A stretch of DNA of 64,000 bases from Bacteroidales bacterium (lineage in GTDB: Bacteria; Bacteroidota; Bacteroidia; Bacteroidales; GCA-2748055), in NCBI GenBank assembly GCA_029210725.1, contig JARGFM010000001.1, forward strand, positions 209,530 to 273,529. Direction: 5' to 3'. The notes beneath the pieces were generated by a model. That model saw only the letters and a program-made list of their open reading frames with translations. It was not told where the DNA came from and searched no databases. Position numbers and translations under genes: made by a program. Of the stretch, positions 1-64,000 are shown piece by piece. Numbering within the stretch: the first letter of the stretch is position 1; each line of letters opens with the position of its first letter.

Positions 1-1537
1 TTATATCATAGCAGTAAATGTTATCAATACCCGAAAATGTCCCGCCAAAGTAAATTTTGTTTCCCCTTACAGTTGGATAGGAGATATCATCCATCCCGGC
101 ATCGAACAAACGGGTCCATCGACCTGTCAGGAGGGAATAACTGTAAATAGATTTCCCCGTTTCCATGGAAACCATCATCACCAGGGCCGTATCGTTTTCC
201 ATCCAGGCCGGATGCTGCAGGAAGCGATTACCGGGAGAGGGAATCATCTGATCCATAGACCCGTCGCTATGTAAAACAACCAGATTAAACCGTTGCTTCT
301 CGGTCTGCTCCACCGCAGCAATCCGGCTTCCATCACCGGAAATGGCCGGCGAAAAATACCTGGTCTTTTTTCCCAGATTCCTGACGGTGCCGCTGCGCAT
401 ATCATAGCTTCGAATAATGGAATAGTTTCTGTTGCTCCAGCGTGTATCCGGAATAAACTCATCCCACACAATCTGGTTCCCGGAGTAAGTAACCCTTCCC
501 GAATTCAAAAATCCCGGACGAAACAGACGTGTATCCTTTCCATTTTTTTCCACAATAACAAATTCCGGGATCTGGCCGATCCCGGTCTTCAGATTCAGTA
601 TTTTCGACTCCGAAAGCTCATGCGGAAAGGTATAGCTGGTGTAAGGATCTTTCCGGTAAAAATTCCAATCGGTCACAGGGGTATAGGATCTGCCGGGGGC
701 CATCCGGCGCCAGTGTTCCTGGTAACTGGTCAAGGCCTCCTCATAAAACTGTTTCTTGGACTGGAGACCATACCGTTTCATGCTGAACCAGGTGGGATTG
801 AGCAAAAATGGTTTCCTGGCCGCATACTCCTGAAAGTCGGTCCAGAACTTATCTCCATAGGTACGTCTCCCGTGTCTGACCATCAAATATCCCAGCTGAT
901 AGTGGTTGGGAATGTGGTGTTGGTAGGAACCCAGACTTGCCTTGGAAAACGACCAAAGCGTCTCCGCTTCCAGCAATTGTGCCTTGATCTCCATTTCAAA
1001 TGAAGGCTGTCTTCCTCTTCCTGTTGCAGAGAGACGGGTCTCCGAGTCAACAGCATCCCCCTCCAGATACCAGTAAGGCAGGAATGCCGCCATGGCCCCT
1101 ACCACCTGCTGCCCTCCGAGAAGGGAGAGCCCTTTTGTAAAGCCCTGATTCAGCTTATCGATCTGAACAGCATGTCTGCCTTCATGAAGGGCCAGTTGTG
1201 TCAGCCAGTCCTGATAATAACCATTGGGATCAGGATTGGTAAATATCTCCAGCCGCTTGGGGGCCCAGACAAACACGCCGTTTGAAAAGCTCGATTCGTT
1301 ATGAATGATGACAGGCATATGACTGTGCCGGTGATCCAGGGACTGTCCAAGGAGCGGGTAGTACTGCTCCAGCCGCAGGGCAAAGGCTTTCGCCAGACTG
1401 TCAACGCCCTGCGGATGAATGATGGTGTAGTGAGGAGTTTTAAACTGATACCACTTCAGGGAGCCCGCGTCCTGTCCATACTCATAGAATTGGCCGCTCA
1501 TTCGGGCCGAAATAAATAAAAGCAGAATGAAAATCAT
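1..1537 (-). CDS. Putative secreted zinc metallopeptidase with WD40-like propeller (3' end outside window)
   Basis: The reading frame opens at ATG 1537 and stays open to the window edge, so about 512 N-terminal residues are visible and the C-terminus is missing. The start is a short hydrophobic signal-like segment. Residues 118-122 are HEGRH, a zinc HExxH motif of the peptidase MA type, followed by a hydrophobic helix and a GD/E-rich segment (YLEGDAVDSE) that could give the third ligand. Later segments such as FSPAISGDGSRIAAVE fit the PD40/WD40-like propeller repeat found in TolB. Bacteroidota encode long secreted proteins that join an MA-type peptidase to such a propeller, and this looks like one; the substrate is unknown. 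It lies 34 bases after the SUI1-like gene on the same strand and may share its transcript. Confidence 0.7.
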   Translation of the reverse strand, partial: MIFILLLFISARMSGQFYEYGQDAGSLKWYQFKTPHYTIIHPQGVDSLAKAFALRLEQYYPLLGQSLDHRHSHMPVIIHNESSFSNGVFVWAPKRLEIFTNPDPNGYYQDWLTQLALHEGRHAVQIDKLNQGFTKGLSLLGGQQVVGAMAAFLPYWYLEGDAVDSETRLSATGRGRQPSFEMEIKAQLLEAETLWSFSKASLGSYQHHIPNHYQLGYLMVRHGRRTYGDKFWTDFQEYAARKPFLLNPTWFSMKRYGLQSKKQFYEEALTSYQEHWRRMAPGRSYTPVTDWNFYRKDPYTSYTFPHELSESKILNLKTGIGQIPEFVIVEKNGKDTRLFRPGFLNSGRVTYSGNQIVWDEFIPDTRWSNRNYSIIRSYDMRSGTVRNLGKKTRYFSPAISGDGSRIAAVEQTEKQRFNLVVLHSDGSMDQMIPSPGNRFLQHPAWMENDTALVMMVSMETGKSIYSYSLLTGRWTRLFDAGMDDISYPTVRGNKIYFGGTFSGIDNIYCYDI

Positions 1538-1571
1538 TCTGCCTTTGCCGTACAAATAATATAATGGAAGG

Positions 1572-1919
1572 TTAGTTCTCCGCAAATTTCACTTTATATC
1601 CACTGTTTTGTAAAAAGACATAGGCACGTTTACGCACATCCCCTTTTAGAACAATATCATACATTTTTGATGAGCTACAGGTGTGGCAAATTTCCTGGAG
1701 TTGCTCCTCCACCTTAATCATATCGATCCGGCGGCCGACAAACCCGGTAATGAAAGTGATGGGAGCACCATCCATCTTTCTCTTATCAAGGCCGATTAGA
1801 AGGGTCTGTTTTTCGGGAGGCAGGGTCTTGGGCTCAGTGATATTGGCGTATTCAAATTCAAATTCGGGATAGTCCGTGTAGAGTGGTTGATCCAGATCGT
1901 TCATTCCTTTTAAAGTCAT
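1572..1919 (-). CDS. yciH: SUI1/YciH-family translation factor
   Basis: A 115-residue protein with the SUI1/eIF1 fold signature in its C-terminal two thirds: a basic KRKMDGAPITFITGF stretch, then a helix with paired cysteines (CHTCSSSKM), and an end of the type DIVLKGDVRKRAYVFL...GY. In bacteria this family (YciH) is thought to affect start-codon fidelity on the 30S subunit; that role is inferred from the family. The N-terminal 35 residues are acidic and variable. ATG 1919 is used; a second ATG at codon 6 (1904) is possible. A -7 element (TATATTTG on the minus strand, 1949-1942) lies just upstream. It is divergent from the DUF2723 gene. Confidence 0.85.
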   Translation of the reverse strand: MTLKGMNDLDQPLYTDYPEFEFEYANITEPKTLPPEKQTLLIGLDKRKMDGAPITFITGFVGRRIDMIKVEEQLQEICHTCSSSKMYDIVLKGDVRKRAYVFLQNSGYKVKFAEN

Positions 1920-1941
1920 GTACTTTGGATTTAGTGAACCA

Positions 1942-1949
1942 CAAATATA
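1942..1949 (-). promoter_or_regulatory. Candidate Bacteroidota -7 element for the SUI1-like gene
   Basis: The minus strand reads TATATTTG, a full match to TAnnTTTG, the -7 element of the primary Bacteroidota sigma factor. It ends 23 bases before the ATG at 1919, so the leader would be about 15 bases. No clear -33 element was assigned. Confidence 0.5.
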
Positions 1950-2060
1950 TATTTACATTTCATATTTGTCAACATTTTCAAACTTTTGTTTTTTGGCAGG
2001 GGTGCTGAAAAAAGCGTTAAATTCGTGCCTGTCAAAATACTAAAGGAGGCCGGATACCTT

Positions 2061-5000
2061 ATGCAATTCAAAAAAATAAACCTGCTGCTGGGTTGGATCA
2101 GTTTTGCCATCGCCCTGATAGTCTACCTGCTCACCCTGGAGCCCACCGTCAGCCTGTGGGACTGCGGTGAATTTATAGCCAGTTCCTACAAACTCCAGGT
2201 GGGGCACCCGCCGGGGGCACCTCTGTACATGATGATTGGAAGGGTGTTCGCCCTCTTTACTTCCGACCAGGAAAAGGTGGCCATGATGGTCAATGCGGTA
2301 TCTGCTTTCGCCAGTGCCTTTACCATTCTGTTCCTGTTCTGGACCATCTCCCACCTGCTTAAAAAGATAGTTATCTCTCATCCGGCCGAAGCCGGCAGAT
2401 CTGAATCACTGGTTGTTTTGGGGGGTGCTTTTGTCGGAGCCCTCGCCTACACCTTCTCTGACACCTTCTGGTTCTCGGCGGTCGAAGGGGAAGTATATGC
2501 CACTTCTTCTCTGTTTACTGCCGTGGTTTTCTGGGCCATTCTCAAATGGGAGAATGTGGCAGATGAAGCAAATGCGAACCGATGGATCATCCTGATCGCT
2601 TACCTCATAGGCCTGTCCATTGGAGTACATCTGCTAAACCTTCTTGCCATCCCCGCTATTGTCCTGGTCTACTATTTTAAAAAAACTCCCAAAGTTACCC
2701 GTCCGGGTATTCTGAAAGCACTGGGACTTTCAGTGGTGCTTCTGCTTTCAATCATGTACGGAATTATTCCGGGAATCATTAAACTGGCCACCCTGGCGGA
2801 AAAGTTCTTTACCAATACGGTGGGCCTCCATTATAATACTGGTGTTCTGATATATATATTCCTCCTGCTTGGAGCCCTGGGCTACGGAATCTACCGCACG
2901 CAGTTCGTGAAAAAAAATGTACTCTGGAACACCATTTTGTTAGCCATTACCGTGATCATCATCGGATACTCATCCTATGCCATGATTCTTATCCGTTCGC
3001 TGGCAGGTCCGCCCATGAATGAAAACCGTCCGGAAAATGTCTTTGCACTGCTCTCCTATATAAACCGCGAACAATACGGCGATCGTCCATTGATTCTGGG
3101 CCACCAGTATAATGCAGAAGTGGAGGACCTGGCCTATAAAAAACCTGTCTACATGCTGAACAAGGAAGAGAACAGGTATGACATAGCACACTACATACCC
3201 GAACTGGTCATGAAGGGCAGCCAGGTATTGCTTCCCCGCATGTACAGCCGCAATGTCACACACAGGCAGGCTTACCAGGAGTTCGGAACCATTAACGATC
3301 CGGCAAATCCAAGCTACATGGACAACCTGGAGTTTCTGTTCCGTTACCAGATCGGTCATATGTATCTGCGCTATTTTATGTGGAACTTTGTTGGCAGGCA
3401 AAACGATATCCAGGGACATGGAAATGTGCTGAACGGGAACTGGATCAGCGGTATCGGCTTCCTGGATTCGGCCAGAACCGGCCCCCAGAAAAACATACCC
3501 GCTCATATGAAAAACCACCCGGCCAGGAATACTTACTTTTTTCTTCCCTTCCTGCTGGGACTGGTGGGTCTTTTTTTTCAGCTTGACAGGAGTGCACGGG
3601 ATTTTTGGATTGTCATGAGTCTTTTCGTCCTGACCGGAGTGGCCATCGTAATCTACCTGAACCAAACACCCTATCAGCCCAGGGAACGCGATTACGCCTA
3701 TGCAGGTTCATTCTATGCCTTTTCGATCTGGATTGGCATGGGAGTGGCAGGTCTTTATCAGGTTTTAAGATCGAAACTTAAGGCCAATCTCTCTGCCATC
3801 CTGGCAACAGCATTCAGCTTCCTGGCGGTTCCCGTCCTGATGGCCTCCGAGAATTGGGATGATCACGACCGTTCTGGCCGGTACACGGCCAGGGATATTG
3901 CCAGGAATTACCTGAATTCCTGCAGCAAGGATGCTGTGCTCTTTACAGTAGGGGATAACGACACCTTCCCGCTGTGGTACGTCCAGGATGTGGAAGGAGT
4001 CAGGGAAGATGTGCGGATAGTCAATATGATGTTATTCAATATGGACTGGTATATCGATCAGGCCAGGTGGAAAAATTACGATTCAGACCCCCTGCCCTTT
4101 ACCATTCCGCAGGCAAAATACGAAGCCATACCCGGTAACAGCATCTTTGTCAGGGAACACAAGCAATGGGCCACGACCGATTACATGCTCAACTTCATGA
4201 AAAGTGATAATCCCGATACCAAGGTAAGCTTGCGCAGCGGAGAACGGGTAAACTATATTCCCACCCATCAGCTGATCATTCAGGTGGATTCGGCCGCGGT
4301 CGTTTCCAACGGTACCGTAGGCCCGGAAGAGGCACACCGGATTGAAAAACAGATTCCCATTCGCCTGGAACCCAATGGCCAGATCCTGAAGAATACCCTG
4401 GCACAGCTGGATGTAATTACATCAAACAATTGGCAGCGGCCCATTTATTATACTACAGGAGGATATGACGAATCCCTGGGGATGGAGGAGTTCTATAAAA
4501 ATGAAGGACTGGCTTACCGGCTGGTCCCCCTGAGAACTCCCTATGAAAGCGTCCTGGTTATGGGGGATATAAATACAGACACTCTGTATGACCGGCTGAT
4601 GAATCAGTTTGAATGGGGCAGAATGAATGCCGGGGATGTTCATCTGGACTACTACACCATTCGCACCATGTCGGTTATTCGTTTCCGGAGCCTTCATACC
4701 CGCCTGGCCATGGAGCTGCTGAAGAAAGGGGAAAGGGGGAAAGCCATAGAAGTTCTCGACCACTGTATGGAGCTTGCCCCCTCACACGTACTACCGTTTG
4801 ATCAGTATATAAGCGGAATCACCCTGCCAAAAGCGGATGGAGGAATCATCCACCATGAAGGGATCATTGAGGCCTATTATCTCTGCGGGGAGACTGAAAA
4901 GGCTAATTCCATACTCCGGGAGTATTATCAGACACTGAGCGATGAGCTCCTCTATTTCAATTCCATGAAACCCAGGCACAGTTCGTCCATACAGCGGGAG

Positions 5001-5105
5001 ATCAATGAAGCCATGTTCCAGATGGAGGAACTCAGGATTCTTCTTGAGAATTTCCAGCAGGAAGAGTTGCAGCTGGAACTTGGCATCAGCGGTTTCGGTT
5101 CATAA
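2061..5105 (+). CDS. DUF2723 family membrane protein (predicted protein O-mannosyltransferase-like)
   Basis: A 1014-residue integral membrane protein. Its N-terminal half has many hydrophobic spans and the hallmark WDCGEF motif just after the first membrane helix (VSLWDCGEFIAS), followed by GHPPGAPLYMMIGR; this is the DUF2723 signature, a family related to PMT/GT-C glycosyltransferases where acidic residues in the first periplasmic loop are thought to be catalytic. The C-terminal half is soluble and ends in helical, TPR-like sequence (around residues 880-960). The donor and acceptor are not known. ATG 2061 is preferred over a longer frame from 1986 because AGGAGG lies 11 bases upstream and the membrane domain begins right after it. 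It converges with the polyprenyl synthase gene, their ends overlapping by 20 bases. Confidence 0.85.
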   Translation: MQFKKINLLLGWISFAIALIVYLLTLEPTVSLWDCGEFIASSYKLQVGHPPGAPLYMMIGRVFALFTSDQEKVAMMVNAVSAFASAFTILFLFWTISHLLKKIVISHPAEAGRSESLVVLGGAFVGALAYTFSDTFWFSAVEGEVYATSSLFTAVVFWAILKWENVADEANANRWIILIAYLIGLSIGVHLLNLLAIPAIVLVYYFKKTPKVTRPGILKALGLSVVLLLSIMYGIIPGIIKLATLAEKFFTNTVGLHYNTGVLIYIFLLLGALGYGIYRTQFVKKNVLWNTILLAITVIIIGYSSYAMILIRSLAGPPMNENRPENVFALLSYINREQYGDRPLILGHQYNAEVEDLAYKKPVYMLNKEENRYDIAHYIPELVMKGSQVLLPRMYSRNVTHRQAYQEFGTINDPANPSYMDNLEFLFRYQIGHMYLRYFMWNFVGRQNDIQGHGNVLNGNWISGIGFLDSARTGPQKNIPAHMKNHPARNTYFFLPFLLGLVGLFFQLDRSARDFWIVMSLFVLTGVAIVIYLNQTPYQPRERDYAYAGSFYAFSIWIGMGVAGLYQVLRSKLKANLSAILATAFSFLAVPVLMASENWDDHDRSGRYTARDIARNYLNSCSKDAVLFTVGDNDTFPLWYVQDVEGVREDVRIVNMMLFNMDWYIDQARWKNYDSDPLPFTIPQAKYEAIPGNSIFVREHKQWATTDYMLNFMKSDNPDTKVSLRSGERVNYIPTHQLIIQVDSAAVVSNGTVGPEEAHRIEKQIPIRLEPNGQILKNTLAQLDVITSNNWQRPIYYTTGGYDESLGMEEFYKNEGLAYRLVPLRTPYESVLVMGDINTDTLYDRLMNQFEWGRMNAGDVHLDYYTIRTMSVIRFRSLHTRLAMELLKKGERGKAIEVLDHCMELAPSHVLPFDQYISGITLPKADGGIIHHEGIIEAYYLCGETEKANSILREYYQTLSDELLYFNSMKPRHSSSIQREINEAMFQMEELRILLENFQQEELQLELGISGFGS

Positions 5106-6060
5106 GAAACGAAGCGAAATTGTACAGCTCGCTCTTTCGCTCTTTTGGTCTGTTCAGCTTGTCCAGGGAGGCCAGGGCCTCCTGATAATATAAGCGGATT
5201 CGCTTTTCTGTCAGCTCCTTGATACTTAAAGCATCGAAGATTGAAATCACTGCCGAAATCTTCTCCTCCCTGTCAAACTGCATCCCTGTGAGCCATTCGA
5301 TCAGCTCCTCTTTCTGTGAAGCTGAAGCAAGCTCGAGTGCCTGAATAACCAGAAAGGTTTTTTTGTTATCCACGATATCCGTTCCCGGATTCTTACCCAC
5401 TAAGGCGGGATCCCCGTATGTGTCGAGCAGGTCGTCCTGGAGTTGAAAAGCGATTCCCAGGTTTCTTCCATATTCATACAAATCTTCCGAATCTCTCTGG
5501 GAAGATCCTCCCAGAATGGCCCCGATCTTCAGACTGGCAGCAATCAATACCGCCGTCTTTAACTCAATCATGGTCAGGTACTCTTCCTCTGACACTCGTA
5601 TAAGTTCTTCGAAATTCATGTCCATCTGCTGTCCCTCACATACTTGCATGGCCGTATGGGTGAATACCTCCTGGACCGTACTCAGGACAGCGCCAGGAGC
5701 CTGATTCATCAACCGGCTGGCCAGAATGGACATCACATCGCCCGAGAGAATGGCCACATTTTCATTGTATTTGATATGCACCGTTGGATGACCTCTTCTT
5801 TTTTCTGAACGATCCATAATATCATCATGCAGCAGGGTGAAATTATGAAATACCTCAATGGCCACAGCCGGAATCAGTGCAGAAGCCACCTCTCCTGAAA
5901 ACAGGTCACAGGCCAGGATCACCAGGGCCGGCCTTATTCTCTTCCCTCCCAGGGAGAGAATATACCTGACAGGCTCGTATAATTCGGGAGGGGTATCCGG
6001 AATGTTTAGATTCTGAATATGTTTCTCTACCAGATTCTGCGCTTCAAGAAGTGTATACAT
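5086..6060 (-). CDS. Trans-polyprenyl diphosphate synthase (FPP/GGPP type)
   Basis: A 324-residue all-alpha isoprenyl diphosphate synthase, making linear prenyl diphosphates from IPP and an allylic primer. Both aspartate-rich motifs are present: DDIMD at residues 79-83 followed by RRG, and DDLLD at 209-213. GGKRIRP (38-44) supplies the IPP-binding basic residues. The residue five places before the first motif is Phe74; a bulky aromatic at this position usually limits the product to C15-C20, so a short-chain product (FPP or GGPP) is more likely than a long quinone tail. That product length is inference. It converges with the DUF2723 gene and overlaps it by 20 bases; it diverges from the TlpA-like gene. 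Confidence 0.88.
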   Translation of the reverse strand: MYTLLEAQNLVEKHIQNLNIPDTPPELYEPVRYILSLGGKRIRPALVILACDLFSGEVASALIPAVAIEVFHNFTLLHDDIMDRSEKRRGHPTVHIKYNENVAILSGDVMSILASRLMNQAPGAVLSTVQEVFTHTAMQVCEGQQMDMNFEELIRVSEEEYLTMIELKTAVLIAASLKIGAILGGSSQRDSEDLYEYGRNLGIAFQLQDDLLDTYGDPALVGKNPGTDIVDNKKTFLVIQALELASASQKEELIEWLTGMQFDREEKISAVISIFDALSIKELTEKRIRLYYQEALASLDKLNRPKERKSELYNFASFLMNRNR

Positions 6061-6133
6061 AGTTGAGACAAGTTAATGATTTTCGCCATAGAGTGGCAGG
6101 ATGATTATACAATATGTTTTAAAATAGAATCAT

Positions 6134-6141
6134 TAACTTTG
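6134..6141 (+). promoter_or_regulatory. Candidate -7 element for the TlpA-like/carA operon
   Basis: TAACTTTG matches TAnnTTTG exactly and ends 25 bases before ATG 6166, giving a leader near 18 bases. A TGTTTT stretch at 6115-6120 could serve as the -33 region. Confidence 0.55.
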
Positions 6142-6165
6142 TCCGGTTCTTAAAAGCAGTGTTTG

Positions 6166-7644
6166 ATGACATTTTCAAGGAGAATTACAAGCATACTTTC
6201 CATTTTATTTCTTTCTGTTTCATCCCTCTGGGCACAAGGCTACCGGATTGAGGTTGAATTAAAAGGACTTTCAAACGATACCATCATCTTAGGCGAGTAT
6301 TTCACTTCCAGGATGATCCCGAAAGACACCACCGTCGTGGATAAGGATGGCCGGGGTGTTTTTGCCGGAACCGAAGCTTTTAAGGGAGGGCTCTACCTGG
6401 TCTATATCAATCCGGGGCACTATTTCGACCTCCTGCTGGGAGACGATCAGGAATTGCACATTGAAGCAGATACTTCCGATCTCCCGGGTAGTATTACTTT
6501 CCGCGGCTCGGATGATAACCGCATATTCCAGGAGTATAAAAACTTCCTGCAGAAAAAAAGAGGGGAGCTGGAGCAACTGGCAGCCCGGGAAAGCAGCAAC
6601 ACCAATGCTGCAGATAGTATCGCTCTGGTCCTCCGGCAGCAAGAGATCAACCGGGAGATGGAAGCGTTTATGAACCGCATCGAAGCGGAACACTCCACGT
6701 TGTTTGTTTCTGACTTTATTGGTGCCACCAGGGAACCCTTTCCTCCCGAAGAGATGCTGAGCGGAGAGAAAAGACATGACGACTCTGTCCGCTATTTCTA
6801 TTACCGCGAACACTACTTCGACCGTTTTGATCCCTTTAATATCAGACTTTTGCACACCCCCCTCTACGAGGGGAAGATTATGAACTACATAAACAGGAGT
6901 GTCTCCCAACATCCCGATTCCCTGATTGTGGCAGTGGATTACCTGCTGGAAGGTTCCAAAAAGCAGGAAGAGCTCTACCGGTACATGCTGATCACCCTGT
7001 TTAATCATTTTGCCGAAAGCAAATTCATCGGAATGGACGGGGTCTATTTCCACATCGCAGAAAAATACTATCTGCCGGATGCCACCTGGAGCAACCCGGA
7101 GTTTCTGGCCAAACTCAAAGAGAACCTGGAAAGCAATAAACCCACCCTGATCGGCCAGACTGCCCCCAACATCATTCTGCGGCAGATCCCCGAAGAACAC
7201 TTTGGGATGGCAACCCAGGATACTGCCATTAAGAAAGATCCTCATATCGGGCATGATTTTTATATTCATGATGTTGATGCCCGCTTTACCCTTCTGTATT
7301 TCTGGGAAGCAGACTGTGGCCATTGTAAGAAAGCAACTCCAGAGCTGCACGAAGTCTACAGCAGGATGTTGGATAAGGGAGTGGAAGTTGTCAGTGTTCA
7401 CGTGATTAACTCCATAGAGGGTAAAGAAAAGTGGATCGATTTTATAAACGAACACCAGCTGCTGGGATGGATCAATTGCTGGAGCCCCTACAGCAATGAG
7501 TTTAGAAAAATATATAACCTGCAGAGCTATCCGCAGCTTTTTGTACTCGACCGGGACAAGAAAATTGTTGCCAAACGGGTCACCCCCCAGCAGGCCGAAC
7601 AGATCATTAACACGCTGATAGAAAACGAATCGACCGATAATTGA
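6166..7644 (+). CDS. TlpA-like thioredoxin-fold protein, exported
   Basis: A 492-residue exported protein. The N-terminus has an arginine pair and a hydrophobic signal segment ending near LWAQ. The first part is a beta-rich segment like the DUF4369 domain of Bacteroidota TlpA proteins (VELKGLSNDTIILGEYF); the middle is helical and resembles DUF5106-type regions; the C-terminal 130 residues are a thioredoxin fold with the redox motif CGHC at residues 384-387 within FWEADCGHCKKATPEL, and a cis-proline-like SYPQLFVLD near the end. It likely acts as a periplasmic thiol-disulfide reductase; the partner is unknown. ATG 6166 is chosen; a TTG directly before it (6163) is less likely. carA follows after 7 bases, so the two are probably co-transcribed although their functions do not obviously connect. 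Confidence 0.82.
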   Translation: MTFSRRITSILSILFLSVSSLWAQGYRIEVELKGLSNDTIILGEYFTSRMIPKDTTVVDKDGRGVFAGTEAFKGGLYLVYINPGHYFDLLLGDDQELHIEADTSDLPGSITFRGSDDNRIFQEYKNFLQKKRGELEQLAARESSNTNAADSIALVLRQQEINREMEAFMNRIEAEHSTLFVSDFIGATREPFPPEEMLSGEKRHDDSVRYFYYREHYFDRFDPFNIRLLHTPLYEGKIMNYINRSVSQHPDSLIVAVDYLLEGSKKQEELYRYMLITLFNHFAESKFIGMDGVYFHIAEKYYLPDATWSNPEFLAKLKENLESNKPTLIGQTAPNIILRQIPEEHFGMATQDTAIKKDPHIGHDFYIHDVDARFTLLYFWEADCGHCKKATPELHEVYSRMLDKGVEVVSVHVINSIEGKEKWIDFINEHQLLGWINCWSPYSNEFRKIYNLQSYPQLFVLDRDKKIVAKRVTPQQAEQIINTLIENESTDN

Positions 7645-7651
7645 TAAGCTT

Positions 7652-8734
7652 ATGAAGTTCAAGGCAATTAAACTGATTCTGGAGGACGGATCCACTTTTC
7701 ATGGTAAATCATTTGGCTATGAAGGCAGCATTGCCGGTGAGGTGGTCTTCAATACTGCCATGACCGGATATCCCGAAAGTCTGACCGATCCATCCTACAA
7801 AGGTCAGATCCTGGTCCTTACCTATCCCATTGTGGGAAACTACGGGGTTCCCAGAGAGGACTCTGAGAATGATCTCTATAAATTCTTTGAATCGGATCAG
7901 CTTCACATTTCCGCCCTGGTGATTTCCTACTACTCCACCGAGTATTCTCACTGGAACGCAGAGCGCAGTCTCGGCGACTGGCTGAAACAGCACAATATAC
8001 CGGGCATATTTGATGTGGATACCCGTAAAATCACCAAATTGCTGCGGGAAAAGGGATCCATGCTTGGCAAGATAGTTTTCAATGAGGATGAGCCGCCCGC
8101 TTACGATCCCAACCAGGACAACCTGGTCGCACAGGTAAGTGTGGAAGAAAAAAAGGTCTATGGCCAGGGAAAATACAGGATCCTGCTGCTCGATTGTGGA
8201 GTGAAATATAATATTATCCGCTACCTGCTTGAACGCGACACGACCATCATCAGGGTACCCTGGGACCATGATATCAGCAAAGAGGAATACGATGGTCTCT
8301 TTATTTCCAATGGACCGGGTGATCCCAAACAAAACAGGGTCACCATTGAAAGCCTGGCTGCAGCATACCAATCAGAAACTCCGATTTTCGGAATCTGCCT
8401 GGGGAATCAGCTTATGGCGCTGGCCGCCGGTGCAGATACCTATAAACTGAAATACGGGCACCGGAGCCACAATCAGCCGGTGCTTGAAGTGGGAACCGAT
8501 AAAGCCTACATCACCTCCCAGAATCATGGTTATGCCATTGATAACCTGACTCTGCCTGATGATTGGAAGCCTCTCTTCATAAACCTGAATGATGAAACCA
8601 ACGAGGGAATGAAACATGTTTCCAAACCTTTTTTCTCCACGCAGTTCCATCCCGAAGCCTCAGGAGGCCCCACCGATACAGCCTACCTTTTCGATGTTTT
8701 TATTGACCACATCAGGAAGCATGTGGAGGGCTGA
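7652..8734 (+). CDS. carA: Carbamoyl-phosphate synthase small subunit
   Basis: A 360-residue glutamine amidotransferase subunit that hydrolyses glutamine and channels ammonia to CarB for carbamoyl phosphate, used for arginine and pyrimidines. The N-terminal CPSase small-chain domain is clear (GEVVFNTAMTGYPESLTDPSY), and the class I glutamine amidotransferase domain holds the nucleophile Cys249 in GICLGNQ, with His333 and Glu335 in FHPEASGGP. The length is normal for the family. It sits on the plus strand 8 kb before carB, with the whole arginine/proline operon between them on the other strand. Its stop lies 14 bases from the end of convergent proA, and no hairpin terminator is visible there. 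Confidence 0.96.
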   Translation: MKFKAIKLILEDGSTFHGKSFGYEGSIAGEVVFNTAMTGYPESLTDPSYKGQILVLTYPIVGNYGVPREDSENDLYKFFESDQLHISALVISYYSTEYSHWNAERSLGDWLKQHNIPGIFDVDTRKITKLLREKGSMLGKIVFNEDEPPAYDPNQDNLVAQVSVEEKKVYGQGKYRILLLDCGVKYNIIRYLLERDTTIIRVPWDHDISKEEYDGLFISNGPGDPKQNRVTIESLAAAYQSETPIFGICLGNQLMALAAGADTYKLKYGHRSHNQPVLEVGTDKAYITSQNHGYAIDNLTLPDDWKPLFINLNDETNEGMKHVSKPFFSTQFHPEASGGPTDTAYLFDVFIDHIRKHVEG

Positions 8735-8748
8735 CAGCCCTGAAAGCT

Positions 8749-9993
8749 TTACCGGATTTGACCGGAACCATAGATAATATACTTGCTGGTGGTAAGTTCT
8801 TTTAATCCCATGGGGCCCCGGGCATGTAACTTCTGTGTACTGATCCCAATCTCTGCCCCGTAGCCGAATTCAAATCCGTCCGTAAACCTGGTGGAGGCAT
8901 TCACATAGACCGCAGCTGCATCCACTCTCTCCAGAAAATACTGCGCATGACTGTAATTTTCAGTAATGATACTCTCCGAATGCATGGAACCATACTGGTT
9001 TATATGGTCTACTGCCTCTTCCACAGAACCCACCACCTTTGAACTGATTTTCAGATCCAGATATTCGGTCGACCAGTCCACTTCGGTGGCCGGGATGGCT
9101 CCCGGAATCAAGGAACAGCTCTGTTCATCGCCCCTGATTTCCACTCCAGCCTCCATCAGTGAGGAAGCTATCAGGGGCAGAACCTTTTCAGCCACTTTAT
9201 TATGCACCAGCAGACTTTCGGCTGCATTACAGACTCCGGGCCGTTGTGTTTTGGCATTGTATACAATGGCCACGGCTTTCTCCAAATCGGCAGCCTCATC
9301 CACATAGACATGACAGTTCCCCACCCCGGTTTCAATCACCGGGACTGTGCTGTTCCTGACCACCGCCTGAATCAATCCGGCGCCTCCCCTGGGAATCAGG
9401 ATGTCCAGATATTCATTCCATTTCATCATAGCCACAGCACTCTCTCTGGAGGTGTCCTGTACCAGCTGCACCATATTGGGATCCAGCTCAATTGCCAAAA
9501 GGGCCTGATGAAAAATACCCACGATGGCATTGTTCGACCGGAAGGCCTCTTTACCTCCCCGGAGCACGCATACATTCCCCGTCTTAATGCACAAGCCGGC
9601 CACATCGGCCGTCACATTGGGCCTTGATTCATAAATCACCCCGACCACCCCCAGTGGTACTCTTTTTTTTCCGATCAACAGTCCATTGGGCCTTCTCCTC
9701 ATCTCCCCGATCTCTCCGATCGGATCCTCCAGCTGAACAATCTGCCTCAAGCCATCGGAGATCGCCCTTATTTTTTCCTCCGAAAGGCTCAGACGCTCCA
9801 AAATGGCCCCCTTCAGTCCCATCTCCCGCCCCAGCCCCAGATCTGCCGCATTCTCCTCGAGAATAACTGAAGTGGAACGCTCCAGGAGGTCTGCCACCAT
9901 AAGCAGTACCTTGTTTTTCTGATTGGTATTCAGGTGGGCCAGCTCTTTGCTGGCCTCTTTTGCTCGTATTCCGATATCGTTTAACTCTTTCAT
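8749..9993 (-). CDS. proA: Gamma-glutamyl phosphate reductase
   Basis: A 414-residue aldehyde-dehydrogenase-fold enzyme, the second step of proline synthesis (gamma-glutamyl phosphate to glutamate semialdehyde, NADPH). Visible marks are VGVIYESRPNVTADVAGLCIKTGN, the catalytic cysteine in TQRPGVCNAAE, and the C-terminal EIGISTQKLHARGPMGL segment typical of ProA. ATG 9993 (MKELNDIGIRAKEAS) is chosen; the frame is open further upstream, but that part lies inside proB. It is the last gene of the minus-strand arginine/proline operon, 16 bases after proB, the usual kinase partner. Confidence 0.96.
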   Translation of the reverse strand: MKELNDIGIRAKEASKELAHLNTNQKNKVLLMVADLLERSTSVILEENAADLGLGREMGLKGAILERLSLSEEKIRAISDGLRQIVQLEDPIGEIGEMRRRPNGLLIGKKRVPLGVVGVIYESRPNVTADVAGLCIKTGNVCVLRGGKEAFRSNNAIVGIFHQALLAIELDPNMVQLVQDTSRESAVAMMKWNEYLDILIPRGGAGLIQAVVRNSTVPVIETGVGNCHVYVDEAADLEKAVAIVYNAKTQRPGVCNAAESLLVHNKVAEKVLPLIASSLMEAGVEIRGDEQSCSLIPGAIPATEVDWSTEYLDLKISSKVVGSVEEAVDHINQYGSMHSESIITENYSHAQYFLERVDAAAVYVNASTRFTDGFEFGYGAEIGISTQKLHARGPMGLKELTTSKYIIYGSGQIR

Positions 9994-10009
9994 GACAGAT
10001 AGATTTGAT

Positions 10010-10822
10010 TCACCCGGCCATCTGAGTGGCATCGGAAACAAAGAAGGTTCCCAGGTCCTTTCCTTCCAGCACAGCCATGATGGTGGAAGGATCGGCACCA
10101 TCGGCGATAACCACATCCACGTTGTGCTCACGGCAGAGTTCTGCTGCAGCTATCTTGGAGGCCATGCCCCCGGATCCCATTTTCGAGGAACCCTCCAGGA
10201 CGATATCCTTCAGGTCTTCACTGGCCTTCATCACCTTGGGCACCTTCTGAGCCGAACGGTGAATATGCGGATCGGCGGTAAATACCCCGTCGGTATCGGT
10301 AAGAATCAGTAAAAGATCGGCCTGGATCAGGGTGGCCACCGCCGCAGAAAGGGTATCGTTGTCGCCGAATTCAATCTCATCGGTACTGACCGTATCATTC
10401 TCATTGACCACCGGGATAATTCCCATTTCGATCAGCTTGTTCAGGGTGTTCCTGGCATTTTTCCTGCGCAGGCTGTTCTCTATGCCATCCCGGGTCAGGA
10501 GCACCTGGGCCACCGTCAGATTGTATTCATCGAAAAATTTCTGGTACAAGCGGATCAGGCCCACCTGTCCGATAGCGGCCAGGGCCTGCTTTTGTACCAG
10601 ATTCTCAGGTTTTTTGTCCAGGCCGATCATACCCACACCGACTCCAACTGCTCCTGAGGAGACCAGTACCACCTCTCTGCCGCTGTTGCTCAGATCTGCC
10701 AGGACCCTGGCCAGTTTTTCCATCCGCTGCAGGTTAATTTTTCCATTCTCGTAGGCCAGCAGGCTGGTACCCACCTTGACTACAATTTTCTTTTTATCCT
10801 TTAAATATTTTCTGTGTGTCAT
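10010..10822 (-). CDS. proB: Glutamate 5-kinase, short form without PUA domain
   Basis: A 270-residue amino-acid kinase that phosphorylates the gamma-carboxyl of glutamate, the first and normally feedback-controlled step of proline synthesis. The nucleotide site (VVKVGTSLL), the VSSGAVGVG loop, the glutamate-binding NENDTVS and FGDNDTLSA segments, and the TDTDGVFTADP stretch are all visible. The C-terminal PUA domain of the E. coli-type enzyme (about 370 residues) is absent, a natural short form in many Bacteroidota. Its ATG overlaps the argH stop in an ATGA junction, implying translational coupling. Confidence 0.95.
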   Translation of the reverse strand: MTHRKYLKDKKKIVVKVGTSLLAYENGKINLQRMEKLARVLADLSNSGREVVLVSSGAVGVGVGMIGLDKKPENLVQKQALAAIGQVGLIRLYQKFFDEYNLTVAQVLLTRDGIENSLRRKNARNTLNKLIEMGIIPVVNENDTVSTDEIEFGDNDTLSAAVATLIQADLLLILTDTDGVFTADPHIHRSAQKVPKVMKASEDLKDIVLEGSSKMGSGGMASKIAAAELCREHNVDVVIADGADPSTIMAVLEGKDLGTFFVSDATQMAG

Positions 10823-12165
10823 GTCTTTCTGTAATAATTGCTCAATCGTTGTACAAGCTGCTCGCTGTTTACAAAGTGAAACCCTCCATATGCTTTTTCG
10901 AGTTTTACTTTGATCTCTGCCAATCCGGGATTCCCAATGCTTCCAAGGTGTGTATAAGCATGGTCCCGGCCGGGCCTGTAGCGGCCCCTGTCGATTTCAG
11001 AGGCCACCTGCCGGTATGCATCCCTGAAAGGAATGCCCGCCTGGACTTTTTTATTTACTTCCTCCACCGAATAGATATATTGATAGGTATCCTCATCCAG
11101 AATATCCGGGTTTACCTCCATACACTCCACCACATAGCGCATCATATCCAGACAGTTCCTTAGCTCTTCAAGGGACGGATGAAGGATTTCTTTTAACAAC
11201 TGAAAATCGCGGTGGTATCCGGAAATAAGGTTGCCGGTAACTGCAGAAATCTCCGTCGCCACCACGCTCAGACGATTGCACCTGGCCCTGAGCAATTCAA
11301 GCACATCGGGATTCTTTTTATGTGGCATGATGGAAGAGCCTGTGGTCAGTTCCGGAGGCAGAGATATGAACCGGAAATTCTGTCCCATAAAGAGTACCGC
11401 ATCCATGGCCAGCCGTCCCACGGTAGAGGCCAGGGCCCCTATCCCGGTTCCCACATACCACTCGGTCTTTCCACGATTCATCTGGGCATTGACCGAGCTG
11501 ATATGCAACTCGTCAAACTCCAGCAGACTGGTGGTTAGTTTCCGGTCGACGGGAAATGATGAGCCAAAGCCGGCCGCCGAACCCAGGGGATTCTGATTGA
11601 TCACGGTATAAATTCCCTGCAGGTAGGTCATATCATCGGCCAGGGCCTCTGCGTACGCACCAAACCAGAGTCCAAAGGAGGAGGGCATGGCCACCTGCAT
11701 ATGGGTATAGCCCGGCATAAGGACATTTTTATAGGTTCCAGCCTGGCTAAGCAAGGTCCGGGCCAGATTCAGGGTCATCCCAACGATCTCCCTGATCTGA
11801 TCACGCAGGAAAAGTTTCACATCGACCATGACCTGATCGTTTCTGGAGCGTCCCGTATGGATTTTCTTTCCTATATCGCCCAATTCCCTGGTCAAAACCA
11901 TCTCCACCTGGGAATGAATATCCTCCACCCCGGGATCCAGCTTTAAAACACCTTCCCTGGCTTCGCCATAGAGCCGGTCCAACGCAGCCAGAATCCTCTC
12001 TGCCTCCTCTTTTTCTAACATTCCTGTTTCGGCCAACATGATGGAATGGGCCATGGAGCCCAGGATATCATGGGGAGCCAGTTCCAGATCATAAACCGGA
12101 TCTTTGCCTGTGGTAAAAGCCAGGATACGCTCTTCGGTGGATATTTCTTTGTCCCAAAGTCTCAT
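10819..12165 (-). CDS. argH: Argininosuccinate lyase
   Basis: A 448-residue member of the fumarase/aspartase superfamily that splits argininosuccinate to arginine and fumarate. The family signature GSSIMPHKKNPD is present, as are HTGRSRNDQV and PGYTHMQVAMP near the active site. ATG 12165 (MRLWDKEIS) is used; the open frame extends upstream but without family similarity. It begins 13 bases after argE and overlaps proB by four bases. Confidence 0.96.
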   Translation of the reverse strand: MRLWDKEISTEERILAFTTGKDPVYDLELAPHDILGSMAHSIMLAETGMLEKEEAERILAALDRLYGEAREGVLKLDPGVEDIHSQVEMVLTRELGDIGKKIHTGRSRNDQVMVDVKLFLRDQIREIVGMTLNLARTLLSQAGTYKNVLMPGYTHMQVAMPSSFGLWFGAYAEALADDMTYLQGIYTVINQNPLGSAAGFGSSFPVDRKLTTSLLEFDELHISSVNAQMNRGKTEWYVGTGIGALASTVGRLAMDAVLFMGQNFRFISLPPELTTGSSIMPHKKNPDVLELLRARCNRLSVVATEISAVTGNLISGYHRDFQLLKEILHPSLEELRNCLDMMRYVVECMEVNPDILDEDTYQYIYSVEEVNKKVQAGIPFRDAYRQVASEIDRGRYRPGRDHAYTHLGSIGNPGLAEIKVKLEKAYGGFHFVNSEQLVQRLSNYYRKT

Positions 12166-12178
12166 TTTTTCTTTTTTC

Positions 12179-13228
12179 TTATACCAGAATATGTTCCAGG
12201 AAGCGGCAATAAGCGGCCACACCCTGCTCCAGTTCACTCCTTAAAATATACTCTCCCGCCGTATGAGAACGTGACGATTCGCCCGGACCCATTTTTATAG
12301 CCGGAAAGGGGATCAGCGCCATATCAGACAGGGTGGATGAGCCAAAAGGCTCCAATCCGCTATCATGGATGGCCTTCATTAAAAAATGATCCTCGTCCAG
12401 TCCTGTCGGCTTCAGCCTGGTGGACCGTGGGGTCAGCCTGGCTTTGCAGACCGACCGGATCATCTTTAGTAAGCTTTCGTTTCCATAACGATCGTTGCTT
12501 CTCACATCAACCACAAAGCGACAGAGATCAGGGACCACATTGTGACTGCTGCCTGCTGAAATCATGGTCACCTGTGCTCCTGGTCCGGGAAGCCATTTCG
12601 ACTGTTCTGGAAATTCCATCTGCCCGATAGCTCTGATATCCTCTATAGCTTCATCGATGGCATTCTTTCCTTCATTGAGTGCAGCATGGCCTGCCTTTCC
12701 AAACACCTCCCCATCCAGAACCATCAACCCCCGTTCGGCCACAGCAGGAGACAGGCCGGTAGGTTCACCTACGATCACAGCATCCACTTCACCAAGCAAG
12801 GGTAAGACTGCAGAAATCCCCCTGGATCCTGAAACTTCTTCCTCTGCACTAATCAGTAAGACCAGGTTAAGATGTCCCTCCAACAACTCCTTCATCTGAT
12901 TATAAGCCGCCATCATGGTCACCACCGATGCCCCTGCATCGTTACTCCCCAGTCCAACGATTTTACCCCCCTCTACCCGGGGAAAAAAAGGATCAGTTTC
13001 CCAGGCTTCCACCGGGGGAACCGTATCCATATGAGAATTCAGAAGGACGGTGGTTCCAGGCGCCTCTGTTTCTCCGATCAGCAGATTATTATATATACGT
13101 TTCACCTGCCACCCCATTCCTTTCATATATGTCTCAAGAAAATCGGAGCGGAGTTTCTCTTCACGGCTCACTGCCTGAATAGAGATCATCTTCATTAAAA
13201 GCTCTTCATATGGGAAACTTCCACTCAT
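12179..13228 (-). CDS. argE: M20-family N-acyl amino acid deacylase, ArgE-type
   Basis: A 349-residue M20 zinc metallopeptidase-fold deacylase. Metal ligands are seen in NSHMDTVPP, GLGSNDAGAS, SAEEEVSG, VGEPTGL and the C-terminal SRSHTAGEYI. Classical ArgE removes acetate from N-acetylornithine. In Bacteroides-type arginine synthesis the transcarbamylase works on N-succinylornithine, and the deacylase then acts on the N-acylcitrulline. Placement directly with argG and argH, the next two steps of such a pathway, makes that second role attractive here; the substrate is inference. Its ATG overlaps the proC stop (ATGA). Confidence 0.88.
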   Translation of the reverse strand: MSGSFPYEELLMKMISIQAVSREEKLRSDFLETYMKGMGWQVKRIYNNLLIGETEAPGTTVLLNSHMDTVPPVEAWETDPFFPRVEGGKIVGLGSNDAGASVVTMMAAYNQMKELLEGHLNLVLLISAEEEVSGSRGISAVLPLLGEVDAVIVGEPTGLSPAVAERGLMVLDGEVFGKAGHAALNEGKNAIDEAIEDIRAIGQMEFPEQSKWLPGPGAQVTMISAGSSHNVVPDLCRFVVDVRSNDRYGNESLLKMIRSVCKARLTPRSTRLKPTGLDEDHFLMKAIHDSGLEPFGSSTLSDMALIPFPAIKMGPGESSRSHTAGEYILRSELEQGVAAYCRFLEHILV

Positions 13229-14025
13229 TTCAGATCGCTGATTTCCGAATAAGATTTAACAATGCCCTTGATCATGGCCGAACTTAATCCAAAGTGTTCC
13301 ATTTCATTTAAACCCGAGATGGTGCAGCCCATGGGGGTAGTCACCCGGTCTATTTCGGTCTCGGGATGGTTTTCGGTCCGCATCAGAAGTTCGGCGGCAC
13401 CCAGGGCTGTCTGTGCGGCAATCCTGCCGGCCTCCCCGGCGTGAAAGCCAATCTGGATTCCACCCTGAGACACCGCCCGGATAAAACGCAGGAAGAAGGC
13501 GATCCCACAGGCTGCCAGAATGGTGGCAGCAGGCATCAGTTGCTCCTTGATTATCATAGTCTGTCCCAAAGGATCAAATAAGGATTTGACCTGGTTCACG
13601 GCCTGCTCCTCTTCGCCGGCAATACAGGTCATGCTGGCTCCATATTCCACCGCGGTATTGGGCATGATCCTGACTACTCCTGCCTGTTTTCCGCTCCAAT
13701 CTTTTAGCTCCCTGATACTTACAGCAGAAACTACACTTATGAGAAGCTTATCTTCTCCCGCTAACAGTTCCTTTAGCTCCAGGATTACCTCTCTGGCCTG
13801 AGCGGGCAAAACGGCCAGGATGACAACATCACAGCGGGACACCAGCTTGCGGTTATCAGTGATTTCAAAACCATTCTGCTTGTGTTCCCCCAGTAAGTCA
13901 TTCCTCCTCCTTGAAAGGAACAGATCCGAAGGGGCTGTAAGCTTGTGCCTGATCATACCCTTCGCAATAGCCATTCCAATATTTCCAGCTCCAATGATTC
14001 CAATTCTTTGCATATTCTGACCCAT
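13225..14025 (-). CDS. proC: Pyrroline-5-carboxylate reductase
   Basis: A 266-residue NAD(P)H-dependent reductase, the last step of proline synthesis. The N-terminal dinucleotide fold reads GIIGAGNIGMAIAKG; SVVSAVSI and VRIMPNTAVEYG are typical; the C-terminal helical domain carries TTPMGCTISGLNEME, a variant of the family signature TxPGGTTxxGL in which the middle glycine is methionine and the following threonine is cysteine. ATG 14025 or ATG 14013 could be the start; the fold begins at the latter. It lies between argG and argE, the place where other Bacteroidota arginine operons often carry argC/argD/argF genes. Confidence 0.93.
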   Translation of the reverse strand: MGQNMQRIGIIGAGNIGMAIAKGMIRHKLTAPSDLFLSRRRNDLLGEHKQNGFEITDNRKLVSRCDVVILAVLPAQAREVILELKELLAGEDKLLISVVSAVSIRELKDWSGKQAGVVRIMPNTAVEYGASMTCIAGEEEQAVNQVKSLFDPLGQTMIIKEQLMPAATILAACGIAFFLRFIRAVSQGGIQIGFHAGEAGRIAAQTALGAAELLMRTENHPETEIDRVTTPMGCTISGLNEMEHFGLSSAMIKGIVKSYSEISDLK

Positions 14026-14041
14026 TTTACATATTTATCAA

Positions 14042-15247
14042 CTATTTCATCAGATCAACGGCTCCATTTACCTCATACCAGATTCTTTGCTGATTCCCCA
14101 GAATCCTGGTAAACCCGTTGACTTCTTCGGCTGTCCAGGCTCTGTTCATTTCCCCGTAAGTGGCAAAAGAAGCACTCATCAGGTCGAAAGGGCTCTCTAT
14201 ACCAGTCACAGAAAAAGTGTAAGGCCTGAGTCTGAGTGTAGCGTTTCCGGTCACATTTTTTTGAGAGGATTCCAGAAAAGCCTCCAGGTCGCGCATCACC
14301 GGTTCCAGGTATTGGGCCTCATGAACAAACATCCCGTACCATTGTCCGATCTGTTCTTTCCAGTGCAATTGCCAGCGAGTAAGCACATGCTTTTCAAGTG
14401 CCAGGTGCGCATCAATAATCATCCGCGCGGCAGCAGCTTCGAATCCCACACGTCCCTTGATCCCTATGATGGTATCACCCACATGCACATCTCTGCCTAT
14501 CCCCCAGGGGGAAGCTAATATTTCAAGCTCTCGGATGACCCCCAGCGGCTCCATGGAATGGCCGTTCAGACTGACAGGCTCGCCCTGCTCAAATCCGATG
14601 CTCAGTATTTCTGAACCTGACTTTGCCACAGGAGTTGGAAATGCTTCTGCAGGAAGTTCCTCCGAGGAGTTCAAAGTCTCCTTTCCTCCCACGCTGGTTC
14701 CCCAGATCCCTTTATTGACAGAGTATTCCACTTTGCTCCAGTTCATATCAATGCCGGTCTTTCTCAAGTAATCGATCTCGTCCTCCCGGGAAATTTTCAG
14801 ATCTCTGATGGGGGTTATGATCTTCATCTCGGGCGCCAGCACCTGGATCACCAGGTCGAATCGTACCTGGTCGTTTCCTGCAGCCGTGGATCCGTGGGCA
14901 ATATAATTAAACCCGTTTTTCCTGGCGTGCTCCACCAGGGCAATAGCCTGAAAGGTGCGCTCGGAACTTACCGACAGGGGATAGCTCCTGTTTCTAAGTG
15001 TATTTCCAAAAATCATATACCGGATACAACGGTAGTAATAATCGGCTGTTACATCCAGAACCTGGTGGGAGGCCGTCTTCAGTTTTTTCGCATGCGCCGC
15101 AATCTGTTCCAGATCCTTATCCGAAAATCCACCGGTATTCACAATGGCCGAATGAACTTCCATATGCTCTACTCTGGCCAGATGGACGGCACAAAAGGTG
15201 GTATCGAGCCCGCCACTGAAGGCCAGAAGTACTTTTTTCTTCTCCAT
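14042..15247 (-). CDS. argG: Argininosuccinate synthase
   Basis: A 401-residue enzyme condensing citrulline and aspartate with ATP. The PP-loop is LLAFSGGLDTTF (usual form AYSGGLDTS), the middle has AHGSTAAGNDQVRFD, and SVNKGIWGTSVGG and GVIRELEILASPWGIGR are family landmarks. Length is normal. It follows the GNAT gene after 11 bases and precedes proC by 16 bases. Confidence 0.95.
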   Translation of the reverse strand: MEKKKVLLAFSGGLDTTFCAVHLARVEHMEVHSAIVNTGGFSDKDLEQIAAHAKKLKTASHQVLDVTADYYYRCIRYMIFGNTLRNRSYPLSVSSERTFQAIALVEHARKNGFNYIAHGSTAAGNDQVRFDLVIQVLAPEMKIITPIRDLKISREDEIDYLRKTGIDMNWSKVEYSVNKGIWGTSVGGKETLNSSEELPAEAFPTPVAKSGSEILSIGFEQGEPVSLNGHSMEPLGVIRELEILASPWGIGRDVHVGDTIIGIKGRVGFEAAAARMIIDAHLALEKHVLTRWQLHWKEQIGQWYGMFVHEAQYLEPVMRDLEAFLESSQKNVTGNATLRLRPYTFSVTGIESPFDLMSASFATYGEMNRAWTAEEVNGFTRILGNQQRIWYEVNGAVDLMK

Positions 15248-15258
15248 GATTGAAGGTG

Positions 15259-15855
15259 TCAGGTATGGTTAATAATCACTTTAATTCCAGAGGTCCTTGC
15301 CTTGCCATTAACTTTATTCTTCTTAGGATCCATGACCATGGCCGTACACAGACAATCGTCCCTTTTGGTACGCACCAGAATGTCGTAATATGGACAGGTT
15401 TCACAGCCCTTCCAGAACTGATCATCATCGGTAAGCTCAGAGAAAGTGACTGGCTGGTATCCCAGTCCACTGTTGATTTTCATCACTGCCAGGCTGGTGG
15501 TCAGCCCAAAAAGTTGTGCTCCCGGGAATAATCTGGCCGAAAGTTCCAGGGCCCGCTTCTTGATCTCACTGGCCAATCCGCCCCCCCTGAAAGCAGAAGA
15601 GACAATAAGTCCGCTGTTGGCTACAAACTTGTTATGTCCCCAGGATTCAATATAACAGAAACCTGCCCATAAACCCCCATCGCCCAGGGCAATAACAGCC
15701 TTTCCTTCTTCTATCTTTTCATTCAGGTATTCAGCGCCCCTGACAGCAATACCCGTTCCCTTCTGAAGAGATGCCTGGAATATAGCTTCCTCAATCTCGG
15801 GAACATAATCCAGGTGCAATTTCGAGGCAATGCTTATCTCAATATTCTTTACCAT
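15259..15855 (-). CDS. GNAT N-acyltransferase in the arginine operon, candidate N-acylglutamate synthase
   Basis: A 198-residue GNAT-fold protein. The acyl-CoA pyrophosphate loop is visible as SAFRGGGLASEIKKRA after the strand NSGLIVS. The C-terminal half has cysteines (GCETCPYYD and DDCLCTAM) unusual for a small GNAT enzyme. Its position between argR and argG suggests it makes the N-acylglutamate that starts ornithine synthesis, replacing ArgA/ArgJ; GNAT proteins at this locus in Bacteroidota have been proposed for that role, with succinyl-CoA or acetyl-CoA as donor. The function is inference from context; the fold is well supported. Confidence 0.78.
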   Translation of the reverse strand: MVKNIEISIASKLHLDYVPEIEEAIFQASLQKGTGIAVRGAEYLNEKIEEGKAVIALGDGGLWAGFCYIESWGHNKFVANSGLIVSSAFRGGGLASEIKKRALELSARLFPGAQLFGLTTSLAVMKINSGLGYQPVTFSELTDDDQFWKGCETCPYYDILVRTKRDDCLCTAMVMDPKKNKVNGKARTSGIKVIINHT

Positions 15856-15876
15856 GTGTTTAAATCTTTACTCCAT

Positions 15877-16359
15877 TTATTGCGTTGAAGAGCCCTGCAT
15901 GAGGCCCGGCATCCTTAGTTTTAACAAATTCACCAGATCGGAGCGGCTTACTCCATCCCGCGGAACCAACAGAATGGTATCATCACCCGCTATGGTTCCT
16001 GCAATTTCATAGGCATCCAGGTTATCAATGGTATAGGCAATACTACCGGCATGTCCCGGAATGGTTCTTAGAATTGCCAATCCCTGTGCGAAATTAAGAG
16101 AAACCAGTCCGCCCAGTCCCCGGGCCTCCTTGCCGGCCTCTTCTATCACCTGCTCCTTATCAGGAAGTATATACACATAGCCCGTCTGGTCGTCAGGCAT
16201 TTTGGCCACTCTCAGATACTTCAGGTCCCGGGAGAGGGTCGCCTGGGTCAGGGCATAACCCTGCTTCTCAAGCAGTCTGGCCAGCTCATCCTGACTGGAA
16301 ATATTCCTGCTTCCTATAAGCCTGCGAATCTCCATTAATCGCTCATTCCTGTTTTTCAT
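15877..16359 (-). CDS. argR: Arginine repressor ArgR
   Basis: A 160-residue ArgR-family regulator. The N-terminal winged helix (residues 1-70) contains SSQDELARLLEKQGYALTQA and TLSRDLKYLRV; the C-terminal domain carries GTIAGDDTILLVPRD, the arginine-binding and hexamerisation motif. ATG 16359 is chosen; upstream in-frame sequence lies within the operator. It heads the arginine/proline operon and is divergent from carB. Two ARG-box-like sites lie directly upstream, one over its -7 element, so it very likely represses itself and the operon when arginine is plentiful. Confidence 0.95.
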   Translation of the reverse strand: MKNRNERLMEIRRLIGSRNISSQDELARLLEKQGYALTQATLSRDLKYLRVAKMPDDQTGYVYILPDKEQVIEEAGKEARGLGGLVSLNFAQGLAILRTIPGHAGSIAYTIDNLDAYEIAGTIAGDDTILLVPRDGVSRSDLVNLLKLRMPGLMQGSSTQ

Positions 16360-16367
16360 ATCCGTAT

Positions 16368-16406
16368 ATTGTATTTTTATACATATGAAATGCAAATTTA
16401 TACATT
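16368..16406. promoter_or_regulatory. Tandem ARG-box operator between argR and carB
   Basis: Two similar 18-bp sites lie 21 bp apart: 16368-16385 ATTGTATTTTTATACATA and 16389-16406 AATGCAAATTTATACATT. The first holds a perfect dyad TGTAT-N4-ATACA (16370-16383). Two 18-bp boxes separated by 3 bp is the classical arrangement bound by the ArgR hexamer in E. coli. The sites sit between divergent argR and carB. Assignment is by pattern and context. Confidence 0.75.
16393..16400 (-). promoter_or_regulatory. Candidate -7 element of the argR operon, inside ARG box 2
   Basis: The minus strand reads TAAATTTG, matching TAnnTTTG. It lies wholly within the second ARG box, and the first box would cover the transcription start and first bases of the transcript, so repressor binding would block polymerase directly. 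Confidence 0.55.
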
Positions 16407-16484
16407 TATTCCGAACCGATACCATTCTCTCGGCTTTTTTTTATATTTTTACAAGCCGCAAAAAACAGTCAATTAGCTATTTTC

Positions 16485-19400
16485 ATGAAAGAATCAATCA
16501 ACAAAGTGATCGTCCTGGGATCAGGAGCATTAAAAATCGGAGAAGCGGGTGAATTCGATTACTCGGGATCCCAGGCTCTGAAGGCTCTGCGGGAAGAAAA
16601 AGTTTATACCGTTCTGATTAACCCCAATATTGCCACAGTACAAACTTCTGAAGGTGTGGCAGATAAGATTTATTTCCTGCCCATTACTCCCTACTTTGTT
16701 GAGCAGGTGATCCAGAAAGAGAGACCCGATGGCATTCTGCTGGCCTTTGGGGGCCAGACCGCTCTGAATTGCGGGGTAGCTCTTTATAAGGAGGGTATCC
16801 TGGAAAAATATAATGTGAAGGTGCTGGGGACCCCTGTTCAGGCGATCATGGATACCGAAGACCGGGAGCTTTTTGTTGGCAAACTGGATCAGATCCATGT
16901 AAAGACGGCACGGAGCATTGCAGTAACATCGGAAGAAGATGCCCATAAAGCTGCCGAAGAACTGGGCTATCCCATTATTATTCGTGCAGCTTATACCCTG
17001 GGCGGGCAGGGAAGCGGTTTCTGCTATAATAAAAGTGATCTGGACAAGTTGGCTCAAAAAGCCTTCTCCTACTCTCCGCAAATACTGCTTGAGGAGTCAT
17101 TGAAGGGATGGAAAGAGGTGGAGTATGAGGTGGTCAGGGACCGCTTTGATAACTGTATCACCGTCTGTAATATGGAGAATTTTGATCCATTGGGTATCCA
17201 TACCGGGGAGAGCATCGTGGTGGCCCCTTCACAGACCCTGACCAATAGTGAATATCATAAGCTCCGAAAACTTTCGATTGATATTATCCGGCATATCGGT
17301 ATCGTGGGTGAGTGTAATGTACAGTATGCCCTGGACCCTGATTCGGAAGATTACCGGGTTATTGAGGTCAATGCCAGACTCTCCCGCTCTTCTGCACTGG
17401 CCAGCAAGGCTACCGGCTACCCGCTTGCTTTTGTGGCCGCCAAACTTGGATTGGGGTTTGGCCTGCACCAGTTACGTAACTCGATTACCAAAACCACATC
17501 CGCCTTTTTTGAACCGGCACTGGACTACATAGTCTGCAAAATTCCCCGCTGGGACCTCAATAAATTCCAGGGGGTTTCCAAATTGATTGATTCCAGCATG
17601 AAATCGGTGGGTGAAGTCATGGCCATCGGACGTACCTTTGAGGAGTCCATCCAGAAAGGGATCCGGATGATCGGACAGGGTATGCATGGTTTTGTTGGTA
17701 ATCATGAGATGGAGATCGAGAACATCGACCATGAGCTGTCGGAACCGACCGATATGCGTATTTTGGTGATCGAAAAGGCTTTTAGCGAGGGTTATACCAT
17801 CGACAGAATCCATGAATTAACAAAAATTGACCGATGGTTCCTGGTGAAACTCAAGAAAATTTTTGACCTGAAAGAAGAACTGGAAAAAGTGGATTCGCTG
17901 GCTCATCTGAATGATGAGTTACTCTTACAATCCAAAAAAGCCGGATTCAGCGATTTCCAGGTGGCCAGGCTGGTCATGAAGGGAGATGTGTCCGACAATT
18001 TACTGGCGGTCCGCGAACACCGTAAAAAGAGGAATATCCTGCCCAGTGTGAAACAGATCGATACGCTGGCCGCTGAGTACCCGGCCAAGACCAATTATCT
18101 CTACCTCACCTATAGCGGGGATGAACACGATATTGAATTTATGGCCGATCAAAGATCGGTGGTAGTGCTGGGTTCCGGAGCCTATCGTATAGGTTCCAGC
18201 GTAGAGTTTGACTGGTGCAGCGTAAATGCTTTAAAAACGGTAAACGATGAAGGCTACAGATCTATCATGATCAACTACAACCCCGAAACCGTATCTACCG
18301 ACTACGATGTATGCGACCGGCTTTATTTTGATGAACTCTCCTTCGAAAGGGTGATGGATATCTATGACCTGGAGATGCCCAAAGGAATAATTATTTCTGT
18401 GGGCGGACAGATACCCAATAATCTGGCCATGCGCCTGCATCAGCAAAATGTCCATATTCTGGGCACCTCCCCCATAAACATCGACCGAGCTGAAAACAGG
18501 CACAAGTTTTCGATGATGCTTGATAAACTGGGCATTGACCAGCCTCGCTGGATGGAGCTCAGCAGCATGGAGGAGATCTTCTCCTTCGTGGATGAAGTGG
18601 GCTTCCCTTTGCTGGTGAGACCCTCCTATGTGCTTTCAGGAGCAGCCATGAATGTGGTATCGAACCGGGAAGAGCTGGAGGGCTTTCTAACTCTGGCTGC
18701 CAGGGTATCCAAACAGTATCCGGTCGTAGTATCCGAATTTATCGAACAGGCCAAAGAAATTGAGATAGATGCCATAGCCCGGGAAGGAGAACTCTTCTCC
18801 TATGCCATCTCTGAGCACGTTGAATTTGCCGGTGTGCATTCGGGTGATGCCACTATGATCTTTCCGCCTCAGAAGATCTATTTTGAGACCGTCAGAAGGA
18901 TTAAAAGGATTGCCAGACAACTGGCCGAAGCTCTGGAAATATCCGGTCCCTTTAATATGCAATTCCTGGCCAAGGACAATGATATCAAGGTGATCGAATG
19001 CAATCTCAGGGCATCCCGGAGCATGCCCTTCGTCTCCAAGGTATTGAAGGCGAACCTGATCGACCAGGCCACCAAGATCATGCTTAAAGTCCCCATCGAA
19101 AAACCTCATAAATCGATCTTTGACCTGGACTATATCGGGTGCAAGGCTCCGCAATTTTCTTTTTCCAGGTTGAAAAAGGCCGATCCTGTCCTCGGAGTGG
19201 ATATGTCTTCCACAGGGGAAGTGGGATGTATCGGGGACAACTACTATGAAGCCATCCTGAAAGCCATGTTATCGGTGGGATACACCATCCCACAAAAAAA
19301 CATCCTGCTTTCTACCGGGGATATGCGCTCTAAGGTGGAACTGGTCAATTCATGTAATATGCTGATCGAGAAAGGGTTCAATCTGTTCGCAACGCATGGC

Positions 19401-19694
19401 ACCCATGAATTCCTGAAGTTGAATGGCATCGATTCCGTCGATCTGGCCTGGCCGGATGAAAAAAGGAAGCCCAATGTGATGGAATATCTGAAAGCCAAAA
19501 AGATTGACCTGGTGGTCAACATACCCAAAGACCTCTCCTCGCATGAACTCTCCAATGACTACAGCATCCGGCGCGGAGCAGTGGATTATAATATTCCCCT
19601 GATCACCAATGCGCGGCTGGCATCGGCTTTTATCTATGCCATCTGTAAGATGACACTGGAGGATATCTCCATTAAGAGCTGGGATGAGTATTAG
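16485..19694 (+). CDS. carB: Carbamoyl-phosphate synthase large subunit
   Basis: A 1069-residue synthetase with two homologous ATP-grasp halves. The first half opens with KVIVLGSGALKIGEAGEFDYSG and uses RAAYTLGGQGSGF; the second repeats the pattern with VVVLGSGAYRIGSSVEFDW and RPSYVLSGAAMNVV. The C-terminal 120 residues form the MGS-like allosteric domain (SCNMLIEKGFNLFATHGTHEFL). It forms carbamoyl phosphate from bicarbonate, ammonia (from CarA) and two ATP. It lies alone on the plus strand, divergent from argR with the ARG boxes about 80 bp upstream of its ATG, so arginine control is probable. Confidence 0.97.
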   Translation: MKESINKVIVLGSGALKIGEAGEFDYSGSQALKALREEKVYTVLINPNIATVQTSEGVADKIYFLPITPYFVEQVIQKERPDGILLAFGGQTALNCGVALYKEGILEKYNVKVLGTPVQAIMDTEDRELFVGKLDQIHVKTARSIAVTSEEDAHKAAEELGYPIIIRAAYTLGGQGSGFCYNKSDLDKLAQKAFSYSPQILLEESLKGWKEVEYEVVRDRFDNCITVCNMENFDPLGIHTGESIVVAPSQTLTNSEYHKLRKLSIDIIRHIGIVGECNVQYALDPDSEDYRVIEVNARLSRSSALASKATGYPLAFVAAKLGLGFGLHQLRNSITKTTSAFFEPALDYIVCKIPRWDLNKFQGVSKLIDSSMKSVGEVMAIGRTFEESIQKGIRMIGQGMHGFVGNHEMEIENIDHELSEPTDMRILVIEKAFSEGYTIDRIHELTKIDRWFLVKLKKIFDLKEELEKVDSLAHLNDELLLQSKKAGFSDFQVARLVMKGDVSDNLLAVREHRKKRNILPSVKQIDTLAAEYPAKTNYLYLTYSGDEHDIEFMADQRSVVVLGSGAYRIGSSVEFDWCSVNALKTVNDEGYRSIMINYNPETVSTDYDVCDRLYFDELSFERVMDIYDLEMPKGIIISVGGQIPNNLAMRLHQQNVHILGTSPINIDRAENRHKFSMMLDKLGIDQPRWMELSSMEEIFSFVDEVGFPLLVRPSYVLSGAAMNVVSNREELEGFLTLAARVSKQYPVVVSEFIEQAKEIEIDAIAREGELFSYAISEHVEFAGVHSGDATMIFPPQKIYFETVRRIKRIARQLAEALEISGPFNMQFLAKDNDIKVIECNLRASRSMPFVSKVLKANLIDQATKIMLKVPIEKPHKSIFDLDYIGCKAPQFSFSRLKKADPVLGVDMSSTGEVGCIGDNYYEAILKAMLSVGYTIPQKNILLSTGDMRSKVELVNSCNMLIEKGFNLFATHGTHEFLKLNGIDSVDLAWPDEKRKPNVMEYLKAKKIDLVVNIPKDLSSHELSNDYSIRRGAVDYNIPLITNARLASAFIYAICKMTLEDISIKSWDEY

Positions 19695-19779
19695 GCACAC
19701 AGGGGTATCCGGCTCGTTGCTTGAATTCATTGCTTCGCGATTAATTACAGGCTTCCTCGCCAAACACCCCTGTGTGCCT
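19693..19779. repeat. 87-bp element bounded by 14-bp perfect inverted repeats
   Basis: AGGCACACAGGGGT (19693-19706) and its exact reverse complement ACCCCTGTGTGCCT (19766-19779) flank 59 bases. It fills the gap between convergent carB and atpG and overlaps the last two bases of the carB stop codon. There is no T-tract, so it is not a standard terminator; a folded bidirectional terminator or a small palindromic repeat element are both possible. Confidence 0.6.
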
Positions 19780-19822
19780 TAACAGCGGGGAGAGGGGAAA
19801 GAAAAAGGCTGACCCGGAGAAA

Positions 19823-20710
19823 TTAACCCTTCAGGGCTTCGGCACCGCCAACAATCTCGAGGATTTCATTGGTAATGGCTGCCTGGCGTGCTTTGTTAAA
19901 CTGGAGACTCAGTTCTTTCAGCAGCTCGGTGGCATTGTCTGTGGCCTTGTGCATGGCTGTCATGCGGGCACCATGCTCGGCTGCGTGAGAATCCAGAATC
20001 GCTTTATAGAATTGCAGCTTTAAGGAACGGGGAATCAGTTCCTTCAAAATATATTCCTTGCTGGGCTCAAAAATATAATCGACCTTGGAAACATACTGCG
20101 ATTCTTCGGCGAGTTCCTGCACCTGGATGGGCAAAAACTGTTCTTCCGTCAGAATCTGGGTCCCGGCATTCTTGAAACGGTTATATATCACATCCACATG
20201 ATCGTATTCGCCATCGGTAAAGAGCCCCATGATCATCTGGGCCACTTCAGCTATAAGGTCAAAGTTAAGATTATCAAACAGTTCACTGCCATTGAATATG
20301 ACATGGTAACCCTTTTTGCGTAAAAAATCGGCTCCTTTTTTCCCAACCGCAATAAAATCGACTTGCTGCGCCACCATCTGCCTGTCATAAGTGCTTAGTG
20401 CCCTGGTAATGGCGGCTTTAATGGCGCTGGAGTTAAAAGCTCCGCACAAACCCCTGTTGGAGGTGATCAGTACCAGGAGGATACGTTCTTTATCACGTTG
20501 TACAGAATACTTATTGTCCTCATCATCTTTGATGCTGTCGCCCACGCTGGCCAGGATTTCCTGCAGTTTTTCCGCATAGGGCCTGAACTGAACAATGGCA
20601 TCCTGAGCTTTCCTGAGCTTGGCAGCAGAAACCATCTTCATAGCACTGGTGATCTGCCTGGTGGAGGCCACCGAGGCTCTGCGCTCCCGTATTTCCTTCA
20701 AACTTGCCAT
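19823..20710 (-). CDS. atpG: ATP synthase F1 gamma subunit
   Basis: A 295-residue central-stalk subunit that rotates inside the alpha/beta hexamer. The N-terminus MASLKEIRERRASVASTRQITSAMKMVSAAKL and the C-terminal ALKELSLQFNKARQAAITNEILEIVGGAEAL are typical of AtpG. It is the last gene of the ATPase operon; atpD and atpC do not follow and must lie elsewhere. Confidence 0.96.
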   Translation of the reverse strand: MASLKEIRERRASVASTRQITSAMKMVSAAKLRKAQDAIVQFRPYAEKLQEILASVGDSIKDDEDNKYSVQRDKERILLVLITSNRGLCGAFNSSAIKAAITRALSTYDRQMVAQQVDFIAVGKKGADFLRKKGYHVIFNGSELFDNLNFDLIAEVAQMIMGLFTDGEYDHVDVIYNRFKNAGTQILTEEQFLPIQVQELAEESQYVSKVDYIFEPSKEYILKELIPRSLKLQFYKAILDSHAAEHGARMTAMHKATDNATELLKELSLQFNKARQAAITNEILEIVGGAEALKG

Positions 20711-20716
20711 CCAGCC

Positions 20717-22294
20717 TTATTTAAATTTCTCAGCAATTTCTTTCGCAGCACTCTCAAGGATGGCGCTTATTTCATCCGACAATTTACCCTGGGCAAGAGC
20801 TGCCAGTGTTTTTTTATGTTTCATTTCCATATACTCCAGGAACTCGATTTCAAATTCCTTAACGCTCTCAACCGGAATATCTGACAGCAAGCCCCTGGTG
20901 CCGCAAAAAATAATGGCAATCTGCTTTTCTACCGGCATTGGAGCATACTGATTCTGCTTTAGTATTTCCACATTTTTCCGCCCTTTATCAAGCACCGCCA
21001 TGGTGGCAGCATCCAGGTCGGAACCAAACTTGGAGAAGGCCTCCAATTCACGGAACTGGGCCTGATCGAGTTTCAAAGTTCCGGCAATCTTCTTCATGGA
21101 TTTTATCTGGGCATTTCCCCCTACTCTGGATACAGAGATTCCCACATTAATGGCCGGACGCACACCGGAATTAAAAAGGTTGGCCTCCAGGAAAATCTGT
21201 CCGTCGGTAATGGAAATCACATTGGTGGGTATATAAGCCGAAACATCCCCTGCCTGAGTCTCAATAATGGGAAGTGCGGTCAGGGAACCTCCTCCCTTCA
21301 CAAGGGGTTTTAACTGCTCGGGAAGATCATTCATTTGTCTGGCAATCTCATCTGACTGTATAATCTTGGCTGCACGTTCCAGCAAACGTGAGTGAAGGTA
21401 AAACACATCTCCGGGATATGCTTCACGTCCGGGAGGCCTCCGGAGCAGTAGCGATACTTCGCGGTAAGATACCGCCTGTTTGGAAAGGTCGTCATAGATA
21501 ATCAAAGCAGGCCTTCCGGTATCCCTGAAGTACTCTCCGATGGTGCATCCGGCAAAAGGAGCATAAAACTGCAGGGCTGCCGGATAAGCAGCAGTCGCAG
21601 CAACAATAACCGTATAGTCCATGGCCCCGGCCTCCTTCAGGGTCTTCTGGATATTCGCTACGGTTGAGCCTTTCTGACCTATGGCCACATAGATGCAGTA
21701 AACAGTCTCGCCTTTCTCATAAAACTCTTTCTGGTTAATGATGGTATCTATGGCGATGGCCGTCTTCCCGGTCTGACGGTCCCCGATAATCAATTCGCGT
21801 TGCCCACGCCCGATAGGAATCATGGCATCGATGGGCTTGAGACCCGTTTGCAGCGGCTCATGAACCGGTTGGCGGTAGATAACCCCGGGTGCCTTACGTT
21901 CCAGGGGCAAATCAATCATCTCACCGGTAATGGGACCTTTGCCGTCGAGGGGCTCGCCCAGGGTGTTGATCACACGACCCAGCAAGCTCTCACCGACACC
22001 AATGGATGCAATCTTCCTGGAACGCTTCACGGAATCTCCCTCCTTGATCAATTCCGAGGCGCCGAGCAATACAGCACCCACATTGTCCTCTTCCAGGTTC
22101 AGAACGATCCCCTTAACGCCGCTGTCAAACTCGATCAGCTCATTGGCCTGGACACTGTTTAATCCATATATACGGGCAATTCCGTCACCAACCTGAAGAA
22201 CGGTTCCCACTTCCTCAAGTTCAACTTCACTTTTATATCCTTCTATTTGCTTCTTTAAAATTTCCGATACTTCGGATGGCTTGATCTGAGACAT
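20717..22294 (-). CDS. atpA: ATP synthase F1 alpha subunit
   Basis: A 525-residue non-catalytic nucleotide-binding subunit. The Walker A segment is [13 protein letters not shown], Walker [10 protein letters not shown], and the arginine finger region [11 protein letters not shown] is intact. The N-terminal beta barrel ([17 protein letters not shown]) is present. It lies 6 bases after atpH and 6 before atpG. Confidence 0.97.
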
Positions 22295-22300
22295 ATTATA

Positions 22301-22849
22301 TTACTTTTCAATACTGGTTTGAAGTAGTTGTTTTTTCATTTTTTTTAGGCTGGTAGCCACACTTGCATCGTAACGTTTATCCTCGATGGTCAGAACGAAA
22401 CCCCCTATTAAGTCCTCATCCACTGAAGAACTCAGCTCCACCTCCCCTCCGTTTGCCTGTTTAATTAATCGGCGAATGCTTGTCATAGTGGCATCGTCGA
22501 CCGGTTGTGCCGTAAGCAGGGTCACGGTACTGACTCCCATTTCCTTTCTGTAAAGGTCCCTGAAGTATCTGGCAATTCCCGGCAGGTAAATCTCCCGTTT
22601 GTTCCTGATTACCAGGTTAATCATCGAAATAGAGAGCCTGGAAATATTCTGTCCGAGGATGGACCCTGTCAGCTTGATCTTCTGGCTTGGCTGCAGGGAA
22701 GGTACAGTCAGCATATACTGAAAATCCTCCAGCTTACAAACGGAGCTCAGCACCTCCATGTCCTGGTATACTTCATCTAATAGCTTTTGCTCTGCAGCAC
22801 TTTGAAATAGTGCTTTTGCATAACGGACGGAAATCTGGCTTTCATTCAT
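22301..22849 (-). CDS. atpH: ATP synthase F1 delta subunit (OSCP)
   Basis: A 182-residue peripheral-stalk subunit linking F1 to the b dimer. The N-terminal helical bundle (SVRYAKALFQSAAEQ) and the C-terminal DEDLIGGFVLTIEDKRYDASVATSLKKMKKQL match the OSCP family. It is in the middle of the operon, between atpF and atpA. Confidence 0.95.
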   Translation of the reverse strand: MNESQISVRYAKALFQSAAEQKLLDEVYQDMEVLSSVCKLEDFQYMLTVPSLQPSQKIKLTGSILGQNISRLSISMINLVIRNKREIYLPGIARYFRDLYRKEMGVSTVTLLTAQPVDDATMTSIRRLIKQANGGEVELSSSVDEDLIGGFVLTIEDKRYDASVATSLKKMKKQLLQTSIEK

Positions 22850-22856
22850 AGGGCAA

Positions 22857-23351
22857 CTAATTCAGGTCGGCTTCGTTAATGAGTTTATTGACCAGATCAT
22901 TCTGTGCCTTGCTCTCCTCCAGCTTCATCCGCAGGATCTTTTCTGCAATATCCACAGAGAGGCTCGCCATCTGTTCCTTCATTTCAGTCAGAGCGGCCGC
23001 TTTCTCATGCCGGATGGATTCTCTCGCATTCTGAACCAATTTTTTGGCCTCTTCTGCAGCTTTTTCCCTGGCCTCAGCAATGAGCTGATCTTTCAACTCT
23101 TTCGCTTCTTTCAACAGGGAATCCCTTTCAGCTTTAGCTTCGGCGAGGATTTTTTCATTTTCAGCCTGAAGCTTTTTCATCTCCTTCTTAGCCCTTTCTG
23201 CTGCATCCAGAGCATGCCGGATACTTTCATTACGGGCCTTGACAGCCGTCAGAATGGCGGGCCAGGCAAATTTGCCCAGGATAAAAAGCAAAACAAGAAA
23301 GAACAGCGTTGACCAGAAGATCATTCCTATTCCAGGTGTTACTAAATCCAT
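22857..23351 (-). CDS. atpF: ATP synthase F0 b subunit
   Basis: A 164-residue peripheral-stalk subunit: one N-terminal membrane helix (IGMIFWSTLFFLVLLFILGKFAW) followed by a long charged coiled coil rich in Ala, Glu and Lys (RAKKEMKKLQAENEKILAEA). It dimerises and connects F0 to the delta subunit. It starts 72 bases after atpE, the widest gap in the operon apart from regulatory space. Confidence 0.95.
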   Translation of the reverse strand: MDLVTPGIGMIFWSTLFFLVLLFILGKFAWPAILTAVKARNESIRHALDAAERAKKEMKKLQAENEKILAEAKAERDSLLKEAKELKDQLIAEAREKAAEEAKKLVQNARESIRHEKAAALTEMKEQMASLSVDIAEKILRMKLEESKAQNDLVNKLINEADLN

Positions 23352-23423
23352 TTTATATCTGGTTTATTTGTTATCAAAGAAAGGCCTGCAACCAACCGTT
23401 ACAGGCCTGTTCGTTTTTGCATC

Positions 23424-23630
23424 CTAATTGCCCATCATGGAAACCACAACGGCAAACAATGCAACACCTTCAATCAGAGCGGCAGAAATAATCATGGCTG
23501 TCTGGATTTTGCCACCGGCTTCGGGCTGACGTGCAATGGCGTCCATGGCTGATCCCCCGATCCTTCCAATCCCCAGACCTGCTCCGATTACGGCCAGACC
23601 TGCTCCGATTGCTGCTAATGTACCTGTCAT
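23424..23630 (-). CDS. atpE: ATP synthase F0 c subunit (proton type)
   Basis: A 68-residue hairpin of two membrane helices joined by the polar loop ARQPEAGGK (residues 33-41). The ion-binding glutamate is Glu54 in ALIEGVALF. The residue after it is Gly instead of the Ser/Thr seen in sodium-binding c rings, and the Gln of sodium rings in helix 1 is missing, so a proton ring is expected. The glycine-rich first helix (AIGAGLAVIGAGLGIGRIGG) is typical. Confidence 0.96.
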   Translation of the reverse strand: MTGTLAAIGAGLAVIGAGLGIGRIGGSAMDAIARQPEAGGKIQTAMIISAALIEGVALFAVVVSMMGN

Positions 23631-23653
23631 AATAAGTAATATTAAAGTGAATA

Positions 23654-24829
23654 TTAATCATGGTGATGCTCGGGCATCGCCAATCCGATAAACAAAGCTG
23701 ATAATAAGGTAAATATATAAGCCTGCAGAAATGCTACAAGCAATTCAATCATATCCATAAAAATCACCATCACCAGGGATGGGACTGACATAAATACTGA
23801 TTTAAAAATAAAAATCATGGAGATGAGACTCAGTACAATAATATGTCCGGCGGTAATGTTCGCAAAAAGTCGCACCATAAGTGCAAAGGGCTTGGTGAAC
23901 ATGCCAATAATTTCCACGGGAATCATAATGGGGGCAAGCACAACAGGCACACCGGGAGTATTAAAAATATGCTGCCAGTAAGATTTGTTGCCGCTAAGGG
24001 TTGTAATAATAAAGGTGAAAACAGCCAGCACCATGGTCAGGGCAATGTTCCCTGTTACATTGGCCCCGAAAGGAAAGAAAGGGATCAGGCCCATCAGGTT
24101 ATTCAGCAGGATAAAAAAGAAGATCGTCAGTAAATAGGGCATATACCTGTAATACTTATCCTCACCGATATTTGGTATGGCCACATCTTCCTCAATAAAT
24201 ACGATGACTGGCTCAATGAACCCCGCCAGGCCTCTGGGTTCGCTGATGCCCGATTTTTTGTAGGCTTTTGCCATTCCTAAAAATACCCAGAGTAAAATGA
24301 TGACCGACAACATCATCATAAATACGTTTTTTGTGATAGAGAAATCCAGGGGTAATCCAGCTTCAAGCATCTCACCGTGCTCATCCACTTCAATGATCTT
24401 TCCGTTCAGGTTCTTCTCAGCAGTCTCACCGTTCTTCTTAACGACCTCCATGGTCCCCTCTCCCATCTTAAATCCCTCATGGATATGCCCATAAGCCAGT
24501 TTGCCGGACATAAACAGGTGGAACCCTGAATGCTTGCTGTAGAGTATTACAGGCAGGGGAACGCTAACATGCTGCCCGTCCTTTTTTGTCAGGATATGCC
24601 ATTCATGTGAATCACTGACGTGATCAAGAATATATTCGGTGGAGTTAAACTCTTCTTCACCCGATTCTCCATGGCCGGCTTCTTCAGAGTGAGAATCAAC
24701 AAGCTCATGATGCAGGTCACTTGTTTTTTGATGTTCATCCTGTCCATGAATCGGGGCACCAGGTACCAGGAAGATAAAACCAATTAATAAATGGACAAAA
24801 ACAGCTAAAACCCTATCGCTCACAATCAA
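23654..24829 (-). CDS. atpB: ATP synthase F0 a subunit with long exported N-terminal extension
   Basis: A 391-residue proton-channel subunit. The essential arginine is Arg320 in FALMVRLFANITAGH; the membrane part spans about residues 165-390. The first 160 residues are unusual against E. coli: a signal-like hydrophobic segment, a His/Glu-rich stretch (HHELVDSHSEEAGHGE) and a soluble region. Such extensions occur in Bacteroidota AtpB. No ATG fits: the frame begins with TTG 24829, or GTG 24823, just after the stop of the upstream gene, so one of these rare starts must be used. Confidence 0.92.
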   Translation of the reverse strand: MIVSDRVLAVFVHLLIGFIFLVPGAPIHGQDEHQKTSDLHHELVDSHSEEAGHGESGEEEFNSTEYILDHVSDSHEWHILTKKDGQHVSVPLPVILYSKHSGFHLFMSGKLAYGHIHEGFKMGEGTMEVVKKNGETAEKNLNGKIIEVDEHGEMLEAGLPLDFSITKNVFMMMLSVIILLWVFLGMAKAYKKSGISEPRGLAGFIEPVIVFIEEDVAIPNIGEDKYYRYMPYLLTIFFFILLNNLMGLIPFFPFGANVTGNIALTMVLAVFTFIITTLSGNKSYWQHIFNTPGVPVVLAPIMIPVEIIGMFTKPFALMVRLFANITAGHIIVLSLISMIFIFKSVFMSVPSLVMVIFMDMIELLVAFLQAYIFTLLSALFIGLAMPEHHHD

Positions 24830-24834
24830 TGTAA

Positions 24835-25215
24835 TTATTTGTTTTTAAGCAGTTTAAGAAGATGACCTGCCGTAAAAAAAGTAAAGATTAAATATAGTGC
24901 AAAAAATATAAGGATAAAGGCTTTTGAAATATTTTTTGTGGCCACCCAAAAAAGCAGGATAAACAATAAATACAGGAGGAATTTGACCCCTATTCCCCCC
25001 AGCAGGTAGATCACTCCATCCTTATTTTGCCTGCCAATACCTGCCATCAAAATCAGATAGCTTAGCAGACTTATCATGGTCACCGAACCCAGTGTAATCA
25101 GGTACTCCGCAGGAGAAAGCCCCACCTGAATACGGGAAAGCAATAAAATACCTGGCAGCACCAGGATGGACGCCAGAACCAGGAGTTGCCAGATAAAACG
25201 AATACGCTTAATCAT
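24835..25215 (-). CDS. Small four-helix membrane protein of the ATPase operon
   Basis: A 126-residue hydrophobic protein with four predicted membrane helices and short basic loops, ending LLKLLKNK. Its place between atpZ and atpB and its size suggest an AtpI-like assembly factor or magnesium/calcium-linked accessory protein for the c ring, but no diagnostic motif is visible. It overlaps atpZ by 8 bases and ends 5 bases before the atpB start. Confidence 0.7.
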   Translation of the reverse strand: MIKRIRFIWQLLVLASILVLPGILLLSRIQVGLSPAEYLITLGSVTMISLLSYLILMAGIGRQNKDGVIYLLGGIGVKFLLYLLFILLFWVATKNISKAFILIFFALYLIFTFFTAGHLLKLLKNK

Positions 25216-25474
25216 CTTTCCTGAAGATGAAGTCCTTTAATACAATATAGAGACCCGCAAAAACACCCAGTAGTGTGAGAATAGCGGTAAAGACAGGTTT
25301 TTCCTTACCCGCTCTTTCATCAAGCTTGGAACCAGCCCAATAGAAAAGAAGAATAATGGCCACCATCTGAAATCCCAGTCCGGAGTAACGGATATAGGAA
25401 CTCAGACCTGACTTTTTTGGTTTATGCCCCTTTGAGTTTTGAGGCTGGCTCGGTGATCTCTTCTTTTTTTCCAC
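25208..25474 (-). CDS. atpZ: AtpZ/AtpI-family F0 accessory protein
   Basis: A small protein with a basic cytoplasmic N-terminus and two membrane helices (YSGLGFQMVAIILLFYWAGSKLDE and FTAILTLLGVFAGLYIVLKDFIF), the pattern of the AtpZ family that accompanies the ATPase. The start is uncertain: the frame has no ATG before the first helix; GTG 25474 before EKKKRSPSQ gives 88 residues and overlaps the bactofilin gene by 53 bases. Translation may be coupled to that gene. Confidence 0.72.
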   Translation of the reverse strand: MEKKKRSPSQPQNSKGHKPKKSGLSSYIRYSGLGFQMVAIILLFYWAGSKLDERAGKEKPVFTAILTLLGVFAGLYIVLKDFIFRKDD

Positions 25475-25811
25475 CCATATCGCATTTGCCGGTAAATGTT
25501 GCTCCCGGCTCAATGGCCAGTTTACCAGTCTTGATTTCACCATATACTTTCGACATGGAACGAAGCGACAGCAACTCTGTGACTACCACCTTTCCATCCA
25601 CCACACCTTCCACTTCACAGTTCTTGCACCTGATCTCACCGCTTACTGTACCACTCTGCCCGATAAAAACTTTCCCCTTAGTATTCAGGTTCCCGACCAG
25701 ATTTCCGTCGAACCTGATATTCTCACTGGAATTAATACTGCCTTCAATAGTCGTCCCAACGGAAATCATATTGATCTTATTGGCACTCTCTGTTTCTCCT
25801 ATTTTTGCCAT
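25422..25811 (-). CDS. Bactofilin family polymer-forming cytoskeletal protein
   Basis: A 129-residue bactofilin (DUF583). The core is a right-handed beta helix of short repeats (IRFDGNLVGNLNTKGKVFIGQSGTVSGEIRCKNCEVEGVVDGKVVV), flanked by short polar tails; the C-terminal tail is KEEITEPASKLKGA. Bactofilins polymerise without nucleotide and place cell-wall or envelope enzymes. ATG 25811 is used. It opens the ATPase part of the operon, 20 bases after fabH, an order often kept in Bacteroidota. Confidence 0.88.
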   Translation of the reverse strand: MAKIGETESANKINMISVGTTIEGSINSSENIRFDGNLVGNLNTKGKVFIGQSGTVSGEIRCKNCEVEGVVDGKVVVTELLSLRSMSKVYGEIKTGKLAIEPGATFTGKCDMGGKKEEITEPASKLKGA

Positions 25812-25831
25812 ATGCTGCTTTTTCTGCAAAT

Positions 25832-26836
25832 TTAGTTATTATTCTCGTTTCCGTCATAGGCCCATTTCAAATAGATGGCCCCCCAGGTGAATCCTCCGCC
25901 AAAAGCAGACAGGATCAGGTTATCTCCCTTTTTCAACTGCGATTCCCATTCCCACAGACAGAGTGGTATGGTGGCAGCAGTTGTATTCCCATACTTTTCA
26001 ATGTTGATCATTACCTTTTCTTTCGGAATCCCCATGCGGCGGGCAACGGCCTCAATAATCCGCATATTGGCCTGGTGAGGAACCAGCCAGGTAAGGGTTT
26101 CGGGTGTGAGACCGTTCTTATGCATGATTTCCACAGAAACATCTGCCATTTTGGATACGGCCACCTTAAAGACGGCCTGGCCCTCCTGATAAACAAAGTG
26201 TTCCTTGGCATCCACGGTTTCCCGTGTAGCCGGATGGGCCGACCCGCCGGCCTTCATATGAAGACTTTTCATTCCGCTTCCATCAGCTTCAAGAATAGCA
26301 TCCATAACCCCCAACTCTTCCTCCACAGGCTCCAGCAAAACAGCAGCTGCGCCATCACCAAAAAGGGGACAGGTGGTTCGGTCGGTATAATCGGTGATGG
26401 CCGACATCATATCTGCCCCTACAAGTATCACTTTCTTATACTGACCCGACTGAATAAAGCTGGCCGCTGTCTGCAATCCAAATACAAATCCCGAACAAGC
26501 TGCCGAAATATCAAAACTCCATGCACCTTTGATCCCCACTTTGTCGGCAATCAGGTTTGCGGTTGAGGGAAAATGATAATCCGCAGTAATGGTAGCACAG
26601 ATCACAAGCTCGATTTCATCCGGAGAGGTTCCGGTCTTCTCCAGCAATCCCTCTACGGCACGGGCACCCATATCCGAGGTAGCCCCCTCCTTAAGGATCC
26701 TTCTCTCCTTAATGCCTATCCGTTGCATGATCCACTCATCGGTGGTCTCAACCATGGTACTTAACTCATCATTGGTAAGCCTGTATTCAGGTACCCAGCC
26801 ATGAATTCCGGTTATTCCCGCTGCAATCTTAATCAT
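25832..26836 (-). CDS. fabH: Beta-ketoacyl-ACP synthase III
   Basis: A 334-residue thiolase-fold enzyme that starts fatty acid synthesis by condensing acyl-CoA with malonyl-ACP. The catalytic Cys114 is in SAACSGF, the His in VPHQANMRI and the Asn in [25 protein letters not shown] is the family N-terminal mark. Its ATG overlaps the end of plsX by four bases. Confidence 0.96.
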
Positions 26837-27777
26837 CTGTCCAGTTCTTCTTTTATCCTGTTGACTAATCCTGCTCCAACCACCTCAGCCGTGTGAAGGA
26901 GCATATTTTTTATAGCTTTATCATTGGAGATTCCGTGCCCGATTAGCAGGGGAGCATTTACACCCAACACCGGAGTGCCTCCAAAATTTTCAAAATTAAA
27001 TAATTCAAAATAACCATCCCCCAGGTTTTTCAGAGAAAGCACTTTATAAAAGGCTTCCGCCTGCTTCAGCATGATATTCCCGATAAAGCCATCAGTTACT
27101 ATTACATCCGCCCTGCTGGAGACGAACATCTCATTGGCCTCAATATTTCCTACAAAATTGTAAGTGGACGACTCCTTCATCAACTGGTATGCACTCCGGG
27201 TAACCATGTTCCCTTTACTTTCTTCGATCCCTACATTAAGCAAAGCTACGGCCGGATCCGAAATTCCATGAACCAAATGAGAATAAATGGTACCAATTGT
27301 GCCATACTGGTATAAAACATCAGGGCGTGCATCAGGATTGAGTCCCACATCCAGAATGACAGATTGTGTTCCCTCCACGTTGGGAATGGTGGCGGCTATG
27401 GCAGGACGAATGATTCCGGGTATGGAAGTAATTATCTGCATGGCACCAACCATCATGGCTCCGGTATTTCCGGCACTGCAAAATCCGTCAATCTCCCCTC
27501 TGGCCAGCAGCCGCTGGCCCTTAAAGAGCCCGGCCTGAGGTTTCTCTTTAAATACCTTGAGGGGATGGTCGTCCATCCCAACTGAATCTGCGGCATGAAA
27601 ATACGAAAACCCGCTAAGGTCGAGTTGTTGTTCTTCCGAGTAGCGGGTAATAAGTTCCTGATCACCGATCAATACAAGCTCCGTGCCAGCAGGTAAAGAT
27701 TCCCTGGCGAGTATGGCTCCGCGAATTACAGAGCCAGGAGCAAAATCGCCCCCCATCGTATCAATCCCAATGCGCAT
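26833..27777 (-). CDS. plsX: Phosphate acyltransferase
   Basis: A 314-residue enzyme converting acyl-ACP to acyl phosphate for phospholipid synthesis. The start [24 protein letters not shown] and [10 protein letters not shown]-like segments ([14 protein letters not shown]) are diagnostic. It sits between rpmF and fabH, a widespread order. Confidence 0.96.
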
Positions 27778-27811
27778 GGGTTACCGGGCTAACGCCCTGG
27801 AAATAAAGGTT

Positions 27812-28006
27812 CTAAGCTATGTCTGCTTCAGCGTCGATAACAAGCTTACCTTTATAATAAAGGTTACCATCGACGTAATAAGCACGGTGACGTTCATGAA
27901 CGGTTCCTGTGGTTGAACAGGTAGAGAGCGTGGGAGCCTCCGCCTTATAATGCGTTCTTCTTTTGTCTCTTCTGGTCTTTGAAGTCTTTCTTTTCGGATG
28001 TGCCAT
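27812..28006 (-). CDS. rpmF: 50S ribosomal protein L32
   Basis: A 64-residue basic protein starting [17 protein letters not shown]. The zinc ribbon cysteines of other L32 forms are mostly absent (only one Cys, in LSTCSTTG), so this is the zinc-free type. It begins 2 bases after the DUF177 stop. Confidence 0.95.
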
Positions 28007-28008
28007 AG

Positions 28009-28548
28009 CTATTTAGTGTTTTTTATAATTTTTTTTAATGCATCCCACCTGGGATCCATGTTTTCTTCTTTGTCCGGTTCTCTGGTCCGGTGAGCATCAA
28101 GTTTCTTCAGCATCTCCGGATTACAAGCGGAGTTTCCATCGGAATCTTCAGGATGATACTTTTGATAAGGAAGTGCCAGAACAATAAATTCATACAGATA
28201 CTGGTCGACCGCTATTTCATGATCGTCCCTGCCAATGATCAAAACATCATCCTCAACTTCGCCCGGAAGATCCCCCGTTTTCACAAAAATCGTCTGTGTT
28301 GTGGAAATCTCCGTCATAAAATACTCCAGGCAGCGGTCACACATTACCTTCACTTCGCCATTCAACTTGAAATGGAGTGAGAGAACGCCCTGCTTTTTCT
28401 CCAGCCTCACATTTGCATGCACATTTCCATCGTCGATTTCCGGATGCTCAAATAAACCAAAGAACTGCCTGTCAAGCTCAAATGAAAAATCGTGATCACC
28501 TTCTCCTAAACCCGAAATGCGTACTGCATATGATCCCCGCTTTTTCAC
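28009..28548 (-). CDS. DUF177/YceD family protein
   Basis: A 179-residue protein of the DUF177 family, which is linked to 23S rRNA accumulation and nearly always precedes rpmF. The CDRCLEYF motif and the acidic middle ([32 protein letters not shown]) are typical. The start is GTG 28548. It heads the long minus-strand run through the ATPase genes. Confidence 0.88.
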
Positions 28549-28568
28549 AAGACTTCAATTTGGGAGTG

Positions 28569-28576
28569 CAAAAGTA
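28569..28576 (-). promoter_or_regulatory. Candidate -7 element for the DUF177-rpmF-plsX-fabH operon
   Basis: The minus strand reads TACTTTTG, a full match to TAnnTTTG, 20 bases before the GTG start at 28548. Confidence 0.5.
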
Positions 28577-28673
28577 TAAATTTATCTCATATAAAAAAAC
28601 AAAACTAACGCTTTAATTGATGACAGTAAGGAGATTAAACAGGACGAAAATTCTGCAATAAAAACGGAAAAAA

Positions 28674-29051
28674 TCAGCCAATCATCTGCTGAATGATTTC
28701 CATAAGCGAATCAATAAAAAAATCATCCTTGGTCAGATAGCGGTTCGCGCCATTTTCCATAAACTCGGCCAGCAGGGTGTCATCTCCCTGTCCGGTCAGA
28801 ATGACAACGGGAACCCCCTTATTGACCTTCCTGATCTCCTTTAGTGTATCCAGGCCACTGAGCTTTTTTTCACCGGCACCCGCAAGAACATGATCCAGAA
28901 CGATAAGTCTCGGATTCAACTGAAGATTTTGCAGGCACTCCTCCCCGGTATGGAAACATACCACATCGTAGTCATGCCTGCTTTGAAAAGTAAATTCCAT
29001 CAGGTTCAGAATCACTTTGTCATCATCTATAAAAAATATGGGCCTGCTCAT
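28674..29051 (-). CDS. Stand-alone response regulator receiver domain
   Basis: A 125-residue CheY-like receiver without an output domain. The acidic pocket FIDDDK, the phosphoacceptor in LIVLDHVL, the Thr in VVILTGQG and the Lys in RYLTKDDF are all present, so it should be phosphorylatable. ATG 29051 is chosen over a longer frame. No histidine kinase lies next to it; it diverges from the FtsX-type permease. A partner among the kinases at 57698 or 61913 is possible but unproven. Confidence 0.88.
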   Translation of the reverse strand: MSRPIFFIDDDKVILNLMEFTFQSRHDYDVVCFHTGEECLQNLQLNPRLIVLDHVLAGAGEKKLSGLDTLKEIRKVNKGVPVVILTGQGDDTLLAEFMENGANRYLTKDDFFIDSLMEIIQQMIG

Positions 29052-29264
29052 TTCAGATTGAATCGCTTTTTCAGACAGAGGATAAAAATAGCAATTTATT
29101 TTTTTCTTTGTTCGTCCTTGTCCGATAACGAACAGATGATATACGAAACCGGACATCTTCCATCAATCACTTATGCCATATTTTATTCTTTTACAAGTAT
29201 TTAAAGATTTTGGCACTGCAATTGAAATTATGTGAGACTGGATAACCGAAAAATCACTGCTCCG

Positions 29265-31703
29265 ATGTCACTTTTAAAAAATTACCTGCTTTCCCTGCTT
29301 AGAAATGCCAGACGTGATATCTATTTCACGCTGTTAAACCTTCTTGGACTTGCCGCTGGAATCACGGCTGCCATTCTGATTTTTCTTTATGTACAGGACC
29401 AGCTTACCTTCGACAGGCATAATGCTCAATATGAACGTATCTATCGCCTGGAAGGCGACTTTTTTATCAGTGAAAAACAGGACCTGACCGCCATTACCCA
29501 AATTCCGCTTGGTCCAACATTAAAAGATGAATATCCTGAAATTGTGGAACAGGTCAGGATATTGCCCCGAAGGGATTTTTATTTTAAACAAGGGGAAGAC
29601 ACCTTTAAGGAGGACAGCATCATGCTGGCCGACTCCACCATATTTTCTGTATTTTCCGTACCTTTTGTAAGTGGCGACCCGGGTACAGCCCTTACCGCAC
29701 CTTTCTCCATGGTGATCAGCCGTTTGCTGGCTCAAAAATATTTTGGCACCTGGGATGTGGTCGGGAAGAGCATGCAGGACCTGGAGGGAACCACCTTCAA
29801 TATCACCGGGGTCTTTGAGGACCTGCCCGGGAACGTGCACCTCCACTATAATGGCCTGGTCTCCTCCGCTACCATTGAAGATCAGATTGGCAGTGAACGC
29901 TTCAATGACCGCAGCGCGGGTGCATTCTGGAATGTAAACGCCTATACCTATGTGTTGATGGCCGAAAATACCTCCCCGGACATGGTATTATCAAAATTTC
30001 CTGAATTCTATGACAAATACATGAAGGAGCTGGGAGAGCAGATCAATGCATCCTTCAAGCTGCGGATCACCCCGCTGGCGGATGTTCACTTTCAAAAAGA
30101 TGAACTGACCTGGGATCTGCCCAAAGGAAATATGAATTATGTCTATATCATGGCCATTATAGCCATTCTGCTGATTATTATTGCCAGTATCAATTATACA
30201 AACCTCACCACGGCACGTGCGACCAGTCGAGGCAAGGAAATCGGAATCAGGAAGGTGGGAGGGGCAGATAAGAGTCTTTTAAGGTCACAATTCCTGGGAG
30301 AATCCCTGGCAATGGCCATCCTGGCAGGAATCCTTGCTGTTTTTCTGTCCGCACTGATATTGCCCTTATTTAATAACCTGGCCGGGAAAGAGTTTAACAT
30401 AAGCACCTTTTTTCAACCTTCCATTCTCCTGTTTATTCTGGGGATCTCTATTCTGACCGGTCTTCTGTCGGGAATCTATCCGGCCACCTACCTGGCTTCC
30501 TTTAATCCGTTGGCCATTCTGAAAGGGAACGGGGTCAGCAGCAAGGACCGGGGGTGGTTGAGAAGGGGACTGGTGATTGCCCAGTTTCTAATCTCTTCGG
30601 TAATGATCATTGGATCAATCGTGGTGGCACTTCAAATGGGATATATCCAGAAAAAGGACCTGGGTTTCGACCGCGATCAGATCCTACTGCTTTCTTTGAA
30701 CGATACCGCGATCATCAACAATGTGGGAGCTTTTATGGAAGAAATTGAGCGCTATCCGGCCGTGGAAGAGACTTCCACCTCCACCACAGCTCCCGGCCGA
30801 TTTTTCGGGAAACAGGTGATGACCGCTGAGCAGAACAATGGTGAAATGCAGGAGAAAGCCTTCAACAACATTATTGTCAATCACGATTACATGGATGTGA
30901 TGGGGCTGGAACTCGTTGAGGGGCGATTCTATGACAGACAATTCGGATCCGACCTGAGCACGGCTTTTGTGGTAAATGAAGCCCTGGTCCGGGAGATGCA
31001 ATGGGGAGATTCAGCCCTGGGAAAACAGTTTATTGTCGGGGTAAATATCCAGGGGGCCAATAACCCGGTCGGCGAAATTATCGGGGTGGTGAAGGACTTT
31101 CATTATGGTTCTCTTCACAATCCCGTCGAATCACTGGTGTTACGATGTTTTAATAATCAAGGATTTATGCGGACTCTTTCCGTGAGAGTTAGAGGAGACG
31201 ACATGCAGGGAGTGATCGGCTGGATCCGGGATGTCAGAGAATCCTTCCATCCGGCATATCCCATACAGTACAGCTTCTTAAGCGATGAACTGGACAAGCT
31301 CTATGAGGAGGAAGGAGTGGTCTTTGCCCTGGTCATCTCCTTTACGATCCTGATCATTTTCATAGCTGCACTTGGCTTACTGGGGCTATCCTCCTTTATG
31401 ACCGTAAAACGAACCCGGGAAACAGGAGTAAGAAGAGTCATGGGTGCAAGCCAGAACCAGATCCTGGTACTCTTCCTGACACAATTCTCCAAATGGGTGA
31501 TCATCTCCAACATACTGGCCTGGCCTCTCTCCTATTTCGTGATGAAACACTGGCTGCAGAATTTCACCTACCGGATCGACTTTCCGTTCTGGACCTTTAT
31601 CATATCTTTGCTGTTATCACTAAGCATTGCTGTGATCACCGTAAGCTGGCAATCAATTAAGGCCTCCCGGATGAATCCGGCTGCCTCCATCAGGGTGGAA
31701 TGA
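29265..31703 (+). CDS. FtsX/MacB-type ABC transporter permease
   Basis: An 812-residue permease with the layout membrane helix, periplasmic MacB-like core domain, three helices (NYVYIMAIIAILLIIIASINYTN onward), a further helix pair and second periplasmic domain, then a final three-helix FtsX block (VFALVISFTILIIFIAALGLLG). The motifs TSRGKEIGIRKVGGA and RTRETGVRRVMGAS are the coupling-helix marks. Large Bacteroidota permeases of this kind move or sense envelope-active compounds with a separate ATPase, which is not adjacent here. ATG 29265 gives the usual family N-terminus; GTG 29232 is an alternative. Confidence 0.9.
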   Translation: MSLLKNYLLSLLRNARRDIYFTLLNLLGLAAGITAAILIFLYVQDQLTFDRHNAQYERIYRLEGDFFISEKQDLTAITQIPLGPTLKDEYPEIVEQVRILPRRDFYFKQGEDTFKEDSIMLADSTIFSVFSVPFVSGDPGTALTAPFSMVISRLLAQKYFGTWDVVGKSMQDLEGTTFNITGVFEDLPGNVHLHYNGLVSSATIEDQIGSERFNDRSAGAFWNVNAYTYVLMAENTSPDMVLSKFPEFYDKYMKELGEQINASFKLRITPLADVHFQKDELTWDLPKGNMNYVYIMAIIAILLIIIASINYTNLTTARATSRGKEIGIRKVGGADKSLLRSQFLGESLAMAILAGILAVFLSALILPLFNNLAGKEFNISTFFQPSILLFILGISILTGLLSGIYPATYLASFNPLAILKGNGVSSKDRGWLRRGLVIAQFLISSVMIIGSIVVALQMGYIQKKDLGFDRDQILLLSLNDTAIINNVGAFMEEIERYPAVEETSTSTTAPGRFFGKQVMTAEQNNGEMQEKAFNNIIVNHDYMDVMGLELVEGRFYDRQFGSDLSTAFVVNEALVREMQWGDSALGKQFIVGVNIQGANNPVGEIIGVVKDFHYGSLHNPVESLVLRCFNNQGFMRTLSVRVRGDDMQGVIGWIRDVRESFHPAYPIQYSFLSDELDKLYEEEGVVFALVISFTILIIFIAALGLLGLSSFMTVKRTRETGVRRVMGASQNQILVLFLTQFSKWVIISNILAWPLSYFVMKHWLQNFTYRIDFPFWTFIISLLLSLSIAVITVSWQSIKASRMNPAASIRVE

Positions 31704-32536
31704 TAAGTGGAAAGATATTAGGAAACAGCTGCGTAATAAATGGCTTTTTGGCAGATGCATCAGGTTTTGTTCCGGATATGTCTGCCGAGATTTATTATGA
31801 GGTGGTCCGGTTGATCGAAGGAAAATTTCTCTTTCTGCCCGATCACCTGAACAGGCTTCAACAATCCATTTCCGGTTCAGGAATTGAGTACCCGGGCCAT
31901 AAAAGTATTACGGAGAGCCTGGCTTTGCTGGTCACCGGTAATCCCTGCCGGGAGGGAAATATCCGGATCTGCCTGCAAGCCGCCGGAGACAACAAACCCC
32001 GGTTGCAATGCTATTTCATCCCCTATTATTATCCCAGGCCGGACATGTATAAAAAGGGAGTGAAACTGTCCATATATCCGCATGTAAGACCCAACCCGGG
32101 AATAAAAAAATGGGATGATCAATTCCGGAATTCGGTGGCCAGGTACATCCTCGAACAGAAGGTTTATGAAGCAGCACTGATTAACCATCAAAACCAGATC
32201 ACCGAAGGGAGCCGGTCCAATATTTTTTTTATCGACCGGGAAAGCAGGCTGATTACCCCTCCTGAAAAGGAAATCCTGCCCGGGATTACAAGAAAATATG
32301 TGTTGGAAATTGCACGAAAAAACAGCATCGTCCTTCTGGAAAAACCCATTGCTGTGGGCCAGCTGGACAGCCTGGTAGCTGCTTTTATTTCCGGCACCTC
32401 ACCAAAGGTCCTTCCGGTCAGACAGATAGATGAATATCTTTTTGATGTGGGCCATCCTTTCATGCAGCAGCTGATGAATCAGTTTGAACTGTTGATCCGG
32501 GAAAATCTCACCGGTATTGATATGCCCGGGAATTAA
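31700..32536 (+). CDS. Class IV PLP-dependent aminotransferase/lyase
   Basis: A 278-residue fold-type IV PLP enzyme of the BCAT/D-amino acid aminotransferase/aminodeoxychorismate lyase group. ITEGSRSNIFFI and ISGTSPKVLPV are the PLP-phosphate-binding signatures, and a lysine in GIKKWDDQFRNS is the likely Schiff-base residue. Sequence alone does not separate aminodeoxychorismate lyase (PabC) from aminotransferases; the short length and lack of branched-chain marks favour a PabC-like or general role. Its ATG overlaps the stop of the permease (ATGA), an odd but tight coupling. Confidence 0.8.
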   Translation: MISGKILGNSCVINGFLADASGFVPDMSAEIYYEVVRLIEGKFLFLPDHLNRLQQSISGSGIEYPGHKSITESLALLVTGNPCREGNIRICLQAAGDNKPRLQCYFIPYYYPRPDMYKKGVKLSIYPHVRPNPGIKKWDDQFRNSVARYILEQKVYEAALINHQNQITEGSRSNIFFIDRESRLITPPEKEILPGITRKYVLEIARKNSIVLLEKPIAVGQLDSLVAAFISGTSPKVLPVRQIDEYLFDVGHPFMQQLMNQFELLIRENLTGIDMPGN

Positions 32537-32583
32537 AACGAATACGTACTTTTAATTGTTTATCCGTCGAAAAACCTCCAGAA

Positions 32584-33045
32584 ATGAAACCCTTTATAGT
32601 CCTATGCTCTCTGATCCCGGCCTTTCTCAGCATGGAAGCCCAGGAAAAACGAATTTATCATTCCGCGGGTAGTGAATTAATCTTATCCGGGGCGGATATG
32701 AATTTTAAGGAATCCGATGTGAGTAACAACCTTCGCTTTACCCTCTTCTTTCATACTCAGCAACACCTCAATTTTGATCTGAGCGATAACCTGGGACTTT
32801 ATACCGGTTTTGCCATCCGCAATGTGGGATTAATCATGGAGGACTATTTTCAGAATGTGGGGTATGATGTGGACAACACACATCCCGATTATAACAAGAA
32901 CACAAAGATCAAGCACCGGAGTTATTCCCTGGGCTTCCCCCTGGCTCTTAAAATAGGCTCTTTTGATAAGAACTTTTTCCTGTATGCCGGAGGGGAACTG
33001 CGAATGATGGACGGCGATTCATTTCACACTGTCGCATATCACTAA
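32584..33045 (+). CDS. Outer-membrane beta-barrel protein, apparently shortened
   Basis: A 153-residue exported protein with a signal peptide (MKPFIVLCSLIPAFLSMEAQ) and alternating strands typical of Bacteroidota barrels (FFHTQQHLNFDLSDNLGLYTGFAIRNVGL, HRSYSLGFPLALKIGS, FFLYAGGELRMM). It stops abruptly after about half the strands of such a barrel (GDSFHTVAYH), 30 bases before a tRNA gene. It may be the remnant of a longer gene; no frame-shifted continuation was seen. Confidence 0.55.
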   Translation: MKPFIVLCSLIPAFLSMEAQEKRIYHSAGSELILSGADMNFKESDVSNNLRFTLFFHTQQHLNFDLSDNLGLYTGFAIRNVGLIMEDYFQNVGYDVDNTHPDYNKNTKIKHRSYSLGFPLALKIGSFDKNFFLYAGGELRMMDGDSFHTVAYH

Positions 33046-33059
33046 TCACACTTTTTTTA

Positions 33060-33067
33060 TAACTTTG
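33060..33067 (+). promoter_or_regulatory. Candidate -7 element of the tRNA-Val gene
   Basis: TAACTTTG matches TAnnTTTG and ends 7 bases before the mature tRNA 5' end at 33075, so transcription would start close to the mature end. Confidence 0.6.
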
Positions 33068-33074
33068 ACCGTCC

Positions 33075-33149
33075 GGGGTGTTAGCTCAGTTGGTTCAGAG
33101 CGCATGCTTGACAGGCATGAGGTCACTGGTTCGATTCCAGTACATCCCA
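33075..33149 (+). tRNA. tRNA-Val (anticodon GAC)
   Basis: A complete 75-base cloverleaf. The acceptor stem pairs GGGGTGT (33075-33081) with ACATCCC (33142-33148) with one G-T pair; the D stem is GCTC/GAGC; the anticodon stem CATGC/GCATG encloses TTGACAG with anticodon GAC at 33110-33112, reading valine codons; the T arm is ACTGG-TTCGATT-CCAGT. The discriminator is A33149 and CCA is not encoded. It has its own promoter and terminator. Confidence 0.95.
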
Positions 33150-33157
33150 CAGATCAA

Positions 33158-33199
33158 GAGCCATAATCAGTTGCATTTTAGCTGCTTATGGCTTTTTTT
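33158..33199 (+). terminator. Rho-independent terminator of tRNA-Val
   Basis: AGCCATAA and CAG pair with CTG and TTATGGCT (33159-33193) across a short loop, followed by a run of T to 33199. It ends about 48 bases before the next ATG at 33248. Confidence 0.75.
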
Positions 33200-33247
33200 A
33201 TTCGGAAATTGAGAATAATCTTATCTTTATTCTGGAAGCCTGTAAAT

Positions 33248-34456
33248 ATGAATCGTTGCCTGATTATTCTGTTCTGCTTTAGCCAGATATGCTACGCGCA
33301 ACAAGAATATGATAGCCTGGAAATTCCTGAATCCCTCCCGGTTTTCTATGGAAACAGATTATCTACTCATCCTTTGGGCATCCTGTCCTCAAGGACCAAT
33401 CATATTTTTCAGACCAAAGCTGCCAAAACATACTCCCTGGCCTTTGGTATATCCAGTGGGAACATCTGGCTGCCCTATGTGAGAGCTTATCAACCCCTGA
33501 ATGAAGCGGATAAAGATCTGATGCGCTCGTTTGTCTGGAACGATCGGGATTATTACTTCGACCAGGAGAATTCACCCTCCGAATCGATGGGGTTTCAGGC
33601 CGATGGAATCATAAGAGCCTACCAGTTACATCTGAATATTCCGCTATTCAACAAGCACGAATTAATGGTAAATTCCCGGGTATTTTCCCTGGATGGAGGT
33701 AGGATCCCCTACTCGCTGCTGACCAGTGACCGCCTGATCGAATGGTTCCATTCCAATGTTGCAGGGGGAGAAGATCCATTTGCCAGAAAGGTCTATGGAA
33801 TGGATCAGGCTTATATCCGCTACACAGATGAGGATGGCAGAACACTGGAAATAGATAAAGGGCAGTTCACCTTCTCCGGAATGGACCTTAACTACACCTA
33901 TTATCCGGAAATTAAAAGCCTTGAAAATCACCGGATATACACAAACTTCGGAATGCAGCTGGGGCTCAATGCCAGCCGGTACAATTCATCCCTGGATGTT
34001 GGACTGAGCACCTCGCTAATTAAGATAATACCAATAAGAAACAACCGGGCGATACATGCTGGAGCAGGCTTAAGTGCCATATATCAAAACCTGATCTTGT
34101 TTGGTGATCCGGTTCACATTCGTAACAGAAATGCTCTGCTCAGTTCAGAGGTCCTTCTGAGCTATATCATTCCTGTAAAAAGATCGGGTTGTTTTTCATT
34201 AGCCCTAAGCTATCATATCCGGAGTTCCATGAATAAGAGGAAGGATTTTGAGACCATCGTGCTTACAGGAGACAGAATTACATCCCACTGGCACTATAGT
34301 ATTTCCCACTTCTATAAAGTTTTATCTGCAAATTACCTGATTATATCCTACTCAAAAGGAGCCTTTGCTTATTCGATCTTTCTGAGAGAAGATTTTTCAG
34401 TCGATAATGCCCCTGATGCCCAGACAGGCTTTGGAATAAAAATGAGTTTTAAATAA
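33248..34456 (+). CDS. Exported protein of unknown function, probable outer-membrane barrel
   Basis: A 402-residue protein with a clear signal peptide (MNRCLIILFCFSQICYAQQ). The rest is rich in alternating aromatic strands, e.g. KTYSLAFGISSGNIWLPYVRAY, HRIYTNFGMQLGLNASRYN, and ends in the strand TGFGIKMSFK with terminal aromatic residue, as expected of an outer-membrane barrel. It resembles DUF3187-like barrels only in general pattern; I do not recognise the family. ATG 33248 is chosen because the signal peptide starts there, and the frame upstream runs through the tRNA terminator. Confidence 0.7.
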   Translation: MNRCLIILFCFSQICYAQQEYDSLEIPESLPVFYGNRLSTHPLGILSSRTNHIFQTKAAKTYSLAFGISSGNIWLPYVRAYQPLNEADKDLMRSFVWNDRDYYFDQENSPSESMGFQADGIIRAYQLHLNIPLFNKHELMVNSRVFSLDGGRIPYSLLTSDRLIEWFHSNVAGGEDPFARKVYGMDQAYIRYTDEDGRTLEIDKGQFTFSGMDLNYTYYPEIKSLENHRIYTNFGMQLGLNASRYNSSLDVGLSTSLIKIIPIRNNRAIHAGAGLSAIYQNLILFGDPVHIRNRNALLSSEVLLSYIIPVKRSGCFSLALSYHIRSSMNKRKDFETIVLTGDRITSHWHYSISHFYKVLSANYLIISYSKGAFAYSIFLREDFSVDNAPDAQTGFGIKMSFK

Positions 34457-34481
34457 GCTTTTTGTTTACATTTATAATCCT

Positions 34482-35330
34482 ATGATAAAACAGCTCTACA
34501 GGTTTCTCAGTCCAAGGTTTCAGAACCTTTTCCTGGAATACAAAGTACATCCAAAACCAAGGTACGGTCATGGACTGCCGGCACATCCGGAGCTGCTTAA
34601 AATTATTGATGCCAACAGGGAGACCTATATAAAGTTGCTTGAAAAAGCTCTGGCAAACAAAAAGAAGATCTGGGAGATCAGAGATTCCAAGGAGGAGACC
34701 GACAAAGCCAAACCTAGCTGGAACAACGGGTACCTGCCCGGACTGGATATTATCGGGATCTACACCATACTGGCCCGCTTCAAGCCCAAAAGATATATTG
34801 AAATAGGATCGGGCAACTCCACCCGGGTAGCCCATAAAGCCTTTATGGAGAATGATCTGAGCACCGAGTTTATTTCCATCGACCCCAGGCCGCGGACAGA
34901 GATCGACCAGCTCCCCAACCGGATGATCCGGGAACCCTTTGAGAATGTTACTCTGGATATCGTGGCCGAACTGAATGCCAATGATGTCCTTTTCCTGGAC
35001 AATTCACACCGGATTTTTCCCAACTCCGATTCCATGGTTTTCTTTATGGAAATCCTTCCACGGCTTAAAAGGGGGGTTATTGTTCATCTTCATGATATCT
35101 ATCTGCCCTACGATTACCCCCAGTTTATGTGCAACAGGTTCTACTCGGAACAATACGGGCTGGCCTTTTATCTGCTATCAAATCCGGATAAGTATGAACC
35201 CATTCTGCCAAACTATTATATTTCTGAGGATCAGGAATTATCCGGGCTGATTGCTCCGATCTGGGATCATGAAAATCTCAGGAATGTAGAGCGGCACGGG
35301 GGCTCCTTCTGGCTCAGAATTGCTGAATAA
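34482..35330 (+). CDS. Class I SAM-dependent methyltransferase
   Basis: A 282-residue protein. Motif I is RYIEIGSGNSTRVAH, followed by FISIDPRPR (acidic end of strand 2), NDVLFLDNSHRIFPNSD and a late HLHDIYLPYDYPQ segment, the pattern of the Methyltransf_24 type often found in glycan or natural-product modification. The acceptor is unknown. It lies between a barrel protein and a YdjC-like deacetylase on the same strand, 25 and 14 bases away. Confidence 0.75.
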   Translation: MIKQLYRFLSPRFQNLFLEYKVHPKPRYGHGLPAHPELLKIIDANRETYIKLLEKALANKKKIWEIRDSKEETDKAKPSWNNGYLPGLDIIGIYTILARFKPKRYIEIGSGNSTRVAHKAFMENDLSTEFISIDPRPRTEIDQLPNRMIREPFENVTLDIVAELNANDVLFLDNSHRIFPNSDSMVFFMEILPRLKRGVIVHLHDIYLPYDYPQFMCNRFYSEQYGLAFYLLSNPDKYEPILPNYYISEDQELSGLIAPIWDHENLRNVERHGGSFWLRIAE

Positions 35331-35344
35331 CAAAAAATATCGCT

Positions 35345-36277
35345 ATGAAAAAAATGTCCCGCACCTTGCTGATAATTTCAGCTTTCGTTCTGTTATTCGT
35401 TCAGGCAAGCAGTGGCCAGCAAACTCTGGCGGAAAAACTGGGTTATACTGCTGATGCCAGTCTTCTTATTGTACATGCCGATGATATCGGCCTGGCCCAG
35501 TCGGTCAACGAGGCTACCGCTAAAGCCTTTGCCAGCGGGGGAATCACCTCGGGAAGTATCATGGTTCCCTGCCCCTGGTTCAACGACTTTGCCGAATACT
35601 ACAAAAGCCATCCCGATCTGGATGTAGGGATCCATATTACCCTCACTTCCGAATGGGATCACTACAAATTCGGGGGGATCTTACCTGCCACTGAAATTCC
35701 CAGTCTGCTGGATGAGAATGGCTATTTCTACCCCACCACCGAAGAGCTTGGCATGCATGCCGATCCGGCTGAGGCAGAAAAGGAGATCAGGGCGCAGATT
35801 GAAAGGGCCATCTCCTACGGGATTAGGCCCACCCACCTGGATACTCATATGGGAAGTGTTCTGGTTAAACCGGAGCTGCTGTCTGTTTATATGAAACTGG
35901 GAAAAGAATATGGTATTCCGGTTTTTGCTCCCCGGATGATGCTGTTTGCAATGCCCCAGGAATTGAGGGACATGGTCAGGGAGGAGTATATCCTGGCAGA
36001 CAACATGTTTATGCTGAACGTGGACGGCCCCGAGGCCTCCTGTGACGAAGAATATGAAAAAATGATAGAAAAAGTCGTTCCCGGGCTGAACGTGATGATT
36101 GTGCACCTGGCTTTTGACAATGCAGAAATGCAGGCGGTTACAGTGAACTATCCTGCATTTGGTGCGACCTGGAGAGAAAAGGATTTGAATTATGTCCAGA
36201 GTCAGGCTTTCCGGGATCTTCTGAAGCGCCATGAAATTCATCTGGTTTCCTGGAAGGAGATCGGGGCGCTGAAGTAA
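35345..36277 (+). CDS. Exported YdjC/ChbG-family carbohydrate deacetylase
   Basis: A 310-residue protein with signal peptide (LLIISAFVLLFVQASSGQ). The YdjC metal-binding features are visible: VHADDIGLAQSVNEA with His and two Asp near the N-terminus, DVGIHITLTSEW, and PTHLDTHMGSV with paired histidines. YdjC proteins remove acetyl groups from N-acetylated oligosaccharides; here the signal peptide places it in the periplasm, unlike cytoplasmic ChbG. The sugar substrate is unknown. Confidence 0.88.
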   Translation: MKKMSRTLLIISAFVLLFVQASSGQQTLAEKLGYTADASLLIVHADDIGLAQSVNEATAKAFASGGITSGSIMVPCPWFNDFAEYYKSHPDLDVGIHITLTSEWDHYKFGGILPATEIPSLLDENGYFYPTTEELGMHADPAEAEKEIRAQIERAISYGIRPTHLDTHMGSVLVKPELLSVYMKLGKEYGIPVFAPRMMLFAMPQELRDMVREEYILADNMFMLNVDGPEASCDEEYEKMIEKVVPGLNVMIVHLAFDNAEMQAVTVNYPAFGATWREKDLNYVQSQAFRDLLKRHEIHLVSWKEIGALK

Positions 36278-36293
36278 CTATCCCTCGGGCCGG

Positions 36294-36980
36294 TTATTGA
36301 ACCGGATACCGGCTATCTGGTATACCATCCTTTAATTCAATTGTATGGTACATCACTGCAAAGGCTGCTGAGATCCACATCACTGAAACAAAAACGCCCA
36401 CAAAGAGACAAACAAGGCCAAGGATCACAATCGGTATGGCCAGGAGTCCCATAAAAAAGATCTGCCATCCATATCCACGGGTCAGGTCCCAGCTTACCCG
36501 GAGGGCATCCATCACATCCATTTCGCGATCCACAACCAGATAGGGGACAAAAGCCAGGCGGCAGGCAAAAATGATCCCGGGTACAATCAGCATGACAATC
36601 CCCAGGCCCACAATAATGCCTACCACAATATTGGCAATAACCGCATTCCAGTAGTTTCGCTGAAAAACAACAAAGATATCCCGGACCTCAATCCGTTCAC
36701 CTCGAACCGCTTTTAGAAAAACCCAGCTGGTCCCATATTGAATGGGGCCCGCCACAAAGACTCCGTACATAATGCCAAAGAAAACCAGGGGGACCAGAAA
36801 CCATTCAAAGGAATCAATTTTCCACTGAATGGTACTAACCGGTCCGCTCAGGATCATATATACAATGGAGACCACAAGCAGTTCCACAAAAGAGGCCATG
36901 AGTACCTTCCATCCGATGGAGTAGCTTCTCGAAGCATCCGGATAGAAGTCGTATTGTTCATTATTGTAAATGCTTACCAT
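36294..36980 (-). CDS. Integral membrane protein, unknown function
   Basis: A 228-residue protein with five or six hydrophobic helices and a cytoplasmic motif PYLVVDREMDVMDALRVSWDLTRGY. That helix-loop, ahead of a long membrane span, resembles DUF975/YciC-like and glycerophosphodiesterase membrane-domain proteins, but no function can be assigned. It converges on the YdjC-like gene with a 16-base gap and diverges from the membrane LuxR-type regulator. Confidence 0.7.
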   Translation of the reverse strand: MVSIYNNEQYDFYPDASRSYSIGWKVLMASFVELLVVSIVYMILSGPVSTIQWKIDSFEWFLVPLVFFGIMYGVFVAGPIQYGTSWVFLKAVRGERIEVRDIFVVFQRNYWNAVIANIVVGIIVGLGIVMLIVPGIIFACRLAFVPYLVVDREMDVMDALRVSWDLTRGYGWQIFFMGLLAIPIVILGLVCLFVGVFVSVMWISAAFAVMYHTIELKDGIPDSRYPVQ

Positions 36981-37005
36981 GATTTCTGAGATTTTGATTT
37001 ATACC

Positions 37006-37013
37006 CAAATCTA
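37006..37013 (-). promoter_or_regulatory. Candidate -7 element of the membrane protein at 36294
   Basis: The minus strand reads TAGATTTG, matching TAnnTTTG, 25 bases before the ATG at 36980. Confidence 0.45.
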
Positions 37014-37069
37014 AGGCTTGAAAAGATGCTGTCCTTCAGACTTAAGTAGTGATTTGAAAAATCCAACTA

Positions 37070-37108
37070 TAGTAGGAATTCAGCGAGGACTATACTTTAG
37101 TAGGAATT
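37070..37108 (+). promoter_or_regulatory. Paired TAGTAGGAATT direct repeats upstream of the LuxR-type gene
   Basis: The 11-base sequence TAGTAGGAATT occurs at 37070-37080 and again at 37098-37108, 28 bases apart, with a -7-like TACTTTAG (one mismatch) at 37093-37100. The second copy ends 9 bases before ATG 37118. The placement suits an operator, perhaps for the encoded regulator itself. Confidence 0.45.
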
Positions 37109-37117
37109 TTATTTTTC

Positions 37118-38119
37118 ATGAAAATGCTCCCGGCCAATTGTCGTATATTCACCATTCCATTCGAAAAAATGACTGAAGCCTGGCACCTCATATTATTGAT
37201 CATACCACTTTTGGCTGGTGCCATCTCTATTTTTTTTTCCTTCCGGTTAATGAAGCGCTACAAGCTTCCTTTTACCGTCAGCTTTTTTTACTACCTGGTC
37301 TTTCTGTATATTTTCGGCACCTATGGTCTGGCCGGATCCGGTATACTTGAACACCTGCTCGGCAGGATGGAAATCGATCAAAAAATAATCCATTCTGCAA
37401 GCCTCTATGCCATTTTCCTGGGAATTCCTTTCCTGGCACTTGCAAAATTTATGTTTCTTCGAAGTATCTTGGAGTTCTTAAACAAAAAACTCAGCAATCC
37501 CTTTGTTTTCTTCTATTTCCTGATCCTGGCTTCTGCCTTTATAAGTTATGGAGTATATATGGTCCGGCTTACCCGCTTCGACCTGGGAGAGTACCAGCGA
37601 TTGATCCAGTTCCAGCGTTGGGCCTTTGCTGCTTTTATGCTCCTCATATACCTGCTGGCCTATGCACAAATTTATAAAGGCACCAGAAAATCAGGCAACT
37701 TCCCGGCAAAAAAGCACCTGCGGGTTTTTGGCTCCTGGTACCTGGCCTATACGGTCCTTTGTGTGGCTCCCCTGTCCCTCACAACCTATCACCCGATTTT
37801 CAGGCAATTTTTCTTTCTGATCTTTCTCTCCTGGCACCTGATTCCCATCCTGTTCCTGAACATTTACCTGAACAAATTCCATAATATGGAACATGAGCTT
37901 CCCGGGGATTTCGAAACCCGGCTCCAGGCCTTTGTGGGAAAACATGAGATATCCAAAAGAGAGTGTGAGGTAGTACGCCTGATTTGTAGTGGTCTGTCGA
38001 ACCAGGAGATCAGCGAAACCCTGTTCATCTCCCTCCAAACGGTTAAGGATCATATTCATCGGATCTTTGTGAAGACAGGGGTAAAAAACAGAGTACAGCT
38101 AAGCAATATGATCAGATAA
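37118..38119 (+). CDS. Membrane-embedded LuxR-type transcriptional regulator
   Basis: A 333-residue protein with seven or so hydrophobic helices over residues 20-250 and a C-terminal LuxR/GerE helix-turn-helix (about 272-333: ISKRECEVVRLICSGLSNQEISETLFISLQTVKDHIHRIF). It looks like a one-component regulator whose sensor is the membrane and which binds DNA while anchored. Ligand and targets are unknown. ProX-type and lipoprotein genes follow on the same strand, the first only 1 base after the stop. The paired repeats upstream suggest self-regulation. Confidence 0.85.
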   Translation: MKMLPANCRIFTIPFEKMTEAWHLILLIIPLLAGAISIFFSFRLMKRYKLPFTVSFFYYLVFLYIFGTYGLAGSGILEHLLGRMEIDQKIIHSASLYAIFLGIPFLALAKFMFLRSILEFLNKKLSNPFVFFYFLILASAFISYGVYMVRLTRFDLGEYQRLIQFQRWAFAAFMLLIYLLAYAQIYKGTRKSGNFPAKKHLRVFGSWYLAYTVLCVAPLSLTTYHPIFRQFFFLIFLSWHLIPILFLNIYLNKFHNMEHELPGDFETRLQAFVGKHEISKRECEVVRLICSGLSNQEISETLFISLQTVKDHIHRIFVKTGVKNRVQLSNMIR

Positions 38120-38120
38120 G

Positions 38121-38624
38121 ATGAGCCGAAGAGATGCTGTAATCCAATATCTGCAACAACTGGGGATTCCCTTTGAGTTATACGAACACCCTCCTGTACC
38201 CACTGTTGAAGAGGCCCTGCCCTACTGGAAGGACATAGATTCGGCACACTGTAAGAATCTCTTTTTCAGGAACCATAAGGGGAACAAACACTACCTGGTG
38301 ATCCTGGATCACCGCCGGCAATTGAATATCCGGGACCTGGAACAAAGACTCAGGCAGGGGAAAATCTCCTTTGCCTCCGCCAAAAGAATGGAACGTTACC
38401 TGGGTCTCTCTGCCGGATCCGTGTCGGCTTTTGGAATTATCAACGATCCGGAAAAGCATGTTCACCTGTTTATTGATGAAGCCCTGCAGTCGGCCGAACG
38501 GATCAGTTTTCATCCCAATGAAAACAACGCAACCCTTGTAATCTCTTTTGCATCTTTCCTTAGATTCCTTGAATCGAGCGGTAACTCCTACGAGTTTATT
38601 GCCATGTATGATTCTAAATTGTAA
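38121..38624 (+). CDS. ProX/YbaK-type aminoacyl-tRNA editing protein
   Basis: A 167-residue stand-alone editing domain of the INS/YbaK superfamily, closest by pattern to PrdX/ProXp-ala, which clears mischarged Ala-tRNA(Pro). Landmarks are YEHPPVPTVEEA near the start, the lysine in HCKNLFFRNHKGNKHYLV, and VSAFGIINDPEKHVHLFIDEAL. It follows the LuxR-type regulator by 1 base, so they are likely one transcript. Confidence 0.85.
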   Translation: MSRRDAVIQYLQQLGIPFELYEHPPVPTVEEALPYWKDIDSAHCKNLFFRNHKGNKHYLVILDHRRQLNIRDLEQRLRQGKISFASAKRMERYLGLSAGSVSAFGIINDPEKHVHLFIDEALQSAERISFHPNENNATLVISFASFLRFLESSGNSYEFIAMYDSKL

Positions 38625-38682
38625 GCGGGTTCATCCTAATTTTCTAACTTGCAGACGAAATACAGAAAGCTTTGATGTGATG

Positions 38683-39393
38683 ATGAAAAAAATTGCCTTC
38701 CTCCTGCTGCTTATGCTGATAGTCCTTCCCGGATGCCTGGAGGATCCAGATCCCCTGCCCCAGACGATCAGGACTTATGAGTATTTTTATAACTACCTGA
38801 TGGAATCTTATGATATCCAGTGGGAAATTGATGAAAAAATCATTGGTTCCGGGCATTCATACGGAGTTCCGGCTCAGGCGGTAATTGAACTTGATGAAAG
38901 TCAGCAGGAGGTCCTCTTTCTGACCAGGAATCCCGATACCGGACTTTTGCTCGACAGCCTCTCCGGATTGTTATTCGAAAACGGCTCATATATGCTGGCT
39001 ATGTTGGGTAATGAAGAGGAGCCCCATCTTCTCTTTAAGCCTCTGGATACCCGGCCCCCTACCTCGGGTATGATTAAAATTCATTTCATGCACGCCGCAC
39101 CAACTATGAATCCCGTAGATATTTATGTTGGCGGGAATCAGCCCGGGGACAAAGTACTTTCAGCCCTGGACTATACTTCGGTGACCGAGTATCTTGAAAT
39201 TGCGGAAGATAAACTTTGGGAAGCTCTTATTATCACACCGGCCAACAGCCTTCCTGCCGACTCAACCATCCTCTCGTACACAGCTAACACCATTTTTAAA
39301 ATCGGCAACGCATATCTGTGTACCATCGGACACAATGAAAACGATATTGAATCACCTTTCCTGATACAGGTGGATGAACATCCCGTCTATTAG
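38683..39393 (+). CDS. DUF4397-like lipoprotein, copy 1
   Basis: A 236-residue lipoprotein: signal peptide MKKIAFLLLLMLIVLPGC with lipobox LPGC, then an immunoglobulin-like beta region. MIKIHFMHAAPTMNPVDIYVGG matches the DUF4397 pattern of a repeated strand followed by VDIYVGG. It is a paralog of the protein at 39829 (shared WEID, DTRPP/DTSRP, DIYVGG/DIYMGG). ATG 38683 begins the lipoprotein signal; an ATG just before it (38680) is equally possible. Role unknown; the outer membrane or its periplasmic face is the likely site. Confidence 0.78.
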   Translation: MKKIAFLLLLMLIVLPGCLEDPDPLPQTIRTYEYFYNYLMESYDIQWEIDEKIIGSGHSYGVPAQAVIELDESQQEVLFLTRNPDTGLLLDSLSGLLFENGSYMLAMLGNEEEPHLLFKPLDTRPPTSGMIKIHFMHAAPTMNPVDIYVGGNQPGDKVLSALDYTSVTEYLEIAEDKLWEALIITPANSLPADSTILSYTANTIFKIGNAYLCTIGHNENDIESPFLIQVDEHPVY

Positions 39394-39402
39394 TGATCGG
39401 GA

Positions 39403-39410
39403 TAATTTTG
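39403..39410 (+). promoter_or_regulatory. Candidate -7 element for the gene at 39436
   Basis: TAATTTTG matches TAnnTTTG and lies 25 bases before ATG 39436, in the gap after the first lipoprotein gene. Confidence 0.45.
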
Positions 39411-39435
39411 TAAAACCGGACAAAGCAGACTAAAC

Positions 39436-39813
39436 ATGGAAAAACAGAGAAATATGAAACAGCATGTCTCTTTTGTGGGAGCATTGCATATTGGATTCGG
39501 GATTCTCGGATTGATTGGGGCTCTTGCCATTTTTTTTGGTTTTCAATTTCTTTTTCAATTTGTTGAAGAGGAACCCCTCGCTGAACAAATACTCTCCTAT
39601 GTGGGTAATGCCCTTGCTCTGATTATCCTGTTTATTAGTACCCTGGGCGTCATTGGCGGAATCGGCCTCTTTTCATACCGGTCCTGGGCACGCATCCTGG
39701 TTTTGATTGTCTCGGCCATCAATTGCCTGAATGTTCCCGTAGGTACTGCCAAAGGGGTATATTCGATTTGGGTGCTTATGCAACCCGAAACCATTGAACT
39801 GTTTGAAAGTTAA
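39436..39813 (+). CDS. Small membrane protein between two paralogous lipoproteins
   Basis: A 125-residue protein with three to four hydrophobic helices (GALHIGFGILGLIGALAIFFGF, IILFISTLGVIGGIGLFSY, ILVLIVSAINCLNVP). No motif is recognised. It sits between the two DUF4397-like lipoprotein genes, 15 bases before the second. Confidence 0.68.
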   Translation: MEKQRNMKQHVSFVGALHIGFGILGLIGALAIFFGFQFLFQFVEEEPLAEQILSYVGNALALIILFISTLGVIGGIGLFSYRSWARILVLIVSAINCLNVPVGTAKGVYSIWVLMQPETIELFES

Positions 39814-39828
39814 AAGAAACCTGATTTC

Positions 39829-40542
39829 ATGAAAAAGCTATTTATCCTATCCATTCTTTTTTCCCCTTTTTTACTGTCGTGTGACAAAGAACCGGAACCC
39901 GAGCCCGAAAAGATACGCTCCTACTGCTATCTCTATCATTTTGTGCCTGAACTGGGAAGTGTGATCTGGGAAATCGATGATATTGAGGTACCTGAACCAA
40001 AGGACTATTCCGTGCTCCTGGCTGGCTCGGTTCTGCTTGAATCTGCTAGCGAGGAGATTAGCTTTACGGTTAAACATTCGGGTACCAAAGAGGTGCTTGT
40101 CAGTCAGCTCGTTCCAATGGAACAGGATAAGTATTACATGATCATTGTCAGTGGCCCGGCAGACGCTCCCTCTTTGTTAATCAGAGAGATCGATACCAGC
40201 CGCCCTCAGGCCGGACAAGTGAGGTTTCAGGCCTATCATGCAGCCAATGGTCAATCGTCCATCGACATCTATATGGGAGGGAGTACTCCGGATAAACGCG
40301 TTGTCTCAGATCTTAATTTATTAAGCCTGTCCGAGTCCTTTGAAGTTCAGGACTTTGATGCCAGGGCAGCCATTACATTTACGGCTCATAGTGAAGAATA
40401 TAACCAGGACAGTGTTATACTGACTTCCTTGTATAACGACCAGATTGGATCCGGAGCCAGTTACCTGACTGTGCTGGCCCCCTTTACCTTCGAACCAGCT
40501 TCAGAGCTGACGATCTGGCTTTACAGCCTGCCCCTTGAATAA
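39829..40542 (+). CDS. DUF4397-like lipoprotein, copy 2
   Basis: A 237-residue lipoprotein with signal MKKLFILSILFSPFLLSC (lipobox LLSC) followed by an acidic linker DKEPEPEPEK. The body aligns by eye with the protein at 38683 over its whole length, including QVRFQAYHAANGQSSIDIYMGG. Function unknown; tandem duplication with divergence is the simplest origin. Confidence 0.78.
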   Translation: MKKLFILSILFSPFLLSCDKEPEPEPEKIRSYCYLYHFVPELGSVIWEIDDIEVPEPKDYSVLLAGSVLLESASEEISFTVKHSGTKEVLVSQLVPMEQDKYYMIIVSGPADAPSLLIREIDTSRPQAGQVRFQAYHAANGQSSIDIYMGGSTPDKRVVSDLNLLSLSESFEVQDFDARAAITFTAHSEEYNQDSVILTSLYNDQIGSGASYLTVLAPFTFEPASELTIWLYSLPLE

Positions 40543-40544
40543 AT

Positions 40545-40583
40545 AGAGCCGGCTCCAGTTAATTCCCGGACCGGCTCCTTTCA
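40545..40583. terminator. Probable bidirectional terminator between lipoprotein and hydrogenase genes
   Basis: GAGCCGG (40546-40552) pairs with CCGGCTC (40571-40577) across 18 bases, between convergent genes. The T-tracts on both sides are weak (CTTTC on plus, TCTATTT on minus), so efficiency is uncertain. Confidence 0.5.
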
Positions 40584-40601
40584 GAATATATGAGTCCTGA
40601 C

Positions 40602-42383
40602 CTAATACCTTACACGTTTTGTATAATGGGTATGTAGGAGTTCGTGGGATTTGTGTCCCAGTGGTTCTCCCAGAAATTCCCGGTATATTCCAATAATCTC
40701 CGGATTCTCATGAGATTTTCGGATCTCCATGGACATATCCTCGGCATAAATGGCCTCGGTCCGCTTTCTTCGAATCTCTTCATTGGTCGGAATGGGTTGT
40801 CCGCCACCTCCCAGGCATCCGTCGGGACAGGCCATCACCTCAATAAAATGGGCCTCGATATCCCCGCTCTTCACACCATTCATCAGTTTTCTGGCATTCA
40901 CAAGCCCGTGAGCCACCGCACACTTCAGCTCCACTCCATTCAGAAAGCTCCACTCCTCTTTGCAATCTTCAATCATAACCGAGGCCTGCCTGACCCCTTC
41001 CATACCACGTACGGGGGTGATATTCAAACCTTCAAAGGGAACTTCTCTTCCGGTTACAATCTCATAGGCCGTTCTCAGAGCGGCTTCCATCACACCACCT
41101 GTGGCTCCGAATATGACGGCTGCTCCGCTCGAAACACCCATGATACTGTCGTATTTGTCTTCTTTTAATTTGTTGAAATCCACACCGGCCTGCTTGATCA
41201 TTCTGGCCAGTTCCCTGGTCGTTAAAACATAGTCGACATCCTTGAAACCGCTGGATCGCATTTCGGGGCGATCAGCTTCATATTTCTTGGCTGTACACGG
41301 CATAATAGAAACACTAACCACATCTTTTGGATCGAGTTTCCTGACCTGGGCATAATAAGTTTTGGCCAGGGCACCGAACATCTGCTGGGGTGATTTGCAG
41401 GTAGAAACATTGGGAAGATACTCCGGGAAGGTATGTTCGATAAATTTGACCCAGCCCGGTGAACAGGAAGTGGTCATGGGAAGGGCCACCTCCGGATCCT
41501 TATCAACCAGGGCCTTCTTCAGCCTGGTCAACAGCTCAGTTCCCTCTTCCATGATGGTCAGGTCCGCGGTAAAATCGGTATCCAGCACCGAATCAAATCC
41601 AAGTCTTTTCAATGCTGAAACCATCTGACCTGTCACCCTGCTACCGGCTTCCAGTCCCAGCTCTTCACCCAGACCAACCCTGACAGCCGGCGCTGTCTGA
41701 ACCACCACATGTTTGGTGGGATCCAGAATAACATCCCAGACTTCATCCAGATAGGTACGCTCCACCAGGGCACCGGTTGGACAACGGTTGATACACTGAC
41801 CGCAATTGGTACAAATGACTTCTGCCATGGAGAGGTCCTCAAAGGTGGTGATCCGCTGATGATCCCCCTTAAAGGCCACAGTAAGTGCATTTACACCCTG
41901 CAGTTGTTCACAGGTGCGAACGCAACGCTGACAACGGATGCATTTGCTGTCGTCTTTTTGAATGGAAGGTGAGAAGCGGTCAATAGTATAATCTTTGATC
42001 GTATTAAGATCGATAAAGATGTGATCGCCCACGGCAAATTCATTCGAAAGATTCTGCAGCTCACACATTCCATTCTTATAGCATTTCGTACAATCGGCAT
42101 TGTGTTCCGAAAGCAGCAACTCAATAATGTGTTTCCGGGCCGAGCGAACCTTCAGAGAATTCGTCAGGATCTGCATCCCTTCGGAAACCGGAGAGGCACA
42201 TGCCGCCACCAGCGATTTTGCACCCAGCTGTTCCACCACACAAACCCGGCAATTTCCCGCAACACAGAGATCGTCGTGATGACAGAGAGTAGGTATCCTG
42301 AAATTCATTTTTTTGGCCGCATCAAGAATGGTGGTTCCTTCCGGAACTTTTACGAGCATGCCATTAATAGATAAATTAACCAT
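40602..42383 (-). CDS. hndD: [FeFe] hydrogenase catalytic subunit, HndD/HydA type
   Basis: A 593-residue iron-sulfur hydrogenase. In order: a 2Fe-2S domain (CHHDDLCVAGNCRVC), a His-ligated 4Fe-4S site (HNADCTKCYKNGMC), two 4Fe-4S clusters (CIRCQRCVRTC, CTNCGQCINRCP), then the H-cluster domain with L1 TSCSPGW (305-311), L2 MPCTAKKYE (from 361) and L3 with MACPDGCLGGGG (from 517). The usual second cysteine of L1, the proton relay, is Ser308; the L1 signature allows Cys or Ser. With the two flanking subunits it forms an NAD(P)-linked, possibly electron-bifurcating hydrogenase in the cytoplasm. HydEFG maturases are not in the window. Confidence 0.93.
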   Translation of the reverse strand: MVNLSINGMLVKVPEGTTILDAAKKMNFRIPTLCHHDDLCVAGNCRVCVVEQLGAKSLVAACASPVSEGMQILTNSLKVRSARKHIIELLLSEHNADCTKCYKNGMCELQNLSNEFAVGDHIFIDLNTIKDYTIDRFSPSIQKDDSKCIRCQRCVRTCEQLQGVNALTVAFKGDHQRITTFEDLSMAEVICTNCGQCINRCPTGALVERTYLDEVWDVILDPTKHVVVQTAPAVRVGLGEELGLEAGSRVTGQMVSALKRLGFDSVLDTDFTADLTIMEEGTELLTRLKKALVDKDPEVALPMTTSCSPGWVKFIEHTFPEYLPNVSTCKSPQQMFGALAKTYYAQVRKLDPKDVVSVSIMPCTAKKYEADRPEMRSSGFKDVDYVLTTRELARMIKQAGVDFNKLKEDKYDSIMGVSSGAAVIFGATGGVMEAALRTAYEIVTGREVPFEGLNITPVRGMEGVRQASVMIEDCKEEWSFLNGVELKCAVAHGLVNARKLMNGVKSGDIEAHFIEVMACPDGCLGGGGQPIPTNEEIRRKRTEAIYAEDMSMEIRKSHENPEIIGIYREFLGEPLGHKSHELLHTHYTKRVRY

Positions 42384-42409
42384 GATATCTGTTTTATCTG
42401 TTTTCCTAA

Positions 42410-43570
42410 TTAGTAAATAATCTCTTCCTTAAAATTCTCCACAATGGATCCAAAGGCATTTCCCACCGACTGACCCAATCCGCACTTGGAGGCACGTTTC
42501 ATGGTTTTCGCCAGTTTAACCAGTTCGTCCAGATACTTGGAGTTCTTCTCACCCCGCTTCACCGCCTCGACTCCCTTCAGCAACTGCTGGCAACCCACAC
42601 GACAGGGGGTACATTGACCGCAGGACTCTTCGGTGAAGAAATCCAGATAATTGTGAAGCACATTATACATGGAACGCGTAGAATTAAACAGCTTCATGGA
42701 TCCCCCGGTGGGGACTCCTTCGAATCCAATAATGGTCTCTTCAAACTTCTTCCGGGGAACACAAAATCCGGAGGCCCCCCCCACCTGGACTGCCTTGGTG
42801 TCGCCATCACCGAAATCATTGACAAACTCGTCCACAGTCATTCCGAGCTCCAGTTCATAGATGCCCGCTTTGGGAGTATCGCCCGATATGGAGAACACTT
42901 TTGAACCCCTGGAATCTTTAGTTCCCAGCTCCTTGAAATGACTGGCCCCGTATTTCATGATCATCACACTGTGCACCAGCGTTTCCACATTGTTAATGAC
43001 GGTGGGTTTTCCAAAAAGTCCGGATTTGGTCGGATAGGGAGGCTTGTTCCGGGGTTCTCCCCTTTTACCTTCGATGGATTCAAACAGGGCACTCTCCTCG
43101 CCACAAATATAGGCACCACTGCCCAGTCGTATCTGGATTCTGAAGTTTTGGTTAAATTCATCCATGGTCTGATGGAATTTTTTTAACTCCTCATTCAATT
43201 TGGGGATTAAAAATTTATACTCACCCCGCAGATAGACATATCCCATCTTGGCCCCTATGGCCTTCCCGGCGATGGCCATTCCGCAAAACACCTTTCCGGG
43301 TACCAGGTCAAGAATTTCACGATCCTTGAAAGTTCCGGGCTCACCTTCATCAGCATTACAGACTATGTATTTAACAGGATCCTTTTCACTGGCGGTAAAG
43401 CACCATTTTAACCCGGTGGGGAATCCTGCGCCGCCGCGGCCTTTCAGGTCAGATTCAAGTAACTCCTGGCAGATGGCATCGGGTTCCATATCCACGATTT
43501 TTTTCAGGACATCCCTGCATTCAATCTTTTCAAAAATAAGATCTACTCTTTTTACATGCTGTGAACTCAT
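42410..43570 (-). CDS. hndC: NuoF-like flavoprotein subunit of the hydrogenase
   Basis: A 386-residue subunit related to NuoF/HndC. The NAD and FMN region includes LKGRGGAGFPTGLKW, NADEGEPGTFKDR, and GSGAYICGEESALFESIEGKRGEPR; the C-terminal cluster site is ESCGQCTPCRVG with a later Cys in KCGLG. It lacks the N-terminal 2Fe-2S and C-terminal ferredoxin extensions of longer HndC/HydB proteins. It reduces or oxidises NAD(P)H for the complex. It is 26 bases upstream of hndD. Confidence 0.92.
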   Translation of the reverse strand: MSSQHVKRVDLIFEKIECRDVLKKIVDMEPDAICQELLESDLKGRGGAGFPTGLKWCFTASEKDPVKYIVCNADEGEPGTFKDREILDLVPGKVFCGMAIAGKAIGAKMGYVYLRGEYKFLIPKLNEELKKFHQTMDEFNQNFRIQIRLGSGAYICGEESALFESIEGKRGEPRNKPPYPTKSGLFGKPTVINNVETLVHSVMIMKYGASHFKELGTKDSRGSKVFSISGDTPKAGIYELELGMTVDEFVNDFGDGDTKAVQVGGASGFCVPRKKFEETIIGFEGVPTGGSMKLFNSTRSMYNVLHNYLDFFTEESCGQCTPCRVGCQQLLKGVEAVKRGEKNSKYLDELVKLAKTMKRASKCGLGQSVGNAFGSIVENFKEEIIY

Positions 43571-43590
43571 GTTAATAGTATTTTTCGTAA

Positions 43591-44061
43591 TTATTTTTTA
43601 ATATATTCCCTTAATATTTCCGTTACTTTTCTGGGTGTAAGTTCCGTATAGGGCGTATCATTGATCAGCATAGCAGGCGCTTTATGACACCAGCCAATGC
43701 AGTTGGCCTCCAGTAAACTGAACTTCCGGTCGGGAGTGGTTTCTCCCATCTTCACCTTAAGAATCTCCTCAATGGTGGAAAGGATGTCGTTTTTGCCTTT
43801 CATGGCACAGGAAATGGTTTTACAGATCCTGATCACATATTTGCCCCTGACCTCGGTATCCAGGAAGGAGTAAAAAGTGGCGGTTCCGAATACATCAGCA
43901 GCTGAAATATCAAGTTCTCTGGCCACATCCACCATGTCCTGCCTGGAGAGAAAGCGGTTATGAACCACCAGGTCCTGCAGAATGGGTATCAGGCTTTCAC
44001 GGGTCCTGCCATGCTTATTGGCCAGCTCCCTAACTAATTCATTTTCAATAATCGTCTCCAT
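43591..44061 (-). CDS. hndA: NuoE-like 2Fe-2S subunit of the hydrogenase
   Basis: A 156-residue thioredoxin-like ferredoxin subunit. Cluster ligands are in ICKTISCAMKG and ANCIGWCHKAP; the N-terminal helical part (LIPILQDLVVHNRFLSRQDMVDVARELDI, FGTATFYSFL) is family-typical. First gene of the hydrogenase operon, 20 bases before hndC. Confidence 0.92.
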   Translation of the reverse strand: METIIENELVRELANKHGRTRESLIPILQDLVVHNRFLSRQDMVDVARELDISAADVFGTATFYSFLDTEVRGKYVIRICKTISCAMKGKNDILSTIEEILKVKMGETTPDRKFSLLEANCIGWCHKAPAMLINDTPYTELTPRKVTEILREYIKK

Positions 44062-44394
44062 GAGCTCACAAAATTTTTAGTGTATTACGCTGGTTTATTG
44101 AGTTTTAACTAGACTGTTATTTGTTTCACAAAATGAAAGGGTAAAATTAGAATTTCGATGTGAATCTTATAACAACAAAAGTCATAATTTATCACTGAGA
44201 GCCAATAAATACTCAATCTAAATAGGAAACTGTGCTTATCTGCTATCAGTAAACCGCTTAGATCCTTCCATTAAAAATAGCAACAGGGTAAAATACCTTC
44301 TATTTTTGAAATATTTGAAAATTAACTAAGGAATTAGTTGCATAACTAAGTATTTAGTTTTAATATTGTATGGAAATTAATAATCAGTGCCAAT
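44062..44394. other. AT-rich intergenic region between hndA and blaI
   Basis: A 333-base divergent control region with no coding frame worth calling. It holds a small dyad near the hydrogenase side (TTTCA-N5-TGAAA, 44124-44138) and two strong dyads next to the BlaI gene, listed separately. Nothing else with clear structure was seen. Confidence 0.6.
44324..44359. promoter_or_regulatory. Tandem dyad operator for the BlaI-family repressor
   Basis: Two perfect dyads of the form AACTAA-N4-TTAGTT lie at 44324-44339 and 44344-44359, centres 20 bp apart, about two helical turns. A -7-like TAATATTG follows at 44361-44368. The pattern and position fit binding by the BlaI-family product of the next gene. 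Confidence 0.75.
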
Positions 44395-44775
44395 ATGAAC
44401 ACACTCACCAAGGCAGAAGAACAGATTATGCAGATCCTCTGGGACGAAAAAGAGGGTTTTGTAAAGGACCTGCTGCAAAAATTCCCGGATCCCCGGCCAG
44501 CCTATAATACCGTGTCTACCATCATCAGAATCCTTGAAAAAAAGGGCTTCGTTGCTCATCGCAGCTTTGGTAAATCCCACCAGTACTATCCCCTTGTCAG
44601 CCGGGAAAAATACCGGAATGAACGCTTTTCCGGCCTGATGAAGGACTACTTCAACAACTCCATGAAACAGGTGCTCTCCCACTTTGGTTCCAACGGATCC
44701 CTGAGTATGAAGGAGGCCGATGAAATTATACATATGATGGAAGAGCTAAAACAAAAAAACGGGACCTATGAATAA
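44395..44775 (+). CDS. BlaI/MecI/CopY-family transcriptional repressor
   Basis: A 126-residue winged-helix repressor. TKAEEQIMQILWDEKEGFVKDLLQKF and YNTVSTIIRILEKKGFVAHRSFGKSHQYYPLVS are the BlaI DNA-binding domain, followed by a dimerisation helix pair. It overlaps the M56 peptidase gene by 8 bases. Control is likely through cleavage triggered by that membrane peptidase, with the two dyads upstream as operator. No beta-lactamase is near. Confidence 0.92.
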   Translation: MNTLTKAEEQIMQILWDEKEGFVKDLLQKFPDPRPAYNTVSTIIRILEKKGFVAHRSFGKSHQYYPLVSREKYRNERFSGLMKDYFNNSMKQVLSHFGSNGSLSMKEADEIIHMMEELKQKNGTYE

Positions 44776-46081
44776 CTTGTTTGCCTACCTGGTGGAGCTT
44801 AATATCTCCCTGATGATCCTTTTTGTGGCCTACAAACTGTTCTTCGAGAAGGATAAAAACTTTACGGTCAGGCGGATTTATCTTCTTGGAGTGCTAACCC
44901 TGCCCGTGATTCTTCCATTTATACCCGACTCCATAAGAATGCCGGTGGCCCGGATGGCACCCATCTCCATTTCACTGGAAGAAGTTACCGTTCTTGGGTC
45001 AGCTTCAGCAACAGGGGGAGACAGCTCCATATCTTTCACCGGTCTGTTCCTGTTGATCTATCTCTTCATTCTGGCCCTGGGAATTCTTAAAGTATTCATT
45101 CAGCTTACGCGTATTGGCCATATTATACTACGTGCGAAAAGATTCACCCTGAACGGGACCCCCCTGCTTGCAAGCAAAGCCCTGCATGCAAGTTCTTTCT
45201 TTGGCTATATCTTTATCGATCCTGCCTGTGCAAGCGAGCATTCGATCTCTCACATCCTGGAGCACGAAAATATTCATAAACGGGAATGGCACTCTGTGGA
45301 CCGTATTCTCCTGGAAATCTTTGTTATAGTCAACTGGTTTAATCCGGTAGCCTGGATGTTCCGGAGATCAGTCATTGAAAACCTGGAATACCTGGCCGAC
45401 TCAGCAGTCCTGCGCAAAGGCACCGACCCAACTAAATACCAGTTATCCATATTAAACCAATATATAGGAAGCGCTTCTATTTCAAATCAATTTAGTAGTC
45501 AAATTAAAAACCGAATCAACATGCTAAACAAGAATTATAAACTGGGAAGCAGATGGAAACTTGTTCTGCTGCTCCCGCTAACCGTTATTGCCTTCCTTGT
45601 CGTATCCTGTACAGATAAAGATGCGCCCATCCAGGCCATCGAACCGGCGGAAGAAATATCCGCAGATATGCCAGAGGAAGAAGTCTTTTATGTGGTCGAG
45701 GAAATGCCAACATTCAACGGCGAGGAGGCCATCGAATTCCGAAGGTATATCGCCCAGAACCTCATCTATCCCCCTGAAGCTGCCGAACAGGGAGCAACAG
45801 GAAAAATCTTGATTAATTTCATTGTAACAAAAGAAGGAAAGGTGGAGGTTCCTGACCAGGAAACTATGGCCAAGATAGAAGGTAAAGAGCTTGGCGAAGT
45901 AGTCGTGACAGCTTATTCCAGCTATGAAGGTCAAGATGAGCCGGAAGAACAATATATACAGATGCTAAAGGACGAAGTAAAGCGGGTTGTACTCTCTTCC
46001 CCCGACTGGGTACCAGGTAAACAGAGAGGGAAAGCGGTAGATGTATTATTTACCTTTCCTGTTAATTTCGTTTTACAATAA
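44768..46081 (+). CDS. BlaR1-like M56 membrane peptidase fused to a TonB C-terminal domain
   Basis: A 437-residue protein. Residues 1-280 hold four membrane helices and the M56 peptidase site H166-E-N-I-H170, followed by EYLADSAVL, as in BlaR1. A fourth helix (LVLLLPLTVIAFLVVSC) leads to a periplasmic tail ending in a TonB C-terminal fold: EMPTFNGEEAIEFRRYIAQNLIYPPEA...GKILINF, and GKQRGKAVDVLFTFPVNFVLQ. Between these halves is an insert of about 35 residues containing GKELGEVVVTAY, like the plug start of SusC-type receptors. It probably senses an envelope signal and cleaves or inactivates the BlaI-like repressor; the TonB part may touch an outer-membrane receptor. Confidence 0.88.
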   Translation: MNNLFAYLVELNISLMILFVAYKLFFEKDKNFTVRRIYLLGVLTLPVILPFIPDSIRMPVARMAPISISLEEVTVLGSASATGGDSSISFTGLFLLIYLFILALGILKVFIQLTRIGHIILRAKRFTLNGTPLLASKALHASSFFGYIFIDPACASEHSISHILEHENIHKREWHSVDRILLEIFVIVNWFNPVAWMFRRSVIENLEYLADSAVLRKGTDPTKYQLSILNQYIGSASISNQFSSQIKNRINMLNKNYKLGSRWKLVLLLPLTVIAFLVVSCTDKDAPIQAIEPAEEISADMPEEEVFYVVEEMPTFNGEEAIEFRRYIAQNLIYPPEAAEQGATGKILINFIVTKEGKVEVPDQETMAKIEGKELGEVVVTAYSSYEGQDEPEEQYIQMLKDEVKRVVLSSPDWVPGKQRGKAVDVLFTFPVNFVLQ

Positions 46082-46090
46082 ACCCTTAAG

Positions 46091-46127
46091 AAAGACCGCG
46101 TGCAAGCTGCCTCGCGGTCTTTTTTTG
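46091..46127 (+). terminator. Rho-independent terminator after the M56-TonB gene
   Basis: AAAGACCGCG (46091-46100) pairs with CGCGGTCTTT (46113-46122) around a 12-base loop and runs into T to 46127. It ends 5 bases before the next ATG. Confidence 0.88.
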
Positions 46128-46131
46128 ATCC

Positions 46132-47451
46132 ATGAAAAAGACCCGTTGTTTTTTTCCAGCCCTTACGCTTTTACTCTTTTCAGGGTGTTTAACAGAGGCT
46201 CAGGAAAATCTTCCCGAACTATATTATTCGGGCCATTATCAGCACGTAATCGATGGTTCGGCCGCTTTAATAGCCTCGGGCGACACTGCCTTGAACACTT
46301 ATTATCTGAAGGCGCTCGCTGAGACCCAGCTGGGGCATCCCCTTGAAGCCATCGGAACCCTTCATCTTGCATTGTTGATCCATCCGGGCGAACAAAGAAT
46401 CATCCGGATGCTGGCCAGACAATATTTTGAAGCCGGCAACTATGTTCAGGCTCGCAAAGGCTATAAGGACCTTGTCAGGGAGGACAGCACAGATGTCTCT
46501 TCCTGGTTAATGCTGGCAGAGATGGCTTCCTACGGACAAAAATTTGATGAAGCGACCGAGGCCCTGAACCGGGTGCTTGCCATAGATACCATGAACCTGA
46601 GCAGCCTGATGATGATGGGGGATATTCTTAACAGGCATAACAACAGTGGTGCGGTCATCTATTACGAACGGGCCTATCGCCTCTACCCCGATAATCAGAA
46701 AGCAGCCTATGCGCTGGGAAACTGGTACATTCAGGCAAAAGAAGCATGGAAAGCCATTCCCCTTTGTGAACATATGTTGCAGATCGACAGCATGAGCATC
46801 AGGTTCAGTAAGCTTTTAGGATACGCCCATTACAAAATTAACAATCCGGGGAAAGCCGTTCAATGGCTCTCGTATGCAGTATCCCTGGGCGATTCCACAT
46901 CGTTCACCTTTAAATTCAAAGGGATTTCTCAATACCTGCTGGTCGATTTCGCAGGTGCTATCGAAACACTGGGCCAGGCTGTGGGAAAAGACAGCCTGGA
47001 TGCAGAGGTCCACTTCTTCCTGGGAGCCTGTCTGGCTAACACTACCAGAAAAAAAGAAGCTATGGATCACCTGGAAAAATCGCTCCGTCTGATGCAACCC
47101 GATCCTTCGGTATTGTCACGCATCTATTCGGAACAGGGTAATATCAAACGACTCGAAATGGAGTATGAGGAAGCTTATTCCCTGTATGCAAAAGCCTGGG
47201 AAAGCGATACTACCAATGCCATGTCACTCTATTTCATGGCTTCTATCCTGGATAACAGTCTGCATCTTTCCAAAGAAGCCCTGGTGGATTATCAACGTTT
47301 TATCCAGGCCCTGGACCGGCTTCCTGAAAAGACTGAAACCAATCAGTCACTTTCTGTAAGAGTCATTGTGGAGGACCGGATCCTTTCCCTGAAAGAGGAG
47401 TTGTTTTTCAGGGACGAACAATTAACTGCATCCGGATCGAAGCTGTCTTGA
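46132..47451 (+). CDS. TPR-repeat lipoprotein
   Basis: A 439-residue protein with a lipoprotein-like signal (ALTLLLFSGC, lipobox FSGC) and about ten tetratricopeptide-like repeats, e.g. ALAETQLGHPLEAIGTLHLALLIHP and LMLAEMASYGQKFDEATEALNRVLAID. Such proteins scaffold envelope complexes; the partner is unknown. It starts right after the terminator, so it either uses a promoter within that hairpin region or depends on read-through. Confidence 0.82.
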   Translation: MKKTRCFFPALTLLLFSGCLTEAQENLPELYYSGHYQHVIDGSAALIASGDTALNTYYLKALAETQLGHPLEAIGTLHLALLIHPGEQRIIRMLARQYFEAGNYVQARKGYKDLVREDSTDVSSWLMLAEMASYGQKFDEATEALNRVLAIDTMNLSSLMMMGDILNRHNNSGAVIYYERAYRLYPDNQKAAYALGNWYIQAKEAWKAIPLCEHMLQIDSMSIRFSKLLGYAHYKINNPGKAVQWLSYAVSLGDSTSFTFKFKGISQYLLVDFAGAIETLGQAVGKDSLDAEVHFFLGACLANTTRKKEAMDHLEKSLRLMQPDPSVLSRIYSEQGNIKRLEMEYEEAYSLYAKAWESDTTNAMSLYFMASILDNSLHLSKEALVDYQRFIQALDRLPEKTETNQSLSVRVIVEDRILSLKEELFFRDEQLTASGSKLS

Positions 47452-47499
47452 TAAATCCATATTAATTCATAACATTTGTATCTGGTAAATCCAAGTGGT

Positions 47500-47976
47500 A
47501 TGGAAACATCCATTGTTCAATTAATCCAGGGAATGCTGGCCCCGGGACTGATGATTTCGGCTTGTGGCCTTCTTCTGCTAGGCATGAACAACAAGTACAG
47601 CCTGGTTGTAAACCGGATCAGGCTGCTCAATGAGGAGAAGCGGAAAATTTTTCATCAGGAGCTGATTGATGACAATGACAGCAACCGCTTAAATAATATT
47701 GAGCTCCAGATCAGCCATCTCATTGAACGTATCTGGCTGGTTCGAAACGCTGTTTTCAGCTATTCACTGGCAGTGGCCCTTTTTATTGTTAGCTCTGTAT
47801 TGATTGGCCTTACCATTAAGAAAAACACCCCTTCGTTTGACTGGTTGATTATTGCCTTTTTTTACGCCGGTATGTTCGCTGTTTTTGTGGGAATCATTTT
47901 CGCTGCCATTGAGGTCTGGAAAGGATACCGTATCGTGAAAATTGAGATTTCCGAGGTCTATAAACCCATCAATTAA
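47500..47976 (+). CDS. DUF2721 membrane protein
   Basis: A 158-residue protein with three hydrophobic helices, the first at LIQGMLAPGLMISACGLLLLGM, followed by the charged NRIRLLNEEKRKIFHQEL and two C-terminal helices. The layout and the NKYSLVVNRIRLLNEE segment fit DUF2721, a family without known function. ATG 47500 is chosen over TTG 47476. Confidence 0.78.
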   Translation: METSIVQLIQGMLAPGLMISACGLLLLGMNNKYSLVVNRIRLLNEEKRKIFHQELIDDNDSNRLNNIELQISHLIERIWLVRNAVFSYSLAVALFIVSSVLIGLTIKKNTPSFDWLIIAFFYAGMFAVFVGIIFAAIEVWKGYRIVKIEISEVYKPIN

Positions 47977-48046
47977 GGATTGCCGGACCACCCGCTTTGT
48001 GCACTTAACTGATGGTTCCGCATGGAGTTTATTCCATAAAAAGCCT

Positions 48047-48054
48047 TATTTTTG
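48047..48054 (+). promoter_or_regulatory. Candidate -7 element for the START-like/receptor operon
   Basis: TATTTTTG matches TAnnTTTG. It lies 8 bases before ATG 48062 and 17 before ATG 48071, so transcription would start at or very near the first ATG; this favours ATG 48071 or a leaderless message. Confidence 0.5.
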
Positions 48055-48061
48055 GTTAAGC

Positions 48062-48451
48062 ATGCCTATCATGAAAGAACTTCGCAAATATTATCGTATC
48101 AAAGGAAGCCCCGAAGAGATTTATGCCGCCCTCACCAATCCTTTTGCCATCAGCCTGTGGACCGGAAGCAAGGCTGAAATGTCAGAAGAACCGGGTTCTG
48201 ACTTTTCGCTCTTCGAAGGTGATATTGAAGGAGTCAATATCGCTTTTGAGAAGGACAGCAAGATCGTACAGGAATGGTTTTTCGGCGATCAGGAGGAGAA
48301 ATCCATCGTGACCATTACCCTTCGTCCAGACCGGCATTATACCAGAATCGAACTGCACCATATCCATATCCCCGATGAAGCATATGAAGATATGGTCCTT
48401 GGCTGGGACATATACTATTTTGGCGGACTGAAGGATTTTTTTGAAAAGTAA
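48062..48451 (+). CDS. START-like/AHSA1-type domain protein
   Basis: A 129-residue SRPBCC-fold protein: YRIKGSPEEIYAALTNPFAISLWTG at the start, the middle strands DFSLFEGDIEGVNIAFEKDSKIVQEWFF, and a final long helix DMVLGWDIYYFGGLKDFFEK. This is the START-like domain common in Bacteroidota as a stand-alone protein of unknown ligand. ATG 48071 could be the true start. It lies 5 bases before the giant receptor gene, so they are likely co-transcribed. Confidence 0.8.
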   Translation: MPIMKELRKYYRIKGSPEEIYAALTNPFAISLWTGSKAEMSEEPGSDFSLFEGDIEGVNIAFEKDSKIVQEWFFGDQEEKSIVTITLRPDRHYTRIELHHIHIPDEAYEDMVLGWDIYYFGGLKDFFEK

Positions 48452-48456
48452 TCAGC

Positions 48457-51400
48457 ATGTTTCTGAAAAGATATTTTCTGGTTCTTCTCATTTTCCTGCT
48501 TCCAATCGCACTTACAGGCAGGAGTCTGGATGAGATCAAAAGAAGTGGAAAAATCTTTGTGGCTTTTACCGAAACAGATCTGAAGAACATCAATTACGAC
48601 CTTGCCCGGGAGCTTGCCCGTTATCTCAATGTGGAGCTGATCGAGGTCCCCATAGAATGGGATCAGGTCTTCATGCGTAACGGCACCATTCCCCCCGGCC
48701 TGGAAACCGATCCCGAACTCCGGTACACTCCGGATGCTCTTAAAAAAGCCGATATCATCTGCTCTACTTTTACGATCATGGAGTGGCGAAAAAAACTGTT
48801 CGGTTTTGCCGAAACCATGCTTTCGGCCGAACTCCTGATGATCCACAAGAATGAGGAAACTCCCGGGAGTTTTGAAGATCTTTCCAATAAACGGATTGCT
48901 TACACGGGAAGTACCACCTTTGAACAGCACCTTAAAGAGATTAATGCAACACTGGGGGAGCAGATGCAACTGGTCAGGACGCGATCCAGTGAGGAAACGA
49001 AGCGTTTGCTGGAAGAGGGCCGTGTTTATGGAATTGTATTGGACGCCGATGAGGCCCTGAATTTTAATGCAAATAGTGAGCAGAGATATAAAATAGCATA
49101 TCCCATCAGTGATATTACCCGGACTGCATGGGCCGTGGAAAAAAACAATCCGCTTATCCAGGAGGTGGAGAATTTCTTTGAGACCATTGCCAGCAATGGG
49201 GTCCTGGATGAACTCTTCTACAAGCGTTTTGGAATCACCTATAATTCCTATGTGGACCGGCTCAGCAAGAACCTGAAGACAGAGCGGTATCACCGGAGCC
49301 TGGACGAAATCCTTGCCTCCCGGAAACTGGTTGTGGCCCTCCGGGACCGGGACTTTGTCTACCATGAAAACGGACAGAAGCAATTTATGCATGCCCTGGC
49401 GGAGGAATTTGCCGACTACCTGGGAGTTTCGCTCGAATTTGTGGTGACTCCCAACTTCGAAAAGTACTGGGAAAATGAAGAAGGGGAAGTAATACGGGAC
49501 TCCGCCTACACCCCGGAGTGGTTTTATTATTTTGATCTCGCCTGTGAGACCATTGCACCACTCGCCTGGAGGGCCAACAAGGTGAATATGATCCCCGTCT
49601 ATCGGAGTGCATACACGGTGGTGGCCAGAAAAGAAGCGGAGATTGAGACCCTGGACGATCTGAATAATTTCCGTGGGGTAACGGGTAGCGAAACGGTTTA
49701 TGAAGATATCCTGAAAAAAAACGGAATCACCAACTACTATTGTGAGAATATCAACAACTTCATTCCAGATGTGCTTTCGGGAAAAGCCGACTATACCATT
49801 ATCTATAATGCATTCAGCGAATTGTCGGCATACCCCGGCCTGGAAGCAAAACTGGAACTGGGTAGTGTGGATATCTGCTGGGCACTGCGGAAGGACCAGC
49901 CGGAACTCCAGAAAGAGCTCGAAAAATTCATCCACAGATCACAGCAACAGGGTTTGATAGGAATACTGGTCAAGGCACTCCGGGGAAATACATTGCAGGC
50001 GCCTGAGGCTTTTATTAACAGCTATTATGAGAGTTTCCAGACCGGACAGTTACCCTATGTGAATTACGGCGCCGACGACGGGCTCCCACAGGAAGATATC
50101 TTCTCCATCTTTCAGGATCAAAAAGGTTATATGTGGTTTGGTACAAATTCAGGGGCCGTCAGGTATAATGGCAGGGAGATGATGGTATTTAACCATGAAC
50201 ATGGACTGCCCGGAAATTCGGTCCGGGATATTGAGCAGGACAGCAGCGGGACCATGTATTTTGCAACCACCAATGGAATTGCAAAATTTTACGGCGACTC
50301 AACTACTCATATCCTGTGGGAAGGTATCTCATTTCACCACATTTTTATAGATTCCAGAGATCAACGATGGTTTCTGGGAGATGATGGAATCTACCTGGAA
50401 GATCCTGAAGGAAATACCAGATATTTAAATGCCGAACACCCGGTATTGCCGGGGATTATTTACAGCATCACCGAAGACCCGGATACGAAAAATCTGCTTT
50501 TCGCCACCATCAAAGGGATTTTTATGTTTGATCCTTCCATGGAGCAGGTTTCACAACTGAGTGATACAGATTGTTTTTCGATTTATGTGGATATCAACGA
50601 CAGTATCTGGATATCGACCAAAAACGGACTTACCGTGACTCATCTTCCCGGCCTGATAGAGGACCGGCGCAATACGACCTTTTATAACCTGAATGACAGG
50701 CTGCAATTCCCTGTTCACATCATCTCAGATATTAGCAGCAATAAATTTGGCTCCATCTGGCTGGTTAGCGACTCCAGGATCATGCAGGTCATTTCCACCG
50801 ATCAGAAACCAATTATATACGAGCAGGAATTCGGAATAAAGAACAATAAGATTCTTTCTTTCCTGAGCGATCAGGAAGATAATCTCTGGATCGGCTTTTC
50901 GGGAGGGTTACAGCGTCTCACAAACCGAAAGGGTTTACGCAATTTTTTCCCGGGATCGATCAATAGTTATATCTATTCCGTTTTCCAGGATAAGGAACAG
51001 AGAATCTGGATCACCTCAGACAATGGCGCCTTTTACTTCCAGGATTCAAAACTGGTAAATTTTACCCCCAGGATTGGAACTGAGTATACCAAATTTACGG
51101 GAACCCTCCTGCCCAATCAAAACATTCTGCTTGCCAATACGAAGGGCTTATATGAGGTAAGCAGCACCAACCTGGAGGTCATCAGGCACAAACCCTTCAC
51201 TCAAATTACACATAGTGTGGAGAACATTTTTGTAAGCTCCAGGGGTGAAATATTCCTGCTCACGGGCATTAATGGTATTATCTACTATTTCACGGACTTC
51301 TATGCCCGGCCAAAGGAGTTAAAGAATAAGTATACGGCAAATATTTTTCAACTTATTGAGATGAACGGCCAGGTGGTGGGCGGCAATAATTCGGGCTTTG

Positions 51401-53100
51401 TTGCCTTCAGGGAAGAGGGGTTTGAATTTTTGCAGGAGACCGACTGTGGTATCTGGTCTCTTTACCAGGAGGGAGAAAACCTTTGGGTGGGTACAGATTG
51501 TGGAATCGGCCTGGTAAAAAACAGCCGATTCGAACAAATGGAACTGAGCACCTTTGATAGGGAAATGATGATCAAATCCATTCTGCCCGCCAAAAACAGG
51601 TCCTATCTCTGGCTGGGCACCAACAAAGGATTCAGTTACTTTAATACTGAGAAACTGGAGTTTGAATTTACGATCAATACCAAAGATGGGTTGAGCGGAG
51701 ACGAAATTACACCCGGTGGCCTTTTTATGGACAGCAATGATCTGCTTTGGGTGGGCACTTACCACGGCATCTCTAATTTTAATATCAAGGCGAAATCTAC
51801 CAAAAACTATACCCCGGTCTGCTATATCGAAAAAATCTATTTAAACGGGGACCGGATTGAGGCAGAATCGGGAAGGGCCTTTTCGCATAATGAAAACAAT
51901 TTCATATTTGAAATAAGCGCGCTCTCATTCACAGATGAAGCCTCTGTGGAATATGAATACTACCTGAGGGGAACCGGTAATGAATACTCGTCTTACCACA
52001 GGGGCAATGAATACAAAGCCGTTTATAACAACCTTCCTCCCGGCAAGTACGAATTCATTTATAAAGCAAAAGGGAAAAACAATATCTGGGGGTACACCGA
52101 AAAATTTGATTTTACTATCCGTAAAGCCTGGTATAATACCTGGGTATTCCGCATCCTGACTATTCTATTATTTATTTCAGGTACTTACTTGTTCTGTTTT
52201 CTAAGGATCAGAGCTATAAAATCCCAAAAAGACCGCCTGGAACAACAGGTCAGGGAGCGAACCCATGAGTTGGAGCTGGCCAATACGGAGATCGAGGCCC
52301 AGCGCGACTTTGCAAGATACCAGCGGGATCAGATTGCCCAGCAGCAGAAAGCAATTATGAGCAGCATTCAGTATGCGCAACGTATTCAGAATTCTTTGCT
52401 CCCCTCCGCGCATCTGCTTAAAACAAAACTTCCCGGGCACTTTATCCTGTTTAAACCCCGTGATATTGTCAGTGGGGATTTTTACTGGTTCAGCGAACAC
52501 AAGAACCACTACTATATTTCTGCAGCCGACTGCACGGGCCACGGGATTCCCGGAGCTTTTATGAGTATGTTAGGTATGGCTCTGATGAACGAGATCGTCC
52601 ATAAGTACCCGGATATTGATCCCGACAGCCTGCTCAATGAGCTGAGAAACCAGATTATTGAAACAATGCACCAGAAAGGAGATCCCAGTGCTGCCAAGGA
52701 TGGAATGGATATGGTGATCTGCAAGATTGACAAACATAAAAGCAGAATGCTTTTTGCCGGAGCCAACAACTCCCTCTATCATGTAAGAAATGGCCAGCTT
52801 ACCGAGTACAAGACCGACAAAATGCCTGTTAGCTATCATTTAAGCATGCAGCCCTTTACCAGACATGAAATCAATCTGGAACCAGGCGATCTGGTGTATC
52901 TTTTTTCGGATGGTTACGCAGACCAGTTCGGCGGACACAACGGGAAGAAATTCAAATACCTGCAGCTCAGAAATTTACTGGCCTCTGTCTCCCAAAAAGA
53001 GATGCCTGAGCAGGGACTACAGCTTGACCGGGAATTTGAACAGTGGAAAGGTGATTTGGATCAGATTGACGATGTGGTACTCATTGGCCTGAAATTCTGA
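48457..53100 (+). CDS. Giant receptor: two solute-binding domains, propeller, Y_Y_Y and SpoIIE/PP2C phosphatase
   Basis: A 1547-residue membrane receptor. After a signal peptide come two family 3 solute-binding (Venus flytrap) domains, about residues 25-262 (LDEIKRSGKIFVAF) and 284-525 (SLDEILASRKLVVAL). Residues 540-1105 hold about 14 Reg_prop blades (DIFSIFQDQKGYMWFGT, ILSFLSDQEDNLWIGF, TPGGLFMDSNDLLWVGT), enough for two seven-bladed propellers, then a Y_Y_Y domain (1126-1221), a membrane helix (1223-1250), a coiled coil and a SpoIIE/PP2C phosphatase (1302-1547) with its metal aspartates in SGDFYWF, DCTGHGIPG, FSDGYADQFGG and DDVVLIG. The likely job is ligand sensing outside and dephosphorylation of a regulator inside; ligand and target are unknown. 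Confidence 0.9.
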   Translation: MFLKRYFLVLLIFLLPIALTGRSLDEIKRSGKIFVAFTETDLKNINYDLARELARYLNVELIEVPIEWDQVFMRNGTIPPGLETDPELRYTPDALKKADIICSTFTIMEWRKKLFGFAETMLSAELLMIHKNEETPGSFEDLSNKRIAYTGSTTFEQHLKEINATLGEQMQLVRTRSSEETKRLLEEGRVYGIVLDADEALNFNANSEQRYKIAYPISDITRTAWAVEKNNPLIQEVENFFETIASNGVLDELFYKRFGITYNSYVDRLSKNLKTERYHRSLDEILASRKLVVALRDRDFVYHENGQKQFMHALAEEFADYLGVSLEFVVTPNFEKYWENEEGEVIRDSAYTPEWFYYFDLACETIAPLAWRANKVNMIPVYRSAYTVVARKEAEIETLDDLNNFRGVTGSETVYEDILKKNGITNYYCENINNFIPDVLSGKADYTIIYNAFSELSAYPGLEAKLELGSVDICWALRKDQPELQKELEKFIHRSQQQGLIGILVKALRGNTLQAPEAFINSYYESFQTGQLPYVNYGADDGLPQEDIFSIFQDQKGYMWFGTNSGAVRYNGREMMVFNHEHGLPGNSVRDIEQDSSGTMYFATTNGIAKFYGDSTTHILWEGISFHHIFIDSRDQRWFLGDDGIYLEDPEGNTRYLNAEHPVLPGIIYSITEDPDTKNLLFATIKGIFMFDPSMEQVSQLSDTDCFSIYVDINDSIWISTKNGLTVTHLPGLIEDRRNTTFYNLNDRLQFPVHIISDISSNKFGSIWLVSDSRIMQVISTDQKPIIYEQEFGIKNNKILSFLSDQEDNLWIGFSGGLQRLTNRKGLRNFFPGSINSYIYSVFQDKEQRIWITSDNGAFYFQDSKLVNFTPRIGTEYTKFTGTLLPNQNILLANTKGLYEVSSTNLEVIRHKPFTQITHSVENIFVSSRGEIFLLTGINGIIYYFTDFYARPKELKNKYTANIFQLIEMNGQVVGGNNSGFVAFREEGFEFLQETDCGIWSLYQEGENLWVGTDCGIGLVKNSRFEQMELSTFDREMMIKSILPAKNRSYLWLGTNKGFSYFNTEKLEFEFTINTKDGLSGDEITPGGLFMDSNDLLWVGTYHGISNFNIKAKSTKNYTPVCYIEKIYLNGDRIEAESGRAFSHNENNFIFEISALSFTDEASVEYEYYLRGTGNEYSSYHRGNEYKAVYNNLPPGKYEFIYKAKGKNNIWGYTEKFDFTIRKAWYNTWVFRILTILLFISGTYLFCFLRIRAIKSQKDRLEQQVRERTHELELANTEIEAQRDFARYQRDQIAQQQKAIMSSIQYAQRIQNSLLPSAHLLKTKLPGHFILFKPRDIVSGDFYWFSEHKNHYYISAADCTGHGIPGAFMSMLGMALMNEIVHKYPDIDPDSLLNELRNQIIETMHQKGDPSAAKDGMDMVICKIDKHKSRMLFAGANNSLYHVRNGQLTEYKTDKMPVSYHLSMQPFTRHEINLEPGDLVYLFSDGYADQFGGHNGKKFKYLQLRNLLASVSQKEMPEQGLQLDREFEQWKGDLDQIDDVVLIGLKF

Positions 53101-53165
53101 AACTAAGCCTGTAACTTTCCTGCAGATCATTCCGTCTTACCACCAAAACTATAAATCCAGAAAAA

Positions 53166-54191
53166 ATGAAGCAGATAATTATATCAGGAATTGCATGGAT
53201 GATCATGTTCCCCCTGCTAGGCCAGGAGATCGATACTGTTCCGGACCTTTCAAAAGATCCTTTGGCAGCTGAAGCTCCTGCCGTAGAGGAAGAACCAGCC
53301 CTGGAGGAAAACGCCGAGGCTCCTCAGGAAGAAAATACGGTCCGTGTAACGGGCAAAGTTAAAGTGATTGAAACCCCCGATAAATCCAGGGCTACTCTGG
53401 GAGAAAATGAAGTGTTTATCGTTGAAGAGAACGGGGATACCATGAAGGTGATCCTGGGTTCGCGTGGTATCAGCATTGTAGAAGGAGAGGAGGGAACAGA
53501 GATCAAAGTCATCGAGATGGATGATCCTCCCCAGAAATCAAATCAAAAGAAGAAAAAAAGATTCAGACCTCACTTTTCCGGACTGGAAGTGGGACTTAAC
53601 AATTTTGTTACTCCAGATTACTCCCTGACGCTGCCCCCGGAGGAAAGATATATGGATGTGAACACCGGGAAATCGTGGAACTGGAATGTAAATATTATCG
53701 ATTATGGATTTGGTCTGGGCACGGATAAAGTGGGTGTTGTATCGGGACTTGGATTCGAATTCATCAATTACAGTTTTGATGGTCAGAACAGCATCCGAAA
53801 GGACCCCGTTACCAGTGAAATCATGGCATATGTGCCGGATTATGCGGGAAACATCAGTAAATCGAAAATGAATATTACTTATCTGACAGCCCCTCTTTTG
53901 CTGGAATTTCAAATACCAGCCCCCCGGAAGAGGATTTATTTTTCAGCCGGTCTTATTGGAGGATTAAAGCTTTGGTCAAATACAAAAATGAAATATACAA
54001 TCAGCGGAGAAAAATCTAAAGAAAAGGTCAAAGGGGATTATAACCTGTCGCCTCTCCGCTGGGGTGTCACGGCGAGAGCCGGTTACAAAGCCCTGGGCTT
54101 CTATGCTACCTATTATATGACACCCCTCTTTGAAGCCGATCTCGGTCCGGAACTCTATCCCTTCAATATCGGACTTGCTTTTTCGTTTTAA
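53166..54191 (+). CDS. PorT-like outer-membrane beta-barrel with acidic linker
   Basis: A 341-residue exported protein. After the signal peptide comes an Ala/Glu/Pro-rich segment (about residues 30-57) and a small beta region (VRVTGKVKVIETPDKSRATLGENEVFIVEENG), then a basic KKKKRF patch and a C-terminal barrel of the Bacteroidota PorT-like/OMP_b-brl type ending YPFNIGLAFSF. It follows the giant receptor by 65 bases on the same strand and may be served by its transcript; a functional link is only suggested. Confidence 0.75.
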   Translation: MKQIIISGIAWMIMFPLLGQEIDTVPDLSKDPLAAEAPAVEEEPALEENAEAPQEENTVRVTGKVKVIETPDKSRATLGENEVFIVEENGDTMKVILGSRGISIVEGEEGTEIKVIEMDDPPQKSNQKKKKRFRPHFSGLEVGLNNFVTPDYSLTLPPEERYMDVNTGKSWNWNVNIIDYGFGLGTDKVGVVSGLGFEFINYSFDGQNSIRKDPVTSEIMAYVPDYAGNISKSKMNITYLTAPLLLEFQIPAPRKRIYFSAGLIGGLKLWSNTKMKYTISGEKSKEKVKGDYNLSPLRWGVTARAGYKALGFYATYYMTPLFEADLGPELYPFNIGLAFSF

Positions 54192-54213
54192 GGAAAACAT
54201 ACCCCCTGCCGTG

Positions 54214-54258
54214 AAGCCGGCCGCTACGGGATAGACCCGAATGCGGCCGGCTTTTTTT
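54214..54258 (+). terminator. Rho-independent terminator after the barrel protein gene
   Basis: AAGCCGGCCGC (54214-54224) pairs with GCGGCCGGCTT (54243-54253), an 11-bp GC-rich stem, followed by T to 54258. Confidence 0.92.
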
Positions 54259-54282
54259 GAATGGTGGCCTTTCCGAAAATAT

Positions 54283-54290
54283 TAACTTTG
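54283..54290 (+). promoter_or_regulatory. Candidate -7 element of pepE
   Basis: TAACTTTG matches TAnnTTTG and ends 25 bases before ATG 54315. It lies just after the terminator of the previous gene, as expected for a new transcript. Confidence 0.6.
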
Positions 54291-54314
54291 CTTCATAACT
54301 TAAAATTCCAACCT

Positions 54315-55022
54315 ATGAGACTGCTACTGATCAGCAATTCAACCAATGCCGGAGAAGCATACCTGGATTACCCGAAATTTCATATCCGTGATTTCCTCGG
54401 AAGCTCGCGTCTTAATTGCCTATTCCTTCCCTATGCCGGAGTCACCATCAGTTTTGATGATTATGAAGCCCGGGTAAAGGAGCGCTTTGCAGAAATCGGA
54501 CATGAGCTTAGCTCCATTCACCATGAGACCGATCCTGTGGCTGCCATTAAGCAGGCCGAGGCGATTGTGGTAGGAGGTGGAAACACTTTCCAGTTGATCA
54601 AGATGATACAGGAAAATGGATTGATCGGGCCGGTTAAAGAGAAAGTGCAGGCCGGAATCCCCTATGTGGGCTGGAGTGCCGGAAGCAACGTAAGCTGTCC
54701 AAGTATTAAGACGACCAATGATATGCCCATTCTCGAACCAGATAGCTTTCAGGCATTTAACCTGGTACCGTTCCAGATCAATCCGCACTATACCGATCTG
54801 AATCCCCCCGGACATGCAGGGGAAACCAGAGAGGACCGCATCATGGAATACCTGGCCGCCAATACCGGGGACACAGTCCTTGGCCTGAGAGAGGGATGCA
54901 TGCTTCGGGTGGAAGATAATCAGATGAGCCTGACCGGAAATCGGTCTGTCCGAATATTCAGGTTTAACCAGACACCGGTTGAGCTGGACCATACTTATGA
55001 TTTCAGTGAATTTCTGAACTAA
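54315..55022 (+). CDS. pepE: Dipeptidase E (alpha-aspartyl dipeptidase, S51)
   Basis: A 235-residue serine peptidase that splits dipeptides with N-terminal aspartate. The catalytic Ser121 is in GWSAGSNV, preceded by IVVGGGNTFQL, with a likely catalytic His in INPHYTD, matching Salmonella PepE. Cytoplasmic, no signal. ATG 54315 (MRLLLISNSTNAGE) is the family start. The AsmA-like gene begins 4 bases after it. Confidence 0.93.
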   Translation: MRLLLISNSTNAGEAYLDYPKFHIRDFLGSSRLNCLFLPYAGVTISFDDYEARVKERFAEIGHELSSIHHETDPVAAIKQAEAIVVGGGNTFQLIKMIQENGLIGPVKEKVQAGIPYVGWSAGSNVSCPSIKTTNDMPILEPDSFQAFNLVPFQINPHYTDLNPPGHAGETREDRIMEYLAANTGDTVLGLREGCMLRVEDNQMSLTGNRSVRIFRFNQTPVELDHTYDFSEFLN

Positions 55023-55025
55023 AAA

Positions 55026-57695
55026 ATGAAAAAGCGCTTAAAGATTTTTCTGGAGTACCTGTCGGCCTTTCTCCTGATTATACTCTTGCTGCTGACCATT
55101 GCCGGTGTGGTAGTGGTTAAGTTTTACGGGGAAGATCTCAAAGCCTTTGTCATGGAACAAATAAACCAGGGCCTCGACAGCAAAGTGGATGTAGAAGAGA
55201 TCCGGGTTAAAATTTTTCGGAAATTTCCCAATACCTCCATCCATCTGGAGGATGTTACCGTATGGTCCAGCCACAGATTCAATTCCCTGAATTTCAACGG
55301 ACCAGGTGCGGATACCCTGCTTAGCGCCAATGAAATCAATGTTACTTTTAATTTGATCGGACTGATCCGTAAAAAATACAATATCAGGCAGCTGGAAATT
55401 ACGGAAGGGGTTCTGCACCTTTACACAGACCAGGAGGGAGAAGTAAATTACAAGATAGTCTCAGGATCATCCGGAAAACAAAAAGATGCCGCCCCGGTGA
55501 ACCTGACAAACCTCAGAGTCAATGATTTTTCCATCATCCTGAACAACCAGGCAAAACAACTGGTCTCGACCGGAATCCTGAAGCGGATCGACCTCAACGG
55601 AAAGTTTTCCAAACGTAATACACAACTCAGGGGTTCTCTGACGGGATGGCTGGGAGAAATATCCAACAAAGGGGTTCTCTATGCCTCAAACAGAGAGCTT
55701 CAGGCTGAGCTTAACCTGGATGTCCGGGACTCTGTCTATACCATCAAATCGGGACATCTTCAGCTGGATCGCATTGTAGCCGACATGGATGGTCTTTTCA
55801 CTGTTCATCGGGGTGAGGGAATTGAAATGAACCTGTTTGCTGCTGCAAGGGATCTTGAAATACATGAGGTTCTCGATCTCCTGCCCAGTGAAATCAGCAA
55901 TCCCCTCCTGGGAATCAAAGGCAATGGGGTCCTTCAGCTTTACTCCAGGATTACAGGCATGGTCAGTTCCACCCTGACCCCTCAGATTGAAGCAGATTTT
56001 CAGACCACAAAAGCCAATTTATCCTGGGATAAACTGCCCTTCTCCCTGAAGAACCTGAATCTGAATGGCACCTATTCGAACGGAGGTGAATTTAATCCTG
56101 TTACCACTTCTTTAAATATTGAATCATTTTCTGCAGTTATCGGAAAAGACCACCTCTCTCTTAGCGGACGGATACATAACTTTTACGATCCCGATTTCTC
56201 CTTCAAACTTCAGGGAGATATCCATCCCGAACAGTGGCTTCAGTGGTACAGGCAAATTCCCCTGGATAAAGTGGAAGGAACCATTATCAGCGACGTAAGG
56301 GTGTCCGGCACCTATGACCGGCTTAAGCCAAAGGGTCAGAAATTTCTGGCTTTTGATTTTGCGGGGGGGCTATCCTTAAAAGATGCCATGTTCCGGATTC
56401 ATAAAGACGATATTCCTTTTAGCAATCTGAATGGCACCATTCACATAGAGAATGATTTCTGGGAACCCTCCATTTCCGGTTTAGTTGGGAAAAGTGATTT
56501 TAATATTTCCGGTTCAGGCCTGAACCTGCTTTCCTTTCTGCTGAAGAAAGAGGAGTCCCTGGTGGCCTCTGCAAGCCTTCGTACCAATTACTTTGACCTG
56601 AAAGAAATCATCGATAATTTTTCCCGAACCGACAAGGAGGAAAACAGGTCCGTACGCTTTCCTCAAAAGCTCAACCTGAAACTTGATTTTGTGATTAACA
56701 ATCTTTTAATGAAGCGTTTCGAGGCCAGCAAGGTCAGAGGAGTCGCCACCTATGATTCTCCCGTATTAATGGTGGACTCCCTGTCCATGCAAACCACAGA
56801 TGGAACCCTTAAAGGAGACTATCTAATCGCCCAGGGACAGGAAGGCGATATCTATGTCAATGTCAATTCAACACTATATAACCTGGACATTCAGAAACTC
56901 TTTTATTCCTTTAATAACTTTGGACAGAACCAGCTTACACAGGATCATCTGAAGGGAAGCATTTCCGGAAACTGTAAGTTCTCGTCCACTTTCGATTCCA
57001 CTTTCGCCATCCGAAAAGAAACCATTCTTAGTGAAAACAGTGTTACCATAAGAGATGGGGAACTGAAGAGTTTTTCTCCCATTATGGCTCTCTCCCGCTT
57101 TATTGAGGTGGAGGAGCTTCAGAATATCCAATTTGAGACTTTGGAGAACAATATCCTTATCCGGAATGAGCGGGTCATTATTCCCTCCATGGATATCCAC
57201 ACCAATGCACTGAACATGTCCGCCTCAGGAACGCATCACTTCAATAACCATTATGATTATCGTCTACGGCTCAGACTATCTGAATTACTTTATAACAAAG
57301 CACGACGCGCCAGAAACAGTGAATTTCAAATGGCCGAAGATGATTCCGATACCCGCGTTCTTTTTCTGAAAATAAGTAACGATGGTTCCGGAGCTCAGGT
57401 GGAAATGGACAGAGAGAAGACTGCCGAAAAGATTCGTGAGGATCTCGACCAGGAAAAAAAGGAACTGAAATTAATCCTGAAAGAAGAACTGGGGCTATTT
57501 AAGAATGATGAAACATTGATTGACAGAAATGATTCGCTGATAGTCCGGGATGAATCCTTTACATTTGAGTTTTCAGAAAAACCTGATAGTTCAGGCGCTG
57601 AAAGTAAACTGGAGGATCGACGCAGACGCAATAAAAGAGTGGAGGTGGATACCATTCAGAAAAAACCCGCTGTGAAATTCGTAATTGATGAATAA
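55026..57695 (+). CDS. Large AsmA-like membrane-anchored protein
   Basis: An 889-residue protein with an N-terminal membrane helix (FLLIILLLLTIAGVVVVKFYG) and a long beta-rich body. DEINVTFNLIGLI-type segments near the start (SANEINVTFNLIGLIRKKYNIRQLEI) and the C-terminal GELKSFSPIMALSRFIEVEELQNIQFETLENN are typical of AsmA/TamB-like proteins thought to carry lipids across the periplasm. The last 100 residues are charged and partly disordered (KTAEKIREDLDQEKKELKLIL; RRRRNKRVE). It overlaps no neighbour but lies 4 bases after pepE and 2 bases before the kinase gene. Confidence 0.85.
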   Translation: MKKRLKIFLEYLSAFLLIILLLLTIAGVVVVKFYGEDLKAFVMEQINQGLDSKVDVEEIRVKIFRKFPNTSIHLEDVTVWSSHRFNSLNFNGPGADTLLSANEINVTFNLIGLIRKKYNIRQLEITEGVLHLYTDQEGEVNYKIVSGSSGKQKDAAPVNLTNLRVNDFSIILNNQAKQLVSTGILKRIDLNGKFSKRNTQLRGSLTGWLGEISNKGVLYASNRELQAELNLDVRDSVYTIKSGHLQLDRIVADMDGLFTVHRGEGIEMNLFAAARDLEIHEVLDLLPSEISNPLLGIKGNGVLQLYSRITGMVSSTLTPQIEADFQTTKANLSWDKLPFSLKNLNLNGTYSNGGEFNPVTTSLNIESFSAVIGKDHLSLSGRIHNFYDPDFSFKLQGDIHPEQWLQWYRQIPLDKVEGTIISDVRVSGTYDRLKPKGQKFLAFDFAGGLSLKDAMFRIHKDDIPFSNLNGTIHIENDFWEPSISGLVGKSDFNISGSGLNLLSFLLKKEESLVASASLRTNYFDLKEIIDNFSRTDKEENRSVRFPQKLNLKLDFVINNLLMKRFEASKVRGVATYDSPVLMVDSLSMQTTDGTLKGDYLIAQGQEGDIYVNVNSTLYNLDIQKLFYSFNNFGQNQLTQDHLKGSISGNCKFSSTFDSTFAIRKETILSENSVTIRDGELKSFSPIMALSRFIEVEELQNIQFETLENNILIRNERVIIPSMDIHTNALNMSASGTHHFNNHYDYRLRLRLSELLYNKARRARNSEFQMAEDDSDTRVLFLKISNDGSGAQVEMDREKTAEKIREDLDQEKKELKLILKEELGLFKNDETLIDRNDSLIVRDESFTFEFSEKPDSSGAESKLEDRRRRNKRVEVDTIQKKPAVKFVIDE

Positions 57696-57697
57696 GC

Positions 57698-58870
57698 GTG
57701 AAAAATTACAATAGGCCTAACATATACACCAAAAAACAGCGCTGGAAGCAGATTCTTTTTCTGTCCGCCATTTTAATTGGTTTGAGCTCCCTTTTGTACA
57801 CCAGTAAACTGGTAAACGACATTGAAATAACCGAAAGGAAAAAAATGGAGTTATGGGCCGAAGCGGTTGGTATTGTGAACAGTGCAGACCTGGAAACTGA
57901 ACTGGCCTTCCCCTTCTCGGTCATAGAAAATAATACGCATATCCCTGTCATACTGACCAGTGCAGAAGGCGAAATTCTGAGTCATAAAAACCTGGATTCC
58001 ATAAAAGCAGAGAATCCGAAGTACCTCTATAAGCAACTTGAACATGCGCGCGAAGAGAACGATTCCCTGCTGATCAACCTGGGTACAGCAGAATATCAGC
58101 TTCTGTTTTACCGCGACTCCTTCCTGCTCCGGCAGTTAATTTTCTTCCCCTATGTGCAACTGGGAGTGATTGTTTTGTTCATTCTGGTATCCTACATGGC
58201 ATTCAGTATTTCAAGGAAGGCTGAACAAAACGAAGTCTGGAACGGACTCTCCAAGGAGACGGCCCATCAACTGGGAACACCTCTCACTTCCATAATAGGC
58301 TGGATGGAGCTGCTTAAGGAAGCGGATCTGGATCCCTCCATGATCAGTGACATGCAAAAAGACACCTCCAGGCTGGAAAAGATCACCAGCCGGTTTTCAA
58401 AGATCGGTTCCAGACCCGCACTTCAGGATTCCGACCTGAGTGCCGTTCTGAAGGAGAGTCTGGATTATATGAAAAACAGGGGACCAAAAAGCATTGACTA
58501 TCTCCTGGACCTGCCCGCTAAACCGATCAACATTAAGCTCAGTGAAACCCTTTTTGAATGGGTAATTGAAAACCTGCTAAAAAATGCCATGGATGCCATC
58601 GAGGGAAAAGGCCGGATCATACTGCATGCCGTGGAGATCGAGAACAGTGTGATAGTCGATGTGGAAGATACCGGCAAGGGAATTGCAAAATCCAGGTTCC
58701 GGACCATATTTAAACCGGGTTTTACCACCAAAAAGCGGGGATGGGGCCTGGGTCTATCCCTTTCAAAGCGTATTATAGAATCTTATCACGATGGGAAAAT
58801 TTTTGTGCTGTCATCTGACCCCCAGGATTCTACCATTATCCGGATCATTCTGAAAAAGAACCTGGCTTAA
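57698..58870 (+). CDS. Orphan sensor histidine kinase
   Basis: A 390-residue kinase with two membrane helices (ILFLSAILIGLSSLLYT and QLIFFPYVQLGVIVLFILVSYMAF) around a periplasmic sensor of about 100 residues. The H box is KETAHQLGTPLTSIIGW with His190, followed by an N box (ENLLKNAMDAIEGKG), DTGKGI and GWGLGLSLSKRI. The start is GTG 57698, 2 bases after the AsmA-like stop. No response regulator is adjacent; the stand-alone receiver at 28674 is one candidate. Its end overlaps the convergent U32 gene by 4 bases. Confidence 0.88.
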   Translation: MKNYNRPNIYTKKQRWKQILFLSAILIGLSSLLYTSKLVNDIEITERKKMELWAEAVGIVNSADLETELAFPFSVIENNTHIPVILTSAEGEILSHKNLDSIKAENPKYLYKQLEHAREENDSLLINLGTAEYQLLFYRDSFLLRQLIFFPYVQLGVIVLFILVSYMAFSISRKAEQNEVWNGLSKETAHQLGTPLTSIIGWMELLKEADLDPSMISDMQKDTSRLEKITSRFSKIGSRPALQDSDLSAVLKESLDYMKNRGPKSIDYLLDLPAKPINIKLSETLFEWVIENLLKNAMDAIEGKGRIILHAVEIENSVIVDVEDTGKGIAKSRFRTIFKPGFTTKKRGWGLGLSLSKRIIESYHDGKIFVLSSDPQDSTIIRIILKKNLA

Positions 58871-60111
58871 GACCGGGACACCAGTTTATAGACTTTATCC
58901 GAGCGCCTCACTAGCTGTTCGACGGGAAAAGAACATTTCTCCCCCTTGCCGGCCGTCTGGCAGCTTATATCGCCGACCCTTAATTCCTTCACCGTAGTTT
59001 CGATGGCTCCCGTGCTGGGGCCTGTAATTACGATGTTATCTCCCACATTCAGGCTGCCGGTCTCTATCAGTATTTCAGCCACTCCGATCCTGTCAAAATA
59101 GTTGGTCCCTTTACCAATGTAAACCTTCTTTAAGGTCGCCTGTGAACCGTAAGTCTCACTCCATTCACCCAATCTCTGCCCCAGATAATAACCGTCCCAG
59201 AAACCTCTGTTAAAGACGGTGGCCAGGCGCTGATCCCAGGCCTCGATTTTCTGTCGGGTGCAGGTATTATTTACATAAGCATGAATCGCCTCATCGTAAC
59301 ACGAGGCCACGGTTTTGACATATTCAGGGGACCGGGCCCTTCCCTCGATCTTCAGAACCGAAACTCCAGCATCCAGAATCTTATTTAAAAAATGTATGGT
59401 CTTCAGATCCTTGGGCGACATGATATATTCATTGTCAATATCCAGTTCTACCTCCCGGTCCTTATCGGTCACTCTGTAGCCCCGCCGGCATACCTGGAAA
59501 CAGTTTCCCCGGTTGGCCGACTGCTTGTGCTCATGCAGGCTCAGGTAACATTTTCCTGAAATGGCCATACACAGTGCGCCATGAATAAACATCTCCAGGC
59601 GGACGGGCTTCCCGGATGGCCCTAAAATTGCTTCCCGTTCAATGGCTTCAGATATCTCATTGACCTGCTCCAGGTTCAACTCCCTGGCCAGTACGGCCAC
59701 CTCCCCGAAATGCGAATAAAACTTCAGGGTTTCAATGTTGCTGATATTCAACTGGGTTGAAAGATGAACCCTGGCACCTGCACTTTTGCAATATTGCAAC
59801 ACCGACTGATCTGAAGCGATGATGGCATCTACTTCATGCTTTAATGCAAGGTCGATGATTTTACGCATCAGGATCAATTCATCGTTATAGACCACGGTGT
59901 TGACAGTGAGATATGCTTTCAGTTGCAGGTCCCTGGCCCGGGCAACAATTTGAGGAAGATCTTCAGCCTTAAAGTTGGCAGAAGAGCGGGCACGCATATT
60001 CAGCTGCTCAATCCCAAAATAGATGGCATCTGCATTTCCCTGCCCCGCAGCGGTCAGCGAATCATAACTCCCGGCAGGAGCCAGCAACTCAATATCCTCT
60101 CTCTTTTTCAT
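58867..60111 (-). CDS. U32-family protein, TrhP-like (tRNA U34 hydroxylation)
   Basis: A 414-residue U32 protein. The TIM-barrel start ELLAPAGSYDSLTAAGQGNADAIYFG and the cysteine set in HGALCMAISGKCYLS and SANRGNCFQVCRR are the marks of the U32 group; the C-terminal small barrel is present. Family members include TrhP, which makes 5-hydroxyuridine at tRNA position 34, and collagenase-like peptidases. The neighbour MnmH also modifies U34, which favours the tRNA role. Its ATG (60111) lies within the end of mnmH, a 23-base overlap. Confidence 0.86.
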   Translation of the reverse strand: MKKREDIELLAPAGSYDSLTAAGQGNADAIYFGIEQLNMRARSSANFKAEDLPQIVARARDLQLKAYLTVNTVVYNDELILMRKIIDLALKHEVDAIIASDQSVLQYCKSAGARVHLSTQLNISNIETLKFYSHFGEVAVLARELNLEQVNEISEAIEREAILGPSGKPVRLEMFIHGALCMAISGKCYLSLHEHKQSANRGNCFQVCRRGYRVTDKDREVELDIDNEYIMSPKDLKTIHFLNKILDAGVSVLKIEGRARSPEYVKTVASCYDEAIHAYVNNTCTRQKIEAWDQRLATVFNRGFWDGYYLGQRLGEWSETYGSQATLKKVYIGKGTNYFDRIGVAEILIETGSLNVGDNIVITGPSTGAIETTVKELRVGDISCQTAGKGEKCSFPVEQLVRRSDKVYKLVSRS

Positions 60112-61120
60112 ATTGCATCAATCGTTCTGCATTCTTTAGCGGATCTAAATCCCCGGACGAAAGAATCTGATACTTTTCATGGTTTTTCTCCAGGGAGTGC
60201 ATATAGGCTTTATCATAGTAAGAAAGTGTAATCATAGCCGTCTGAAAGTAATCTTCCCGGTCGACAGATTCCAGGGCTTCCTTTGTCTGTTTCCCTCCCA
60301 GTCTTTTTTCAATCTTCAATATACATGATTTTAAGGCTTCCTGTTCATATTTTGCATAGTCGCTTACCAGATGTAAGGCCCTCTGTTCACGTGGGATATC
60401 CAGAAAGATCATCCTGGATTCCTTCATTCTTGAATACAGCTCCACGGGAATCACACACCTGCCTACGTTTCGGCTCTCATCTTCAATCCAGGTTACTTTT
60501 CCCGGGTCGAGTAACAACATTTCCAGGCATAACTCATTCTCAAACTGCTCGGTTGTGGGCTGTTCAATTTCACCCAGAGCGCCAAAGGCTGAACCTTTAT
60601 GATGCGCCAGGCCCTCCAGGTCGATCACCTGCTCCCCGCTCTGACCCAGATGATGCAGAATGGCCGTTTTCCCACTACCGGTCCGCCCGCCCAGGACCAG
60701 CAGGTTCAGGGGACGTTCCAGCACTTCTCTGACATAGGCCCGGTAGGTTTTATAACCTCCTTCAAGCAGATAACAGGTCAAACCCAGGGTTTCAAAAAGC
60801 CAGACCATACTTTTGCTTCGCATCCCTCCCCGCCAGCAGTGTACCAGCAAGGTCCTTTTCTTACCGGCAATCCGCTCCCCCTCCTTGGCCAGTTTAACCA
60901 GCTTTTTTCCCGCAAAGTCAAGCCCTGCATACATGGCTGCCTCTTTGTTCACCTGTTTATAAGCAGTTCCTACGACTTTTCTTTCGTGATCGTCAAACAG
61001 TGGAATATTAACAGCTCCAGGTATATGTCCCTGTTGAAACTCCAAAGGGGCACGGACATCAATGACCGGGAACCTGGCTGAAAGGGAGATAAAGGACTCA
61101 ATGTTTAACAGTTCAGCCAT
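60089..61120 (-). CDS. mnmH: tRNA 2-selenouridine synthase (rhodanese plus P-loop)
   Basis: A 343-residue two-domain enzyme. The rhodanese domain carries Cys95 in VHCWRGGMRS, and the P-loop domain carries GGRTGSGKT (144-152). MnmH/SelU replaces the 2-thio group of U34 in certain tRNAs with selenium, via a geranylated intermediate. Selenium donor genes (selD) are not in the window, so selenium use by the host is only suggested. It sits 20 bases after the AIM24-like gene and overlaps the U32 gene. Confidence 0.93.
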   Translation of the reverse strand: MAELLNIESFISLSARFPVIDVRAPLEFQQGHIPGAVNIPLFDDHERKVVGTAYKQVNKEAAMYAGLDFAGKKLVKLAKEGERIAGKKRTLLVHCWRGGMRSKSMVWLFETLGLTCYLLEGGYKTYRAYVREVLERPLNLLVLGGRTGSGKTAILHHLGQSGEQVIDLEGLAHHKGSAFGALGEIEQPTTEQFENELCLEMLLLDPGKVTWIEDESRNVGRCVIPVELYSRMKESRMIFLDIPREQRALHLVSDYAKYEQEALKSCILKIEKRLGGKQTKEALESVDREDYFQTAMITLSYYDKAYMHSLEKNHEKYQILSSGDLDPLKNAERLMQYEKERGY

Positions 61121-61140
61121 GTCCGGAAAATGAAAATGCT

Positions 61141-61908
61141 TTACCGTTCAAGAAAATTGTTCAACAGGGAGCTACCCTCCTTTCTCACATTTTTTCCATA
61201 GGGTGAAATAGCCTGGATCAGCTTCCTGATGGGCATGGACTGAAGCCATACCGTTCCGGTTCCACTCAGTGTGGCCAGGAAAATACCCTCCCCGCCAAAA
61301 ATCATGGAACGCAGATTTCCGGAGGTTTCGATATTAAAATCGATGCCCGGAGTATATCCCACGACACAGCCTGTATCAATCTTCAGACTTTCATTGGTCA
61401 GATGTCTTTCAATAACGGTACCTCCGGCATGCATAAATGCCTTTCCGTCCCCTTCCAGCTTTTGCAGAATAAAACCTTCTCCGCCAACCAGCCCGGTACC
61501 AATCCTCCGGTTCAGGGTAATGGAGACTTTTGTTCCTTTGGCGGCACATAAAAATCCATCCTTCTGCACGATCAGGGAACCTCCCAGTGATGACAATTCC
61601 AGGGGAATAATCTTTCCAGGGTAGGGGGCTGCAAATGCTACCTTCTGTTTAGTGCTGCCCTGATTGGTAAAATGAGTAATAAGCAGGGATTCACCGGTAA
61701 GAACACGGGAGCCTGCCGAGAGGAGTTTTCCCATAAGTCCCTGGTTGGGATCTGATCCGTCGCCCATTTTTGTATCAAACACAATCTGGCTGTCCATATA
61801 CATCATGGTGCCGGCTTCCGCAATAACGGTTTCACGGGGATCCAATTCAATTTCAACCAGCTGGATATCATCTCCGATAATCCTGTAATCTAAATCATGT
61901 GAACGCAT
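61141..61908 (-). CDS. AIM24/TIGR00266 family protein
   Basis: A 255-residue beta-rich protein of the AIM24 family: [25 protein letters not shown] at the start, [25 protein letters not shown] and [22 protein letters not shown] later. The family is widespread and of unknown role in bacteria. It starts 4 bases after the end of the hybrid kinase gene. Confidence 0.88.
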
Positions 61909-61912
61909 GAAG

Positions 61913-64000
61913 CTAAATGGTTTTTGAAAATAATTTGATTAATAGCTGCTTAACACCTTCTACGCGGGCCGGCTTCATCACATAATCGTTCATTCCGGCC
62001 TCAAATGCAGCTCTTCTCGTATCATTGGTCTCATCTGCCGACATGGCAATAATAGGAAGAGTATAACCTGCTTCTCTGATTTTTTCGGTAGCCTGATATC
62101 CATCCATTTCAGGCATGAGCAGGTCCATGAATATGATATCGAATTTCTGCTTTTCCACCATTTCAACTGCCTCTGTCCCGTTTTTTGCAATCTCGATCTC
62201 GTAACCAATATTCTTAAAAATGGATTGGGCCACCTTTTGATTAATGAGATTGTCCTCGGCCAGAAGAATGGATAGCTCTTCCGGCAGAGCATTGATCATA
62301 GGCTCCAGAACCTTCCGGTCTTCGATACCAGGATAAATTTCGTCCAGAATATCAATGACCTCCTTGGTTTCAAAAGGTTCTATCAGATAGTAGTCGATTC
62401 CAAGCTTTCGACAGGTTTTATAGTTGCCTGTCTTATCATTTGAACTTACCAGGACAACGGGATAGTGGTCGATAAGCTTACTGGTCTTCATCCCCTGGGC
62501 CAGGGCAAAACCATCCAGCTGATTCTTATCCACAAGTACAATCATCTGATAATCGGCCGATTTGACCTGCAGATGATGAATCACACTATCGACCGTGCTG
62601 TCCTGATAAATTTTTGTGATTACATTCAGTCCGAATTTCTGCAGCATCCGGGCCATGGAGTTCCTTTCCGGGTCAGACTCCTTTGTCAGAATTAATACAT
62701 TGATTTCACTAAGCCTGGCGATATTGTTGTAATCAAACAGCTTGGGGATCCTTTCGTTGGAATAGGCCTCGATGGTAAAGCTGAACTTTGATCCGGGATA
62801 TTCCTCATCAGTTTTAATGGTGGAGGGACTCTCCACCCAGATTTCTCCATGCATAAGCTCCACCAACTGTTTGGCAATGGCTGTTCCCAGGCCGGTTCCA
62901 CCAAATTTACGCTGCACCGATCCTCTGGCCTGAGTATAACTGCCAAAGATTTCCTTGATTCGGTCTTTTGGAATTCCAATCCCGGTATCTTCCACGGTAA
63001 AGAGAATATTCACATGATTCTTAAAAGATTCCATGAGGGTGACCCCGATAACAATCTTTCCCTTTTCAGTAAATTTCACGGAATTACTAATCAAATTGGA
63101 GATAACCTGGCGCAACCTGAACGGATCCCCGATCAGTTTATTGGGTACGTCGGGGCGGATATCGATATATAGTTTCAAACCCTTCTCCTCTGCCAGTGGC
63201 TTAAACAGTTCCACCACAAGGCCCATCTCTTCATTCAGGTTGAAGGGAATCTCCTCCAGCATCATGCGGCCGGCCTCGATTTTCGAAAAATCCAGAATAT
63301 CATTTATGATGGTCATCAAAAGCTCCGCAGACCTTTTAATGACCTGTATTTTACCTTGCAGCTCCTTATTCTCCTTCTGCTCAAGCAGGCTGTTGACCAT
63401 TCCGAGGATTCCGTTCATGGGTGTCCGAATCTCATGACTCATCGCAGCAAGGAAATCTGATTTTGCCTTGTTTGCAGCGACCTCTCCTTTCCTGGATCTT
63501 TCCAGTGGAGAGACATCAATAAGCGCAATGAGCCTCAGCTCTTCACCCCCGATATTAGCGGTCTTTTCCGACCTGTAGATGACCGTTTCCATCCCATCCT
63601 TCTCATAATAGAGGTAATGGGAATCATCCATAAACGGACTGGGTCCATCACTCAGAAGATATTTGTTTGAAACCAGAAATTGTTTCGAAAAATCTTTCCC
63701 CACCAGGTCGCTTGCCTTTCCAAGGAACAACATTCTCTGGCCTGCGCTATTCATATTGCGGATAATGTTCTGTTTATCGATAATCAGGATCCCCATGGGA
63801 AAATGCTCAATAATCTGCCTTAAAACTGTCTCGGACAGCATCAGTTTCTTCTCGCTTCTTTTTTGCCTTCCCAGCAACAAAAGCAGATAGACCACCAGAC
63901 CGGTGATCAGTAATTGTGTTAAGATGCCAATAATCAAATTATTACGGACAAATAGCCTGTATATCTCCCCCTTCCCGAGGGAAAGCATAACCCCCATCTT
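61913..64000 (-). CDS. Hybrid sensor histidine kinase, N-terminus outside window
   Basis: A kinase open to the window edge, so the sensor part is cut off; an in-frame ATG at 63997 is probably internal. Visible, in order: a membrane helix ([22 protein letters not shown]), a PAS-like domain ([16 protein letters not shown]), HisKA with the phospho-His codon at 63434-63436 in [10 protein letters not shown], HATPase with DTGIGIPKD and FGGTGLG, a first receiver lacking the acidic pair (VLILTKESD), and an intact second receiver ([10 protein letters not shown], phospho-Asp codon 62123-62125 in [11 protein letters not shown]). It likely passes phosphate to the second receiver. It heads the operon with AIM24, mnmH and the U32 gene. 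Confidence 0.9.

What the first reader, a model, noticed from the sequence alone, without database searches (positions are those of the whole stretch)
48457..53100. Receptor joining two Venus flytrap domains, a 14-blade propeller and a PP2C phosphatase
Two BvgS-like solute-binding modules precede the propeller and Y_Y_Y head known from Bacteroidota hybrid two-component systems, and the output is a SpoIIE phosphatase, not a kinase. Each domain family is known; this full combination in one chain is, to my knowledge, rare and may be undescribed. It implies ligand-controlled dephosphorylation from the periplasm. All metal aspartates of the phosphatase are present, so it should be active.
Basis: partly seen in the sequence, partly recalled or inferred. 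Interest (0 to 1): 0.8.

Follow-up and report, generated by a model that had tools for sequence, protein, structure and literature searches.

The report
Two-flytrap propeller receptor with SiaA-type phosphatase
The gene encodes a large membrane receptor of uncultivated Bacteroidales that probably feels small molecules outside the cell and answers inside by removing a phosphate from a switch protein, instead of adding one as the usual bacterial sensor kinases do.

Summary
Window 48457-53100 (+) encodes an intact 1547-aa protein: signal peptide, two SBP_bac_3 flytraps, double propeller, Y_Y_Y head, one membrane helix, long helix, SpoIIE/PP2C phosphatase. It is a conserved family: strong matches in 28 of 295 genomes of its order, its own included, and 55 of 78 named MAG loci are complete. 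Samples of 395 genomes of the phylum and of the class gave no strong match but the window's own. The phosphatase is SiaA-like; 6k4e is its only PDB sequence match and best fold match. Kinase SiaB and substrate SiaC lie beside the receptor in 15 of 78 loci, not in the window; 28 of 28 receptor genomes carry SiaC. Ligand-controlled dephosphorylation of SiaC is therefore the likely job. 26 of 28 genomes lack GGDEF domains, so the c-di-GMP output known from Pseudomonas cannot apply there; an ABC transporter often next to SiaC is a candidate effector. One relative carries the same sensor on a histidine kinase. New variant of a known kind.

The parts
48457..53100 (+). receptor phosphatase gene, 1547 aa
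   Evidence: full-length relatives
48457..48522 (+). signal peptide, residues 1-22 (boundary approximate)
   Evidence: hydropathy
48523..49242 (+). flytrap 1 (SBP_bac_3), residues 23-262
48787..48789 (+). R111, aligned with the Arg of the ITxxR motif of amino-acid SBPs
   Evidence: alignment; 56 of 56; role as carboxylate ligand recalled
49042..49044 (+). D196, aligned with an Asp of AncQR that amino-acid SBPs use for the amine (role recalled); D in 22 of 56, V in 31, T in 2, N in 1
49291..49986 (+). flytrap 2, residues 279-510, with R372 (56 of 56)
   Evidence: (3vvd Z 23.6, rmsd 2.4); tree
50059..51795 (+). double propeller, residues about 535-1113
51931..52119 (+). Y_Y_Y head, residues 1159-1221
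   Evidence: just under cut-off; fold match row 6
52141..52206 (+). single membrane span, residues about 1229-1250
52207..52398 (+). signalling helix continuous with the membrane helix, to residue about 1314
   Evidence: model helix 2-90 of residues 1225-1547
52429..53097 (+). SiaA-type PP2C (SpoIIE) domain, residues about 1325-1547
47942..48451 (+). AHSA1-like ORF just upstream (stop 5 bases before the receptor start); probably co-transcribed, role unknown
   Evidence: immediate upstream neighbour in 18 of 79 loci, window included
53166..54191 (+). outer-membrane beta-barrel gene (OMP_b-brl_2) downstream; neighbour in 10 of 79 loci, window included

Best explanation
A periplasmic ligand receptor whose output is a SiaA-type protein phosphatase. 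A small molecule bearing a carboxylate, probably an amino acid, peptide or muropeptide fragment, binds one or both flytraps. Closure is passed through the propeller and Y_Y_Y head to the single membrane helix and the continuous signalling helix, which switches the PP2C domain (a dimer in SiaA, so probably here). The active phosphatase takes the phosphate off SiaC-family proteins, opposing SiaB-family kinases; unphosphorylated SiaC then binds its effector. Shown here by computation: domain order, predicted folds, invariance of catalytic and flytrap residues, SiaA subtype, linkage (in some relatives) and co-occurrence with SiaB/SiaC. Inferred: ligand class, signal path, direction of switching, SiaC as substrate in the window's own genome, and the effector, which in genomes without GGDEF domains cannot be a SiaD-type cyclase.
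For: SiaA subtype: NCBIfam SiaA model matches residues 1253-1547 at 203 bits, E 6.9e-60; the only PDB sequence hit at E up to 0.01 is 6k4e, E 1.1e-42, titled SiaA-PP2C and described in PMC7647112 (passages); fold match 6k4e E 3.6e-21, TM 0.89 by target, next family RssB E 1.5e-11. Linkage: 15 of 78 loci carry SiaC and SiaB in the flank, 11 with SiaC directly upstream on the same strand at 217-471 bp; Pfam confirms DUF6272 and SiaC at L154. The Thr phosphorylated in P. aeruginosa SiaC (T68, peptide LLYLNTSSIK) is Thr in 18 of 18 SiaC domains of these loci. SiaC is present in 28 of 28 receptor genomes against 38 of 106 others in the order sample of 119 (13 of the 119 are receptor genomes, taking the sample as handles G000-G118 as its listing suggests; Fisher p 6e-6, not corrected for kinship). 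R111 and R372 are Arg in 56 of 56.
Against: The window's own locus has no SiaB or SiaC; they lie elsewhere in its genome. The linked loci cluster in the family (of the 10 linked loci that were in the alignment none has D196), so linkage may be one or few events. The genome has 16 SpoIIE matches (perhaps 15 genes) and 6 SiaC, so which phosphatase serves which SiaC is open; 3 of the 6 own SiaC have Ser, not Thr, at the site. The NCBIfam SiaA equivalog cut-off of 700 bits is not met, as only the output half matches. No ligand was identified; flytrap 2 has no conserved Asp at position 450 (D in 5 of 56).
Confidence: 0.62

Rival explanations
1. The phosphatase acts on a classic STAS anti-sigma-factor antagonist (RsbV/SpoIIAA type) and so frees a sigma factor, as RsbU and SpoIIE do.
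For: Pfam family is SpoIIE; RssB, SpoIIE and RsbX appear among fold matches.
Against: SiaA is far the best match by sequence and fold; linked genes are SiaB/SiaC. STAS and anti-sigma genes in these genomes were not searched.
Confidence: 0.12
2. The flytraps do not bind solutes; they are structural, and the propeller or Y_Y_Y region senses a polysaccharide or a partner protein.
For: BT4663, the best fold match, is titled a heparin and heparan sulphate sensor; Asp at position 196 of flytrap 1 is absent from 34 of 56 rows.
Against: R111 and R372 are invariant and 42 positions of the first 534 are invariant over 24 rows down to 36% identity, more than a scaffold seems to need.
Confidence: 0.2
3. 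The receptor senses cell-wall fragments, the flytraps being derived from the regulatory domain of the lytic transglycosylase MltF.
For: MltF is the best-scoring NCBIfam model for the flytraps (76 bits against 39 for the best amino-acid ABC model); MltF is among the high fold matches for flytrap 2 (4p11 Z 23.2; 4p0g is titled a complex with bulgecin and muropeptide).
Against: In the tree flytraps, MltF and most amino-acid SBPs form three groups meeting at one unrooted point, so nearest kin is not resolved (two rows labelled amino-acid SBP, L229 and L240, fall inside the MltF group); amino-acid SBPs score higher than MltF in the PDB profile search.
Confidence: 0.25

Closest known systems
SiaA of the SiaABCD system (Pseudomonas aeruginosa; PDB 6k4e)
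   Same: PP2C domain and the helix before it, 32% identical over 253 columns; SiaB and SiaC partners in the genome, in some relatives adjacent
   Different: only the C-terminal part matches the SiaA model; no GGDEF protein in 26 of 28 receptor genomes
Bacteroides hybrid two-component systems (BT4663, BT3049, BT4673)
   Same: double propeller plus Y_Y_Y in the periplasm
   Different: two added flytraps; no HisKA, HATPase or receiver match in the window protein
BvgS and EvgS sensor kinases
   Same: tandem flytraps in the periplasm (4q0c, 9ilw)
   Different: propeller and Y_Y_Y follow; phosphatase output
Propeller-Y_Y_Y-SpoIIE receptors without flytraps (L199, L203, L204 in the same genome)
   Same: propeller, Y_Y_Y and phosphatase; L204 aligns over residues 514-1547 at 28%; L199 aligns from residue 1136 at 38%
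   Different: no SBP_bac_3 match
L192, same sensor on a histidine kinase
   Same: SBP_bac_3, Reg_prop, Y_Y_Y; aligns with window residues 9-1284
   Different: HisKA plus HATPase_c in place of SpoIIE; 1 of 78 loci, and no second copy in 291 genomes of its order; MAG labelled Deltaproteobacteria, binning not verified

Membership tests
SiaA-type PP2C phosphatase | phosphatase domain closest to SiaA with its metal-site residues | tested here: met
   D1341, D1358, D1418, D1485, D1538, D1539 in 56 of 56; D1489 only 36 of 56, Ser in 20
SiaA-type PP2C phosphatase | reaches NCBIfam SiaA equivalog cut-off (700 bits) | tested here: not met
   203 bits, C-terminal part only; so SiaA-like by output, not a SiaA orthologue
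SiaA-type PP2C phosphatase | encoded with SiaB and SiaC | tested here: inconclusive
   15 of 78 loci yes; window locus no, but 6 SiaC and 4 SiaB elsewhere in its genome
SiaA-type PP2C phosphatase | dephosphorylates SiaC | not testable with these tools
   needs enzyme assay
Hybrid two-component system | periplasmic propeller and Y_Y_Y | tested here: met
   Y_Y_Y slightly under Pfam cut-off
Hybrid two-component system | histidine kinase, receiver and AraC output in one chain | tested here: not met
   no such Pfam match; SpoIIE instead
BvgS/EvgS family | tandem flytraps | tested here: met
BvgS/EvgS family | histidine kinase output | tested here: not met
MltF | SLT transglycosylase domain after the SBP domain | tested here: not met
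   no SLT match in window protein; SLT present in the two weak hits scanned, L045 and L236

The most novel reading that the evidence does not exclude
Bacteroidales run a c-di-GMP-free version of the Sia switch: many receptors, this one wired to two flytraps, converge on SiaC proteins that control ABC-2 type exporters by direct partner switching, so that extracellular nutrients or wall fragments gate a transporter through protein dephosphorylation; and the receptor's sensor half is exchangeable between kinase and phosphatase outputs.
Probability: 0.25. Interest if true: 0.8.

Novelty: new variant of a known kind. Interest (0 to 1): 0.6.

Why it matters
Bacterial receptors with these periplasmic sensors are usually described as kinases (recalled). 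A conserved family in which such a sensor drives a phosphatase, with substrate and kinase genes beside it in some relatives, makes ligand-controlled dephosphorylation directly testable. The Sia pathway is known to me only through c-di-GMP and biofilm control in Pseudomonas; finding it in genomes where no GGDEF domain was detected (26 of 28), with up to 23 SiaC matches per genome, opens the question of what SiaC does there.

Tried and rejected
Artefact or chance ORF: rejected, since 55 of 78 named loci keep the full colinear protein, and the window plus 23 full-length proteins from whole genomes share 153 invariant positions (the two sets overlap in part).

Fusion unique to this genome: rejected.

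MltF as the certain origin of the flytraps: not concluded; the tree is unrooted at the point that matters. It does show flytrap 1 and flytrap 2 each as one group (100/98 and 100/99) and joined to each other (99/94), which fits one old duplication.

STAS/anti-sigma output: not excluded, not searched.

ABC transporter linkage: 87 loci were examined, 80 picked by hand from the rows listed (mostly top-ranked, repeats of one locus skipped, so biased to strong SiaC scores) and 7 from the own genome (one of these chosen for SiaB). 82 had a SiaC called; 41 hold the roughly 1030-aa ABC_tran plus ABC2_membrane cluster, 40 of them as the next gene after SiaC in either orientation (Pfam on two members), and 48 of 87 have a match at E under 1e-20. 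Control, not matched for distance or threshold: in 78 receptor loci (1.10 Mb) 3 weaker matches at E under 1e-5 (39-69 bits), one of them under 1e-20. None of the 15 receptor-linked SiaC loci has a match beside SiaC; L149 has one some 8.5 kb away. So this tells about SiaC in general, not about this receptor.

Own-genome SBP_bac_3: one search counts two matches; one is a 515-aa ORF of MltF size, the other is not shown and is presumably the receptor.

Promoter and terminator scan: promoter-like sites 11 against a shuffled mean of 14.0, terminator-like 15 against 9.7; nothing usable. Rfam at gathering threshold: only a tRNA at 33075.

Paper searches (listings): one paper, not about this; none; 76 papers, 15 listed, none on this by title; one Sia paper; 15 papers, 10 listed, none on SiaC with ABC transporters by title; seven papers holding the Sia terms. 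Passages read: PMC7647112, PMC9239204, PMC8457831.

Full report
What is there. Window 48457-53100 (+) is one open frame of 1547 aa. Pfam gives two SBP_bac_3 stretches, Reg_prop, Y_Y_Y (just under its cut-off) and SpoIIE. Hydropathy adds a signal-peptide-like N-terminus and one membrane span at about 1229-1250. The model of residues 23-1215 (pLDDT 79.9, pTM 0.49) is best matched by the periplasmic parts of BT4663, BT3049 and BT4673 over the propeller and head, and by GlnPQ, BvgS and EvgS tandems over the flytraps (the match to BT4663 spans 546 residues at Z 25.7 but rmsd 24.3, so the parts are set differently). The model of residues 1225-1547 (pLDDT 86.4) shows one helix, model residues 2-90, running from the membrane into the phosphatase.

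Whose it is. The window's genome has no name here; a genome of its genus (G007) has the contig of the same length and range as JAGLOO010000038 and one of its family (G125) that of JARGFP010000009, both titled Bacteroidales bacterium.

How widespread. With the first 534 residues as query, 28 of 295 genomes of the order, the window's own included, match strongly (best E 2.8e-67 or better); the other 24 with a match are weak (E 4.3e-8 or worse), and the two of these scanned (L045, L236) are SBP plus SLT proteins, MltF-like. Samples of 395 genomes of the phylum and 395 of the class gave no strong match other than the window's own genome (samples overlap in part). In named genome contigs 89 of 124 candidate stretches were relatives, of which the best 80 (78 loci) were kept, all titled as MAGs or uncultured. 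Ectodomain identity to the window among the 55 complete relatives is 38-83%. Of the 78, 55 are complete; 20 run off a contig, one ends a few bases before a contig end (L183), one is split between two frames (L125), and one, L192, is complete but ends in HisKA and HATPase_c. L192's MAG is labelled Deltaproteobacteria; its neighbours are a histidyl-tRNA synthetase and an FG-GAP protein, which does not settle the binning; no second copy was found in 291 genomes of its order, so mis-binning is possible.

Origin. The flytraps form two groups, each single, joined to each other with 99/94 support: one duplication before the family spread (18 representatives). In the flytrap 1 group L192 branches first (95/85); in flytrap 2 the order is not resolved. 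In the same genome three further proteins have propeller, Y_Y_Y and SpoIIE but no flytraps (L199, L203, L204); L204 aligns from residue 514 to the end. So the receptor looks like such a protein with a BvgS-like head added. Whether kinase or phosphatase output came first is open.

Sensor. R111 and R372 are Arg in 56 of 56 rows, window included. R111 aligns with the Arg of the ITxxR motif in the amino-acid binding proteins shown; that this Arg holds the ligand carboxylate is recalled knowledge. D196, aligned with an Asp of AncQR in that output, is D in 22 of 56, V in 31, T in 2, N in 1; the 22 include the window and none of the 10 SiaC-linked loci that were in the alignment. This predicts an amino-acid-like ligand for flytrap 1 in the window's clade and a changed ligand elsewhere.

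Output. The phosphatase matches the SiaA model over 1253-1547 at 203 bits, has 6k4e as its only PDB hit and as best fold. PMC7647112 (passages) reports three conserved Asp, C475 by its carbonyl, D534, D600 and D604 at the SiaA metal site; the spacing in the alignment maps C475, D534, D600 and D604 to C1359, D1418, D1485 and D1489 (my counting). D1418 and D1485 are invariant, C1359 at least 90% (column C135), D1489 is D in 36 and S in 20 of 56.

Partners. HMMs from the own genome's SiaC and SiaB found both near the receptor in 15 of 78 named loci. In 11 SiaC is the next gene upstream, same strand; in 10 of these two SiaB genes precede it and in L158 the contig ends within SiaB. In L148, L150 and L160 a TPR-SpoIIE gene lies between, and L149 has a gap of 1.7 kb. 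All 18 SiaC domains of these loci have Thr at the site equal to T68. The window has neither gene. SiaC occurs in 28 of 28 receptor genomes and in 51 of 119 of the order, 13 of the 119 being receptor genomes. No GGDEF match in 26 of 28, and in 20 of the 22 that are at least 90% complete and at most 5% contaminated, so SiaC should act on something other than a SiaD-like cyclase there.

Where the signal may go. In the own genome SiaB/SiaC pairs lie next to an ABC_tran plus ABC2_membrane protein at L200, L207 (there in two overlapping ORFs) and L212, and SiaC (L213) or SiaB (L214) next to a MacB/FtsX permease. Of 87 loci the ABC cluster is present in 41, in 40 directly after SiaC (sampling and control under Tried and rejected). 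This is a lead on the effector of SiaC in general; it is not shown for the receptor.

Verdict. A real, conserved receptor architecture, apparently undescribed in the searched library, with a specific and testable biochemical prediction. New variant of a known kind: it works like SiaA at the output and like BvgS plus a hybrid two-component sensor at the input, and is a member of neither in full.

Noticed in passing
L150:16945-18474 (-): One 510-aa ORF holds two SiaB (DUF6272) domains and a SiaC domain: kinase and substrate fused in operon order.
   Followed up: partly
L200, L207, L212, L266 and others: A roughly 1030-aa ABC_tran plus ABC2_membrane protein lies next to SiaC in about half of the SiaC loci looked at.
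   Followed up: partly
L154, L156, L164, L169 and others: Two different SiaB genes stand in tandem before SiaC, suggesting paired kinases.
   Followed up: no
L192:2891-7498: Same flytrap-propeller sensor on a histidine kinase; natural swap of output.
   Followed up: partly
window 47942-48451: AHSA1-like gene ends 5 bases before the receptor and is the upstream neighbour in 18 of 79 loci; those of them in the alignment all have D196.
   Followed up: partly
window 44395-46081: Penicillinase_R repressor followed by an M56 peptidase with a TonB_C match, a BlaI/BlaR-like pair.
   Followed up: no
window 40602-44061: Three minus-strand ORFs that look by eye like an electron-bifurcating [FeFe]-hydrogenase set (HydABC-like); no family search was run.
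   Followed up: no
L207:2045-4462 and 5588-8442: A PAS/GAF-SpoIIE gene whose phosphatase match carries an in-frame TAA and an ABC protein in two overlapping ORFs: decay or assembly errors.
   Followed up: no
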